Source: Mesostigma viride (taxonomy: Eukaryota; Streptophyta; Mesostigmatophyceae; Mesostigmatales; Mesostigmataceae). Taken from it: a stretch of 64,000 nucleotides of DNA. Position numbers and translations under genes: made by a program. Location of the stretch: contig RPFO01000288.1 in assembly GCA_009746045.1 (NCBI GenBank), forward strand, positions 1,292,911-1,356,910. The letters are read 5' to 3'. The notes under the pieces were generated by a model. It searched no databases, was not told where the DNA came from, and was given only the letters and a program-made list of their open reading frames with translations. This document shows positions 1 to 64,000 of this stretch, piece after piece; position 1 is the stretch's first letter; every line of letters starts with the position of its first letter.

Positions 1-179
1 TCTCGGATTTGACTTGTATTGCCGAAAGCACGAAGAACATTCTCGTCACATCGAAAATGCCCTCAGTCGCGGACTTGGAATGGCGGGCGCCCTCGGACCT
101 GGATTGGGCGGGGGGGGCCTGGACTTCGCCTGGACATGACTGTCGGAGAGGTCGTGGGTGTAAATTTTGATTTCACCAG
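1..179. other. Unassigned left edge
   Basis: No exon can be defended here. The + strand is G-rich in the middle and has several short open stretches in all frames, none with recognisable features. The stretch ends in a plausible 3' splice site (CAG at 177-179) that opens the first exon I accept for the host gene, so this is probably an intron and possibly part of an earlier exon of the same gene. Confidence 0.3.
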
Positions 180-3100
180 GGAGACGAGTACTTCCTTGAA
201 GATTGGATAGTCAAAGACTCCGCGACAGGTGCGGACTTGGCAAAGGGAGGCTACGTTGCCGGCGCCCAAGAAAATGGTTGGAGTAGCTTGAGATGCTTTT
301 TGATGACGACACCTTTTGCCGACTCGCGTGACACGGATGTAAGCGAACTTTATCGGCGTATGTGTTTTGCACTCGCCGACATTCCGCTGATAACTCAACG
401 AGAGTTCGATTTTCGCGTGGAAACAAAAGCCAAAGCGATTGTATCCGCGTGAAGGCGATTGTGGAGGAGGAGCAGGATTCTCTGTGTGCAGAGTATTTGG
501 AGAGAGTGGCCCCGATGAAGACGAGGAGGTCCGAAATCTATCCTGACACCGGCAACAAGGAGGCAAAGTTGGTGGCCGCCAAAGAAGAGATGTTCGCTCG
601 TGTCGATGAAATGGCGGCGAAAGAGGTTCCGAGAGTTCGCTCGATCGGTTGTTGCAAAACCTGCAGAGAGTGGAACGAGTCGCGGGACAGTCTATATTGA
701 TATGAGTTGCGCCCGCCGGCGTTTCTCTGGTGTTGAATGCCCCCCCTCTACATACACATTATATTGTCTGGACATTCGTATGTAGTGACAATCGTAGTCA
801 ACGTGATTGCCATTCGTTTGTACGTAAAAAGTGGTTATTGAGGAAGTTGCGCCCCAGGGCGTTTCTTTGTTGAATTTTCTTCAAACTTAGCTCGCATAAA
901 TAGATGAAGATGACTTAATAAATGCCAATTTTTTTGAATAATATAAACTACTCGCGGCCCGTATGTTCTGGTTTCGCAGATGTCCAGTCTGACGGTCGAC
1001 ATAAGGGGACGTCCATATCAGGACGCTGTTTTCCGGATTTTTGAGAAGGATCCCGATAAGAAGTGCCGGGATAAGAAATGTAAAAAGATGTCAATTACCA
1101 ACCTCGGTCTGTGTGGGGAACACATCGTAGCTTTCGGAAAGGACATGATTTCCCGTCATTTGCAACAATACGTTGACAACAATTGTGTGGGAGGGGCGCA
1201 GATGGACGTCCTTCTTGAGGATGGAGTGGACGGAGCCAAAAGGGCTGTAATTCGGCTGTCGGAAATGGATGATGACAAAGAGGACGTGAACATTCGCCTT
1301 AGGAGGCACGACGATAACACGGCCGATTGTGTGTTTGGGTCTGGAGGAATGGAGGATGAGAGCCAGGTCTTCCATGATGCCGCGGAGAAGGTGGTTGATT
1401 GGATGATGGGTTGGTCAAATCTTGACGTTCGCATATTCAACCGTCTGACGTCTGATTTCCTTCTTAGGGGAAGTTTCAAGATGGTTGACCGTGCAAGGCA
1501 GTCCAGGAACCAGCTATCCCTTTCCATGGCCAGTCCGATCGCACGCATGATTAAGGAGGGCCCTCTTCCGCGCAACCTTGCCTCGAGATTTCGAAAATAC
1601 CATGAAGGGCTCGACCGAAAATCAGCAGCGATTTCCCATTCGCGAACCACTTATGGGTCGACGGAGTTGGTAACGAAATTTTTTTGCATTTCCTTGCCAA
1701 ATGATTCTTTATGAGGGACATAAGAGTTGTTTGTATAGAGAGTGAATTGACGAAAGTTGCGACGGCGGTCGCATCTTTTAGTGCGTCGTTCTCTTGTTAT
1801 GACTATCTGTTCATTCTGAATTATAACGTTGTTTGTACCTTGACATAATGATGCATTTTTTGTATTGAGTTGCGACGTGGGGCGCATCTTCCTGCTGACT
1901 CGTATGATTTTTCCAATTTTTTTGTTTTGTTGTTGCAGATGGAAAAGGGCGGCCCTACATCGCAGGTGGTCGGCGACTCTCCCCCTAGGGAGGAAGTGTC
2001 TGAAGGGCAACCAGTTCAGGCCCAAGGCGCCTCCTCACAACAGCCTCCTCACAAGCGTGCGAGGTCGGTGACGCCGCCCCAATGGTGGAATCTGGTGTCA
2101 GCTTTGCCGCGGTCACTGGGAAGGATGAGTACCACGTTGGTCGTGAGATGGTGGACGATCCGGTTAAGCGGTCTCAGATTGAGCGGTTTCAGCGACTCGC
2201 GAATGGCACTCGTCAACAGCAATTCGCGCTGTACCAAGACATCCTTAATGACAAACCTGAAGTCGCCAAGGTGCCTTATCTCTCCAAAAACACATTCATG
2301 CCTCGTTTCGAAACCATGCTCTTGCAGGAGCAAAGGTTGGCTCGGTTGGCTCAGAATGCGGCAGAGACAGTAGCCGCCGCGCCCTCCCATGCCGCGCCTG
2401 CCGCAGTAGCCCAAAAGAGGGGGGAGAGTGTGCACGAGTCGGCCGCAGTGCCCTCAACCGCAAGGGATCCCCCCGCGACTTCCAAGCCGGTCGCGACGGG
2501 CGATATGCCCCCGCCGCGGCCAAGGGGAAGGGGGAAGGGGGGCGATGCAGGGGAAGACGATGTTTTCGAAATGACGCAGAGCAATTTGGAAGGTGGCGGG
2601 CCGATCTTCGTAAGTCTCCGCCCATTTAATTGATGTCGTGAAATACAATAAGCATTTTTTTGCAATATTCGCCAGAAATGTCATTTCCGACAACTAAGCG
2701 GATTTTTACTTTCCGTTGAAATGTTCGCAGGGCCGGCAAGAGGATGTGGGTGCAAGAGAAGCCCGCTCAATGGCGGGAAGCACCCAGGTACATGAGTGCG
2801 TCAGATTCCTCTCCGCAGTTTACTTGTAATGAAATGGTTTGCGTGCGTATATCCTTGTTTATTTTTGTAGTAATTTTTTTCTTGTGAATGGACAATCGCG
2901 TTTGCTATTTTTACAGGGAAGTCCTGTCGAGCAGCAAGAGGGCGGTGAGAGGAGGGGAAGTGGATCTTACGGTGGTTCCACTGCAGAGCCGGGGAAGGGT
3001 AAGTTACCGTTGACTTACAAATTGAAAGTTTAGGTTCGTCCTCAATTGACAGAGTTACGACGGCCGGCGTTTCTCTACACTTTTCTTACATTAAAAATCT

Positions 3101-5703
3101 TCCGTTGATAATGTTCTTGCAGGAAGCCGGTCGTCAGGGTGGGGCAAATCTCCAGGGAGAGGGGGCTATCGCTGCCGGTGAGCCTGTGTCAGAGGGCGTG
3201 GTTGGAAGCGACGGCGATACTGCGAAAATGACACGCTTTAAGGAGCAAGCGGATGCTTATAAACTGAGGACGTTGGCAAAGCGGGTTGTGGCCGAGGTGA
3301 GAACGGAAACAGCCCCACCTGAGGTACGGAACCAGATGATGACTCTCCATCAAGTCGCTGAGTTGATCGTGAAGAATGCGTGCGCGCCCGATGGAGCCAC
3401 ACAGCCTGAGGAGATCCCGAGCGCCAAGGCCTTGATAAAGTGGATGCAGGAGAACCTGTTCGAGGGCAAAGGGAAGGAGAGGAAGTGTAAACTGTTGACG
3501 GTGACGGAGAAGGACGCCAAGACTCTGATCAAGATGTTGAAGGAACACGATGCCCGCCGGGACAAGTCTCCGAAGACCGCGAAGGGGTCGAAGAAAGCGG
3601 CTGAAGCAGCAGCGGTTGAGGGGAATGAGGTAAGTCTACCTCTGTTGTGAGGGGGGCTTTGTTCTTGAGGTCCACGTTTCATGTAGGTTGCGACGGCCGG
3701 CGTTTCTTAAGTGTGACACTTACTTCCTTTAGACTAACACTTACTTCCTTTCCTGATTTCGCATCGTTGAGGGAAATGAGCCAAGTGTACCTCTGTTGTG
3801 AGGGGGGCTTTGATCTTGAGGTTTAGGTTTCATCTAGGTTGCGACGGCCGGCGTTTCTCAAGTGTGACAATTACTTTATTCCTTTTGGTTATGCTTTCCT
3901 GATTTTTTCCTATCATTGTTAAGGGGAACGAGGTAAGTGTACCTCTGTTGTGAGGGGGGCTTTGATGTTGAGGTTCAGGTTTCATGTAGGTTGCGACGGC
4001 CGGCGTTTCTCAATCGGCATTTACTTTATTCCTTTTGGTTATGCTTTCCTGATTTTTTCGCATCACTGCAGTACGTGCAGGCCGAAAAAGCGACCCACGC
4101 GGCCATCATGTTCTCAATCAGGCTCGACCAGCACCCGCGCCGCGAGAACATGGAAATAGCTAGTTAACGTGGACTGCTGCCGTCGACGAACACCAGAAGG
4201 GACTCTCCGAAGCACTTGCGACCTACAAGGGGAAGGCGCTGAAGGGAAAGGGGAAAGGAAAGGAGGTGGAGGTTGCGGATGCTCCCGTGTCTCTGCTTGA
4301 GAAATGGGAGAAGTCCCCGGTGTCGCAGGATGATGATGACATCCTGGATGTGAACGATGAGATCGCGAAGGGCAAACGGTTGCGGCAGGAGCTTGCCGTT
4401 CAGCCGCGGGACCTCGATGAGATGTCCAAAGCCTTGGTGCATCGAAATCGGGTGTGGACAAGGAACCTGTTCGTTGGGCCTCAGAAGCTCCTCGCACGAG
4501 ACTTGCATCTGTCGAGAGGCGAGCAGAACGCCACCATTTTTGCCAGTTCGGAGTCCGACTACGGCCACGACAAGCTGGTGATTCCTGTGTGGCGGTACTC
4601 GTTCCAGTTTTTGGCTGACCGGTTCCCCAACACTTTTCATGAGTGGATGAAAAACGAGAACACCCAGCGTCAGGTCGCGCAACTTTTCGGGGAGATGGGG
4701 GGTTACGGACAATGAAGGCTGGCTACGCTCGCGCAATGACTGACAAAGAGATTGATATCTACCTGCGAACGAGCTCGGCGAAGGCGATGGCCGAAGCTGC
4801 TTCCACCAAGGTTCTGACAGGACGGGCCGATGTGCTGGACTCACTTAAGCCCGTGGACGTGAGAAAGGCCGCGCTTTTGGACAGTTTGTGCAAGTCCGCC
4901 TGGGAGATGGCTCCACTCGAGAAGAAGCCACCGTTGCCGCCAGCCATTTGCGGCTTTCTCGTGCTGGACGGGAACCACTTTACCACACTCATCAAATCGG
5001 TGAAATTCGAACTGGTCGCCCCAAATATGACGGTGGACCAAAGATCTGTGTGGTACAAGGCAATGCTGAACGGTTTCATGAAGGCGGAAAAGCTAAGGGT
5101 CGTTGCGCGGGGAGGGAAGGAGCAGGAAGTCACGAAGACCGTGGCCGCGGAGAAGCTGGAGGAGTGGGCAATGGATTGGACGAAATTCGGGGGGTGGACG
5201 TGCAGATGCTCAAGGGTGAGACCATCCTGCCGACCTGGTGGCAGATCCGTGAAGAGAAGGTAAGCCAAGTTGCGACCGCCGGCGTTTCTATAAGTGGTTT
5301 TCTCGTGTTATTTTCAGTATGCCATTAGTTTGGTAACGATGCGACCACCGGCGTTTCTATAAGGGGTTTTCATGTTCCACCTTAGTATGCCATATTTTGG
5401 TCAAGATGCGACCGCCGGCGTTTCTGTCAGTCGTATTCTTGTTCTCAGTTGAGTTGTGCTTATTTGGGAGGACTATCGATGTGTCTCTGCGCGTTGTTGC
5501 CCTACGGCGATGCAGGTTTCCGAACAAGTCGGCAAGATGATCGAAGTTGTCAGGCAGCTCGGGAACGCCATGAACGCCGAGGACACAGCCCAAGCCAAGG
5601 CAACGTGGGGCTCAGCGCTGGGGGATGTGCACCGGGCCTACCAGGCATATGGACCCGTCAAGAGAGGGAAGGGCGTGTCTATCCCAACTCCTCTGTACGG
5701 CAA
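180..5703 (+). CDS. 5' part of an unrecognised multi-exon gene, split by a transposon
   Basis: I do not recognise the product. Exons inferred from splice sites and frame continuity: 180 to about 650-700, 980-1669, 1939-2609, 2731-2787, 2917-2998, 3123 (or 3127)-3629, 4072-5259, 5516-5703. Most junctions keep phase; the 2998/3123 junction works only if the AG at 3126 is used. The protein is rich in Lys, Glu, Ala and Pro, with low-complexity linkers around residues coded at 2350-2560 and 3540-3620, and no signal peptide or membrane segment. Single-base frame breaks occur near 445, 2079, 4164, 4699 and 5191, each repaired by one extra base. The last exon stops at the left end of a 10.8-kb transposon and resumes at 16511. 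It may be a decaying gene, or an intact one with indel errors. Confidence 0.6.
706..5425 (+). repeat. Intronic 21-nt motif, 11 copies
   Basis: Copies start at 706, 846, 1756, 1869, 3054, 3687, 3838, 3990, 5269, 5338 and 5405. The consensus is close to GTTGCGACSGCCGGCGTTTC followed by T. All are on the + strand, all lie in inferred introns (the first is in the ill-defined end of the first exon/intron), and none lies in a well-supported exon. Copies at 3687, 3838 and 3990 belong to a tandem block; the other eight have unrelated flanks, so tandem duplication alone does not explain them. The core GCCGGC is self-complementary. Function unknown. Confidence 0.8.
3615..4070 (+). repeat. Triplicated exon-end/intron block (about 150 bp unit)
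   Basis: Three near-identical units each contain an exon-end-like GGGAA(T/C)GAG, a donor-like GTAAGTGTACCTCTG stretch, a G-rich segment, the intronic 21-nt motif, and an AT-rich run ending near an acceptor. In the middle unit the donor GT is changed to CC (near 3781), so it should not splice. The first unit holds the donor used at 3630; the third copy has an intact donor-like site at 3932. Confidence 0.75.
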
Positions 5704-5735
5704 CCCTACCAGCCATTTAGAATGTACTCCAGCAC
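5701..5735 (+). repeat. Left target duplication CAA and 32-bp terminal inverted repeat
   Basis: CAA at 5701-5703, then the TIR 5704-5735, identical to the reverse complement of 16476-16507. Just inside it, 5736-5747 reads AAGTACATTTTG, the reverse complement of the AAAATGTACT motif repeated in the central palindrome. Confidence 0.93.
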
Positions 5736-5850
5736 AAGTACATTTTGAGTTTTTCCAAGTTTCCTCTTTTTTGCTTGTTTCAAGTTCAGTTCTGCAAAAA
5801 AAGTGTCCCCATGGCCCCTGGATCTCATCTGGAGGTAGTTGAACTAGTAT

Positions 5851-5935
5851 ATGCTACAAAATACTACATTGTACTAGTTTGTACTACTTTGTACTACATT
5901 TTTACTATAATGTACTACATTGAACTACATTTGAA
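5851..5935. repeat. Subterminal GTACTA-rich repeats, left end
   Basis: About seven short imperfect repeats of TTGTACTAC / AATGTACTAC type lie within 250 bp of the left TIR. Such clusters are typical transposase-binding regions in CACTA-type elements; binding here is inferred from position and similarity only. Confidence 0.6.
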
Positions 5936-6665
5936 CAAATTTTAAGGCTGCTATGCAGTTGTCTAGTGTTCCAGACCCTTGAAAAACAGGTTTTGCCGCC
6001 TCTTTCGGCTCCCCGACCCTGCTCGCGCCCAGATTCGCTACACGAAAACTGTCGCAGCCACCGGACTAATGAGGCAATCCTGCCCCCCATTGCGCCTTGC
6101 GATCACATGTAATCAAGCAAGCATGTCATGCATACTGGTGTTGTCATAATTCATCTTGTAGCGATAAGCAAGTATTAAGTGAGACAGCTATATAATCAGG
6201 GACCATAGAAAGCGCCTCACAATCATGACACATGCACATGGCAAAATAGCAACTTCATTGTGGCAAAACTCTTGAAACTCACCAAACATCACCAACCACA
6301 AATTATATTGTTGCCTTTTATTAAGAGAGTTTTGAACAAGGCAAGTTGCAACACCCGGTTTCCAACCATGATGGACTGTGGGCACACATATTCCATGCAT
6401 GGCTATCTTGATGAAAGAGCCCGTGAGCTTTACTCTTAGTTTGCACATGCATAGTCCTAGTTGTCATGCCATTCTTGATGCATGATACATGTATAATCAA
6501 TGCCTGCGCGAAAACATGAGCCACAAAACATATGGTGTAAGACAATGTACAGCATCCTGCAAACATATCGCTCACCTGTGCTCCTTAATGAGCAGCACTT
6601 AACAAGACATCCCACCATGCCTCATAGACCTTGATAAGCATGGCATCGATAGCCAAGCTACTAAT

Positions 6666-9004
6666 CTAGCGCCGTTGCTTCTTCATGGAATACTCCACTG
6701 CTGGATAAGCGGGCTGCAAGTGCACCACGTTCTGCGCGAGAGATGTGACAGGCACCATCGTGATTGATTCAGAGTCGAAGTACTGCTGGTGACCTGCCGG
6801 TGGGGTTAGCACGAAAGCAGTGCCCTGCCCACTGTTACTGTATGTCGAGCGGCTTGTCACTGGAGGTGCATGCCGGTGGTATTCAACCTCAGGGTCCAAT
6901 GCCGTGCGAAGTGTCACGGGAGCTGCCTGCCTGTGGTATCCGCCTCCTGCAGCAGTGTACACCACCCGCTGATCGTCCACATATGTCACAGCCCTGGGCT
7001 GAGCCATGGCTGCATCATAGTGCAGCACCCTCTGGGGACTCGACCGTGTTGAATAATGATGCCCTTGCTGCTCCAGCCCGTGACTGGAGTCACTGGCTGG
7101 AGTACCAGGGACCACCAACGGAGTACGGTACTCGCGCTCCAGTCGCTCCACCCGCTCCCGCAGCTCCTTGACCTCCTTTCGCATGTCAGGGGTAGCGGGC
7201 GCCTCAACTTTTGGTGGTGACTGCTGCGCAGCAACAACCTCCTGCCCCTTTTTCTTCCTGCTCCCCACCGTTGCTGGTGCTGCAGCTGTGCCTTGAAGTG
7301 TGGCCAGCTTTGCATTTATAGCTGCGTGCTCCTGCTCCACCCTGGCCAGCCTCCCCTCAGCTAAGCCAAGCTTCTTGGCCAGAGCGGGCAGCGACTCGAC
7401 AGCCTGGCTCCCCCGCTTTGGCTTGGTGCGACCGCCCCCGAGGATGCTTTTGATATCGGTTTGAGCCTCGGCCATTGCCTCCCTCAAGCCATCATACTCC
7501 TTCTTGACCTCATCCAGAGACGAGCGCAAGTCGGATAAGTCGGCATCACCAGCAGTCACCATGGGAATGGCAGCATCAGCAACCACAGGTGGAATGGCAT
7601 GCTTAGATGCATTGGTGCAAGTGCGAACATGCTTCTCGCGCTTCACTGGTGCATGCTCCTGCTTGACCCTCCCCTTCTTCTCGGGTGGCGAGCCGTAAGA
7701 CTTGTCTGACCTGTTGTCACCGCCATCCCCGCTGCTGTTGTGCGGTGTCATGTCGTCGTCCTGAGTCCCTTCAGCTGCCCTTGAAGATACGGCAGGGGGT
7801 GCACATAGCAGGGGCACCGAGGGGAGTGAGGCAGGAAGTGGTGTGCTTGGCGGCGGCGCTGGGAGTGTGGCAGGGGGTGTAGACGCTGGCACCTTGTAGC
7901 CGACAGCCTGGATGTTGGGCAAGGAGGTGCATACAGGACAAAACAACCCAAGGACATTTTACCATGTGTTTATTTATTTATTATAAAAAGAGCCCAATCT
8001 ATCCACGGAAAAGGCACTTATATCAAAGAGGAAAGCATTCGTGCAAGACTTACACTCCAGCCTTTCTCTTGCGTGCAGGTAGTTTTTAATGCATTGATGG
8101 CAGAGTTTGGGTCATAGAATATTCCCGCGGCGGCTTCCACAGCTTGGGCCACCAGAGAAGTTTCTCGAATTGCCCCATGGGCGCCCAGATCCACTGCCAG
8201 CAACCGCGGCTTACACCACATTGCCGGAAACTGCTTCCCCGGTGATGTGGACGGCAGCGAGTAAAACCCCTGCGAATCGCTCAAAAGGGGCATTACCAGG
8301 CAGAACCACTGCTCCTCTCTATCATTCTTACCCCCCGTACGGACCAGGCCAGCGATTAGGGCCGAGGAGAATGTCGCCACGTCAAGCTCCATTGCAGAAG
8401 CCATGTCAGCGACAGCTGCCTGGCCATCAAACGTGACCAAGTCTCCGATTGCGAATGTGTCGTTCCCAGTTTCGCAGGCGACGAAGATGTCGGGATATCC
8501 CGGCTTTCCGGTTACCTGCCCCTTGCGCACGTCGAGATGAATCGCCTCGGAGAAGCTGGTATACTCTGTCAGCATAGTGGCATCCAGCAAGTACAGCTGA
8601 TTCTCACCATTCTGTCGCCTCACGCCTGCAGGCGTCCCCCCACCGACGTCAATGACGTTGATGACGGCACCTTTGTTTGCCGTCATCTTCGATGCCACCG
8701 CATTCATAGCCATTCTACGCACCCCTAAGTGGCCACCATACTTTACTAGGCATTTGCTGAACACGGGGGCCGAGCTAATAAGGCCACTCCCCGAGGCTGA
8801 CCTAGCATCCTGCGCCATGCGCTCCAACCCAGCGACAGCCCCCCGGCACGGAACAAAACTCTTTCGAAGTCTGGAGTTGTCGCCCAACACCCCCCCTTCC
8901 ACAGCGCTAGTTTCCTTAGCTTTTTCTTCGATCTTTACTTCCTCCAGGTTCTCTACCGCGGCAGGGCAGCCATTACCGACTTCCTCCGCCATGGCAGACG
9001 ACAT
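6666..9004 (-). CDS. Transposon accessory protein with coiled coils (unrecognised)
   Basis: Two exons: 9004-8054 (ATG, 317 codons) and 7907-6666 (413 codons plus stop), joined in phase 0 by a GTAAGT donor and a CAG acceptor; about 730 aa. I do not recognise the N-terminal half, which looks globular. The C-terminal half is Pro/Ala-rich, has a basic nuclear-localisation-like patch (PEKKGRVKQEHAPVKREKH), and three predicted coiled-coil stretches with heptad-like Leu/Ala spacing, the last MRKEVKELRERVERLERE. An in-frame upstream start at 9163 lies in the palindrome arm and is less likely. The gene diverges from the transposase gene across the palindrome. By analogy with two-gene CACTA elements, it may be the DNA-binding or regulatory partner; that role is inference. 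Confidence 0.75.
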
Positions 9005-9080
9005 CGCCGTGATTGCTAACCCCGACTCACGATGAACAGGAACTTTCCCTCTGCCTCCAGGCTGTCTTCTGCGCAGCTTC

Positions 9081-9407
9081 CATGAAATGTACTTCGTGAA
9101 ATGCATTTCGTGAAATGTACTAAGGAACGTGATTGGCCGGCGTTCGCTCGCCAAATCTCGCAAAATGTACTAAGGCACGTGATTGGTCCCGCAAAATGTA
9201 CTAAGGAACGTGATTGGCCGGCGAAGATTCTGTAGGGAATTTTAATTGTTGCAAACAGAATCTTCGCCGGCCAATCACGTTCCTTAGTACATTTTGCGGG
9301 ACCAATCACGTGCCTTAGTACATTTTGCGAGATTTGGCGAGCGAACGCCGGCCAATCACGTTCCTTAGTACATTTCACGAAATGCATTTCACGAAGTACA
9401 TTTCATG
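9081..9407. promoter_or_regulatory. Perfect palindrome (153-bp arms) as divergent promoter
   Basis: Arms 9081-9233 and 9255-9407 are exact reverse complements around a 21-bp spacer. Each arm carries three copies of AAATGTACTAAGG(A/C)ACGTG followed by ATTGG; read the other way this gives CCAATCACGT, a CCAAT box next to an ACGTG core. The core AAATGTACT recurs just inside both ends of the transposon: 16461-16475 (reverse strand) shares GCAAAATGTACT and AAATGTACTTCGT with the arms. The minus gene starts 77 bp and the plus gene 104 bp from the palindrome edges. No target duplication flanks it, so a separate inserted MITE is less likely. Promoter activity is inferred. Confidence 0.8.
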
Positions 9408-9510
9408 AAATGCCGAGGTAGCCATGTCTTCTTGCTTGCAAAATTGTGGCTGTTTGTGCGATTAGTGTCAAGGTCAGGTGTACGTTGAGCTATCCGGACT
9501 AGTGGCCGAC

Positions 9511-12500
9511 ATGGCGGTCGAAACGGAAGGTGTGCTATGGCTTTGCTGGGACATAATCGTGGCTCTCTGCTTCCTGGCTTTCGCTATCATGCTGATGGGA
9601 CACCATGGGAAGCGCAAGTCCGCAGCTGAAATGCTAAGCGGCAGCACCCATGCCGGCAGCCTAGTGACCGACGAGACGGTCGACTGTAAGTGCGGCCACG
9701 AGTGCATGAAGCCCATTAAAACATCACATCTCCAGGCATTGCGGAGCGCCTGGTTTGCGCCCGGGCGGAAGCAAGAGGACAGGAAGGCGGCGATAAAGCA
9801 GCAGCTGCACCAGGGGGGGTACGACGCCATAACGACCATGTCGTCATCTACTCGTCACAAGTTCGTTCATGACGCTGGTTTCCGGTTCGTTCTCGACGGG
9901 GGAGTCAAGGATAAGAACACAGGGTCTGTGACCCCTTTTCACTTTCAGGTTTGCGAGGCGGCATTCAGGCACTGCCTGAAAATTAGCAACCACGTTTGGC
10001 ACTCGTCGGTCCACGAGGTGGCTGATGAGCGCCAAGCGCGAGCCGAGGGACAGCACGTCATAGATGTAAGCGGCCACCATGGCAAGAAGCAGTCTCGCGG
10101 GGGCTGCAAGGAGAGGGGGCTGGAAGCACGGGCGCTTGCGGAGGAGTGGATTCGGCGGTGGTTGGAGCCCGCGGTGCAGAATGACCCGACAAACGGAACT
10201 ACGTTCATTGAGGAGCCATGCAAGCAGACTCTTTTCGCCACTTATGTGAAGGAGAACGAGAAGGAAGCCAACTTTCCCTTCGTGTCTCTCACTCTGTTCC
10301 GGATCATCTTTGAGGAGGTTGTTGCAACCAGTTATGTCCGCGTGGAGAAGTTTCGCACGAAGATCATGGGCGTGTGCAACATTTGCAGCAACATCAACAA
10401 CAACATCAATGCTGCCCGTCACACTGACACTAAACGATGGGAGTATTGGAAGGAGGAACTCGCCAACCACGAAGAGCTTTTTCATGTAGAGAGGAAGGGG
10501 TTTCTTGTCAGGCGCTTTAATGGTAAGAACGGTCACTATCATTCCATGTCCATGGACGCTATCGCTCACATGAGGACTCACATTCCTGCGGCGGCTGAGG
10601 CGCCTAAGGACTTTCTTTCCAAGCGAGACCTGACCGTACCTTACACCCTGATTTGTACGATTGCACACGGGTTGAGGACTTTTTTCTGGGTGGTCGCACC
10701 ATGGGTGATCAACAAGGCTGTGGCTGGTAATTCGGGCAGGATAACTGTCACCATCCTTGTTCGTCACATCATTGAAATCTGCGAGCAACAGTCGTGGAAC
10801 AGTGCCACGGACCCTGAGATAAGGGCTTACGGGCTGCCCAGAATTTTGGTCATGCAGGTGGACGGTGGCGGCGACAACATGAACCGCGAGGTTCTGGGGT
10901 TCGCCGCCGTCCTCATCATGAGAGGACTGTTTGACCGTGTCCGCTTCTGCAGGCTACCCGTTGGTCACACTCATATTGATTGTGATCAACGGTTCGGTTG
11001 GTTCGTCAGGTGGATGAATGGCTTAAAGAACAAGGTGACGGACAGGCCACCTGTGAAACTAATCACATTTGATGATGTGCTGGCGGGCCTTGGCATCGCA
11101 TTTGAGCATTACTACGAGCAGGGCCCGACAAACTCGATGCGCCAACTCAACCCGAAGAAGCCCCAAGCTGCGGTAAGACTTATATTAGTGTGGATGGCTC
11201 TTGATATCATGCTGGATTTCTAGTCTTCTCTATGTGCACACTTCATGTGCAGCCATATAGGTCATCCATGTGTGTTTTAACCATGTTGCATGTGCTACAG
11301 ATATTATGAGCAGTATTTACTAAGTGTGCTGGAGTCGTTGTTGCATGCTTGTTGTTTTTCACATGTTCACGTCTGCATGAACGCATCGTTGATACTAATG
11401 ATTATTCATATTGCATTATTCCTATTGCATGACTGTTCTATTGCTTGCAGATTGTGGACGCCGCACTGGATGTCACAACGTGGCTGAATGGGTGCATCCA
11501 CCGCGACTTTGGCCGGTGGGTGAAATCGATGGACGCATTTCCGAAGAAGCCAGCCGCGGGCGACACCCATGGCGCGGGCGCAGGTGCAGGCGGGGGCGGG
11601 GGCGGGGGAGAAGGCGCGGGTGCGGGCGCGGGCGCCACCCAAGGCGCGGGCGTAGGCGCGGGCGCGGGCGCCACCGCCAACTTGGATGATGAGCCAGCAA
11701 CCGAAGCCGAGAGGGAGAGGCACCGCTCTTCGAAGGTGTTCGATCTCGAAGTGTTTCTAGGGCCGGATATGAACGTGTATGTCCGCTGGCGCCTAGCCGC
11801 ATCAGAAACGTTGGTAAATGCACCGGTGAACAAGTGGCAGCCCACAGGGCCTAACGGCGAGGCTTGTGACGGGGTCACGCCCATTGGGTACACCCCGCAG
11901 GGAGATCCTGTCTATGGGTGCCTCCTCATGGAGCGTGGCAAGGCCCCCAAGGGAAGTCCCGGTCTAGCACCGCTTTTTGAATGGGACGAGGGCGGTGCCA
12001 GGAGACGTACCTGCGCTAGCCTTCACGGCCTCTTTCCCGACATCGTCTCCGCTGAGAAGCAGCAGTTGCTGGACAGATGGTTTGAGCAGGTGCCAAAGTC
12101 CGTGGAGGATGTGCGTGCCAACAACGAGAATCTGTTCGACATCATGGAGCAAAAGCTCAAAGAGCAGCGTGAACTGCAAGCGAACAAGGCGGTACCCTTG
12201 CCGCTGCGATCTGCAGGCGACCAGTCGGTTGCGCGGGCAACACGGGCACTGAGGCTGCCCGTAAACCAAGTCATCTCGCACGTCGCTTGCCCTGCCCGCG
12301 AGATTCAAGCGCAGATCAACCGCGCATGTGCGCCCGCTGCGCGAGGGAGCACATCAACGGCAACGCCCGCTTTGCGCACACTGATTTCTGGCAGGCACAC
12401 CTTCAAGGTGAATGGAAGCCTCATACGACGCGGCGACCTACTCGTTGTTAAGCGGCCAGCCGTCACCTGCGGGCAGGGAATGCCGTGGGCACCACACATG

Positions 12501-13346
12501 CTGGTGAAGGTCCTTGATCTGGAAGGCGATCGCACGGAGCGTGACAGCATTGTCGCCTCTCCTTACTACGCACCGACGTGGACGGGCCAGTTTTCTAGAG
12601 TGACATTAGGTGGCGGCAGCGCAGGGATGACGGTCCCCATTTCTGATGTACACCTGCAGCACTGGACAGTGGGCGGTACGGCAGAGGTGCACCAGCCTGA
12701 GCTGATCAGTACCGGCAAACTGTCAGCTGCCACGGTGGCGGCGTTGAAAGAGCACCCGCAGATTGACTTTGAGCATTACAAGACTGCCACCGCCGCCAGG
12801 GCAGCAGCAAAGGATGACTGCAATGCCTACTTTGCCGAGCATGGAGCACGTGCGCTTATCGGGATGCGCCTGTGTGCCCTGTTTCCGGGGACAGCGAGGA
12901 AGAGGGAGCGCTTCCATGGCTGGGTCACTAAGGTTCAGGAAAGGGGAGGTCACCTGCTCATCAAGGCGATGTGGGCTGATGGGCAGTATGAGGACTATCA
13001 TGCCCTGGAGGAGGTGACTCAGTTTGTGTGCGGCTGCCCACACCCAGTCGAGGCATTTGGCCGCGCTCGCTTCTTTCCACAGGAGGGTGGCACCGTGAAT
13101 GCAGGTGATGGCACCCACATGGACGATGCCGTCCCTGCTGTGCACAGTGACAGTGAAGGCGGGGAGGAGGAGGAAGAGGGAGAGGAAGAGGGGGAGGAAG
13201 AGGGGGAGGAGGAGGGGGAGGAGGAGGGAGAGGGGGAGGGAGAGGGGGAGGGAGAATGGGAGGGGGAGGGGGAGGAGGAGGAGGAAGAGGGAGAGGGAGA
13301 GGGAGAGGAGGATGCGGAATGGGAGCCGGGGATGACTGGTAGATGA
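9511..13346 (+). CDS. DUF7869-like RNase H-type transposase candidate, two exons
   Basis: Exons 9511-11172 and 11451-13346 join in phase 0 (GTAAGA donor, TTGCTTGCAG acceptor) to give about 1185 aa. Features in order: a hydrophobic run near residues 8-28; a Cys cluster (CKCGHEC, near residue 68); a long helical region; VMQVDGGGDNMNREV around 450; LPVGHTHIDCDQRFG around 485; a Gly/Ala-rich linker at the start of exon 2; a Tudor-like segment (GMRLCALFPG to WADGQYEDYHALEEV) near 1020-1080; and a long Glu/Gly acidic tail. The Asp-rich motif plus the GHTH..D..F motif match the DUF7869 family as I remember it, which I take to be a DDE/RNase H-type transposase fold. If translation starts at Met27 (9589) the hydrophobic segment is lost, which would suit a nuclear protein. 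Likely mobilises the element that carries it. Confidence 0.78.
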
Positions 13347-13727
13347 GACGGTGCCATCTACCGGCGCATGGAATGAAGTGGTACACAAGTTTACTCATGG
13401 TTATCGGCAAGTAGAGCATGCACGCCTGGCCTAGTTGCATTTAAATCAATGAGTTGAGTTTGGAGAGGCTGCAGTTTGCTTGGATGAAGAATGTGTTAGC
13501 ATGGCCAAACTTTTATGGCTTGTAGCCAAATCCTCTTGGGGTATGCAGTGTACTAGCGGTGTGCAATTGCGAGGATTCCTGTCTTGTAGCGATGTGGCCT
13601 CTCACCCTGCAGCCTGGTAGATGTGTTGGCATGCAGCCACCCATCATTGGTCATCCGATCTGGTGTGATTTGCATTTGCACACCTTGTATTAAGGCCATG
13701 ATTTAATATTGTCTTGTTATTTTTTAT

Positions 13728-14416
13728 GTGTATATGCGAAAAGAGGCATAATATGCTCATATATAGTGCTAGCAAGTGTCACTACCTTTACCTATGCCTG
13801 ACCTTACAAGTTGAGGATGGTCTAATGTAGTGGCAAACAGGTTATTTACAACAATTCACAGTTTTCTGACTTAGTTTGAGGCAACTATACTTACCAAAAT
13901 GCTTGAAAAAGGCAAAAATTGCACCATTTATGCTAGCGAACGTCACTATTTTGAGATCAAACGGGGCCCAAACTTGGCCCATGGTCTAATCTAGTGGTGT
14001 TTAGGTTGCTTCCAACATTTCATAGCTTTCTGACATAGTTTGATATTGTTTAGTAGCTTACACTGAGCAAAATGCTTGAAAATGGCAAAAAATGCACCAT
14101 TTATGCTAGCAAACGTCACTATTTTGACATCAAACAGAGCCCAAACTTGGCCCATGGTCTAATCTAGTGGTGTTTAGGTTGCTTTCAACATTTCATAGCT
14201 TTATGACGTAGTTTGATTTTGTTTAGTAGCTTACACTGAGCAAAATGCTTGAAAATGGCAAAAAATGCAGTATTTATGCTAGCAAACGTCACTATTTTGA
14301 GTTCAGATTGACCCCAAACTTTGTGCATGGTCTATTCTAGTGGTAATTAGGTTGCTTGCAAATATCCATGATGGTTTGACGTGATTTAGTACTGTTTCCT
14401 ATTTATTACTATTTAA
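13728..14416. repeat. 173-bp tandem repeat, continued at 16314-16440
   Basis: About four diverged units with period 173 bp; the shared landmark GCTTGAAAA(T/A)GGCAAAAA starts near 13901, 14074 and 14247, and each unit contains GCTAGC(A/G)AACGTCACTATTTTGA. The next unit is displaced to 16314-16440 by the nested TTAA element. The stretch 13347-13727 before it is AT-rich, presumed 3' untranslated sequence of the transposase gene. Confidence 0.8.
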
Positions 14417-16313
14417 GGGGACGGTCCCGGCGCGAATATTTTGGCGCCGAAAAATTCGCGGTACCCGTCCGTACCGTGAAAAAGTGGTGCACGGGGCGCG
14501 CACCCCTACCGGAGCTGGCCATGGCGACGTGCTTTCAGGCAGAGTAGAAAAAGATAGCTCGCGGAATGCAGAGAAACTGAGCGAATCTTAAAGACGATGA
14601 GTAAATGATACTAATTCGTAGCGGAGTTCGCGTTTTTTGCAGTGTCGATGATTTTATTGATGACCATCGCCACGGGGGTCCAATCTGATGTTTTCGTCGA
14701 GAGGAATAAATTAGAATGCACGCTGGCGGCGGTGATTGTCAGGTTTTATGGGCTTTACCTAGCGTCAAGGATGCGTTTAAATCGTTATTGGTAAAGCTTT
14801 AAAAAATTTGCTGGGTTTCGGCAAGATTTCCGTCATGATCGGTAAGACACTCTCCAGGCTCGCGGGATGCGCGTCTTATTATTCCATGGAAGGTTGTTCT
14901 TTCTTGCGCCGCTGGGCGAAGGACAATTCCGGTAATGGTACGATCGTGTGATCAACGTGATCCTATGAATGTTTCGCTTCCTTTATGGGTTATCAACGCA
15001 AGTTTTCGGCTTCTTTCCGTGCAGTTAGCGCAAGGTATAATGCCATTCCGTGCTGCGCATCGCCAGATTCCTGGCACCTTTCAGTGGTTTTTATGTACGT
15101 TGCATGGCTGGGATGTGTCAAAGCGTGACCGTGGCATATCGTCAAGTTGTCAGGGATTTGCTGAGTGGTTTCTTGGAAGGAGCTTGCTAACAGCACTCAG
15201 TTTTGTGTGAATATTGACGCGGCCTTTCTTAGCAGAGGCTTCATTGTGGTTAGAGGCTCACAAGCTTGAGTTTGTTTCTTGGCAAACAATTGCGCTGGAA
15301 AGAAAGGTGGCAGTGGTTTTTCTGAGGGGCATACTGCATGGGTGGAACTGCACGTAGGTAGGGGTTATCGTTGTCTTGTTGGCCTTTCTCCCACTAAAAT
15401 GGGAGAGCCCTAATTCATATGCTAGCAAGGCAAGGTAACCATGGTAAGAAGCCTTGGCAAGCAGCATGTATGATAATTCTGCTTTCTCTGTGGACTGTCT
15501 GTTGTTACCCTTGTTGGGCAATTAGTGGATATGGCTTTCTAGGGTGTGTTTGAGCTTGGTTTTGGGATGATGCCCACACCATAAACCTGAAATATGCTTT
15601 AGAAGTGTCGGCTAGGCATGTAGAGCTACCTGCCTCATTGTTGTGCACACATGCAACAGGTTGCCCGTGTCGAGGTAAGGCAAGGGCACATGACGTGCCC
15701 AGCCACCTCCTTGTACATTGTGGTCGAATGGGGCATGGTCAGGAGCCTTTTGGATGGCATAGGAAGTGTTAGTGTGCCTTAATACTCACTAATGCCTTCC
15801 TTAGCGTCTGCACAGGTGGCCAACTGCCAAAATTAATAACTGCTACAGCTGAGCTCAGAATGCCACCAAACTTTGACAGTGCCTTCTATGGTCATGACAG
15901 AATTTGACTATTACTTTTTAGGCCTAATTGATGTGTTATGAGTGTGTATGGGGGCGCACCGCCTAAAAAAGCGTATTTTTGGCCCAAAAATTAATAACTC
16001 GAAGGGATGTGCTGATTTTGTTGATCCAATTAGGTAGAAACCATGTCCCATGACATTTTTATATGGGTATTACTTTTTTCATGCAACTGGTTCTCCCACT
16101 GTTCTGGGCAAGATGTGCCCCGGACAGCGTTTTTTTCTATTTTTAGCTCATAGCCGGTGTATGGCTGGGGGTAGTACCCCCAACAAGTGGTGGTATGCAT
16201 GCCCAAACATCATGTTTATGGCCCCCAAACATCATTCAGTGGTTGTCAGTTGCATTTCTGTAGTTATTAGGGGGGGTAAGTTTTGATATATTTCTATGGG
16301 ACCCTCCCCTTAA
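14413..16313. mobile_element. Non-autonomous TTAA-flanked DNA element (1.9 kb)
   Basis: TTAA at 14413-14416 and at 16310-16313 flanks near-perfect 12-bp inverted ends, GGGGACGGTCCC (14417-14428) and GGGACCCTCCCC (16298-16309), with one mismatch. Removing it with one TTAA restores the 173-bp repeat phase. No long coding region is present inside; I see only short, unrecognised open frames. TTAA duplications point to piggyBac-like or Kolobok-like elements; which one cannot be told without a transposase. Confidence 0.8.
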
Positions 16314-16475
16314 TTTAATTTAAAATGACAAAAATGTACCTTTATTGCTAGCAAATGTCACCAAGATGACGTCCGATCGATACCAAACTTTGTACGAGGT
16401 CTATTTTGGTTGCAAACATCATGCATGACAATTTTCAGCATAAAAAGACAAACTTCGGTACGAAGTACATTTTGC

Positions 16476-16510
16476 GTGCTGGAGTACATTCTAAATGGCT
16501 GGTAGGGCAA
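16476..16510 (-). repeat. Right 32-bp terminal inverted repeat and target duplication CAA
   Basis: TIR 16476-16507 followed by CAA at 16508-16510. The adjacent internal sequence 16461-16475 holds the AAATGTACT motif shared with the central palindrome. Confidence 0.93.
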
Positions 16511-19500
16511 GATCTGGGCGATTGTGAAGCCCTTTTGGCAGAAAGGAGAGCAAGCCAAGGCAGAAGGGGACGGCGCCGGCGACAAGGCAGGGGGGGCTGA
16601 AGAGACGGACAAGTGGGGGCCGGACCAGAAGAACTTCATGCAGCGCTGGCTGTTCTGGTGTGAGGACCCTTTGAAGCCCGTTGTCGACGGCAAGCCGGCG
16701 ATCGCCGAGGATATCGCGGCTCGGCAAGACTTCCTTGACGCGCGCCCTAAAGACAAGGCGCACGAACTGTCCATTTTCACCGCGCATCGGGAACTTGCGA
16801 GTTTCCAGTATTTCGACAGCCTGATCCAAGCGCCGATCATGTCCTGTGAGGCCCCTCCCAGCAACCTGATAAAAATAATGGAAGTCGCCAAGAATTTGAA
16901 AGAGGCGGCCGTGCAATTCGCCCACATCAAGTTCCTGGAGAAGCCCGAGCTGATGGCCGCTTGCAAACAACTAGACGGGACCTTCAACCCCGTATTGGTG
17001 AGGGAGCACGTGTTTGGCGTGAAGCTGAAGGCCACCGACCTCGACGTTGAGGCCACGAAGTTCATCGCCGAGTGCCGCCTGACCAGAGACTTTTGGCGGG
17101 TGGTCGTCACGGCCACGAGGGCGATCATTCTCACGTTGAGGGACCTTCCGCCGGCTCAAAGGAAAGTGGTCGACCAGAAGGACTGGAAGTTCCCGAGAGG
17201 GCTGCTCGCTTCCCACCCCCGTCATTTGTATGACGATTTGGGTGTGAAGACCAAACATCTGCTGGGTGTGCCAAAGGAGGCGGCGGCGGAGGTCGAGAAG
17301 GAGGTCGAGGAGGCGTCGGAGGAGGGCAAGGGGACTACCAAGGCCAAGAAGGGGTGGCGGGACAGGTTGGAAGCCTACAGCGATTGGAAGGGGGTGAGGA
17401 TGGGATCCGACTGGATCGCATACAGGACAATGGCATGGAAGGAAAACGAAAAAAGAAAGGATCTGGTTGTGACGAAGGTGGTGGACGAGTTGTGCACGGG
17501 GTCTGACAAAATTCCTCGGTCGCTGAAGGACCAGGCGTTTGCTGTGCTGGACCTGGCAGCTGACAGCAACGAGAAGTGGAGGAACCTGCGCAAGTGGGAC
17601 CCAGACTGCATTCCGGAGGAGCGCCACATTCCCAAACCCTCCTCGCATTTGAACCCGGTCGTGTGGGATGTGGTTGACAAGATGACCAACGCCCTTTTTA
17701 GGGGACCCTGCAGAGTTCTGCTGGTGTTCGGGGAGCTAGCCCATATCCGCCGGTGGAAGCGCCTGGTCCGCCTTATCAAATATTGGCTTGCTGAAGATGG
17801 GTGGGAAGACCTCGCCTACTTTAAGGACGACGATTCTTCGTCTGATGAGGGTGATGATTCGGAGAAGGGGGAAGAGGGGGAGGAGGAAGTGGGGGAGGCG
17901 GATGAGAATGAGGATGAGAAGGAGGAGGATGAGGAGGACGAGGAGGACGAGGAGGACGAGGAGGACGAGGAGGACGAGGAGGACGAGGAGGAGGATATTG
18001 CTGAGGGGCACCCGCCCGGGGTGGGTGAGGGGCAGGCGGAGGGGGAGAAAGGGGATGGGGATGGGGAGAAGGGAGGAGGGGGGAGGGGGAGAGGGACGGG
18101 GGAGGAGATGGAAGGGGAGGGAAAAAGCGCCGTCGGGATGATGGAGGCTCGCGTGATGAGACAATGGGGGGGATGAAGACAACAGGGGGGGAGGTAAGCG
18201 CCAGCGTGCTGGTGAAGGAGACTCGAGGCCTGTCGTTGGAAACGCCGGCGGGCGTATCTGTGATGAGGAGGGGGATCGCCAGCGGGAGGGAGGCTCGCGG
18301 CCTGTTACTGGAAACGCCGGCGGGCGTATCTGTGATGAGGAGGGGGATCGCCAGCAGGAAGGAGACTCGAGGCCTGTCGTTGGAAACGCCGGCGGGCGTA
18401 TCTGTGATGAGGAGGGGGATCGCCAGCGGGAGGGAGGCTCGCGGCCTGTTACTGGAAACGCCGGCGGGCGTATCTGTGATGAGGAGGGGGATCGCCAGCA
18501 GGAAGGAGGCTCGCGGGCTGTTACTGGAAACGCCGGCGGGCGTATCTGTGATGAGGAGGGGGATCGCCAGCAGGAAGGAGGCTCGCGGCCTGTTACTGGT
18601 AACGCCGGCGGGCGTATCTGTGATGAGGATGGGGATCGCCAGCAGGAAGCAGGCTCGCGGCCTGTTACTGGTAGAGCCGGCGGGCGTTCCCGATTTACGG
18701 GAGGCGGTCGTGTCCGACAGATGGGAATGAGGCCTCGTCAGGATTCATGGGGACCGCCGGTTGAGGGGACCCCCGCCCTCGCCTCGGTTTCTTTGGTTCT
18801 GGATGACGATCCCGTACCGTCGTCAGGAAGGACGGTTGTGATGACTTTGCCCCCCCGCTCGACGGGGATGGAGCAATGCCCGGACACGATACTGCTGAAT
18901 GAGGATGACGATCCGGAGCCGTCGGCTGACACGGATTTTGTTGCGAGCACCCCACTGCAGAAGAGGTTTTTGGAGGCTCGTAACGTGGAGGGTCCGCGGA
19001 CAGTCGCAGGTGGAGGGCCGGCGTTTGCCGGATTGATGCGCCCGACTGAGGTTGTCGATGTTGAGGCGCCGCCAGGGACATCGGCCGGATACTATACCGA
19101 ATTGACCGCGGGTTTGGGTGACACCATGCGTCCACGAAGGATGCCCTTCCACGCTCCAACGGTACATTCGGCCGGTAATTTCATTTTCAATAAACGAGTT
19201 TAATAAGTACCTTAATATATTTCTACATAAGTTTTTTTGCATCAGTCCATGGCTTCATTGATTTCTCACACGACCCTTCCGTATTCATGTTAATTGGCAT
19301 CTGCTTACGTGCAGGGAAAGGCGAAGAAGAAACTCCAGTTCGGTTTCCCCGTGGATCCGCGTCTGGGACTGTGTCCGGAGAGGCCGGCCGTGTTGTTGGC
19401 CAGGCCGCGGTCGGCGAACCAGTTGCACAACCGGGGGCGGGAGGGGACGAGCTCCCACCCAACGCACCAACCCACGCACCAGCCTTACCGTGCGGTCAGC

Positions 19501-20045
19501 CAGAAAAAACGTACGAAGACTTGATGGCAGAGGCGGCGGCTGCGCAGGGGCAGAAGGCAAAACGTCGGGGAGGGGGCAGGCGAGGGGCGGGGCAGGAGAC
19601 GGAGGGTGCCGACGAACCTTCACAGCCGCAGAAGGGTGGTGGTCAGGGCAGAGATGGTGGGGGGCTGCCAGTTGCGGAAAAGGGGGCGGATTGCACAGCG
19701 GTCGACCCAATCAGGGACGTTGAGCCAGACGTCCGGATGCGCTTTATGGATGGCGCGAAACTGGGTCGCGGAGGTTGGACTTCGAAATGGGTAGAGGACA
19801 TGTGGCTAAACTGGCAGCACAAGTACCCCAACAAGGAAGATTTTCTGCTCTTTGGCACCCTCCTGGGCCGCGAGAAGGAGAAGGTGGTGATCAGATGGTT
19901 TGATGAAGGGTACGAACTCGGTCGGAGTGATGAGAGCGAGAGAAGGTTTCGTTTCCCCCTGAAGTTCGCCAGCGAACATGTTACTCTCCTGAAGGAAGGC
20001 GCCAGCTGGGACAACATTCCTTCACATCGACCTGGCAAGCGATGA
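16511..20045 (+). CDS. 3' part of the transposon-split gene
   Basis: Continues in frame from 5703 once the transposon and one CAA are removed. First segment 16511 to about 18190: a helical, charged region (residues such as RLTRDFWRVVVTATRA) ending in a long Glu/Asp tract (17860-18000) and a Gly/Glu/Lys-rich stretch. A frame shift of one base in the G-rich 18050-18176 region is needed to reach KKRRRDDGGS, and the frame running into the last exon reads through a 72-bp coding repeat. A donor at 19175 (GTAATT) and acceptor at 19312-19314 join in phase to 19315-20045. The C-terminal end (WVEDMWLNWQHKYPNKEDF) looks globular, with stop at 20043-20045. Family unknown; basic and acidic tracts would fit a nuclear protein, which is inference. 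Confidence 0.6.
18202..18680 (+). repeat. 72-bp coding minisatellite, about 6.5 units
   Basis: GATCGCCAGC recurs at 18274, 18346, 18418, 18490, 18562 and 18634, exactly 72 bp apart. In the frame continuous with the downstream exon each unit encodes 24 residues of the type DRQQEGGSRPVTGNAGGRIC plus DEEG. A second frame is also open (IASRKEARGLLLETPAGVSV), so the frame assignment rests on continuity with 18721-19174. Confidence 0.8.
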
Positions 20046-20575
20046 TGGGCAAGGACTTTGCACGAAGTCGCGTTTTGCACGTTTGCCCACCGCAACATTG
20101 AGAAATGCAGATGTACATAGTAGTTGGATCAGTGACCGCGACTTCTGGAAGTGGCAGTTTAGTAGCTGGGTTGACGTGTCCAATGTATATATGGTGCGGC
20201 GCGTCCAAGGGGGTCCACGCTGATTGAGCACTTGCATGTGTTCTTTAAACATATTCGGACATGTATGAAATGAATAAATTGTTTGGACGATTGCAAATTG
20301 ATTGATTGAAGAATGAGATACCATTATTAATTGAAAAATGTAAAACCTTATTGCGAATTTGTACTTCAAACTTTCACATGCATGCCCCAAATGGTGCATT
20401 TGTGCAGGTTTAGCTTATGAGAAGTAGCATTTATCTACAAATATTGAGAAATTTAGGGGCACTTGGGGTTGTTGGCCATGTTCATTCATGATAAAATGGA
20501 CTTTTTATGCTGTAAAATCATATTCCACTAGTCCAAAACGCTGCTTTCATGACGTCAAAAGTACCAGCAATGGCC
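20046..20575. other. AT-rich gap, presumed 3' flank
   Basis: No gene or repeat that I can support. AT-rich with stop codons in all frames; an AATAAATTG-type sequence near 20271 could serve as a polyadenylation region for the gene ending at 20045. Confidence 0.3.
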
Positions 20576-20639
20576 CTAGGTTGGAGCAGTAGATGTTGGG
20601 GACGCCCTCTTCAAGTCATCGTCAAGAACTTCGACATGT

Positions 20640-21058
20640 CCAGAAGAAGGTGAGAATTCCAAGACTGGCTTGCCCAGGCGTTTGAGAGAGAAATCCTTGG
20701 TCGCATGGGCCTTCTTGGAGAGATCAAGCTGGTCGCCCACCGCCTTCCCCGCGCGCGGGGTAAGGCAGGGGCGTCCCCGCTTTTTCTCACCTATAAGAAC
20801 CCGGCGGACAAGATTTCTTTTCTCAGACGCCGCAAGCGGCTCGAGAAGACTCACTTCACCCTGGACGACGACTTGACCCTGGCGCAGCAACAACGGCGAC
20901 GGGAGCTACTATGTCCGACCTACCTCCAGCTCCGGCAGACCACGCCGGCGGGGAATCCGGTGTACTGGAAGGGGGCGGCCATCTACGTCGGCCACATTGA
21001 AGCCCTGGCACGCGACCCCCGCGGCCCCAACGACTCCAGACGCCCCGGCCCAGCTTAG
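20640..21058 (+). pseudogene. LINE ORF1-like nucleic-acid-binding fragment
   Basis: An open stretch ending at 21058 encodes FLTYKNPADKISFLRRRKRL, then DDDLTLAQQQRRRELLCP and NPVYWKGAAIYVG. This order (an RRM-like beta-alpha segment, then a D(D/E)LT..QQ.RR.L helix, then a final Y/W-rich strand) is what I remember of L1-type ORF1 RNA-binding domains. There is no complete N-terminus and no attached reverse transcriptase, so it is a truncated relic. Other RRM-containing retroelement proteins are possible. Confidence 0.4.
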
Positions 21059-21210
21059 GGGAATATGTACAGCAGTACGGTAGTGTAGAATAGTCAGGCC
21101 TAGCCACCGTGGCCTTGTACATGTACCCCTACTACAGGCACTATACCAGCTGATGCATGAGCATTATTTAGTCATGTACATGTGTTCCTATGATGTGTCA
21201 CACACGGGCC

Positions 21211-22546
21211 CCGGGTTGGTCAGTACGCCGTACGGAGCCGCAGAAGTACGGGAAAACGTACACTGAAGGCCTCCGCCGTATGTACGCGTACTTTACTTCA
21301 GAATACGCGGTTTGGACTTAGAATTTTTCGGGGGTACCAGCGGGCAGCGGGCACTGGCGCGGTGCCCAGGTTCTGGGCGCGTCGCGTTCACTGCACATTT
21401 GAGATTTTTACTACTAGAAGTAGATGCGTACAGTTCTTTCCATAAAGCGCAAGCCTTGCAAAATCTTTGGCCGGTAGGAGACAGCTAGGACTAGGTACAT
21501 CACGCATAATGACAGCAAATGCCAGCTGTGCTACTGACGGTGTAATGCAATATAGCGAGGACGAGGCCAGTGCGACTGTGCGATAGTGTGCAGCCATTTT
21601 CGATTTGCAGCCATGCCGAAGAAAGGGCCTGAATGGGATTTCGTTGTCGAGAAGAAAGAAGCAGTCACGGATGCTGTTAGTAACACAACGCAGTATGTGT
21701 CGAGGATGTTCTGCTCATTTTGCAACAAGAACTTCTCCTACAAGGCGGGGCCAATAAGCGTATTCCGAGTCCGTGCACACTTTGCCGGAATCGCAGGGGA
21801 AGGGGTGTTACCCTGCGACAAAATTCCACCGAATATCCGGAACAGGTTTCTCAGGATTGCTAACAACAAGTTGCAGAAGTCAGACGCCAAGAAGGTGCAC
21901 ACTTTGAACAGGGCAATGGCGGAGATGGGAGGGGCTGCGCCGGCTGACTTGTCGTCGGTTCCCAGCAAGCATCAAGGCCAGCTGAGCATCACCAAATGGC
22001 TGGTTCCCGTCGACGAACAAGGTATCCAGCTGCTGGCTGCCGAATTTTTTATCGAGAACGGCATTGCCTTCAATGCGGCTGAGAGCGCCTCTTTCAAGCA
22101 GATGGTGGCCGGCATGATCCAATACAAAGGAGGGCACGTCACCCCTCCTTCTCGGAAGTTGTTGGGTGGCGAGCTGCTCGTGAAGAAGTTAGTTGTGTCT
22201 TATGTCCTCTCATGCATTATATAGTGGATGGCTTTCCTTACAATTAACTAATTAATTGATTCCTTACAGTTCCCGTTGCAGTCTGCTCCCCCCAGCATTT
22301 AACAAATCATAATCAGATAGGATTGCAGGGCATAAATTAATGGAAGATGTTAATAAATAAGCATATACACCAAATTTCAGTTGCAATAACTGCATGACCA
22401 TCATCAAGGAGCGTGCTAATTGGGTGACTGACAATTGGACCACAAAAACGGTCGCGTATTTTACCGCCGCGTATTTTACACCCCCCACGTATAATACGCG
22501 TATTTTAGGTCCGCGTATTATACCCCGTACCCGTATTTGCCAACCA
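21211..22546 (+). mobile_element. Deleted hAT-type DNA element
   Basis: Outer ends are imperfect inverted repeats: GGTTGGTCAGTACGCCGTACGG near 21214 and, reversed, GGTTGGCAAATACGGGTACGGGG near 22546. Between them lies only the N-terminal part of a hAT transposase, so the copy has lost its catalytic region. TACG/CGTA-rich subterminal sequence occurs at both ends (21220-21320 and 22445-22535). No 8-bp target duplication could be recognised. Confidence 0.55.
21613..22460 (+). pseudogene. hAT transposase N-terminus (BED finger + DUF659-like)
   Basis: From ATG 21613 about 200 codons are open. A BED-type zinc finger reads MFCSFCNKNF then RVRAHFAG and a Cys in LPCDKIP, the usual C-x2-C...H...C/H pattern of plant-type hAT proteins. 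A DUF659-like segment follows (FFIENGIAFNAAESASFKQM, then a PPSRKLLGG stretch). A second piece after an AG near 22379 (CMTIIKERAN, then WVTDNWTTKTVAYF) fits the next hAT block. The RNase H core and dimerisation domain are absent, so it cannot be a working transposase. Confidence 0.65.
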
Positions 22547-22848
22547 GAGATGATGCCTAGCTTTATTTAGTTATGCTTTGCCCATGCAGGGAGTTATACT
22601 CTCTGCTGAGAAGCCATGCCCTAGCTCGCCTTCGTATAGCCATGATGATCTTCCCCCCCTTATGCCATGCAGCGCCTTTCGGTAGGTGCTAGGATAGTCA
22701 TAGTGGTGTGCAGGTGCACTTTGTGCACCCAGAGCAGGTGTAGTTTACACCCTACCCTTGCAGGAAGTAGCCCAGAGTTTATTAAAAGCCATATGCCCCT
22801 TCTCAGGGATATGTCCTACACATACTCCCAACAGAGTTATGTTCCATG
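22547..22848. other. Gap with nothing recognised
   Basis: No coding potential, structural RNA or repeat that I can support between the hAT element and the pentanucleotide array. Confidence 0.3.
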
Positions 22849-23432
22849 CAATTCAATTCAATTCAATTCAATTCAATTCAATTCAATTCAATTCAATTCA
22901 ATTCAATTCAATTCAATTCAATTCAATTCAATTCAATTCAATTCAATTCAATTCAATTCAATTCAATTCAATTCAATTCAATTCAATTCAATTCAATTCA
23001 ATTCAATTCAATTCAATTCAATTCAATTCAATTCAATTCAATTCAATTCAATTCAATTCAATTCAATTCAATTCAATTCAATTCAATTCAGTTCAATATA
23101 ATTCAATTCAATTCAATTCAGTTCAATATAATTCAATTCAATTCAATTCAATTCAATTCAGTTCAATTCAGTTCAATTCGATTCAATTCAATTCAATTCA
23201 ATTCAATTCAATTCAATTCAATTCAATTCAATTCAATTCAATTCAATTCAATATAATTCAATTCAATTCAATTCAATTCACAATTCAATTCAATTCAATT
23301 CAATTCACAATTCAATTCAATCCAATTCAATTCAATTCAATTCAATTCAATTCAATTCAATTCAATTCAATTCAATTCAATTCAATTCAATTCAATTCAA
23401 TTCAATTCAATTCAATTCAATTCAATTCAATA
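22849..23432. repeat. Pentanucleotide array (AATTC)n
   Basis: Roughly 115 units of ATTCA/AATTC with few interruptions (ATATA and GTTCA variants at 23090-23260, and two CACAATT phase breaks near 23280 and 23307). Long IQFNS-type open frames here are by-products of a 5-bp repeat lacking stops. Confidence 0.97.
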
Positions 23433-23455
23433 TCAAGGAGACACTATTGGCAGCC

Positions 23456-24294
23456 TCCATCCATCCATCCATCCATCCATCCATCCATCCATCCATCCAT
23501 CCATCCATCCATCCATCCATCCATCCATCCATCCATCCATCCATCCATCCATCCATCCATCCATCCATCCATCCATCCATCCATCCATCCATCCATCCAC
23601 AGGCATCCATCCATCCATCCATCCATCCATCCATCCATCCATCCATCCATCCATCCATCCATCCATCCATCCATCCATCCATCCATCCATCCATCCATCC
23701 ATCCATCCATCCATCCATCCATCCATCCATCCATCCATCCATCCATCCATCCATCCATCCATCCATCCATCCATCCATCCATCCATCCATCCATCCATCC
23801 ATCCATCCATCCATCCATCCATCCATCCATCCATCCATCCATCCATCCATCCATCCATCCATCCATCCATCCATCCATCCATCCATCCATCCATCCATCC
23901 ATCCATCCATCCATCCATCCATCCATCCATCCATCCATCCATCCATCCATCCATCCATCCATCCATCCATCCATCCATCCATCCATCCATCCGGCCATCC
24001 ATCCATCCATCCATCCATCCATCCATCCATCCATCCATCCATCCATCCATCCATCCATCCATCCATCCATCCATCCATCCATCCATCCATCCATCCATCC
24101 ATCCATCCATCCATCCATCCATCCATCCATCCATCCATCCATCCATCCATCCATCCATCCATCCATCCATCCATCCATCCATCCATCCATCCATCCATCC
24201 ATCCATCCATCCATCCATCCATCCATCCATCCATCCATCCATCCATCCATCCATCCATCCATCCATCCATCCATCCATCCATCCATCCATCCAT

Positions 24295-24330
<36 letters not shown>

Positions 24331-24427
24331 CCATCCATCCATCCATCCATCCATCCATCCATCCATCCATCCATCCATCCATCCATCCATCCATCCATCC
24401 ATCCATCCATCCATCCATCCATCCATC
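23456..24427. repeat. Tetranucleotide array (CCAT)n
   Basis: About 240 units, broken only by CACAGG near 23599, CCGG near 23993 and CCGT near 24320. It begins about 23 bp after the pentanucleotide array. Open on both strands only because the 4-bp unit has no stop in any frame. Confidence 0.97.
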
Positions 24428-24489
24428 GATCGGGGTTAATGCTCCGTGACTCCCCAGCGGGAGCACGAGTCTAATTAATTCATTAATTA

Positions 24490-25197
24490 ATTAACTTGAC
24501 ACGGTCCTCTGGGAGGCTCTTTGGGCCATCCTAGCTCTGGATCGGGTACCGCCGGCGTTTGTTGCTGCCATTCGTCGACTGTATGAGGGCTCACAGGCAG
24601 TAGTGCGGACTGCGGAAGGCACCACCCCACCATTCCCCCTTCGCCACGGGGTGTGGCAAGGTTGTGTCCTGGCCCCATATCTGTTCATTATTGTCGTGGA
24701 TCATGTCATGCGGCGGGCACGTGCACGCTTTACTGCCCTTAACCTTGGTTAAGGGGTTCGAGCCCGGCTTGGACATTCATAACGAGCGCAAGCACGGCAG
24801 GGTTAGCACTGGCTACCGCCTGGCCGACCTGACTTATGCGGATGACAGCACCCTCATCGCGCGCCCCGAGCACATTCAGACCTGGCTGGACTGTCTGGGC
24901 TTGGAGGCGAGGGCGGTACGTGGGGCTGGAGATTAGTGTCAAAACTGAGGTGATGGTAATTGGGGCCTCCAGCCGCCCGCCTCTGCCGCGCCTGCGCGAC
25001 GGGACGGAGGCCCCGTTCCTTCTCGCTTCAAACTGTTAGGGAGCATGCTCCCCGACACCGCCGACGATGTGGACATCCGCATCGGCCTGGCCTGGGCCCG
25101 GCTCCGTTCGCTCAACACCTACTCCAGCGCTCGAAGGGCCTGGGCGAGCACCGTAAGCGCATGCTCTTCAAGGTCCTCGTCCTCACGGTGCCTACGT
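24490..25197 (+). pseudogene. LINE reverse transcriptase fragment, upstream part
   Basis: Several frames together give non-LTR RT motifs in order: DTVLWEALWAIL, FVAAIRRLYEGSQ, LRHGVWQGCVLAPYLF, then LADLTYADDSTLIA with the YADD catalytic box, then FKLLGSMLPDTADDVDIRI and MLFKVLVLTVPTY. Frame breaks near 24690-24830 and 24920-25045 show decay. The 5' two-thirds is missing next to the CCAT array. The fragment stops at 25197 and its continuation is at about 29670. Confidence 0.75.
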
Positions 25198-25204
25198 ATC
25201 AAAG

Positions 25205-25440
25205 AGACAACCAGCGCAGGCCAGAAATCGGGAGAATCCGGACCATGGTAGCTCGAGCTTGCCGTTATCTTTTCCGCGTTTTCGAGTCGTTCAGGATGAT
25301 GAAGATGAATGGTGATGGAAATGTGTATCCTTGTGCATTGAAATTATGGCTGGCTTACGTGTGGAGCGACTAGATGACCTAGACGGTGGGGCCGGAAACA
25401 GCATGCTTGATCAGGGCGTGTGTTTCTAGCCTAACTGGCC
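25205..25440. repeat. Dispersed repeat R, copy A
   Basis: Shares CGCAGGCCAGAAATCGGGAG and ATCCGGACCATGGTAGCTCG with copy B (30693-30785), and with copy C (56655-56845) the longer order ending GGCTGGCTNACG...ACCTAGACGGT. It lies at the junction between the split LINE and the Penelope-like element and could be the 3' end of the latter. Confidence 0.75.
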
Positions 25441-25752
25441 GGGAGTGTCTAGTGGTGAGCACCATTGCTGCGATCGCTCTCCCACCATTTACGAGGAAAT
25501 ACCCGCAAATGGAAAACCACTGAAAAGGTCTAGCTAGTCAGTCATCACGTTAGCCATGCCATTCCAAACGTCCAAGAACTGCACACGGTGCAAAGGCAAA
25601 AAGCCGGAGGACAGCACTTTCAAATGTGCGGCGGGAACCAAAAGCCCGCGGATGCCAGAAAACATCGTGTTGCGGCAGCGACGCGACGATGTGGACAACG
25701 AATCCAGTGCCAAGCTCGGAACGGCCGCAAAGGAGATCTGGCATCACAGGGT

Positions 25753-27450
25753 TCAGATGTGCGGAGATACTATGCGATCCAGCCGGTCCACGACCTGTTT
25801 GTAGAGCTTGTGCCAAGGGGCAGCACCGAACAGATGTGGGTGACGTTGCAAAAAACATCGGACTTGACGGAGCATAATGGCTCGGTCATAGTCTTTGACC
25901 AATAAACGCTGCAAGAGTTCAACAAGAGTCGTGATGAAATCAACACGATAAGAACAAAGACGGGAAAAACGATGTAACTGAGAAAGAACAACACCATATT
26001 TTGCTGTGTGGGAAAGGAGACTGTGAATATCGGGGTAACGAATAAAAGGAATTTGCTGGTATTTAGGATCCTTGCGCTTATCATAGATAGCCGTACGCCA
26101 GCCCTTCTTGTTATGGGTAATGTTAAGATCGAGGTAATTGCAATGAGTATCCTCCGACGTGAGCTTTAATGTGAGGGACGCTTGCGGGTAGATGCCAGGC
26201 AGACCAGCGGTGATATACAAATGGGTTGCGAAATCAGGGTTGTCGAAAGCGATGACATCATCAATGTATCGACATGTATGGATAAAACGCCTGATGAGAA
26301 CATCATCGTTTGAGGCAATGAGATTCTCCATGAATGCAAGCTCATAAGTGTATAGATAGAGGTTTGCAAGGAGCCCGGCACAGTTAGTGCCCATAGGGAT
26401 GCCGATAGCTTGTTGGTATACATTGCCCGCAAAACAGATGAAGGTGTTATCAACAAGATAAGAGATCCAATGGACAAGGTCAGCCTTCGTGATAATATAA
26501 TTATAACCATCCCGCACGATAGCACCTGCCGCGATCCCTGAGAGCCACGTTGCCGTGGGCTTGGTCTGAGAAACACGCACGTGCAGGTGGTTGCGCCCGT
26601 GAGGCCTACGTGCATACAGACGAGTAAGGAGGCTATCTAAACGAGCTTTCAAATCGTGCAAATCTAGTGTGGTATATAGAGTGGTGAAATCATAGGTGGC
26701 TATGGGCATAGGTATACGTTTCTCTGCTGCTGTCTTAGAACGGCTAAGGGCGGCAAGGCGTAGGCGTACTTGGGCTGAGTCTATGACGATCCAACTACCA
26801 GCGCATTCATACCCGGCATTCGACAGCACCTCCACCCATAATGCATTGGCTTCGGGGAGAAGAGCATTCAAAGCATGGCAGATGAGTTTCGAGAGAGGCA
26901 TCAGTGGGGCTGAATGCGACGCAGCAATGGTGCGCAAAGCAACAGGAGTTTTGTGCAGCTTAAGAGTGAGATACAGATATGGGAACGTAGTGGTGGTGGC
27001 GCGTCGCTGCCGCTTAAGGAATGCCCGAGCAAAAATGTTTTGGCTGTGCAGAAAAGCCCGATGAGCAGCAGTGATACTGGCGGTGGACTGTGCACGCTGA
27101 ACATAGGTAGGGCTGGACGCCAACTCGTGTTGCAAAGTAGCAAGGTAGTGCTTCTTGCATATGAAAGCAAAGTTGTTGGCACTCTTGTCAACACACGTGA
27201 TGATAAAGTCCTGCTTGAAGTGGTCAAGAAGTGCTTTATCTGTGGTGTTGAGCCAGGTGGTGCGGTGGACCTGCTGGAGACGGTAATCAAGCCTGGTGAG
27301 ACGTGCATTGCATTCGTGAATGACGGCGCGAAACCACGGTTCCATGGCAAGGGGAGCAAGCTGTAGGTCCGTGCTCATGGCATTGCAAATTTGCGCAGTG
27401 ATGTGGAGAGCAGTGCATTCACCTCTTTGGCACACGTGCGCTGGACCCAC
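25753..27450 (-). CDS. Penelope-like element, reverse transcriptase part
   Basis: A 565-codon open frame that continues the GIY-YIG frame after one frame break. RT motifs in order: LKLHKTPVALRTIAASHSAP (motif 2a-like), IATYDFTTLYTTLDL (motif A with catalytic Asp), GIPMGTNCAGLLANLYLYTY (motif B, near residue 350), CRYIDDVIAF (motif C, Y-I-D-D, near residue 396) and NYLDLNI (motif D/E). The catalytic Asp residues look intact. The initiator at 27450 is not ATG, so this part was probably translated from the upstream frame. The product would copy the element RNA. The (R)YIDD box separates it from LINE (YADD). Confidence 0.85.
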   Translation of the reverse strand: MGPAHVCQRGECTALHITAQICNAMSTDLQLAPLAMEPWFRAVIHECNARLTRLDYRLQQVHRTTWLNTTDKALLDHFKQDFIITCVDKSANNFAFICKKHYLATLQHELASSPTYVQRAQSTASITAAHRAFLHSQNIFARAFLKRQRRATTTTFPYLYLTLKLHKTPVALRTIAASHSAPLMPLSKLICHALNALLPEANALWVEVLSNAGYECAGSWIVIDSAQVRLRLAALSRSKTAAEKRIPMPIATYDFTTLYTTLDLHDLKARLDSLLTRLYARRPHGRNHLHVRVSQTKPTATWLSGIAAGAIVRDGYNYIITKADLVHWISYLVDNTFICFAGNVYQQAIGIPMGTNCAGLLANLYLYTYELAFMENLIASNDDVLIRRFIHTCRYIDDVIAFDNPDFATHLYITAGLPGIYPQASLTLKLTSEDTHCNYLDLNITHNKKGWRTAIYDKRKDPKYQQIPFIRYPDIHSLLSHTAKYGVVLSQLHRFSRLCSYRVDFITTLVELLQRLLVKDYDRAIMLRQVRCFLQRHPHLFGAAPWHKLYKQVVDRLDRIVSPHI

Positions 27451-28808
27451 GGCCGAAACTTGGTGCCTTTGGCAAAAAGGTCTACAAGCGTGTGGCTCGG
27501 CAGGATGCTGAGGTCAGCGGTCATGACGTGCTGTGAGGTGGGATCAAGGTACTTGAAATACCGTTGTTGTTGGCAGGGGCAGGGCCCTGCCAAGATGGTG
27601 GCCAGCTCGGTGGGCGTTGTATCGCGGCTGACCTTCCCGTTGCTGAAAACCATTTGTCCCAAGGTGGGAGAGTAATGCCAGGCGGCAATGGGAGTGCCGA
27701 AAGTGTTGCGCACCACGAGCGGCATCGCAGCCTGCACTTGCGGCAAATGCAGAATGTGTGGCAAACACAGCTCATCCATCGCAGCATGAATGAAAGGTGA
27801 GATCAGCAAACGGCGCGGACGCAGTGCATCTGCATTCCCATTGACACGGTGCCGAATGATACGTGAGAGAAGGCCTCGCAGACTAGTGGCATGGGAGCGG
27901 GGGACTTGCAGATCAGCTGGGGAGCACGACCCGACGGCAATGTGTAAGCTGGTAAGCTTCTTCAAGCTGCAGGCTTCGAGATAGGATGCATGAAAGTTGC
28001 CGCGTTGCATAAGCCGAGACATGTGACGTAAGCAGCGGAGACTGGTGGAGTAAAGGGAAGGATCGGTGGACACATGTGTGGAAGGTGGAGGGGCCGGGGT
28101 GACGCTGGGGGGATAGGGGCGATATGGGTGGAGATTGTGCTTCAGACGCCAGGCACGGATGAACATAAGAGGGCGGGGACGGAGGGGAGGCGGGCGGCGG
28201 CGAGACCGAGCTTTGAAACTCTTGCCTTCAATGCAAAAACCGTGGGGCAGAAATGCATGTAACATTCGTTTCCAAAACGTTTCCCGATGCCCTGCGGCTT
28301 TGCGAAAAGCGGCGCCGGTAAAGGTGCCGGGGACATGTTCCAAGGGGACGACTCGCCAATCCCACCACCCGTATTGGGCCATGGCGCCATGTAGGGGGGT
28401 GTCGTCGTTGGCGGCAGGGCGGCCAATATGAAGGCGGCGTGCCGCTCGGACATGTTCCTGAAAACGCGTCCAGGCATCCCGTTGCGTCTGGCCAACGTAG
28501 ATACGCTGAGGGTACCTGCGGTTGTAAATGGCATAAATGACGCGATGGGTGCTTACGGGGTGTGGGCGAGTGGAGTTGGTAAGCGACAAATGCGTGCGCT
28601 GTAAGCGCCGGAGGCGACGTAGAGTATGGTCATCCTTGCAGTGATGGTTATGGCGCGTGTTGATGCGACAACGCTTCCGCCATGCCTGTGAGGAGATACG
28701 ATAGGGGAACTGCCGAGAAATAGCAGTGTACTTCCGGTAATCAATGCCACTGGATTGCCGTATTCTGTGGAGGGTAAGAGCATGCCAGAAAGTCATAAGG
28801 TGTTTCAT
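27375..28808 (-). CDS. Penelope-like element, N-terminal GIY-YIG endonuclease part
   Basis: ATG at 28808, 477 codons. A GIY-YIG nuclease lies near residues 89-180: VIYAIYN and RIYVGQT (the two hallmark strands), RFQEHVRAA (catalytic Arg region), LHGAMAQYGWWDWRVVPLE and HRETFWKRML (metal-binding Glu). A CPCQQQRYFKYL segment near the C-terminus could be a CxC-type zinc knuckle. Nuclease upstream of RT is the permuted order described for Naiad/Chlamys elements of green algae and invertebrates (from memory), unlike canonical Penelope with the nuclease at the C-terminus. The frame ends 75 nt into the RT frame; one extra base near 27384 would fuse them. Confidence 0.82.
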   Translation of the reverse strand: MKHLMTFWHALTLHRIRQSSGIDYRKYTAISRQFPYRISSQAWRKRCRINTRHNHHCKDDHTLRRLRRLQRTHLSLTNSTRPHPVSTHRVIYAIYNRRYPQRIYVGQTQRDAWTRFQEHVRAARRLHIGRPAANDDTPLHGAMAQYGWWDWRVVPLEHVPGTFTGAAFRKAAGHRETFWKRMLHAFLPHGFCIEGKSFKARSRRRPPPLRPRPLMFIRAWRLKHNLHPYRPYPPSVTPAPPPSTHVSTDPSLYSTSLRCLRHMSRLMQRGNFHASYLEACSLKKLTSLHIAVGSCSPADLQVPRSHATSLRGLLSRIIRHRVNGNADALRPRRLLISPFIHAAMDELCLPHILHLPQVQAAMPLVVRNTFGTPIAAWHYSPTLGQMVFSNGKVSRDTTPTELATILAGPCPCQQQRYFKYLDPTSQHVMTADLSILPSHTLVDLFAKGTKFRPWVQRTCAKEVNALLSTSLRKFAMP

Positions 28809-29659
28809 GATGATTCAGATGCACTGAGAGCTAAGACATCAAACAGAACCAGAGCGGAGCATATTGAGGTAAGTCAATATTCACTGCGTAACACCCGTTA
28901 CGCGATAGCGGTGGTCCATGATGCATCTCCCCGGGGCAGGATGTGGCTAACAACACAGCTGAATGGACTCGGAACATGTGGATTCCCAGTGGGGGGGCCT
29001 TCCAATTGTCATACTTGACACCTCTTTCCTGTAACGAAAAGATTTCCCTTCTTCATGTTCCAGATGAGTCACCGTGCTCCTGCCTTTGTGTTTTTTTGGC
29101 GTTTGTAAAGAGATATGGGAGGGTAAACAAAAGCAAAGGCTGATATTGCCGTGTGGGGGGCCCGATCCTTGGTTAGTCTCTCAAGTGCCCACAGAAAAAC
29201 ACGAGAGTAGCACACACAGCGCGCAGCCCAGCCTAGCTCCCTCAGTAAAAGTAAAAGAAAAAGGACAAGAACAGCAAAACAAACGAGAACAAGAAAAAGA
29301 ACAAAACACAGACACGTAGTGCAATGTGAGCGGAATGATGGAGGAAGGTGAGAGGGGGACATCGTATTGAATGTGTAGGCATTGAGGCAGCCGAAGCGTC
29401 CCATCCCCGGGTACATTCGTGGCTTTCAAAAAAGCCACAACCTGCGTGGAAGAGGAAAATGCAGGAACGATGAGTATGATCCTGAAAACGAGGTTGAGGA
29501 AACGCGGAGAGGAAATGCCGGCCGCTGAAACGATTCCGATGGAACTATGGGTTTCGCCGACATGAGGCGGTGCAGCTGACTATCTCTATGGTGTCGTGTG
29601 TGACCGGGAGTGCCGGTTCACGTGCGCACTCGTCGGACTAGCCCGACGACATGTGTGCT

Positions 29660-30029
29660 TGGCGCCGATGCATGGCGCGTATGCATGGCGCCGAGGCATG
29701 GACACTCACGGACACACTGGCGGCTAAACTAGATGGCACGGTTTACAGGATGCTCCGACAGGTCCTGAATGTAGGGTTTTCCAAGCAAAGGTCGTTAGAG
29801 TCTTTGTATCAGGGTATGCCTCGCATTTCGGACGAGATTAGGCAGCGTAGGATAGCATTTGTAGGACATCTTGCTCGCATCTTGCCAGTCAGGTCGACAC
29901 CGCCCTTGGTCTGGCCGCCCCCCAGCGGCTTGGCCAACCAGGGCGGCACATCCTGACCTGGCCTGGCCCCAAGGACATTCCTAGAAAGCTAGGTAAGCCT
30001 GCCATGAACTACACCCAGATTCTGATCAG
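29660..30029 (+). pseudogene. LINE C-terminal part, continued
   Basis: GAEAWTLTDTLAAKLDGTVY, then RMLRQVL and EIRQRRIAFVGHLARI, is the region that follows the RT core in many LINEs and directly continues ...VLTVPTY at 25197. A frame change near 29890 leads to GRHILTWPGPKDIPRKLGK. It stops making sense at about 30029. Confidence 0.7.
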
Positions 30030-30106
30030 GCACTCCGCAAAGGTGAAAACCATTTGCGTTCAGTGCCGGGCCGCGGAAAACGCGGAAAAACGCGATCTGC
30101 AAATGA

Positions 30107-30165
30107 ATCCGACCGGAATCGAACTGGGGACCTCTCGCACCAATTTTGCTGACTATAGGACGGAC
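30107..30165 (-). repeat. tRNA-like remnant (possible SINE head)
   Basis: On the minus strand the sequence starts GTCCGTCC and ends GGTCGGAT, which can pair at seven of eight positions as an acceptor stem. It contains a B-box-like AGTTCGATTCC and an A-box-like TAGTCAGC...TTGG, but no anticodon arm. It lies in an about 300-bp stretch (30030-30345) that interrupts the LINE. Confidence 0.3.
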
Positions 30166-30344
30166 GTCTCCGGTTACCATGGCATCGCCAACTTACACCT
30201 ACAGTCATCCGCAAAAGTTCTCCTGTCCGGGGAGTGATGCAAGCCTTTCGGATTTGGTACTAGATAAATCACTCGAGATCTGTGTGTAGGAGTACTACAC
30301 ACGTGTCTGCACGCGAGACTTGTTCAGTCTCGCAACGAGAGACG

Positions 30345-30546
30345 GGCTGAACACGGCTGAATCCACCCAGATGTTGCTGGCTGACCTAGTGGTCCCAGCT
30401 CAGTTTGAACACGGCATTCACTCCCTCTCTCTTCTTTGGACTGCCATGCAGAACAAGAAGCGGTGGCAGAAGATTGTCCAGGCTCACACGCCAGCCCCTG
30501 TGGGCAAGCCCCCTCCCCCCAAGCGGAAAGGGCGGTTTGCTGAATA
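30345..30546 (+). pseudogene. LINE C-terminal tail
   Basis: GLNTAESTQMLLADLV, then SLLWTAMQNKKRWQKIV and a Pro/Lys tail with stop at 30544-30546. The closing W..I/V motif after an R/K-W is typical of LINE protein ends. It belongs with the fragments at 24490 and 29660. Confidence 0.55.
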
Positions 30547-30692
30547 GTGTAGTTAGGATTTCTCTAGACTAGATAGCTTAGTTCGGTTCGTTCGATTACG
30601 CGGCTTCGCCCACCTCCATCCATCCAGCCAGGAATATGTGCTACAGGATCTCCCAACGGAGACATGTTATAATTTAATTTAATTTAGTTTAC

Positions 30693-30785
30693 TTCAACCA
30701 ACGCAGGCCAGAAATCGGGAGAATCCGGACCATGGTAGCTCGAGCCTGCCGCTATCTTGTCCGCATGTTCGAGTCGTGGGCCGGA
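30693..30785. repeat. Dispersed repeat R, copy B (truncated)
   Basis: About 90 bp matching copy A with few differences, preceded by a short (AATTT)n tract at 30672-30688. Confidence 0.75.
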
Positions 30786-30789
30786 ATAT

Positions 30790-33700
30790 ATTCAGGATCG
30801 GTGGTACTAGGGTGCTGTGACGTGTACGGTTGCGTCATGAGACACACTCGCGCCTGTAACTGCAGCTTGGTGTGTCCTAGCAATCCAGATCACGCCAAGT
30901 AGCCGCGATGGGATGGCTTGGGGTGAAGTCATGTGACCAGAGATGGCAATGATACTTCCTTGATGTGACGGCTTGGCCACTGAACGCCGCCTGGGAGCCT
31001 CGGAGGCTGGACGACAAAAGGCCCCCGCGAGGACTTTACATACTACGCATGATGACACGGGATGTAGAGAGCTAGGCGTTGGAGGGCCATGCCTAGCTTC
31101 CTGCGCGTTGGGGGGGGAGGGGCGCGGGTCGGGTTGGGGTGTGTGGTGTCATGTTGGGGTCACATGTGCGTAGCTGGGAGGACGTGGAAGTAGCACATGA
31201 CGTGTTGTGTGGATTCCGTGGGGTGCTCCCATGTTGGGAGATGTACTGGGTGTGGTCGGAGGTAGGGGGGTCTCGGTGGTGTGGGCGGAGGGTGGACCTG
31301 TGCAGACGTGGAAGGCAGGTGGCCTGTGCGTTCGTTTGGGGGGGGGCGTGGTGGTGGTGGTGGTGGTGGGGGCGCCCCCCCCCCCCCCCCCCCCCCCCCT
31401 TTCAGGGTGGCGTCGGGAACAGTGTAAGTGGGGGTTGGCCGGGCAATCGTGGCACACAACGGTGGCCATTGTCGGTGGGGTGCACACACGTGACCTCGTG
31501 GGTGGGTGGGGACTCATGTGGTTGACGAGGGGGTGGCAGTGGAACGTGCTCGTTACTGAGGTGGCTTAGAAGGTGTTTTGCTATGTTGGTGCGAACGGTG
31601 GTTTAGGTAACACGGAAGGGTGGTAGTCACATACGTTAGGGGGGACGCGAGATGGATCACTTGGGTGGGTCAGCGTATGGTTTTGGGGAGTAGTGTGGGT
31701 TGATGGTGTTGTGGGGGACCTTGTTGTGAGGGCGGGAGTGGTCCGTAGTCAGGTGGGGGTGGGTATCATGGGGATGTCTGTAGCGTATATTTGTGAGTGG
31801 GCCCGATATGGAGCACGAAGGGGAATGGGGCGAGAGGGAGTTAGCGGGGTTGGAGTGTGCTGGCATTGTGGTGGGATGGTTGGAGGCACAAGGACATGCG
31901 TAATTGCAAGAGTAAATGCTTGCGTAACAATATTGGATCAGCTGCTCCTAGAACACCTACCACCCTCAGCATGCAACAACCAACAGTAACAACCGCCAAC
32001 AGTGACAACGTTAGCAAGATGTGACGCCAATTCCATTGCAGCCCCGATGTAATTTCGGGTGGTTCCTAGTCCTGCCGCGCACTTAACTTGGATTGGGGCC
32101 GCACACGTCATTTGGTGCAGCAAGGGCTCGTGGTCGGTATGGTGGCAGCCGGAAGGTGGAGACCTTGATTGCCGTGGAGATCCGGCGTGGCGGAGGGGCC
32201 GGTGGCAACATGGCGGAGGCAAAGGAGCGACTCAGCAGAGGGAGGCAGGAGCCCGGGCACAGCAGCGGCGGAAGTGGAATATTGCTTGACGTGGTGCGTG
32301 CAGCGGGATTGGTAGGCACTACCTACAATCACCCGGACATGATTGCCTGTGACTGCAGAGCCCGCAGCCGCCCATGGAGGAGGCGGTCCTTGCTGCGACT
32401 TAAGGGTGTGATATTGCATGGGAAAGAGGATGTCGAGGGTCTTAGGGCGGCTCGCGTGGTGAAAGCTGCAGCGTGATGGTTGAGGAGCGCGAGCTGCAGG
32501 TCTCGTACATTTGGGCCACTGGGTGAGGTCGCCAATGTGGTGGAGGCATCTCCATCGGGCCACTCGAACATCACTCAGTGGCCAGAGGGAAGACGAGGGT
32601 CGGCTAGTGAGTTGTCGGTGGGGCTAGTATTCCGTCAAAACTGCACAGAATTGACGGAAAGCTCGAATCGCGGGCATGGGCAGGCGATGTGATAGACATT
32701 GCGCCTGCGGTTGAGGAAGGAAAGTCCTGTTAACAGCGCTGAGCCGCTGTAGTCGAGGCGTCCGCTCAGTTCACAGGGAGACGAGAAGTCTGTCAAAACT
32801 GCGCATGGGTGGAAAAATGAGAGATCATTATGAAGGTATCTTGCAGGCTGTTTTTATGGGCTAAAATTTATCGCAGTCCTCGAAGCGTAGGCGGGTTAAA
32901 ATCGTAAATCCGCCATAGCCGCCTGCACAGTGCCAAGTGCCAACTGAGAACTCGGATGCGGGCCTGATGTAACGATACTACTTAGCCATTCAGCCGCGTG
33001 GCACCTCGCCGCGCCATCCTACGGCATGGACGGGCCGGTGCTTATTATGTCCCACCTGCCTCCGGCTGGTTGGCTGTTTCTATTTCGGGCGCGGGAGGCC
33101 CTGTGCCACGGTGCCTCGGCCGGCAGAGATGTCTGGGATGGCAACTGCGCATCTTCCTCGGGAGCAACGTTGGAAAATACAATACCCATCGCCTCGGGCG
33201 CGTACTGTAATAAGCGCCATCCCCTGCTGGGCGCTGCTTGGCATCGAATTGGATGCTGACCCCGAATTTCGAATTAAGTTATCCTAGCTTTTCAGCTTGT
33301 CGGCCCGCGCTTATCAAGTCATGATTATCCGAGGGTTATTGTGCTGTAGCGCACGCTGCAGAGAGATTTTTTAGCCAGCCTTTGGGAATCCGCCTTGAGG
33401 CATTCTCGGGCATATTGGGCTCAGCATGGGCGAATTGGATGAATTATAGAGCGGCAATTCGCCTGTCCGTGCCCCAGCTAATCTTTTCAATGGGCTTGAG
33501 AGGAGCAATTGGTTCATGACATGTAGCTAAATTAGGAAATGGAGTGCCCAGCTGCAACGTTTTGTTTGTTAGCATTGTGGGGCGACCCTCATCATGAGGA
33601 GCGGCCCCCGGTCAACGTTGGCAATCTGGGTTGGGGAGGGTCTTAAGTTTTACTGTCTAGTACAATTTAAGTGCCTACTACGACGGCTTGTTGGATAAGA

Positions 33701-33850
33701 CATGAATAGGTGAGGTATTTGGCCTTCCACGGTGCCATCGTCGGCTGTCACGCGGCGTTCGTAGCAGGTTATCTGTTTTATGAATTTTTGAAGCAGCGTT
33801 CGCAGAGCATACTGATTTGGCGACGTTAAGGGGTCAATAAATGTTTTGAC
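30790..33850. other. Gene-free stretch with G/T-skewed segment
   Basis: No gene recognised. 31080-31910 is strongly G+T-rich on the + strand, with GGTGGTGGT and a run of about 20 C at 31378-31398. 31930-32700 has open frames on both strands without recognisable motifs. 33240-33850 is AT-richer and probably includes the 5' flank and first exon of the kinase gene, which I could not place. Confidence 0.35.
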
Positions 33851-33855
33851 GCCGG

Positions 33856-36800
33856 ATGGTGCCTATTGACGCTTTTTCTTCGTGCCTATGGGTTTCCTTC
33901 CCTGTACCCCGTCCGTATCCGCATTTTGCGCGCAGGTATAAAGTGGCACGCCAGTTGGGCGATGGCACGTATGGCAGCGTGTGGCGTGCTACCAACAGGC
34001 AAACCAACGAAGTTGTTGCCATTAAGAAGATGAAAAAAAAATTTTACTCGTGGGAAGAATGCATGAATTTGAGGGAGGTGAAGGTACGTCGAGCCTTTAT
34101 ACTGTCATTGTTTCCGGTTATAGCATGCGTGCGTTCTTCTAATTTTGCACCGCGTCATCCTGCATGTATCGGTTGATGTTCCTTTCATGGTGGAAAGGAA
34201 CCATCAGTGCCGTTTCCCAAGCCAAGGACGAGGCGCCTAGTTCGGCATGATGGAGGAAGGCAGGCAGGAGGGCAGACAGACAATGAAAGGGCGATGAGTG
34301 GGGGGAGCCGTGGGCAGTTTCTGTGCGTAGTGCCTGGGTGGGCGCTCGCTAGCATGCAGTGAATGGTTTTTCCCTTTGCTTCTTGTAGAAGTCTGAGTAT
34401 GTTGTCCACCTCCCACTCGCCCTCGCGCGTTTCTCCCTCCTTCCCCCTCGCCCTCGCGTGTGGTTCCCTCCCTCCCCCCTCAACCCCAGTCTCTGCGCAA
34501 GATGAACCACCCGAACACCGTCAAGCTCAGCCCCCCCTGATGCGTACCCTGCCTTACCCTCCCCCCTCCCTCCCCAGTCGCTGCGCAAGATGAACCACCC
34601 GAACATTGTCAAGCTCAAGGAGGTGATCCGCGAAAACGACGAGCTCTTCTTCGTGTTTGAGTTCATGGAGAACAATCTGTATCACTACATCAAGGATCGC
34701 GACAAGACGTTCGGGGAGGCCAAGATCCGCAATTGGATGTACCAACTCATGCAGGCCATGGTGTACATGCACAAGAACGGCTACTTCCACCGCGACCTCA
34801 AGCCAGGTGAGGAAGGGGGCCAAGCCTAGAGCCAGGTGAGGTGGTGGTGGTGTGTGCGGGGTCTTCAGGCCGGGTGATGGGGGGTTAGGGGTCCTCAAGC
34901 CAGGTGAGGGGTGTGGTGTGGGTGAACCCCCTTATTCTGCCAGGCTGGCTGTTGGGAGGTGGGCTCCAACCAGATAATGTGATAAAAGGGGGTGGGGGCG
35001 TTGGCCGCATGCCTGTGGAAGAATGGGTGGGGGGTTTGCCGCTCCGCCATGTGAGGAAGTGGAGTGCGAGGGAAACCAGCTGGATGTGGCGACCAAGAGG
35101 GCGACCCGCCAGTTTGTGTGGGTGTTTGGGAGGGGGAAGAGATCCTGCCAACGGGGTGGGTGGTGGTGGAGTTGGGGAGGTTGGTGCGCTGGATAGCCTG
35201 GGCATGCCACCTGTCTTACCCTGAGCCCTGCCCGCGGCTCGCTCGGGGCTCAAGAGGTATTGTGTAATCCCCTGACAGGCTCCCACGAGCTTTTTATACC
35301 AGTTTCACGTTGACCAAAAGGGGAGGGGTCCATCGTGTGAAGTTCCTTTTCATGGCGTGCTGCCCCCCTTGGTTGATGCATGTGAGTGATCGCCCAGAGT
35401 CACTGCTGGTGATCCGCGACGCGGCCATCAAGCTGGCACACCTGCTGACCCTTGTCATGACGTGTGTACAATGTGTTGGTGCAGAGAACCTGTTGGTCAG
35501 CCGCGACGCAACCATCAAGCTGGCAGACTTTGGCCTGGCGCGGGAGATTCGTTCGCGGCCGCCGTACACCGACTACGTGTCCACTCGCTGGTACCGCGCG
35601 CCCGAGGTGCTGCTGCGCTCGCCCTACTACAGCGCGCCCATCGGTGAGGGGCACGCCCTGGTATACTCGTATATGCTTGTCCTTGCGGGTTGGTGCCGCG
35701 CGCCCGAGGTGCTGCTGCGCTCGCCCTACTACAGCGCGCCCATCGGTGATGGGCACGCCCTGGTATACTCGTATATGCTTGTCCTTGCGGGTTGGTGCCG
35801 CGCACGAGAGGTGAGGGACATGTAGTCATGCTTGCCCCAGTAGATTGTGTTTGTGGGTGCCCCTCCAGCACACACGCCGGTTGGTTGGTGGGTAAGCCCT
35901 TGTAGGCGCTCATGCGCACCAGTCGACGTGGGTGGCATCCGAGTCTGTGCCATATGGGCGACATTTGCTACGATGGTGTCTGCTGCCCACTGGCACACAT
36001 ATGTATCTTGCTCCCTCCCCCCCACCCCCCTGCCCCCTGTTGCGCAGTCTGGGCGGTGGGCTGGCTCTCCAACGCCCTTCTTCGTCTTCCTTCCCTTCTA
36101 TGCAGACACCTGGGCGGCGTGCTGACCCCCCAATGCCCTTCTTTATCCTCCTCCCCTCTTCTCTCCCCCCTTGTGCAGGCATCTGGGCGGCGTGCTGACC
36201 CCCCAATGCCCTTCTTCGTCACCCTCCCCTCTTCCCCCCCCCTTGGTTCAGACACCTGGGCGGCGTGCTGACCCCCCAGTGCCCTTCTTCATCCTCCTCC
36301 CCTCTTCCCCCCCCCTTGGTTCAGACACCTGGGCGGCGTGCTGACCCCCCAGTGCCCTTCTTCATCCTCCTCCCCTCTTCCTCCCCTGTCTGATGCAGAC
36401 ATCTGGGCGGTGTGCTCCCCCCCCAATGCCCTTCTTCATCCTCTCCTCTTCCCCCTTCCCTGATGCAGCAGACATGTGGGTGGTGTGCTGACCCAATACC
36501 CCCCAACACCCTTCTTCATCCCCCTCCCCTCTTCCTCCCCCCTCTTCCTCTGATGCAGACATCTGGGCTGTGTGCCTCTACTGCCCTTCTTCATCCCCCT
36601 CCCCTCTTCCTCCCCCCTCTGATGCAGACATCTGGGCTGTGTGCCTCTACTGCCCTTCTTCATCCTGTGCCCCTCTTCCCCCCTCCCCGATGCAGACATC
36701 TGGGCTATCGGCGCCATCATCGCGGAGCTGTACACGCTGCGGCCACTCTTCCCGGGTGCCAGCGAAGCGGACGAGATCTACAAGATCTGCTCCGTGGTCG

Positions 36801-39800
36801 GCACGCCCACCGAGCGCACGTGGCCGGATGGGCTCAAGCTGGCTGCGCAGATGAACTTCCGCTTCCCCCAGTTCATGCCCACGCCGCTCGCGTCGCTCAT
36901 CCCCAGCGCCAGCCCCGAGGCAATCTCGCTCATGGAAGCCATGATGGCCTGGGACCCTGCCAAGCGGCCCACGGCGGTGCAGGTGCGGCCAACCTGACAC
37001 ACCCTGCCTCGTTGAAGTATATGTGGTCGACTGTGTGTGGTATGAGAGTCTGTGATGGGCATGGCATTACGCGCCAAGCGTGGTCGCACGTGCGTGTCTT
37101 GGTCGCGCAGCTGGACCCGTGTCGTGATCGCATGGCTGGCCGGGGCTTGTGGCGGCCACGTCGTTCGCTGGCTGTGTGCTGCCCCTTTTTATGTTTTGCT
37201 GGCCACGTGTGTCTTGTCCCCTGCTGGCCATGTGCACGGTTGCCCCCCCTCTTTACTGTCACTTTGCTGTTCGTCTTCCTCGTGGTGTGTGGACAAAGCA
37301 CGCGTCGCCTGCCGACACGTGGACAAGGTAGGAGTGGCAAACTGTGAGGGTTGCTAACGACCTCGGATGTGTTTGTACGGCGCATGTGTGGGCGTGCGCA
37401 CGTGTGCACACGGGCGCCTGTGTGTGCATCTGTGTATGTCGCCATGCGCACATCGTTCGGGGGGGGGGGGGGGGGGGAGAAAGGGCGAGGAAGCGTGCGA
37501 TGCTGGCGCCTGTCTCATGTGCTGGCGTCTGTCTTATGTGCTGGTGTCTGTCCTCTGTACACCCCATGTGGGTGGCCAGATAAATACCACACTAGTTTAT
37601 ATCTCCGCTAGTATATATCTCCGCCATACTAGTATATATCTCCGCTAGTATATATCTCCGCCATACTAGTATATATCTCCGCTAGTATATATCTCTGCCA
37701 TACTAGTATATATCTCCGCTAGTATATATCTCCGCTAGTATATATCTCCGCCATACTAGTATATATCTCCGCCACAGCCTTTGTCATGCTGTGCAAGCGC
37801 ACGTAATGCCGGACTCCCCAACACTTCTCCCCCCTTGCACCCTCTTCCTCTCCGCGCGTCACCACCAGGTGCTGCAACACCCCTACTTCCAGGTGGGGGC
37901 CAGGGGGCCCCAGGCGCCGCTGAGGAGCCCCAACGTGCGGCCGAGGACCAATGACTGTACGTGCAGGGTTGAATAGTTTCAAGTCAATTTGCTAGTTTCC
38001 ATGGTACAGACCGCCGCGGCTCCGTAGCTAGTTACCCCGCCCCCTTGACCGCGCCCATTCTGTTAACTGCCACAGAATGGCAGACTGTCGCATGCACCGT
38101 GCCCATTCTGTTCGCTGCCACAGATCACCGCTCCGCCTCCTTTTCCTTTGCAAGGGTTCTGTTGGGATGTGTGTGTGCGAGTGGGCCTGCTCACTGGTGC
38201 GTGCCCATTGGGGCGTGGGCGTTGCGCATCGGTGGCTGCTTGTACCTGCCCGTGCGCAGATATTATCTGTCTGTTAGATCCTCGTTGCGTGTATGTTTGA
38301 TGCTCGTTGTTGCTGTGTTCTGTTCCTGCGTTTGTCCCTTCTGGCGCGTGTGCTTCTGTGCTGGCCTTTATCCCTCTGCTTTGGTTTTCGCCCTAAATCC
38401 TCGTCTCACACGCTCGTGTCCTTTACATGGCCTTCCTCGTCCCATGCTCTTGTGCCATCTGCCACGTGCCATCTGCCCTCCCTCCCACTTGTGTGCCATT
38501 TCCCCTCCCCCCCCCCCCCTGTGCGTGCCGTCTGCCAGTGGACCGCGAGAGCGAGGGCAAGCAGGCGATGACAGTTGCCACCTCCCTCTCTGTGGGCGGG
38601 GGCGGGCCCCAGTACAACCCGTACAACCCGTTGCCCCCACGCGCCACGTCGCTACCCGTCGCCGCGCTGCCCACCACCAAGGGCCCGTCCCCCGCAGTAG
38701 CGCCAGGGGGGGGATTCCCGGGTGCAGGTGCCAGCAGCAACAGCAACAACAACAGCAGCGGCGGCAACAGCAACAGCAATGCAGCCAGCCTGCTGACCAA
38801 GCAGCCCTGGCCATCATACGCCGGCAAGGGGCCCGGTCCCGTGGGTCTGGCACCGCCCAAGCAGCTGGTGGGTGCCCGCGGTCGCCTCCCCGGCAGATGT
38901 GCCGGAACACGCGCCGCTTGTCATGCCTAAACCACGGGCCCTAAGCTCCTGTCATTATGCCTGGACCCCTGAGCCTGGTATGCCTGTCATCGTGCCTAAG
39001 CCCCGAACCCTGTCAGCTCCACCCCACATGCCTCCCGGTGCGCTGCTGCGTGACCGTGCACTGCGCCTCGCTGCACCCTGCGTGTGGATGCTCCAAAGCA
39101 CATTCATGCCTCCCTCCCTGTGTGATCCTCACTCCTGTGTAATGCTCTCCCCTCCTTCCCGGTGTGATGCTCCCTCGTTCTCTGCTCCCTCCCTCCTGTG
39201 CGGCTGCCCGATCGTCCGCATCTGCCGTCCCGCAGGAGGAACTGAGCGGCGGCGGCGCGCCCGGCATCGTGCGGCAGGCGCGGTATCGGCCAGGGATGAA
39301 CCCGCAGCAGTTGCCGGCGCCGCAAGGGGCAGGTGAGGGGGGATGAACTTGCATCGGTTGGCGGCGCCGCAAGGGGCAGGTGAGGGGGGAGGAACCCGCA
39401 GCGGTTGCCGGCACCGCAAGGGGCCGGTTAGGGGGGAGGAACCCGCAGCGGTTGCCGGCGCCGCAGTGGGCAGGTGAGGGGGGATGTACCCGCAGCGGTT
39501 GCCGGCGCCGCAAGGGGCCGGTGAGGGGGGAGGAACCCGCAGCGGTTGCCGACGCCACAGTGGGCAGGTGAGGGGGGAGGAACCCGCAGCGGTTGCCGGC
39601 GCCGCAGTGGGCAGGTGAGGGGGGATGTACCCGCAGTGGTGCCCAAGAGTTCAGGCACGGTTGTCGCCATGTCTTGCTCGCAGCGCCCATTATGGCACTG
39701 TGTCTTCTCACTGAGGCAATGTGCTGGTTCCTGCCTGCAAGTTCTAGGTCTTGTCTTCCTTCCCCAGGCTCACCCACGGACCCTCGTGCTCTCTGCGTCT

Positions 39801-40856
39801 GTGTTTGTTGTCGCCCCATCTCTCCCTGGGGGTGCGCTGTGGCCCCACCCAACCCCCATGCGCGTGATGGCACCAGGTGGCGTTGCGCTGGCCCCGATCG
39901 CAGGCGCAGGGGGTGTGGGCGCCGGCGGGGCAGGCGGTGGTCTCATCGGCTCCTCTCCCAACAAGCTGGGCCAGATGAACATGCCGCGGTGAGTAGGCGC
40001 AAGGCGCTACAAGCTGGGCCAGATGAACGTGCCGCGGTGAGTAGGCAAAAGGCGCAACAAGCTGGGCCAGATGAACATGCCGCGGTGAGTAGGCAAAAGG
40101 TGCAACAAGCTGGGCCAGATGAACATGCCGCGGTGAGTAGGCGCAAGGTGCAACAAGCTGGGCCAGATGAACATGCCGCGGTGAGTAGGCGCCAGGCGCA
40201 ACAAGCTTGGCCAGATGAACATGCCGCGGCGAGTAGGCACAAGGCACAACAAGCTGGACCAGATGAACCTGCACGGTGAGCAGTTGGCGCAAAGTAGTAA
40301 TGTCTGGTTGTGTCTATATTTAATGATGCTGGCTGTGCAGAGGGTGGTGATCAGCCAGTGAGGAGGGCAAATAAATGGCTTGCATGTGTCTGGGGGGGGG
40401 GGAGGTTAGGGGGGGACGAAGGGTGGGGTTAAATGAGGGGGTTGAAAATGATGGGGTTAACCATCACAGTGATGATGAGGCTACAAGTGGTTGACTACGC
40501 TGCTTGCTCCTGCTACTTGGGCCCTATGCATTCATTGGCCGTTTTATTTGGCTGTTTTCATCTCTTGCGCCTTCCTTTCTCGTCATTGCGCGGACCCACG
40601 TTAATGGCTGGCACGGGCTTTTGCAAACACAAGTTGCGAACATTTCAATGACATTTGCCTGTTCCATGACCCCTTGCGTGGCAACGACCATCCCTTGCCC
40701 TTCCCCCCCAACAGCTATGCGATGGGCATGGCCCCCGTCGGGCCCGCAGGCGCTCGCAACTCAGTGGGCTACAACCCGCTGCCGCCCGCCGCGCAGCCGG
40801 TGGGCGCAGGCGGCCCCTCTTCGTACAGCGGCGGGTTCTACAACGCCCGGTACTGA
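33856..40856 (+). CDS. MAK: MAK/ICK/MHK-type protein kinase (RCK family)
   Basis: Ser/Thr kinase of the family that controls cilium length and intraflagellar transport in animals and protists; Arabidopsis MHK belongs here. Exons: (33856 or 33936)-34083, 34578-34806, 35485-35643, 36696-36982, 37869-37956, 38539-38867, 39236-39332, 39877-39988, 40715-40856. All phases agree; about 530 aa from 33936. Visible: [10 protein letters not shown] (glycine loop), [20 protein letters not shown] (ATP-site Lys), HRDLKPEN (catalytic loop), [23 protein letters not shown] (TDY activation motif), [13 protein letters not shown], and HPYFQVG closing the domain. The tail is Asn/Ser/Gly/Pro-rich and ends [12 protein letters not shown]. 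The start is uncertain: ATG 33856 gives a 27-residue leader, but CAG at 33933-33935 suggests a missing first exon. MAK type, not MOK/LF4, by the FYSW..CMNLREV motif. Confidence 0.92.
34493..34545 (+). repeat. Degenerate copy of kinase exon 2 acceptor edge
   Basis: CAGTCTCTGCGCAAGATGAA through CCGTCAAGCTCA repeats the true exon start at 34575-34618 with a few changes, including an intact CAG. Using it would insert extra residues and intron sequence. Confidence 0.75.
35390..35445 (+). repeat. Degenerate copy of kinase exon 3 acceptor edge
   Basis: CCCAGAGTCACTGCTGGTGA then CGCGACGCGGCCATCAAGCT resembles the real exon start at 35481-35523 (GCAGAGAACCTGTTGGTCAG, then CGCGACGCAACCATCAAGCT). Confidence 0.7.
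35585..35815 (+). repeat. Kinase exon 3 end and donor, tandemly copied
   Basis: The exon end (TACCGCGCGCCCGAGGTGCT to GCGCCCATCG) with its GTGAGG donor is repeated about 108 bp downstream with GTGATG in place of GTGAGG, and a third partial copy starts near 35790. The second copy is nearly identical over 100 bp. Confidence 0.85.
36035..36700 (+). repeat. Tandem array of exon 4 acceptor edge, about nine copies
   Basis: CAG followed by ACA(C/T)CTGGGCGG or close variants recurs near 36104, 36175, 36247, 36323, 36395, 36470, 36556 and 36624, ending at the true acceptor 36693-36695 (ACATCTGGGCTATC). Spacing is about 70-75 bp, filled with pyrimidine-rich CCCTTCTTC..CCTCCCCTCTTCC tracts that resemble splice acceptor tracts. 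In phase, most copies read Asp-Thr-Trp-Ala-Ala-Cys-stop. Confidence 0.85.
37588..37775 (+). repeat. TATATATCTCCGC minisatellite in kinase intron
   Basis: About ten units of 18-19 bp alternating CTAGTATATATCTCCGC and CATACTAGTATATATCTCCGC. Just upstream, 37458-37478 is a run of about 20 G. Confidence 0.9.
39286..39650 (+). repeat. Array of exon 7 end plus donor, 48-bp unit, eight copies
   Basis: Each unit reads GATGAACCCGCAGCAGTTGC-like sequence, then CGCCGCAAGGGGCAGGTGAG, so each copy carries the exon end and a GTGAGG donor. The first copy is the real exon end (39332). The next in-frame reading after the real donor runs Gly-Glu-Gly-Gly-stop. Confidence 0.85.
39957..40285 (+). repeat. Array of exon 8 end plus donor, 48-bp unit, seven copies
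   Basis: ACAAGCTGGGCCAGATGAAC then (A/G)TGCCGCGGTGAGTAGGC recurs near 39961, 40011, 40058, 40106, 40153, 40201 and 40249. Each copy keeps the GTGAGT donor except the last (GTGAGC). The first copy ends the real exon at 39988. Confidence 0.88.
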
Positions 40857-43630
40857 CACCTGGCGCATTGCTGACACCTGGCGCGGTGCTAACATTCAGG
40901 ATAGTGCTGACACCCGGCATGCGCCCAGGAATATGCTGCTTGGCTACTCGGCCATTTTTTTCCCAGGGGTCCACTACCCCCTTGCCGCCATGCCCCCAGG
41001 TGCAGGTGTCCAATTGCTTTGCGTTGGATGGGCTTGAAGGGGAAGCGACCATTGCCATGCGGCAAGAGGGGTGGCTGCCCTGTGCAGCGACCGTGTGTGC
41101 CGCTGGAGGAGGTTGCGTGGATGACGTGATGAGGACGCTCGGGGCTGTCGTCCACCAGCCTCCCCCTCCCTTGGCACATTTACTGCCATGAACGCACTAG
41201 CCTGGATTTGTCCAAGTAATCAAGCTCTTTGCCAGGGCTTGGTGGCCCAGGTGGTGCGAGAGGTGCGCCGATGTGCGATGCGAGCCCCTGGGGTGATGCC
41301 ATGATGGATGTGACAAGATCAGTTGCATGATGACGTCATCTAACTGCGAGGCGCCTGGCCAAGAAAAGTCCGTGGCACATGCCTCGCTCGGTGTGCAAAT
41401 GATGCGTCGCGTGGCCTGTTGCGTGCCACCGATAAAATGGGGCGTGGTTGGGTGGGATGACCTGATGTACCGCCAGATGGCAGCTGGCGGCGGCATGGCA
41501 GGGTGCTCACAAAAGGGTGCGTGCCGACCCGGCTGCCTCCCACATGATGTTTCCCGAGGTAAGGTCGGTGCACGATACCGGTTCCATCGTACCTGGCTGT
41601 TGGTACCTGGTTGCATCATACCTAACTGGTGCATCTTGTCTTGTGCTTCATTAGCCGGTGTCCGACCCTTCCAAGAGGCCATTCGTTGGTGTCCCTTTGA
41701 GCATTCGTGTCGGATGCCTTACATCGCCGGCATTACGACCTGCATGTCCAGCATAGAGCTGGACATGGCCACAGCACAAACTGGCCCATGCAATCGCATG
41801 GCCGGCCACTGCCATGACCCAGTAGGCAACCACCACGGAAGCCGTGGGGAACCGGCGCAGAGCTGACCCCAATCTTGTTCGATGACGGCCGCACCCCCTT
41901 GGTCAGGGTGATGAAGCTTTCACCTTTGGTACGGCGAATGACCTGCTCCCCTCTTGGCAGTGGGTGACCCCCCAGCAGTGGGGCGGGTAGCCCATCATCT
42001 TTCCACTTCAATCTAGGGTGGGTAGCCGCCATGCCACCGGTGCCTGTCATGCATGGCTCCCGATGGTGTTGCCCCCACGCGGTTGGTGTTGTGCCCAACG
42101 GGGGGCGTGGGTGCGGAGAGGGCCCAGGTCGCCCGGGACGGGATGCAAGCAGTGGACCGCAGCAGTCTCGGACAGTTGGCGCGACGAGGGGCATGCTCTT
42201 GGCCCAGGCACGCGCTGGAGAGGGCACACAATAGAGGAACCACATAGACAAGTTATGGAGACCTGCAGTGGACATGGCCAGTACGTCAGGTGCCCCATGG
42301 CGTGCTTGTTGATTCGAGGCATTGGCACTGAGCCAGGTGCAGGTTGGGCGATCATCGGGCGTGCCACAAGAGCATCAAGGCATGTAGCTGGCCACTCTGT
42401 GACATGGTTTGTCTCATGCTGATGCATCGGCGTGGGTGCTTGGGCGAAGTGGATCTGGATGTGCAGGGAAGGCGGCGCACAGGCTCTTGTTGCATAGTTT
42501 TGAGCCGCCTGCTGGGTCCTCCGAAACTGCTCCTTTCCCAATGCGTCCTACCAATTTGCTTGGAAGGATGCTTCCTGTTACCATGCTCTGGAAGGGAAAA
42601 AGCACCGCTACACAGCTACAGCTTCCAAGGGGTTAAAGAGGATGGGCCCATTTCTCAGCTAGCATGCCCAGCCAGCGGATGGCTGCTTGTGAACGCAGTC
42701 GTCTCTTTTAGTATATGTGCTTCTAGTGCTGTCTACAAATACGTGGTGCAGGCACATGGCAGCGTCACACTTTGACCTAAAACGTCGACAATTGCTGCTG
42801 TAGTGCTAATCAAGAAATAATATGTATGTTTGGTGTACATAGCGTATATAGACAGAAGTGTTGCTAATATTGCAGCAGCACTAGCGCATTGGTAGGCTAT
42901 TTCTCCAAAGCGAAAAGGCAAATGTCAGCAATAGGCTGATTCCTCAATAATATTTTGGATGAATTGATTTTACCCAGAAGAACAACTCGGGTCCCACGGA
43001 GCACAGCAGACGCTAATGCCACAGCATATTCTGTGGAAGGCACGATGCCACGTTTAACAAACGCTGGCATCATGCGCTTGGGCCGGACGCAAGAAAGGAA
43101 CCGTCAACCCTAACGAGAGGAGGGCGGCCTGGCTTCTCTCACTGCTAGCAGGCACAACTGTGGGTGCAATGAGACATTGCAACCACATGGCATCTTTCCT
43201 CTCAAACGACTTCTATAGTCTTTGTAGGATGTTGGAACGCCATGCGTCCATGGGGTCTTTCCTCTCAAACGGCTTCTTTGGTCTTTGCACGACGTTGGAA
43301 CGCCATGCGTCCAGGAATACTTGTCTCAATTAACATGGCGGATGCTTCGATGACTGTAGCGCCGCCCCAAACTTGCTCTTTCGCCACCCAGGTGGCTGCA
43401 TTGGTCACAAATACTGATATACATTGCCTTGCACCATATTTTTTAGCGTGTTGACGTACAATGTTACACATTCCAACTCAATTAATTTCTGCCATCCCGA
43501 GCCAGTTGACAAACACGGATAAGAGGCAGGATAAAGTTTCCATGGCCTGGATCTTCCAAAATTCAGGCCTGTGCTGGTTTTCTCAATATGTGGCATGCCC
43601 TCTGCAAACTAGATTGAATGCCCCCCATGG
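40857..43630. other. Intergenic region between convergent kinase and eIF2B-beta genes
   Basis: No gene supported. Open frames on both strands lack recognisable motifs. It includes a 62-bp direct duplication at 43191-43313 (TTGGAACGCCATGCGTCCA in both units) and otherwise appears unique. Confidence 0.4.
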
Positions 43631-45887
43631 TTAAATCGCGTAGTCCTCCGGGCTGTAGTACTCAGAGAGAAGCCGGTAGACATACGATGGGTTGAAGCAG
43701 CCCCTGCCCAGGGAACAGGTAGCAAAAAGAACACAGGGCCATGCCACGTGGATAGTGTGGGCCGGCCCGTCAGCTCAGAGCACACACATCTTAATTGTTT
43801 GTGCTGTAATATGCTAGGTGGTGTGGTTTGGTATCTCAACAATCGCAATGTGAGACGCCACTGCTGCCAGGGAGTCCACACGATTACAAAACCTACCAAA
43901 AGGCTGGTGCACATGGGGGCCAGGGGAAGTGGTGAAAGGGTGTGCAGGGAGGAAGAGCGAATGCAACAAAACTGAGCACATATTGGCAGGCGTTGCAGCC
44001 ATGCTCCAAAGTTGACACAATTCCATTTATGGCACATGCATGCTGTATAACTATATCAAGGAGATGCTCTATAACTAAATACGTGGTACAAACGGCAACT
44101 CGTGATGCACAGGTACAAGTCAGTGATGATAGTGTACACGTTGCGCGTCATTTTTCAATCAAAACATACCAGTCATTGCTAATGATGGCGCATAAGCACG
44201 AGCCATTGTGAACGATGGCGCATACGCCCGAGTCATTGCTAATAATACTGCATTCTAGTCATGAGCACAAGTAGCTGTGCACATGTACGCGCAAAATGTA
44301 ACAATAGCCTTGCACACGTACAAGTCAGTGACAATGATGGCACCAATACGTACGAGTCGGTGATGAAGAGGGAGACCAGCTCTGGCGGGATGTAGTCGTA
44401 CGCCGGATTGGCCACATGCAGCTCCCCAAGGGTGCACGCGGGCAACCCCTCCCCGTCCTTGGCACCCCCGCCCTCGCCCGCACCATGGCCCCCCTTGCCG
44501 CCCCCTGGGCTGAGCTCTTGGCTGGCAGGTGCCGCCCCTGGCCCCTTGGCCTTTGCGGGACCGTCCGCGCCGCCCTCCCCTCCTGCCCGCTGGCCCGGCT
44601 CACCTCGCTGGCCCGCCCTCCCCATGTCGGTTCCCTGGCCCTGCCCGCCCCTCTGCTCGGCGTGCGCGTCGGAGGCGTCGGCAGCCGCCCCATGCAGCGC
44701 GTGGGCCAGGAAGTTAGAGGCCAGCACCTGGGCCGGGCAATTGATCTCGTTGAGCATGATGTCCGGGTTGTGGGGGTAGATGGGTGACAGCTGGCAGCCA
44801 GGGTTTCGGGGGGGGGGGGGGGGGGGGAAGAAGCGCGTGACCAGCACATGGTGGCAGATGGCGGAAACAAAGACTCGTGTCAGCCGGCAATACAAGATGG
44901 TGTTATCCGTGGGTATTGCAAAATAAGTTGACCAGCAAAGAAAAGGCTTAAAAGGCAGATCAACCAGCTAGATACCACCCACCTATAGATGCCGCCCACC
45001 TATAGATGCCACCCACCCATAGATGCCACCCACCTGTAGATACCACCCAGCCATAGATGCCACCAACCCATAGGTGCCACCAACCCATAGATGCCACCCA
45101 CCTAAATATGCCACCCACCTATACATGCCACCCACCTAAATATGCGACCCACCTATACATGCCACCCACCTATAGATGCCACCCACCTATAGATGCCAAC
45201 CACCTTTAGATGCCACCTCCATCACCAGAACGCACAAGACCTGCTGAGCATGCCACCCATGAAGCGGGTGGGGAAGCGGGTGACCCACAGGTGCGCACAC
45301 CTTGTGGCAGCAGAGGGGCGCCTACCTTGTGGAGGCCTGCCAGCACGACGCAGGGCACTGAGTGGCACTGTGCGGCGAGGGCGACCGTGTGCGCGCCCAC
45401 AGGCGCGATGACGCCGCCGTTGGCCATCACACCGTGCGCGCTGATGAGCACCTGTGAGGCGGAGGTGAATGATAGGCCACAGGGAGGGAGAGGGAGTCAA
45501 ACGGAGGGAGAGGGAGGGAGGGAGAGGGATGAGTATAGGATGTGGCAACCACACCTTGGTGCACGTGCTGATGGGCAACCGCAGGCCAGTACACGTGGGG
45601 TTGGGATGGATGAGGGAATGGCGAGCAAGGGAAGCAAATGGGATGACAGGGCGCGGACGCAGATCAGCACCTGCACAAAAGCGGGTGTGTGCGTGGCAGC
45701 TTGGGTGTGAATGGCAGGAAACAAGAGAAACCAGCCCATAACCCACCCATCACAGACGCGCGAAACTGGTAGCCTGCCTATGCGTGTGTGCGTGTGCGTG
45801 TGTGTGCGTGTGGATGTGGATGTGGATGTGGATGTGCATGTGAATATGTGTGTGCACATGTGTACTTGTGTGTGTGAGCGCGCGCGC

Positions 45888-45921
<34 letters not shown>

Positions 45922-48900
45922 GGGCGGCGACAGGGCGGTTGGCTGGAGGGCGGGAGGCGGCCACTAACACGTCGTACGTACCTGCACCTATTCTTAGGAC
46001 TGAGTTCAACTCAGTCCTAATTTTAGGACTGAAATTTGGGGTCACGTTGAAAATTCACCCAAGTCGGAATGTTTGTAAAAAAAAATTCCCTCAAAATTTA
46101 TTCAAATACTACGTGAAATGACCTTTCTTGGACATATTTTTGCGATTTTTTTGGATTTTGTTTGGGCGGCTAAATGTACGGTCAAAGTACAGGTGGTAAG
46201 GGTACTTTTCCACGTGAAACGCGAGTTCCGGAAATGCACGACCTAGCCATGGCGGCTTGCGCCCATGCATGCAGTTTACGTTTGCGGACGATTTAGCAGG
46301 TAAAACTCAGGAAATAGATTTAATACGTCCTAAAGATGACACAAACCAATTTTTAGCTCACGGGGATGTGATTTACCAGGTGTCGGCACTGCTCTTGCTG
46401 GAAAAAACTGCGACCGGGCAGGTTGACGGAATTGATGACTAAAATTGCTTTACGGTGCAGGTCGAAGGGTTTATATGCTTCTTTCTACTTATTATCATGC
46501 ATGTGTGTAGCATTAAGTCAGTGGCAGTAAAGATTTGATGATTTCGACCACTCTGTCATGTCATGGTTTGTGTGTCGCAAGTGTCACTTTTGCGGGCGCC
46601 GCCTGGGCCAAGATAACGCCATCCGTGCACGGTAAAGCTGAAATATCGTTACCTCATCGTTTTTTATGTTCTTACATGAGTTTGAGCTTGCAAGGCGCTG
46701 TCAGTTTCGAATCTTGATGCGCTTTCTTGACCGTTGCCTGCCCCTCTCTAAACCCCCCTTTTTTATGATGTTACCAGGCATTTGCCTTACCCTAGTGTAC
46801 TTTTGCAGTTTTTTAGGCGCTGTATGGGTTTAAATACCTTCATAGATGTTAGTTATTCTTTTGCTACGTTCATACTGCGTGATTGTATGGCCATGGGCTG
46901 CATCCAGCGTGCTTTCAAGCTTATACGGGTGAGTGAAGAATCTTGGTGATAAACCACTGTCATCATGTGCCAGCAAGTATGTTGGCCATGCCATGGCAAG
47001 GCAAAACAGTGTTAGCCATCTTTATTCTTGTTAAAAACAATTGAAATATGCTTAACCTACCCATTATATTGGTGGTTAAGGCTTATAATAAAACCCTTTG
47101 TAGGTAGGTGTCAATGCCCATTCCCTACGTGCGTGCATAGGCTCTCACACATACTAAGGTATAATATAACTGCAATATGATGATGCAAGTATGTTGTCCT
47201 ATCATGCGTGAAGGGAAATGAGTTGATTGGCATGGTTGGTTGCCACGGTGGTGTGCAGTATGACCGCACTTACATGCTTGCACATTGCTAGCAACCTCGA
47301 AACCCATTCTTAGGGCTGGTGGTTTTTGGTGAGTTTCAGGTAGAGGCTGTGGACGAATTGAGCCCAGTTTTTTGCCATGTTTCAATAACTATATTGTTTA
47401 CACGCCTATATTTTTCAACATGCACATGGATTTTAATGTATTTTCCCAACTCGTCCTTCCGCAGAAAATTGCCAAATCGCGAGTATGGGTTGACACCCTT
47501 GTAAAATTTTACATGATTTGGTCAACATATGATTTTTTGGGCATATGCCCAAGCATTAGCATGATATTGAGTGCCATTAAGCATATCAAACATATGGGGT
47601 ACCCCCCTGCCCTTACCACTACTTGAACTTGAAGTCAGTATACTCAGTCCTAAAAATAGGACTGAGTTTTGACGTACGACGTGCTAAGGGGATGTGTTCG
47701 CCATGGCCCCTACCAACCACCTTGGATGGTAGTCACACACCAACCACACAACCATGCACACCCCATGCCACCCGCCTGATGAACGCGCGCCCGCTACCAC
47801 AGCCACCAGGTTACCGAGTATCGAGCCCCCCCCCTCCACCCACCCCACCCCACCACCCACCCACCCACCCCACCCTCGCCCCCCCTCCAGCCCCACCCAC
47901 CCACCCACCCACCCACCCACCACCCCACGCCACGCCACGCCACGCCATGCCACGCCACGCCCCCCCCCCCCCCCCCCCACCCCACCCCATCCCACCCCAC
48001 CCCCCCCACCCACCCACCCACCGCACCCCACCCCATCCCACCCCACCCCACCCCACCCCATCCCACCCCATCCCACCCCACCCCACCCCACCCCACCCCA
48101 CCCCACCCCACCCCACCCCACCCCACCCCACCCCACCCCACCCCACCCCACCCACCCCACCCCACCCCACCCCACCCCACCCCACCCCACCCCACCCCAC
48201 CCCACCCCACCCCACCCACCCCACCCCACCCCACCCCACCCTACCCTAACCCTACCCCACCCACCAGGTTGACGCGCGCCATAAGCGGGAAGACGGCGGC
48301 GTCCGTGATGAGCGTGGTCTGGATGCCGGCCGACGCCAACGTCTTGGCCATGTCGTGGCCCAGGTATCTGTATCGATAGAAGCACAGATAGACAAATAAT
48401 AGAGGTAAAGGGGGGGGGGTTAGCGCCGTGGCCATGTCATGGCGCAGGTACCTGCAGGGGTACGTGTTGAAGGGTGCCGAAAGGGATGGGCATGCACCTG
48501 CTGCAAGGGGGTGGGTCAGCGTCTGTGCTGTGCCATAGCCCAGGTTCTTGCAATAGTCAAAGTGACAACGTAAGGGCATGCTATAAGAATGGGGAGATGG
48601 GGGAGGGATGGGTGAGGGACGGTGAGGGATGGGTGAGGGATGGGTGAGGGAACGGACGGGGGTGCATTGCCTCACAAGGGGTGGGTCGGCGCGCGGGCGA
48701 CCTGCTTCCACAGGGATGTGCCCGTTATGTATGGGTCAAGTATGGGTTGTGCATGCGCCATGTACAGGTGTGTGAGATGGTAGCATGGCCCCACCGCCAT
48801 CATGGCTTAAGCTACTTAAGAGGGGGGGGGCGGGGAGAGCAGACTTCCGTGCGTGATTCCCTCAACTTACCCTGTCCGTTTGTCTCCATGGAAAAGGGCC

Positions 48901-51169
48901 GCTTCTTGGTCACCTCTTTGAGGAATGCGGCATTTACCACACTAAAGTGCACTATTGTACACTACACCATACTATAGTGACCACACCCACCGCGGCGCGC
49001 CCTCGCCCACGATCACGTGGAAGGGCCGCTTCTTGGCCGCCTCCTTGAGGAATTCGGCCGCCGTCAGCGACGCGCCCACTGTCAGGATGACCTCGCTGGC
49101 ACGTGGTGGGCGAGGGCGCAAGCAAGTGGACGACGAAACAGGGGTATAGGATAATGGCAAGGGCAAAGGGGGGGGGAGGGGGGCAAAGTCATAGGTGGGG
49201 GTAAACAGGGGGAGGCACAGCGGGGGAGTGGCGGGTCAGCGACGTGCCAGGTACTCAGGATGACCTTGGGGTACAACCAAGCGACTGGGGTGGAGCGACA
49301 GACTGCTACAGGGCAAGATTTTATTGCGTGATCTGTGCAAGAAAGGTGTGGGGTGGTGGACAAGCGGCACGGGCCGTGGGGGTTGGGGCGTGGGAGTTGG
49401 GGCGTGGGGCATGGGGGCTGCGAGGACGTGGGCAGGCCATCACTCACTTGTCGTGGGTGTGCCCTATCTACATAAACCGTGCGTACTCACTTGGCCTGGG
49501 TGTGCCCTATCTAAATATACCATGCGTACTCACTTGGCGTGGATGTGCTCAATCGCCTGCTCCGCGATTTGGATGTGGATGGAGTCAATCTCCTCCAGCA
49601 GCTCGTTGATGGCCTCGATCACCCGCGTCTTGAGCTGGCCCTGCTTCGCCTCTATAAACGGAGCAAGGCACAGGGCACGGGGCGCGAGGCACAAGGCACA
49701 AGGCACATGGCACAGGGCACAAGGCACGAGGCACAAGGCACAAGGCACAAGGCACAAGGCACAAGGCACAAGGCACAAGGCACAAGGCACAGGGCACAAG
49801 GCACGAGGCACAAATTTGTGCTTCAGGTAATAATTATCTCAGTACGGCTAAAGCACTCTACTACTTCGTACTAAAATAAACCTTAAGCAACATCTTTGCG
49901 GTCAGGTTCCACAGCGCGGCCAATGTTCGGCTGACGCAAATACCGTAGGATTTACGGGTTTGCAATCAGCGGTACACACACTAATTAACATGGAAGGTGT
50001 ACATAATGGGCGTGTGTGTGGTTAGTGACGGATGCACACCCCACGTGCATGTGGGGGGAGTACAAGGGGGCAAGACACATGGCGGGGGAGTACAAGGGGG
50101 CAAGCCGCATGGGGGAGGAAGCGCAAGGGGGCAAGCCGCACCAGGCGGGAGCATGGCCACTCTAGTGGCAAACGCCACCGCAGCCGCCGCCACCACAACC
50201 ACCGCCGCTTGGCGTGACAACCAGCAAGGGAACTGCACTGCATAACATGCGGCACGGCCACCCACGGGGCGGCACATGACATGCGGCAGGACAACAAGAA
50301 GGGATACCAACCCCTTGCGAAAGAGGTTGCCTCGCAAGCCGAAAGAGGACCTACTGGGCAGCGCCGGCTTCTCGGGTTGCTTGGCCTCCGGCTCCAGCGG
50401 CGCGTTCTCGTGGATGGTGCCCTTGGACAGGGCCGAGGGTTTGTCGCTGCCCCCTGGCCGCGGCCGCGGGTTGGCCTCCAGAAGGTTGTGCAGGGAGGCC
50501 GTGCGCCGGCCCGACATGCCGGGCGTCTGCGCCTTGAACTCGACCTTTCCCGTACCGAACCCGTTCCCCTCGTCGCTGCCTCCGTCGTCGTAGTCCTCGT
50601 CCTCGGACCCATCACCCCCCTGGGCGTCCTCCACATGCGCCTGCAGGGTCTGCGCGGCATTCAGCTGCTCGTGCGCCAGCACCGCGTCTTCCTCGCGGAT
50701 GATGTGGAGGACGCGCCGGACGACGTTCCCGATCGTGAGCTCTGCGAGTGCGCAGTTGGCGACAAACAGCAATGTGGTCAGTGACGAAGCCATCGCGGTT
50801 GAATCGCTAGCGCCACATTAGGATCAGCAGCGTTCGGTTACCCGCTCACCTGCAGGTCGGGCAGTAGTCATACGCGCTCCAGCCGTTTTCACAGAATCAA
50901 GAAGGCCATCCGCCAGCGTGGGCATAAAACGCTTCTCAAATGATACAATTTGGCGGAGCAGGATCGCCGTCATTTTGGCTACCTTAAGGGAGCCTTCAAT
51001 ATTCCTGCGCAGGCAACAAAACGTGCCCAGGAAGCCAGATACGTTAGCCCGCATCCACCAAGGCATATACATGCCAAATGTATAGGTGAAAGAGGTACCT
51101 CATTTGCACGCACACTCACCTGCGTTGAAGCTTGGTAATGAAGTCATTAATAAGCACGTTCGTGTCCAT
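43631..51169 (-). CDS. EIF2B2: Translation initiation factor eIF2B subunit beta
   Basis: Regulatory subunit of the cytosolic eIF2B complex, which recharges eIF2 with GTP. Exons (- strand): 51169-51120, 51004-50850, 50741-50308, 49649-49534, 49095-48991, 48367-48265, 45451-45326, 44790-44354, 43703-43631; phases agree, about 532 aa. Conserved blocks: [88 protein letters not shown], the GVMANGG / [10 protein letters not shown] block, [20 protein letters not shown] and [19 protein letters not shown] at the end. It is longer than the usual 350 or so residues because of an acidic, Asp/Glu/Gly insert after the first block (exon 3) and an 80-residue Gly/Ala-rich insert in exon 8. The exon 3 donor (GTATCC) and exon 4 acceptor are my least certain junctions. 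Intron 6 is 2.8 kb and carries a transposon. Confidence 0.95.
44944..45215. repeat. 18-bp minisatellite in eIF2B-beta intron 7
   Basis: About 14 units of CCACCTATAGATGCCACC with small changes (ATAGATG, AAATATG, ATACATG). Confidence 0.9.
45778..45920. repeat. TG-rich simple repeats
   Basis: GTGTGCGTG, GGATGTGGATGTGG, CGCGCGCG and a (TG)n run in intron 6, just outside the CTAA-flanked element. Confidence 0.9.
45964..47687. mobile_element. CTAA-flanked non-autonomous DNA element in intron 6
   Basis: CTAA at 45964-45967 and 47684-47687 flanks 12-bp perfect inverted ends, CACGTCGTACGT (45968-45979) and its reverse complement (47672-47683). Near the left end is a palindrome TTAGGACTGAGTT-C-AACTCAGTCCTAA, and near the right end CTCAGTCCTA-AAAA-TAGGACTGAG; the same TAGGACTGA unit also follows at 46023. 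The 1.7-kb interior is AT-rich with no credible gene. The duplication may be 4 bp (CTAA) or 3 bp (TAA, as in Harbinger-type elements); superfamily open. Confidence 0.8.
47822..48262. repeat. (CCCCA)n-type minisatellite beside eIF2B-beta exon 6 donor
   Basis: Mainly CCCCACCCCA and CCCACC units with TCCCA variants, on the transcribed strand GGGGTGGGGT. It reaches to within a few bases of the exon 6 donor at 48264. Long Pro/His/Thr and Gly/Trp/Val open frames here are by-products of the repeat. Confidence 0.95.
48405..48560 (-). repeat. Two decayed copies of eIF2B-beta exon 6 acceptor edge
   Basis: On the minus strand CAGGTACCTGCGCCATGACA then TGGCCACGGCG (near 48455-48420) and AGAACCTGGGCTATGGCACA (near 48555-48525) resemble the real exon start CAG|ATACCTGGGCCACGACATG then GCCAAGACG (48370-48338). 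Confidence 0.65.
48885..48940 (-). repeat. Decayed copy of eIF2B-beta exon 5 interior
   Basis: GGAAAAGGGCCGCTTCTTGG then TCACCTCTTTGAGGAATGCG (+ strand) matches the exon 5 sequence at 49019-49060 with about eight changes. A second decayed copy of the exon 5 start lies near 49240-49270. Confidence 0.7.
49661..49812. repeat. AAGGCAC minisatellite in eIF2B-beta intron 3
   Basis: About 20 units of GGCACAA with GGCACGG and GGCACGA variants, beginning about 10 bp from the exon 4 acceptor. Confidence 0.93.
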
Positions 51170-51890
51170 GGTCACTAGCTCGTCGGTCTGAGGGAACAAA
51201 TTGCAAGTCGCTACCTTGTTGCCGACCTCAATGCGGCCTCATGTTAAAACCCCGGCATGATGCACGCACTCAGTTTTCCCAGGCCATAGCCACCTTTTCT
51301 TCCGCGAAACCTAGCACAATAGTAACTGGAACAAGCGGAGGGAGGGCGGACATGGCTTTATTTTACGCCCGGAACCTGCCCGGAACCTTGTCGACAATAA
51401 GAATGCCAGCAGCTATTACGACGTGCCTGTTGTCCTATGCCGTACTGTACGGCTGCCGTTATTATCCGTGCTTGCTAGCTCCGTTGATCTCATGCGGGGC
51501 TTACCGGCCCCTCTCCCGATAATATGCCAATGGGAGCGTGCTGGCCGTTCTCTTTGGTACGGCGTAAACTATACGTCCCTCCCTATCCCCGCCAGCGGTC
51601 GGTTGCAATATTGATATTCGGTCCTCCGTGGCCTAGTGCTCGCAGGCGGGTTCGAGTGGGGCACCCGCGTGCATGCGCACTCATCGTGTCTGTAGTCTGT
51701 ACTGAATTACCGAACCCACGTGCTGTCGTTTGGGCAAGGGAGAGTGAAATCCATGGCAATCTTCTCGGAAATAAGCATTGTGGAGGCATAAAATGAGACT
51801 AGAAGGTGAATTTTCTTAGCAGGTGGCCAGCAAATGACGACGGTTAGGAGCTGCTAGGTATTTCTTCGTTCTTTATACTAGTTACATCTC
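51170..51890. promoter_or_regulatory. Shared upstream region of eIF2B-beta and EDC4
   Basis: The start codons of eIF2B-beta (51169, -) and EDC4 (51891, +) are 721 bp apart and divergent. No open frame, transposon end or strong repeat is recognised in between, so it probably holds both promoters. I could not identify specific elements. Confidence 0.5.
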
Positions 51891-54800
51891 ATGGCGGATT
51901 CCGGTAGACACCTTATGGCCTTGCTTGGAGCAGCTGCTGCGGGTGCGGGCAGGCCACTTACCCCAGGAGTACCCCCTCCTTACTCTCCAACGGCACCTCT
52001 CTTGCCTGTGGCGAGCTTACCACGCCAGTCCGCTGGTTTTCAGAAGCATATGGCATCCGCAGGCCGGCTGGACAGCCTTGAAGTCGAGGACGAATCACAA
52101 CTGCTACACAGCCCGGAGGGTTGCCCGTTATCCGCTAGTGTGCCAATCCAGATATATGACACGCAGGGCAGTGCAGACGCCGTGTGCGATGGTGTGCTGT
52201 TTCCTAGCAAGGCACCCTCCCAGCTGGAAGTGACGCCCATCACGATGTACAACACCGCGTACAGCGAGGCACTGGGCAGCAGCATCGCGGTGAACAAGCG
52301 CTACGTCTGCTACGGGCTTGCTGCCGGCCAGATCCGCGTGTTGGATAGGGATTCCGGGGCTCGAGCCTTGCTCAAGGGCCACTCCAAGGTGAGCCGGCTC
52401 GCCAGGGACAGCTCGCTGCTGCCCGCCGGGATGCAGGTTTTGCGTGCTCGAGAATCGTGGCTCGTTTGTGCCACCGTAGCGAAAAGATGCTCTCTGCCAC
52501 GTTGCAGTGTGGGGCATGCCGGTAGTCGCGCTGCCATGCACGACCCCATGCATGACCCCATACATGACCCCATGCGTGACCCCATTCATGAGCCCATACA
52601 TATGACCCCATGCGTGACCCCATGCACGAACCCATGCATGACCCCATGCATGACCCCATGCATGAACCCATGCATGACTCCATGCGTGACCCCATGCATG
52701 ACCCCATGCATGACCCCATGCATGACCCCATGCATGACCCCATGCATGACCCCATGCGTGACCCCATACATGACCCCATGCGTGACCCCATGCGTGACCC
52801 CATTTGTGACCCCATACATGACCCCATACATGACTCCATACATGACGCCATCCATGACCCCATCCATGACCCCATGCGTGACCCCATGCATGACCCCATA
52901 CATGACCCCATGCGTGACCCCATGCGTGACCCCATTTGTGACCCCATACATGACCACATACATGACCCCATGCGTGACCCCATGCATGACCCCATGCATG
53001 ACCCCATGCATGACCCCATGCATGAACCCATGCATGACCCCATGCGTGACCCCATGCGTGACCCCATGCATGACCCCATACATGACCCCATGCGTGACCC
53101 CATGCATGACCCCATGCGTGACCCCATTTGTGACCCCATACATGACCACATACATGACCCCATACATGACCCCATACATGACCCCCTACATGACCCCATG
53201 GAGTGGCAGGCATGCCTGCTGCTGCAAGCAGCCGCGCTTGGTGCGTGCCACCCAGCTCGGGCGCGGCCGCCGTCCCGTCAGCTACTCATGCATGCCATTC
53301 TCAGCGTGCGCATGCCATTGTGTCTAGTGACAAGTGGCTTGACCCATGACCGCATGGTCATGTGCCGCCAGGTGGCGCCGTCCCCACGTTGGATAGCCTC
53401 CCCTCGTGCTGGCTCAGATGTCATCGTCCCCCTGTTCAGTCGCCCCCTCTAGCACCTGCCTGCTCGTCTCTGGGACATGAGCGCCAACCACATCCCTGAG
53501 AGAAGTGGGGTGAGGGTGGGGTGAGGGTGTGGGTGAGGGTGGGGTGAGGGCGGGGTGAGGGTGGGGTGAGGGTGGGGTGAGGGTGGGGTGAGGGTGGGGT
53601 GAGGGCGTGGGTGAGGGTGGGGCGAGGGTGGGGTGAGGGTGGGGTGAGGGTGGGGTGAGGGTGGGGTGAGGGTGGGGTGAGGGTTGGGTGAGGGTGGGGT
53701 GAGGGGGGGTGAGGGGGGGTGAGGGGGGGTGAGGGGGGGTGAGGGGGGGTGAGGGGGGGGTGAGGGGGGGTGAGGGGGGGTGAGGGGGGGTGAGGGGGGG
53801 TGAGGGGGGGTGAGGGGGGGTGAGGGGGGGGTGAGGGGGGTGAGGGGGGGTGAGGGGGGGTGAGGGGGGGGCGAGGGGGGGCGAGGGGGGGGGTGAGGGC
53901 GGGGTGAGGGCGGGGTGAGGGCGGGGTGAGGGCGGGGTGAGGGCGGGGTGAGGCGGGGTGAGGGCGGGGTGAGGGCGGGGTGAGGGCGGGGTGAGGGCGG
54001 GGTGAGGGTGGGGTGAGGGTGGGGTGAGGGCGGGGTGAGGGTGGGGTGAGGGTGGGGTGAGGTGGGGTGAGGTGGGGTGAGATGGGGTGAGATGGGGTGA
54101 GGGTGGGGTGAGGGTGGGGTGAAGGGTGGGGTGAGGGTGGGGTGAGGGTGGGGTGGGCGCTGGGGTGAGCGGTGGGTGGACATCGCCATGCAGTGCCCTG
54201 CGCCTGCCCTGTGCCTGCCATGCTGCATGTGGCGCATGTGATGCAGTGGGCGTTGCATGTGCGGATGGCGATGGTCCCCCCCCTTTGATTGCACGATGCC
54301 CGCACACACACAGCACGGAGCCGCACAAAAGCGAGCGCGTGGCTGGATAGCGAGCGCACGCGTGCTATTTTCGGCACTCTGCTGCTCATATTTGTGTACA
54401 ATAAATCTCATCGCGAAGTGCTGCTTTTACAGCACCCTTGCTCTGCCTCCCCCGCTGCTGCGCCGTCTTGCCCGCCTGCTGGCACCTCCCTGACCCTGCC
54501 TGCTCGCGCCCCATCCTCAACCCGTGTGCCTCATGTGCCCTTTGGTCCACCCGCGTGCCACACTCACAGGCGGTGTTGGATGCTGCCTTCTTTTCGGAAG
54601 AGGAGGACCTGTTGGCCAGGTGAGGGGGGGAGGGGGGGGGGGGGGCAGACCAGGTGTGTTGTACTAGGAAACAAATTTTGCTGGTCAGGTGTGTGTCAGG
54701 GGGGGGAGATGGCCAGAGGGGCAGACCCGGTGTGCCAAATTGGGGATGACCTTTCTGCCTTTTAAAATTATTATTGTTGTTGATGTTATAATAATAATTT

Positions 54801-57800
54801 TTATTACTATTATGAAATGGTACAGGTGAGATGTGTGTGGGCCTCTGCAGCAGCACGTGCAAGGAGGTGGGTGGCCTGATTAAAGAGGGAAAGGTGGCAC
54901 CACCTCAAGGGGGTAGTTGCGGGGAGACCGCCAGGTGGCGCCCGCCGCAGGCCCTCATCGCGTGCATCGTGCGGTGCCACGTGTCGTGTTTTGGGTGCTT
55001 TTGTCGGTCGGGCTGCATGCCTTTGGCGGTGGGTGCTTTTCGCGGTCGGGTGGCATGCCTTTGGCGGTGGGTGGCCTCTCACCGGCAGTGCGGGCGGTGG
55101 CAAACACATGCATCCAAGCACTTGGTTGGTGCGATGGTTTTTTTGCTACTGGTCAGGACAGGAGTGTGAGGGATTGGGCGGGGGGGGGGGGGGGCGGCAT
55201 ATACGTGGGGGAAGGTACATGGTGAGGGCCTGCCAGTGGGCGGCCGACTCGTGATTCGCCCGTTGCTGTCCCGCAGGTATCATTCCACTGACATGCATGT
55301 TTGATGTCATGCACGTTATGTGCTGGTGCCTGCCCCTTCCAACCCCCGTCCCCTCCCACACACCACCACCCCACAGTGTCGCGGAGGACCTGTCGCTGCT
55401 TGTCTGGCGCATCGCCGTCAACGTGGGCACCCTTGTGCTGGAAGGCGAGCGATTGATGGCGGTGCAGCTGCAGCTGGCGGGGGGGGCCGCGCCGCCGGCA
55501 TCCACCAACCGCGTGTGCTGGCACCCGAGTGACAAGGTGCGTTGCCACCACCTGCGGGTCTGTACTTGTGGCCCTGTGCTGGACAAAGGGGTGTAGGGCC
55601 ACGATCTGATAATTTAGCGCTGGACAAGGGGGTGTAGGGCCACAATCTTCTACATTTATATGGTGCTGGACAAAGGGGTGTAGGGCCACGATCTTCTACA
55701 TTTATATGGTGCTGGACAAGGGGGTGTAGGGCCACGATCTTCTACATTTATATGGTGCTGGACAAGGGGTGTAGGGCCACGATCTTCTACATTTATATGG
55801 TGCTGGACAAGGGGTGTAGGGCCACAATCTTCTACATTTATATGGTGCTGGACAAGGGGTGTAGGGCCACGATCTTCTTCATTTATATGGTGCTGGACAA
55901 GGGGTGTAGGGCCACGATCTTCTTCATTTATATGGTGCTGGACAAGGGGTGTAGGGCCACGATCTTCTACATTTATATCGTGCTGGACAAGAGGTGCAGG
56001 GCCACGATCTTCTACATTTATATGGTGCTGGACAAGGGTGTAGGGCCACGATCTTCTACATTTATATGGTGCTGGACAAGGGGTGCAGGGCCACGATCTT
56101 CTACATTTATATGGTGCTGGACAAGGGGTGTAGGGCCACGATCTTCTACATTTATATGGTGCTGGACAAGGGATGTTGGGCCACGATCTTCTACATTTAT
56201 ATGGTGCTGGACAAGGGGTGTAGGGCCACAATCTTCTACATTTATATGGTGCTGGACAAGGGGTGTAGGGCCACGATCTTCTACATTTATATGGTGCTGG
56301 ACAAGGAGTGTAGGGCCACGATCTTCTACATTTATATGGTGCTGGACAAGGGGTGTAGGGCCACGATCTTCTACATTTATATGGTGCTGGACAAGGGGTG
56401 CAGGGCCACGATCTTCTTCATTTATATGGTGCTGGACAAGGGGTGTAGGGCCACGATCTTCTACATTTATATGGTGCTGGACAAGGGGTGTAGGGCCACG
56501 ATCTTCTACATTTATGTGGTGCTGGACAAGGGGTGTAGGGCCACGATCTTCTACATTTATATGGTGCTGGACAAGGGGTGTAGGGCCACGATCTTCTATA
56601 TTTATATGGTGCTGGACAAGGGTGAAGAGCCACGATCTGCTATTTATATATGAAAGCGACAAGCAGCGCAGGCCGGAAATCTGGAAGAATCCGGACCATT
56701 GTAGTTCGATTCTGCTGTTTTCTCATCCGCGTTTTTCTAGTCGTTCAGGATTATGGAAATGAATGGAGGTGGATATGTGTAGCGGTGGATATGAAAAGTC
56801 ATGGCTGGCTAACGCTCATTGAGACCTAGACGGTCTCGCTAATAACCTCTGCTATTCGGGGTTCAGGGCCACAATGTGCTATTTTTATGTAGTGCTGGAC
56901 AAGGGGTGTAGCGCCACGATCTGCTATATTTATATGGTGCTGAACAAGGGTCAAGGGGGTGAAGGGCCACAAATCTGCTTGTTATATATAGTGCTGGGCA
57001 GCATGGTGTAGGGCCACGATCTGCTTTTTATTTGTGCCCTGCTATAGATACGATTCCTATGTCGGTGACCTTCTATGGACGTGGCATGCTGGACCGGGTG
57101 GAGACGTGGTAGGCCATCAACTCGTGTAGGGACACTAAATGTATCACCCGCCACGGTGCCACCTGTGGCTATTCTCGCTTCCCTGAAGCAATGTCAGCGG
57201 CGAACCATTGACGAGATCGTCAGCACCGTTCTGCCATCGTCACCGCCGCCGCTCCTCGGCACTGCCTTCAACGTCGTAGTCATTCACACCGTGATGATCG
57301 GTGGTGAGGATGCATGATGATGTCATCAACAGTGGGATGATGGTCCACGTCACGCCATCCTCACCCATGCCCCACCCTGGGTCCCCTCGTTCCGTCATGC
57401 CTGTCCACTTTCAAACTGTCCTCCCCCCCAGAATATGCTGGTGTATGGTGGCCCAGCCGGGGCCTGCCTGCTGACCATCGACACCCTTGAAGCCGCCAGG
57501 GTGGATGCCGCCAGGGAGGAAGGCGCTACTGACCCAGCACACAAGCTCAAGCTGGTAGTTGACCCCAGTGCGGCAGCCCCCTGTGGGGTCACCATCCTGC
57601 CAGCCCCCACCGATGCGGCGTCAGCGGCCGTGACGGATGTGTCCGTTTCACCCGATGGCGCACGTGTGCTGGCGGCGATGGCTTGCGGGCAGGTGGGTGG
57701 CATGCAGGCAGGTGGGTAGCATGCAGGCAGGTTGGTGGCGGCGAGCGGTATGGGTGGGTTGCCCGTTGGTATGGTGCCATGCCAGCACACTACGGGCACA

Positions 57801-60800
57801 AGGAGCGGCTCAGGTGCCCTCAGCTGGTTCGTTGCTGCGCAGAGGGTGTGATGGCGCAGTGCAACTCTTGGAACGTTTGCTGGTAGCTACCGGCAGTATA
57901 AAGCAGGTAATGTCGTGTGTAGGTGCTGTCAGGTTATAGGGTACTTTGCAGCTGCAGCTGTTTCTTGCAAGGGAGTGGGTGGCATGGAAGGGGTTGATGA
58001 AGTCTCCGCTAATTATGAGGCATTTCCAAGCTGCAGCCGCTGCAAATTCATGCTCGCGTCATTACTCACCGTCGACCTGGCAGGGGCCGCAGGGGCCGTG
58101 CTGCCATGAGAAACACCGCAGGCGCCTGGCATGGTGCGTTCTCGTGGGGCGTGGCAGCATTATACGTTTCGCGTGTACATCGCCAGGCGAGCCACATGCA
58201 TCGGCTTCTCTGGGTGGTCCCTGGGTGTTTGGCAGCTCCCGTTTGTGCCCTCCCCACGGACTCCCCTTGCTTGCTTCCGCGCCTTAAGCCATTCACTGTC
58301 TGGCCTGGTGGCAGCTCACACCCTCACCTTGGCGTTGCCCCATTGGATCATGGATGCCTGGATCGTGGCCTGCCCCGTGGCCACCACGGTCGCCGCGTCG
58401 CCAGGTGTGCGTCTGGGACCTGCCAGGGTGTTCCCTCACGTCCGTGCTTCATGCCCATGGTGGCGCGCCGGTGCACGCCGCGCGCTTTGTCTCGGTGGCT
58501 GGGCTGGACACCCCCGCCGTCATCACGGGGGTACGTCGGCTCGCCGTGCGATCGTTGCTGGATCGAACCCTTTGGGTGTGATGATCTGCGGATGTCTTTC
58601 CTGCTGGTGTGGTGATGGCAGTGGTGCTGGCAGTGCGTGTGGTGCTGGCAGTGTGGTGATGGCAGCGCGTGTGCTTGGATGGTACCCGACGCTTGCTTTT
58701 GGATGATGGACCTCTTGACTGCCAGCCCATCTGAGCATTGAACATACCTCAGGTGTGACTTGGTTTTTGCGCCCTGACCTGCGTTGTGGAGTTTGGCTGC
58801 CTTTGCTGCCCGCGCATGTGCAGGGCCATCACAACCATGAGCTTAAGCTGTGGGTGGTGCAAGGGGAAGGCACAGCGGCCAGCAGCCAGGATGTGGGCGC
58901 GTCACCCTGGGCGTGCGTGCACCAGGTGTTCCTGGTCTCGAGCGGGGGGCGCCAAGTGGCGGATGATGGCGACGCAGCCGCGGTGCTGCGCCAGCTGGCG
59001 GAGGGCACGCAAGAGGCCTTCTTCAACCATGTGCTGGTGGGTGCAAGTGTTGTAACCACATGCTCTTGCGTGGGTGTTCTTTATTCCTTGTCTTCAATCA
59101 CAAATGTGTGGGTACTTGGGGGGGGCGTTATCTATCAATGAGACAAGAGTTATAGGGTGCATGCATGGGGGTTTTATATAGACTCAACAGTGTTTGGGTT
59201 CGCGGGTGATCTATATGTAGTTGACTGCATGGGGCCGTATTCATTAGTCCTTTGCGTGGGTTGCTTGCGTAGGGAAGGCCTGCATGGTGGGTGGGTTCCC
59301 ATCCACTGCACTGGTGGGGTGTTGCGCAGGGCTGCTGGTGCTAGCCACCGCCACAAACGCCACGAAACGCCACTGCCACGAAGCGCCACCAAACAGGTAC
59401 TGGAAGCAGTGGCCCACGGTACCCGTTGGGGGCACGGGAACAGGACGCGTCGGTGCCGCGCGCCTGTCCTCGCACAACCTGATACAACATTATCATGTGC
59501 AGCCACCACGCTGATGTCGGGGGTTGAGCGTCTGTCTTGCTCGGAGAAGGCCCCCTGTGGGATGAGGGGAATAGGGCCTGAACATGCGTTATGCTGACAC
59601 GAACACTTGACCCACTAGACGCCTTGCGTACCCCACCCACCATGTGTGCTGATGCTGTCTGCTGCCCCTGTTGCGCCCATCCTTCCTTTTCCTGCTTCCG
59701 CCCATCCTTCTGGGACGGCCCCGCGCATGGACCCTTCCCCCCTGCACCCAAACCCTTTGCCCCCCTGCCAGGTGGCGCAAGGGGACGGCTACTCCCTGGT
59801 GGTGCTTGCCAACACGCGCAAGAACGCGGTGTACACACTGAGCGTGGTGGCGGGCGACGGCAGCCACTCCCCCCTTGCCCACTTTGAGTACCTCGCTGAG
59901 TTTGCGGTGGTGCTCCCCATCCTGAGCGGCGCCGCACTGCCCTCGACGCGCCCCGTCGCCATCACGGGGACAGCTGGCGGAAGCGGGCAGCAGGCAGGGG
60001 GGCCGGTGGAGCCCGTCGTTCAGCTGTTCTGTGTGCAGACGACGGCCGTGCAGCAGTACGCGCTGTTCGTCACGCAGGTGGGTCCTGCAATAGGCGCTGT
60101 TCGTCACGCAGGTGGGTGCAGCAATAGGCGCTGTTCGTCACGCAGGTGGGTGCAGCGGTAGGCGCTGTTCGCCACGCAGGTGGTGCAGCAGTGGGCGCTG
60201 TTCGTCACGCAGGTGGGAGCAGCAGTAGGCGCTGTTCGTCACGCAGGTGGGTGTAGCAGTGGGTGCTTTTTGTCACTCGGGTGCGTGCAGCAGTAGGCAC
60301 TGTTCGTCACGCAGGTGGGCGGTGGGGGAGGCGCGCATGTATGTGTTTGTGTGTGTGAGGTGCGACCGGGGGAGATGAGGTCTGTTTGTGACGAGACCAG
60401 GTGGCTGACAGGTGGGTGTAGGATGACACTGCGCGTGCAGCTGCGTGGACATGGTTGCTTGTCCTGCACTTGTGTGTCGTCTCTTCCGCACTTGTCATTG
60501 TGAAGGGCCAGCAGTCCGTTGGCAATGATGACTTCTCTGCTCCCAATTACTCTCAGGAGGGTGTTGGTGACGCAGTGTGCTGCGCCCTTGCCCATGCACC
60601 CTGAACGCCTCGCCCTCGGCCCAGTATGCGCCCAGCCTCTTGCCCACAACGCACCTTGCTCACAAGAACACGTGGACTCTAAACACCACAACTCCCTTGC
60701 GCCTCCCTCATGACTTACAACGCGCAGTGCGTGCCCGAGGATCGCGCGCGGCAGCTGCTGGGTGCTGCCGCCGCCACCCACGAGCAGTCCCTGGAGGCGG

Positions 60801-63800
60801 CCGCCGCCGAAGAGCTGCAGCGGGCTGCTGAGGCAAAAGTTCCCAAGTCGGCCGCCGTGGTGCCCAACGTGAGTGCCAGGTAGTGGTGTATGTCAGCGGT
60901 GATGTGGTTACTTGCTGGCGGTGATGTGATTACTTGGCAGCGGTGAAGGGGTGGTTGCTGGCGGTGATGTGGTTACTTGCTGGCGGTGGTTAGCCAGAAG
61001 TGGTTGGGGGACCTTCTAGGGATTGGGGTGGATCAGCTAGTTAGTTTTTTAAAGTAGATATTGGGATTGGAGTTTTATAATGCTTGTAAGCATGCCTAAT
61101 ACTCGTTGCAAATGGTGGCTTGGTAGCTAATGCTGGCAGTTGCCTCTCCCAGACAATCAGTAACCTCCCAGGCTTGTCCAACCTGTAACTTGCAGGTTGC
61201 TTTCCTGCTTCAAGTGATCTTTGCCTGAGGAGTATTTGCAAGGATTCACGCTCCCCCCAGCTCGTCCACTAAAACGTGCGCGTGCTCACTATACCATGCG
61301 CCCGTCCGCTATATCACATGCGTATATTTGGCCCCTGTTCGCCTACACCATGCACTCGTCGGCTAATCACATGCGTATATATGGCCCCTGTTCGCCTATG
61401 CCATGCACTCGTCGGCTAATCACATGCGTATGTATGGCCCCTGTTCGCCTATGTCATGCGCTCGCCCGCTATATCACATGCGGATATATTAAAAATTATA
61501 ATTACTTACATCAGAGTGAAGGCACCCAATTAAACATAAACAAAGCCAACGCTAACAAGAGATACCATGACAAAATAACTACAGCCGGCATGGGACACTC
61601 CACACTGCGGAATGAAGTAAAACAGCCTAATAACCGTGCTGCGCCGCAAAGTCAGCCCGCGTGCGGCATGTGTATATATGGCCCCTGTTCGCCCCATGCG
61701 CCCTATTTCCCACATGGACACTGCCCACGCCCGCACCGCCCGCGCACACCGCCATTGCCCGCATGCCGCCACCCTGCAGCGGAGCTATGCGATGGCAGCA
61801 ACGCCCGCAGAGATGGCGGCGGTGTTGGCGGTGGATGCCAGGAGTGCGCCCAACGCCCCGCATGCTGCCGACAAGGAAGATGGACCGGCTGCAGCGCCAA
61901 TGACCCCCCCACCTTCCCAGAGACCGCTGCCACCCGAGGCCACCCCAGAGCGGGTGGCATCCCCCGCTCTCACACCTGCCAGCACGCCCGCAGAGAGAAC
62001 ACCCGCGGTGGCAACACCTGTACCATCGGTCACCACGCCGCCGCCGGCTACGCCCGCGGACAACTTGTTTGGAGCCGCGTCACCAAGCCCCGCTGCTGGC
62101 GTGCGCCCACCCTCCCCGGGCTACCCTGCACTGCTAACGCCGCAACAAATCCTGCAGCAGGTGCATGGTGGTGCGGCCGCAAGCACCATGATGGCCCAGG
62201 CGGCCAGCGGCAGCAGCAGCAGCAGCGCAGGTCACGCGGTCAGCAGCGGGGCGCATGGCAACGGGACGTCATCACCCACTGTCGCGACCTCATCCAGCAC
62301 CCAGGCAGCCGCGGACGCGGCGTCCGCAGGGGCCCCTGCGCAGGCGCTTGCCACGGAGCCACCGTCGGTCCCTGGCAAGCGGGCCGGCTTGCTGCACCTG
62401 GGCAAGCTGCCGCCTGGTTTCCCTGCGCCAGCACAAGCGCCCACCACCACGCCCGCAGAGCCCCCAGTGGCAAGTAGTAGTGTGGGTAAGGACAAGGACA
62501 AGGGCAAGGCCGCGCCGCTGCCCGCTGGCAAGGCACGCAACAAGACACCTCCGCCACCCATCCCTTCGCCGGCCACCCCTGCGGTTGCGGATGGGGGCAG
62601 GCTGGACGCCAGCGGAGCCACCGCGCAAGCTCTTGGCCCGGCCACCGCGCCCTCCGCGCCCCCGATGCCGGCGGATGCTGGCGGCGCGGCCACTGCCACC
62701 AAGCCTGGTTCCGCCAAGAAGGGGGCGGCGTTGGACACCGGTTTGCAGCAGGTGGCGCCCGAGGCAGGGGCGGGGGCCGACGGGGGCGCTGTTGCTGCGG
62801 CGGTGACATCAAGGGCAGAACTGGAGTCATTGCTGTCGCGGCCGCTCCCGTTTGGCGGCGCGCCCTCGCACGCCCCCGAGGCGGCCGCACCAGGTGTTGC
62901 AGGGGCCGACGACGCGGGCACTGCCTTGCTGTCGCTGCTGCGAGGTGCCACAGGGGATGCCAGGGTGGGCGGGGGGGCAGGGGCGCAGGAGGCGGCGGCC
63001 GCACCAGGGGTTGTGGATGCGGGCAAGGGGGCGGCGACCGAGGCTGCAGAGAAACAGGCGTCGGAGGGGCATGGCGGCGCGGGCCACGGCGGGGAGGGGG
63101 TCCCGCACAAGGAGCCGCGTAGAGAGGAGGCGCAGGCGCAGGGCAAGGTGGAGGCCAAGGATGCGGTGCGGGAGGCACCAGTGCCGCACCCGCTGCCAGG
63201 GGGTGCCAAGGGGGTCGAGGGGGAAACCCTAGCGCGGGCGGCGGCAGCAGCGGTGCCGTACCAGGAGGCCAAGGGGGCTGCGGCAGCGCCAAGTAGCGAT
63301 GCACACAAGGTCACGCAGACGCTTATGGCGCACATGGCGTCGGTGGAGAAGGAGATGGTGGCCATTCGCAAGGAGCTGATCAGCCAGGTGAGAGGGGGGA
63401 GGGGCGCTAGGATCTATTTATGAGCTACTTAATGGTAGTAGGGTGCTATTTTAGATGGATCGATCCAGCCAGGGGGGGGGGGGCGGCGCGCTAGGTGCTA
63501 TTTAGCCCTAAATATTTGTAGTAAGGTGTCCTACAGAAGGAGTTGTCTAGCCAGCTTTGCGTGGGGGGGGGAGCGGTTGCAGTGTGGAAGCTGGCTGGAT
63601 GCTATTTTTGGGATGCCATGGTGTGCTATCTTGGTGTAGGTATATAGTAACGAGGTGTTAGGCGCTAATAATTTCTAACTAGATGACGTTGGTGCCCTTT
63701 TTAGATGTATCTAGATGCCATGGATGTCCTATTCAGATGTATCTAGATGCCGTTGGTGCGCGTTGGATGCCATCGGCGTGCGACAAGCGCAGGCATTTTC

Positions 63801-63968
63801 TGCACCCAACTGTCCTCCCGTCCGCCACACCATCATGTTTCCCACCCCTCCCAAGTGCAGGCGGCAGCGCAGAAGACGGCCGCCACGTCGGCGTCGGCGC
63901 TGGTATTGGGCGCGCTGGCCAAGGAAGCCAAGAAGCTGGAGCTGGCGATCGGAACGCGCGTGGACAAG
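51891..63968 (+). CDS. EDC4: EDC4/VARICOSE, mRNA decapping scaffold (3' end beyond window)
   Basis: Cytoplasmic P-body scaffold that couples DCP1 and DCP2 in mRNA decapping. Exons: 51891-52388, 54570-54619, 55377-55536, 57432-57692, 58405-58530, 58824-59036, 59772-60077, 60728-60868, 61780-63387, 63861-63968 and beyond; phases agree, 1157 codons so far. The WD40-like N-terminal part aligns in order with the plant protein: VTPITMYNTAYSEAL, IAVNKRYVCYGLAAGQIRVL, VLDAAFFSEEEDLLA, NRVCWHP, VSVSPDGARVLAA, VCVWDLPG, EAFFNHVLVAQ, VVLANTRKNAVYTLSV, YLAEFAVVLPILS and QLFCVQTTAVQQYAL. A Pro/Ala-rich linker (LLTPQQILQQV) leads to the C-terminal helical region (HMASVEKEMVAIRKELISQ; GALAKEAKKLELAIGTRVDK). 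No frameshifts, even across a run of eight G in exon 3. Confidence 0.93.
52540..53200 (+). repeat. CATGACCC minisatellite in EDC4 intron 1
   Basis: About 55 units of 12 bp, ATGACCCCATGC with GCGTG, ACATG and TTTGTG variants, with a higher-order pattern (GCGTGACCCCATTTGTGACC recurs near 52795, 52925 and 53120). It reads open in several frames. Confidence 0.95.
53500..54160 (+). repeat. GGTGAGGGTGGG minisatellite in EDC4 intron 1
   Basis: About 60 units of 11-12 bp: GGTGAGGG(T/C)GGG in the flanks and GGTGAGGGGG in the middle. Every unit contains GGTGAG, identical to a strong 5' splice site, and runs of three or more G compatible with G-quadruplexes. Confidence 0.95.
55577..56650 (+). repeat. 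45-bp minisatellite in EDC4 intron 3, about 24 copies
   Basis: Unit: TGGTGCTGGACAAGGGGTGT then AGGGCCACGATCTTCTACATTTATA. Copies are highly similar. Degenerate units recur at 56865-57030. Repeat R copy C lies between them. Confidence 0.95.
56655..56845. repeat. Dispersed repeat R, copy C
   Basis: Matches copy A (25205-25440) over about 190 bp with moderate divergence. It contains AGTTCGATTCTG, close to a polymerase III B box. Confidence 0.7.
57680..57740 (+). repeat. EDC4 exon 4 end and donor copied three times
   Basis: GGGCAGGTGGGTGGCATGCA, then GGCAGGTGGGTAGCATGCAG, then GGCAGGTTGGTGG; the first is the real donor at 57693. Period about 20 bp. Confidence 0.7.
60057..60320 (+). repeat. Array of EDC4 exon 7 end plus donor, 30-36 bp unit
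   Basis: GCGCTGTTCGTCACGCAGGT followed by GGGTGCAGCAGTAG recurs about eight times from the true exon end (60077). Most copies keep a GTGGGT or GTGGGA donor. Confidence 0.88.
61265..61490 (+). repeat. 52-53 bp tandem repeat in EDC4 intron 8
   Basis: Four units of TATATGGCCCCTGTTCGCCT then ATGCCATGCACTCGTCGGCTAATCACATGCG. A further unit appears at 61660-61700, after about 170 bp of unrelated AT-rich sequence that looks like an insertion. Confidence 0.8.
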
Positions 63969-64000
63969 GTGAGGGCAAGGGGACAAGGTGGGTCGGATAC

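Follow-up and report, generated by a model that had tools for sequence, protein, structure and literature searches.

The window, that is, the whole 64-kb stretch of DNA that was analysed, contains an element with two divergent genes, one encoding a DUF7869 protein on the plus strand and a partner gene on the minus strand, placed between terminal inverted repeats. The features of the locus are the following.

5701 to 5703, no strand: left target-site duplication, CAA
5704 to 5735, plus strand: left terminal inverted repeat, 32 bp, CCCTACC...; the left 397 bp are common to 15 copies
5721 to 5940, no strand: left subterminal region with three AATGTACT sites and an approximately 10-bp tandem array of TTGTACTAC-like units
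6666 to 7907, minus strand: partner gene exon 2, with a coiled coil and a basic stretch (by eye); stop codon at 6666-6668
8054 to 9004, minus strand: partner gene exon 1, 317 aa, no Pfam match
9078 to 9410, no strand: central palindrome between the divergent genes, with eight AATGTACT sites and six CGTGATTGG/CCAATCACG boxes
9511 to 11172, plus strand: putative DUF7869 transposase exon 1, with C59/C61/C65, CxxC at 289-292 and the proposed D349/D451/D492
11451 to 13346, plus strand: transposase exon 2, a C-terminal extension without Pfam match and with an acidic tail
13817 to 14412, no strand: 173-bp tandem repeat array, broken by the nested insert and resuming at 16310
14417 to 16309, no strand: nested 1,893-bp element flanked by TTAA, with ends GGGGACGGTCCC/GGGGAGGGTCCC; outside the family proper
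16476 to 16507, minus strand: right terminal inverted repeat, with AATGTACT sites at 16464 and 16483
16508 to 16510, no strand: right target-site duplication, CAA

The two terminal inverted repeats are perfect over 32 bp, as the preliminary description of this DNA had claimed. When 20 second-order Markov versions of the window were used as a control, the longest exact inverted pair reached only 14-18 bp. Joining the flanks at a single CAA restored an uninterrupted 638-aa frame, 83 codons of which precede the junction; this is in keeping with an element that apparently inserted with precision into a predicted reading frame. The interrupted frame consists of 5453-5703 joined to 16511-18176 and has a long acidic tail at its end; the part searched (16506-18176) had no Pfam match below E 0.07.

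The splice sites of both genes were deduced from the sequence. The plus-strand gene has one GT-AG intron (11173-11450) and a predicted product of 1185 aa, while the partner gene has an intron at 7908-8053 and a product of 730 aa. The DUF7869-like candidate transposase noted previously was confirmed as a member of that family by its match to PF25273 (E 4.9e-13; 49.5 bits against a cut-off of 26), and the separate coiled-coil gene was likewise present, its second exon giving Pfam matches of the coiled-coil type that were below their cut-offs. No other Pfam-A match than DUF7869 was found for transposase exon 1 at E values up to 10, in a search whose filters lose weak matches, and the NCBIfam search of the transposase exons gave nothing better than E 0.3. 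Stretches resembling SH3-fold chromatin readers, such as MWADGQYEDYHALEEV, were seen by eye, without Pfam support, at transposase residues of about 900-1090 (12400-13060).

The motif AATGTACT was counted 13 times in the 64 kb of the window, where 0.98 occurrences are expected. Every one of the 13 lies within the element: the left end has three, the central palindrome eight and the right end two. Subterminal GTACTA repeats had been described previously; the ends do carry a repeated motif, but it is better written as AATGTACT. The palindrome, which was absent from the preliminary description, measures 333 bp and has 156-bp arms that are complementary at 155 of 156 positions. Within the window, CGTGATTGG/CCAATCACG sites are confined to this palindrome; there are six of them, and we take them to resemble CCAAT boxes. 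The palindrome is a candidate for a two-way promoter and protein-binding site. A nested foldback element was considered as another origin of the palindrome and was dropped, as no flanking duplication was visible by eye and the motif is the same as that of the ends.

The right side of the window copy has been altered by a later insertion, which together with its TTAA accounts for 1,897 bp of the 10.8 kb. The nested 1,893-bp insert has 12-bp inverted ends (GGGGASGGTCCC) with TTAA on both sides, and after its removal the 173-bp array continues in register; the insert is perhaps piggyBac-like and non-autonomous. A different TTAA-flanked insert, of 1,722 bp, is present at element position of about 476 in the copy on contig C1568 (genome G000, locus L036), with TTAACTCGTCGTCTGTCCC at each end, inverted relative to one another. 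PMC12477816 describes, from a brown alga, giant DNA transposons that carry accessory genes and have further inserts nested in them.

The genome from which the window comes (440 Mb in 2,243 contigs) was searched with both ends of the element. The left 397 bp gave 262 candidate places, 40 of which were scored; among these 40, at least 15 copies, the window included, have the full-length left end at 99-100% identity, while 25 match over the first 242 bp only, at 88-89%. The right 198 bp likewise matched in 40 scored places out of 286 candidates. The preliminary description would have been refuted by ends found only once in the genome; with 15 near-identical left ends, this attempt at refutation failed. 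Ten of the 14 other full-match copies were fetched whole and four by their ends. Nine of these ten are 8,901-8,913 bp long, as expected without the nested insert, and the tenth carries the 1,722-bp insert. The size of 10.8 kb given for the family was therefore abandoned: it is inflated in the window copy by the nested insertion, and a length of about 8,907 bp applies to the family.

A perfect 3-bp duplication was found in all 13 copies that could be scored, with the triplets CAA, GTG, CCT, CTT, TGA, TTG, CCT, TCC, CTG, CGA, AGT, TAT and TGC. The TGC duplication was read by eye in a copy whose left end has one changed base, and two of the 15 copies were left unscored, one with its right end in Ns and the other with its right end off the expected place. 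Since these 13 duplications include 12 different triplets, the target rule is a length of 3 bp and not CAA. The CAA duplication is present at the window copy and many copies with 3-bp duplications do exist, as had been anticipated, but they are not CAA-like, and CAA as a target preference was dropped. No strong target motif was observed in the 12 tabulated sites, where the strongest bias is a G right after the duplication (8/12).

The copies are also nearly identical to each other. Across the 11 copies that were read through, the DNA is 99.9-100% identical, substitutions are confined to five columns, all five in one copy, and the remaining differences are length changes; the copy on C1391 is 100% identical to three other copies over 8,907 bp. 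Both genes are open in all 11 copies, with transposases of 1,181-1,187 aa. Open genes together with this level of identity indicate very recent activity, and the near-identity suggests that the family may still be moving. Identity of 99.9-100% over 8.9 kb would also be expected if the copies were products of segmental duplication or of an assembly error, without any transposition. We give this explanation almost no weight: the 12 listed sites have different flanks that start exactly at the ends of the element, each with its own perfect 3-bp duplication, and for these sites segmental duplication is refuted. This is a real, recently active transposon family, and the genome copies with both genes support the multi-copy two-gene family that had been proposed.

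The 88-89% group represents derivative copies. The left ends of the seven that were looked at read CCCTGCC, CCCTGGC or CCCTGCT, and the right end is nearly unchanged. Three of three derivatives checked at both ends have 3-bp duplications, which shows that this shorter-coding type has moved too. The AATGTACT sites of both ends are retained in the derivatives (three on the left, two on the right), as read from different copies for the left part and for the remainder. In the one derivative that was read inside (from about 3.3 kb on), transposase residues of about 169-512 are missing, including all three proposed catalytic aspartates. A core-less derivative, L072, has a group of ten AATGTACT sites at its centre. 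The partner-gene match was absent from all five derivative stretches, four of which are the first 3.4 kb of other copies. Long low-complexity arrays were observed near the left end of derivatives L054-L056 and L072. Unless it lost its core after landing, the core-less copy most likely owed its movement to a transposase provided in trans.

The movement of a core-less derivative means that the ends and the transposase need not be linked. This bears on the idea that the DUF7869 gene is a passenger, and that the transposase is the partner gene or is encoded elsewhere in the genome, an idea to which the partner's first exon, without known domain, also lends itself. We find it very improbable. The partner gene is missing from the derivative stretches as well, the DUF7869 family has an integrase-like fold, and units in bacterial genome records (below) have a gene of the DUF7869 type flanked by long inverted repeats.

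The evidence for the fold comes from a confident model of a DUF7869 relative from the database, which has an integrase/mariner RNase H fold with D342, D421 and D463 at suitable places for a catalytic triad. In the window protein D451 and D492 align with the aspartates of the relative, and D349 does so less surely. The RNase H fold that the preliminary description had proposed to look for was found in the model of a relative, while the window protein is assigned it by homology only. Retroviral integrases and mariner (Mos1) transposases are among the nearest known systems. Sequence comparison of the window protein with solved structures gave no match at E up to 10, and a profile of its relatives gave one match to solved structures, RFX5, at E 1.1 only. 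A Foldseek search of viral structures gave no match with E at or below 0.001, and the VIA list, which rules out no family, contained no eukaryotic transposase family beyond mariner among the 50 matches listed. The case for DUF7869 as a transposase domain is indirect and strong.

Our data are best explained by a recently active, probably autonomous transposon that most likely moves by cut and paste and encodes a DDD-type DUF7869 transposase and a partner, and we hold this account, with the mechanism that follows taken as a whole, to be very probable. The DUF7869 protein would have cysteine motifs, which are probably zinc-binding, followed by an integrase-like RNase H core, and may include a winged-helix segment. 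The transposase, probably with its coiled-coil partner, would bind the AATGTACT sites in and beside the 32-bp ends; the bound proteins would then pair the ends and cut the element out. The element would then be inserted through a 3-bp staggered cut, with no strong preference for particular target sequences. The AATGTACT sites in the palindrome would probably serve self-regulation of the two-way promoter, or else form an internal assembly site.

The element in the window suggests a role in moving DNA for the widespread DUF7869 proteins, to which Pfam gives no function. The ends, the target rule, the partner gene and the derivatives can all be read for this one DUF7869 element, and the family may be moving at present, so the function of DUF7869 is directly testable. 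Having little target preference, the element might also serve as an insertion tool.

To place the element among the known groups, it was compared with named superfamilies, of which those in Repbase are listed in PMC4455052. The preliminary description had pointed to a CACTA-like layout with different termini and a different transposase, and both the Pfam family and the ends do differ. The element is similar to CACTA/EnSpm in having two genes, 3-bp duplications and subterminal repeats, and differs from it in its divergent genes around a palindrome and in its CCCTACC ends, whereas EnSpm elements have CAC..GTG ends with 3-bp duplications according to PMC12730594 and PMC10045372. The same papers characterise the CACTA group by C(2)C together with H(3-4)H, and PMC12730594 assigns the C(2)C pair to the CACTA/Mirage/Chapaev group. 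The window transposase has no such pair in the stretch from its proposed second to its proposed third aspartate.

Pfam includes a model for EnSpm. When compared with Pfam-A at E values up to 10, the transposase matched DUF7869 only and showed no EnSpm-type domain, a result compatible with a remote relation. By its ends, the closest CACTA/EnSpm element is the Volvox element Idaten, which reportedly has ends beginning with CCCTA and 3-bp duplications and is said to be CACTA-like. One reading is that the window element belongs, as a divergent member, with the Idaten-type CACTA (EnSpm) elements of green algae, with DUF7869 being only a very diverged EnSpm transposase. The layout and the reported Idaten ends speak for this classification, and the CCCTACC ends, the missing C(2)C pair and the exon 1 search speak against it; we judge it unlikely. 

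The comparison also covered other eukaryotic DNA transposons with inverted ends. PMC12730594 and PMC10045372 give 8-bp duplications for Zisupton, and for IS3EU usually 6-bp duplications with TA..TA termini. The KDZ group (Kyakuja, Dileera, Zisupton) thus differs from the present element in the 8 bp of Zisupton against 3 bp, and IS3EU differs in both its termini and its duplication length. For Zator/ISAzo13, with Zator compared by description only, the 3-bp length fits, and the transposase has no Pfam match beyond DUF7869.

The DUF7869 family extends well beyond this element. One search matched 1,281 DUF7869 proteins, and at least 150 matches were found in the genome of the window (150 scored of 275 candidates), in several size classes. 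All 150 scored matches are above the cut-off and without inner stops, and 13 of them lie at copies of the window family. Other DUF7869 families in this genome (L073/L074, L075 and L076) are 23-27% identical to the transposase. L073 and L074 (from 1737) share an 8.4-kb block with clean ends and no recognisable inverted repeats, so the end structure of the element must not be generalised to all DUF7869. There was no DUF7869 match in 14 control genomes, no match to relatives in plasmids and no relative in viral contigs; 11 stretches that matched a short pattern were discarded, as translation of all 11 showed no relative. A single-sequence search of the window protein against a set of 5.8 billion proteins gave no homologues, the relative P0003 had no NCBIfam match, and a literature search for the term DUF7869 among 5.39 million papers found none.

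DUF7869 proteins from animals (named hits being sea slugs and corals) and from bacterial records have the same motif order as the transposase of the element (CxC..C, CxxC and a core ending in GHT....D..FG) at 18-19% identity to it; unlike them, the element has an extension of about 600 aa in its transposase and a partner gene. A profile search detected relatives encoded at 14 loci in bacterial genome records. Several of these are metagenome bins in which foreign DNA is possible, while one (L015) is from a named strain, Desulfocicer vacuolatum DSM 3385. At five of the 14 loci the gene lies between 37-43-bp inverted repeats, in units of 2,066-2,343 bp: that of D. vacuolatum (L015, 9733-11856) and others of the same kind at L012-L014 and L016. 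No long inverted repeats were found around the gene at the other nine, several of which are fragments or cut at contig ends, such as L017. Two of the five unit proteins were checked; both have the Pfam DUF7869 match, and NCBIfam gave nothing better than E 0.19 for them. The units are possibly an undescribed insertion sequence family and would offer a bacterial link to eukaryotic DNA transposons.

This distribution also brings in Sola, reportedly described by Bao et al. in 2009, which is said to have DDD transposases, 4-bp duplications and bacterial members. By this description, Sola is the main candidate among the named groups for including DUF7869. The three DUF7869 aspartates are suitably placed and relatives occur in bacterial records; on the other hand, every one of the 13 scorable copies of the element has a 3-bp duplication, against the 4 bp given for Sola. 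That DUF7869 belongs to the Repbase superfamily Sola or to another named group, with the element a new member with its own ends, is a possibility of some substance, to which we assign less than even odds. Somewhat better placed, and still tentative, is the interpretation that DUF7869 defines an unnamed DDD superfamily spanning bacteria and eukaryotes, of which the present element would be a two-gene branch. Its transposase-binding sites would be repeated in the palindrome, which would serve as a self-regulating two-way promoter and at the same time as an internal assembly site. Unlike the 8.9-kb element, the bacterial units are 2.1-2.3 kb long, begin with T-GGGG and hold a DUF7869-type gene. 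Perfect 4-bp A/T-rich matches, in keeping with Sola, were seen by eye at the flanks of two of the five units.
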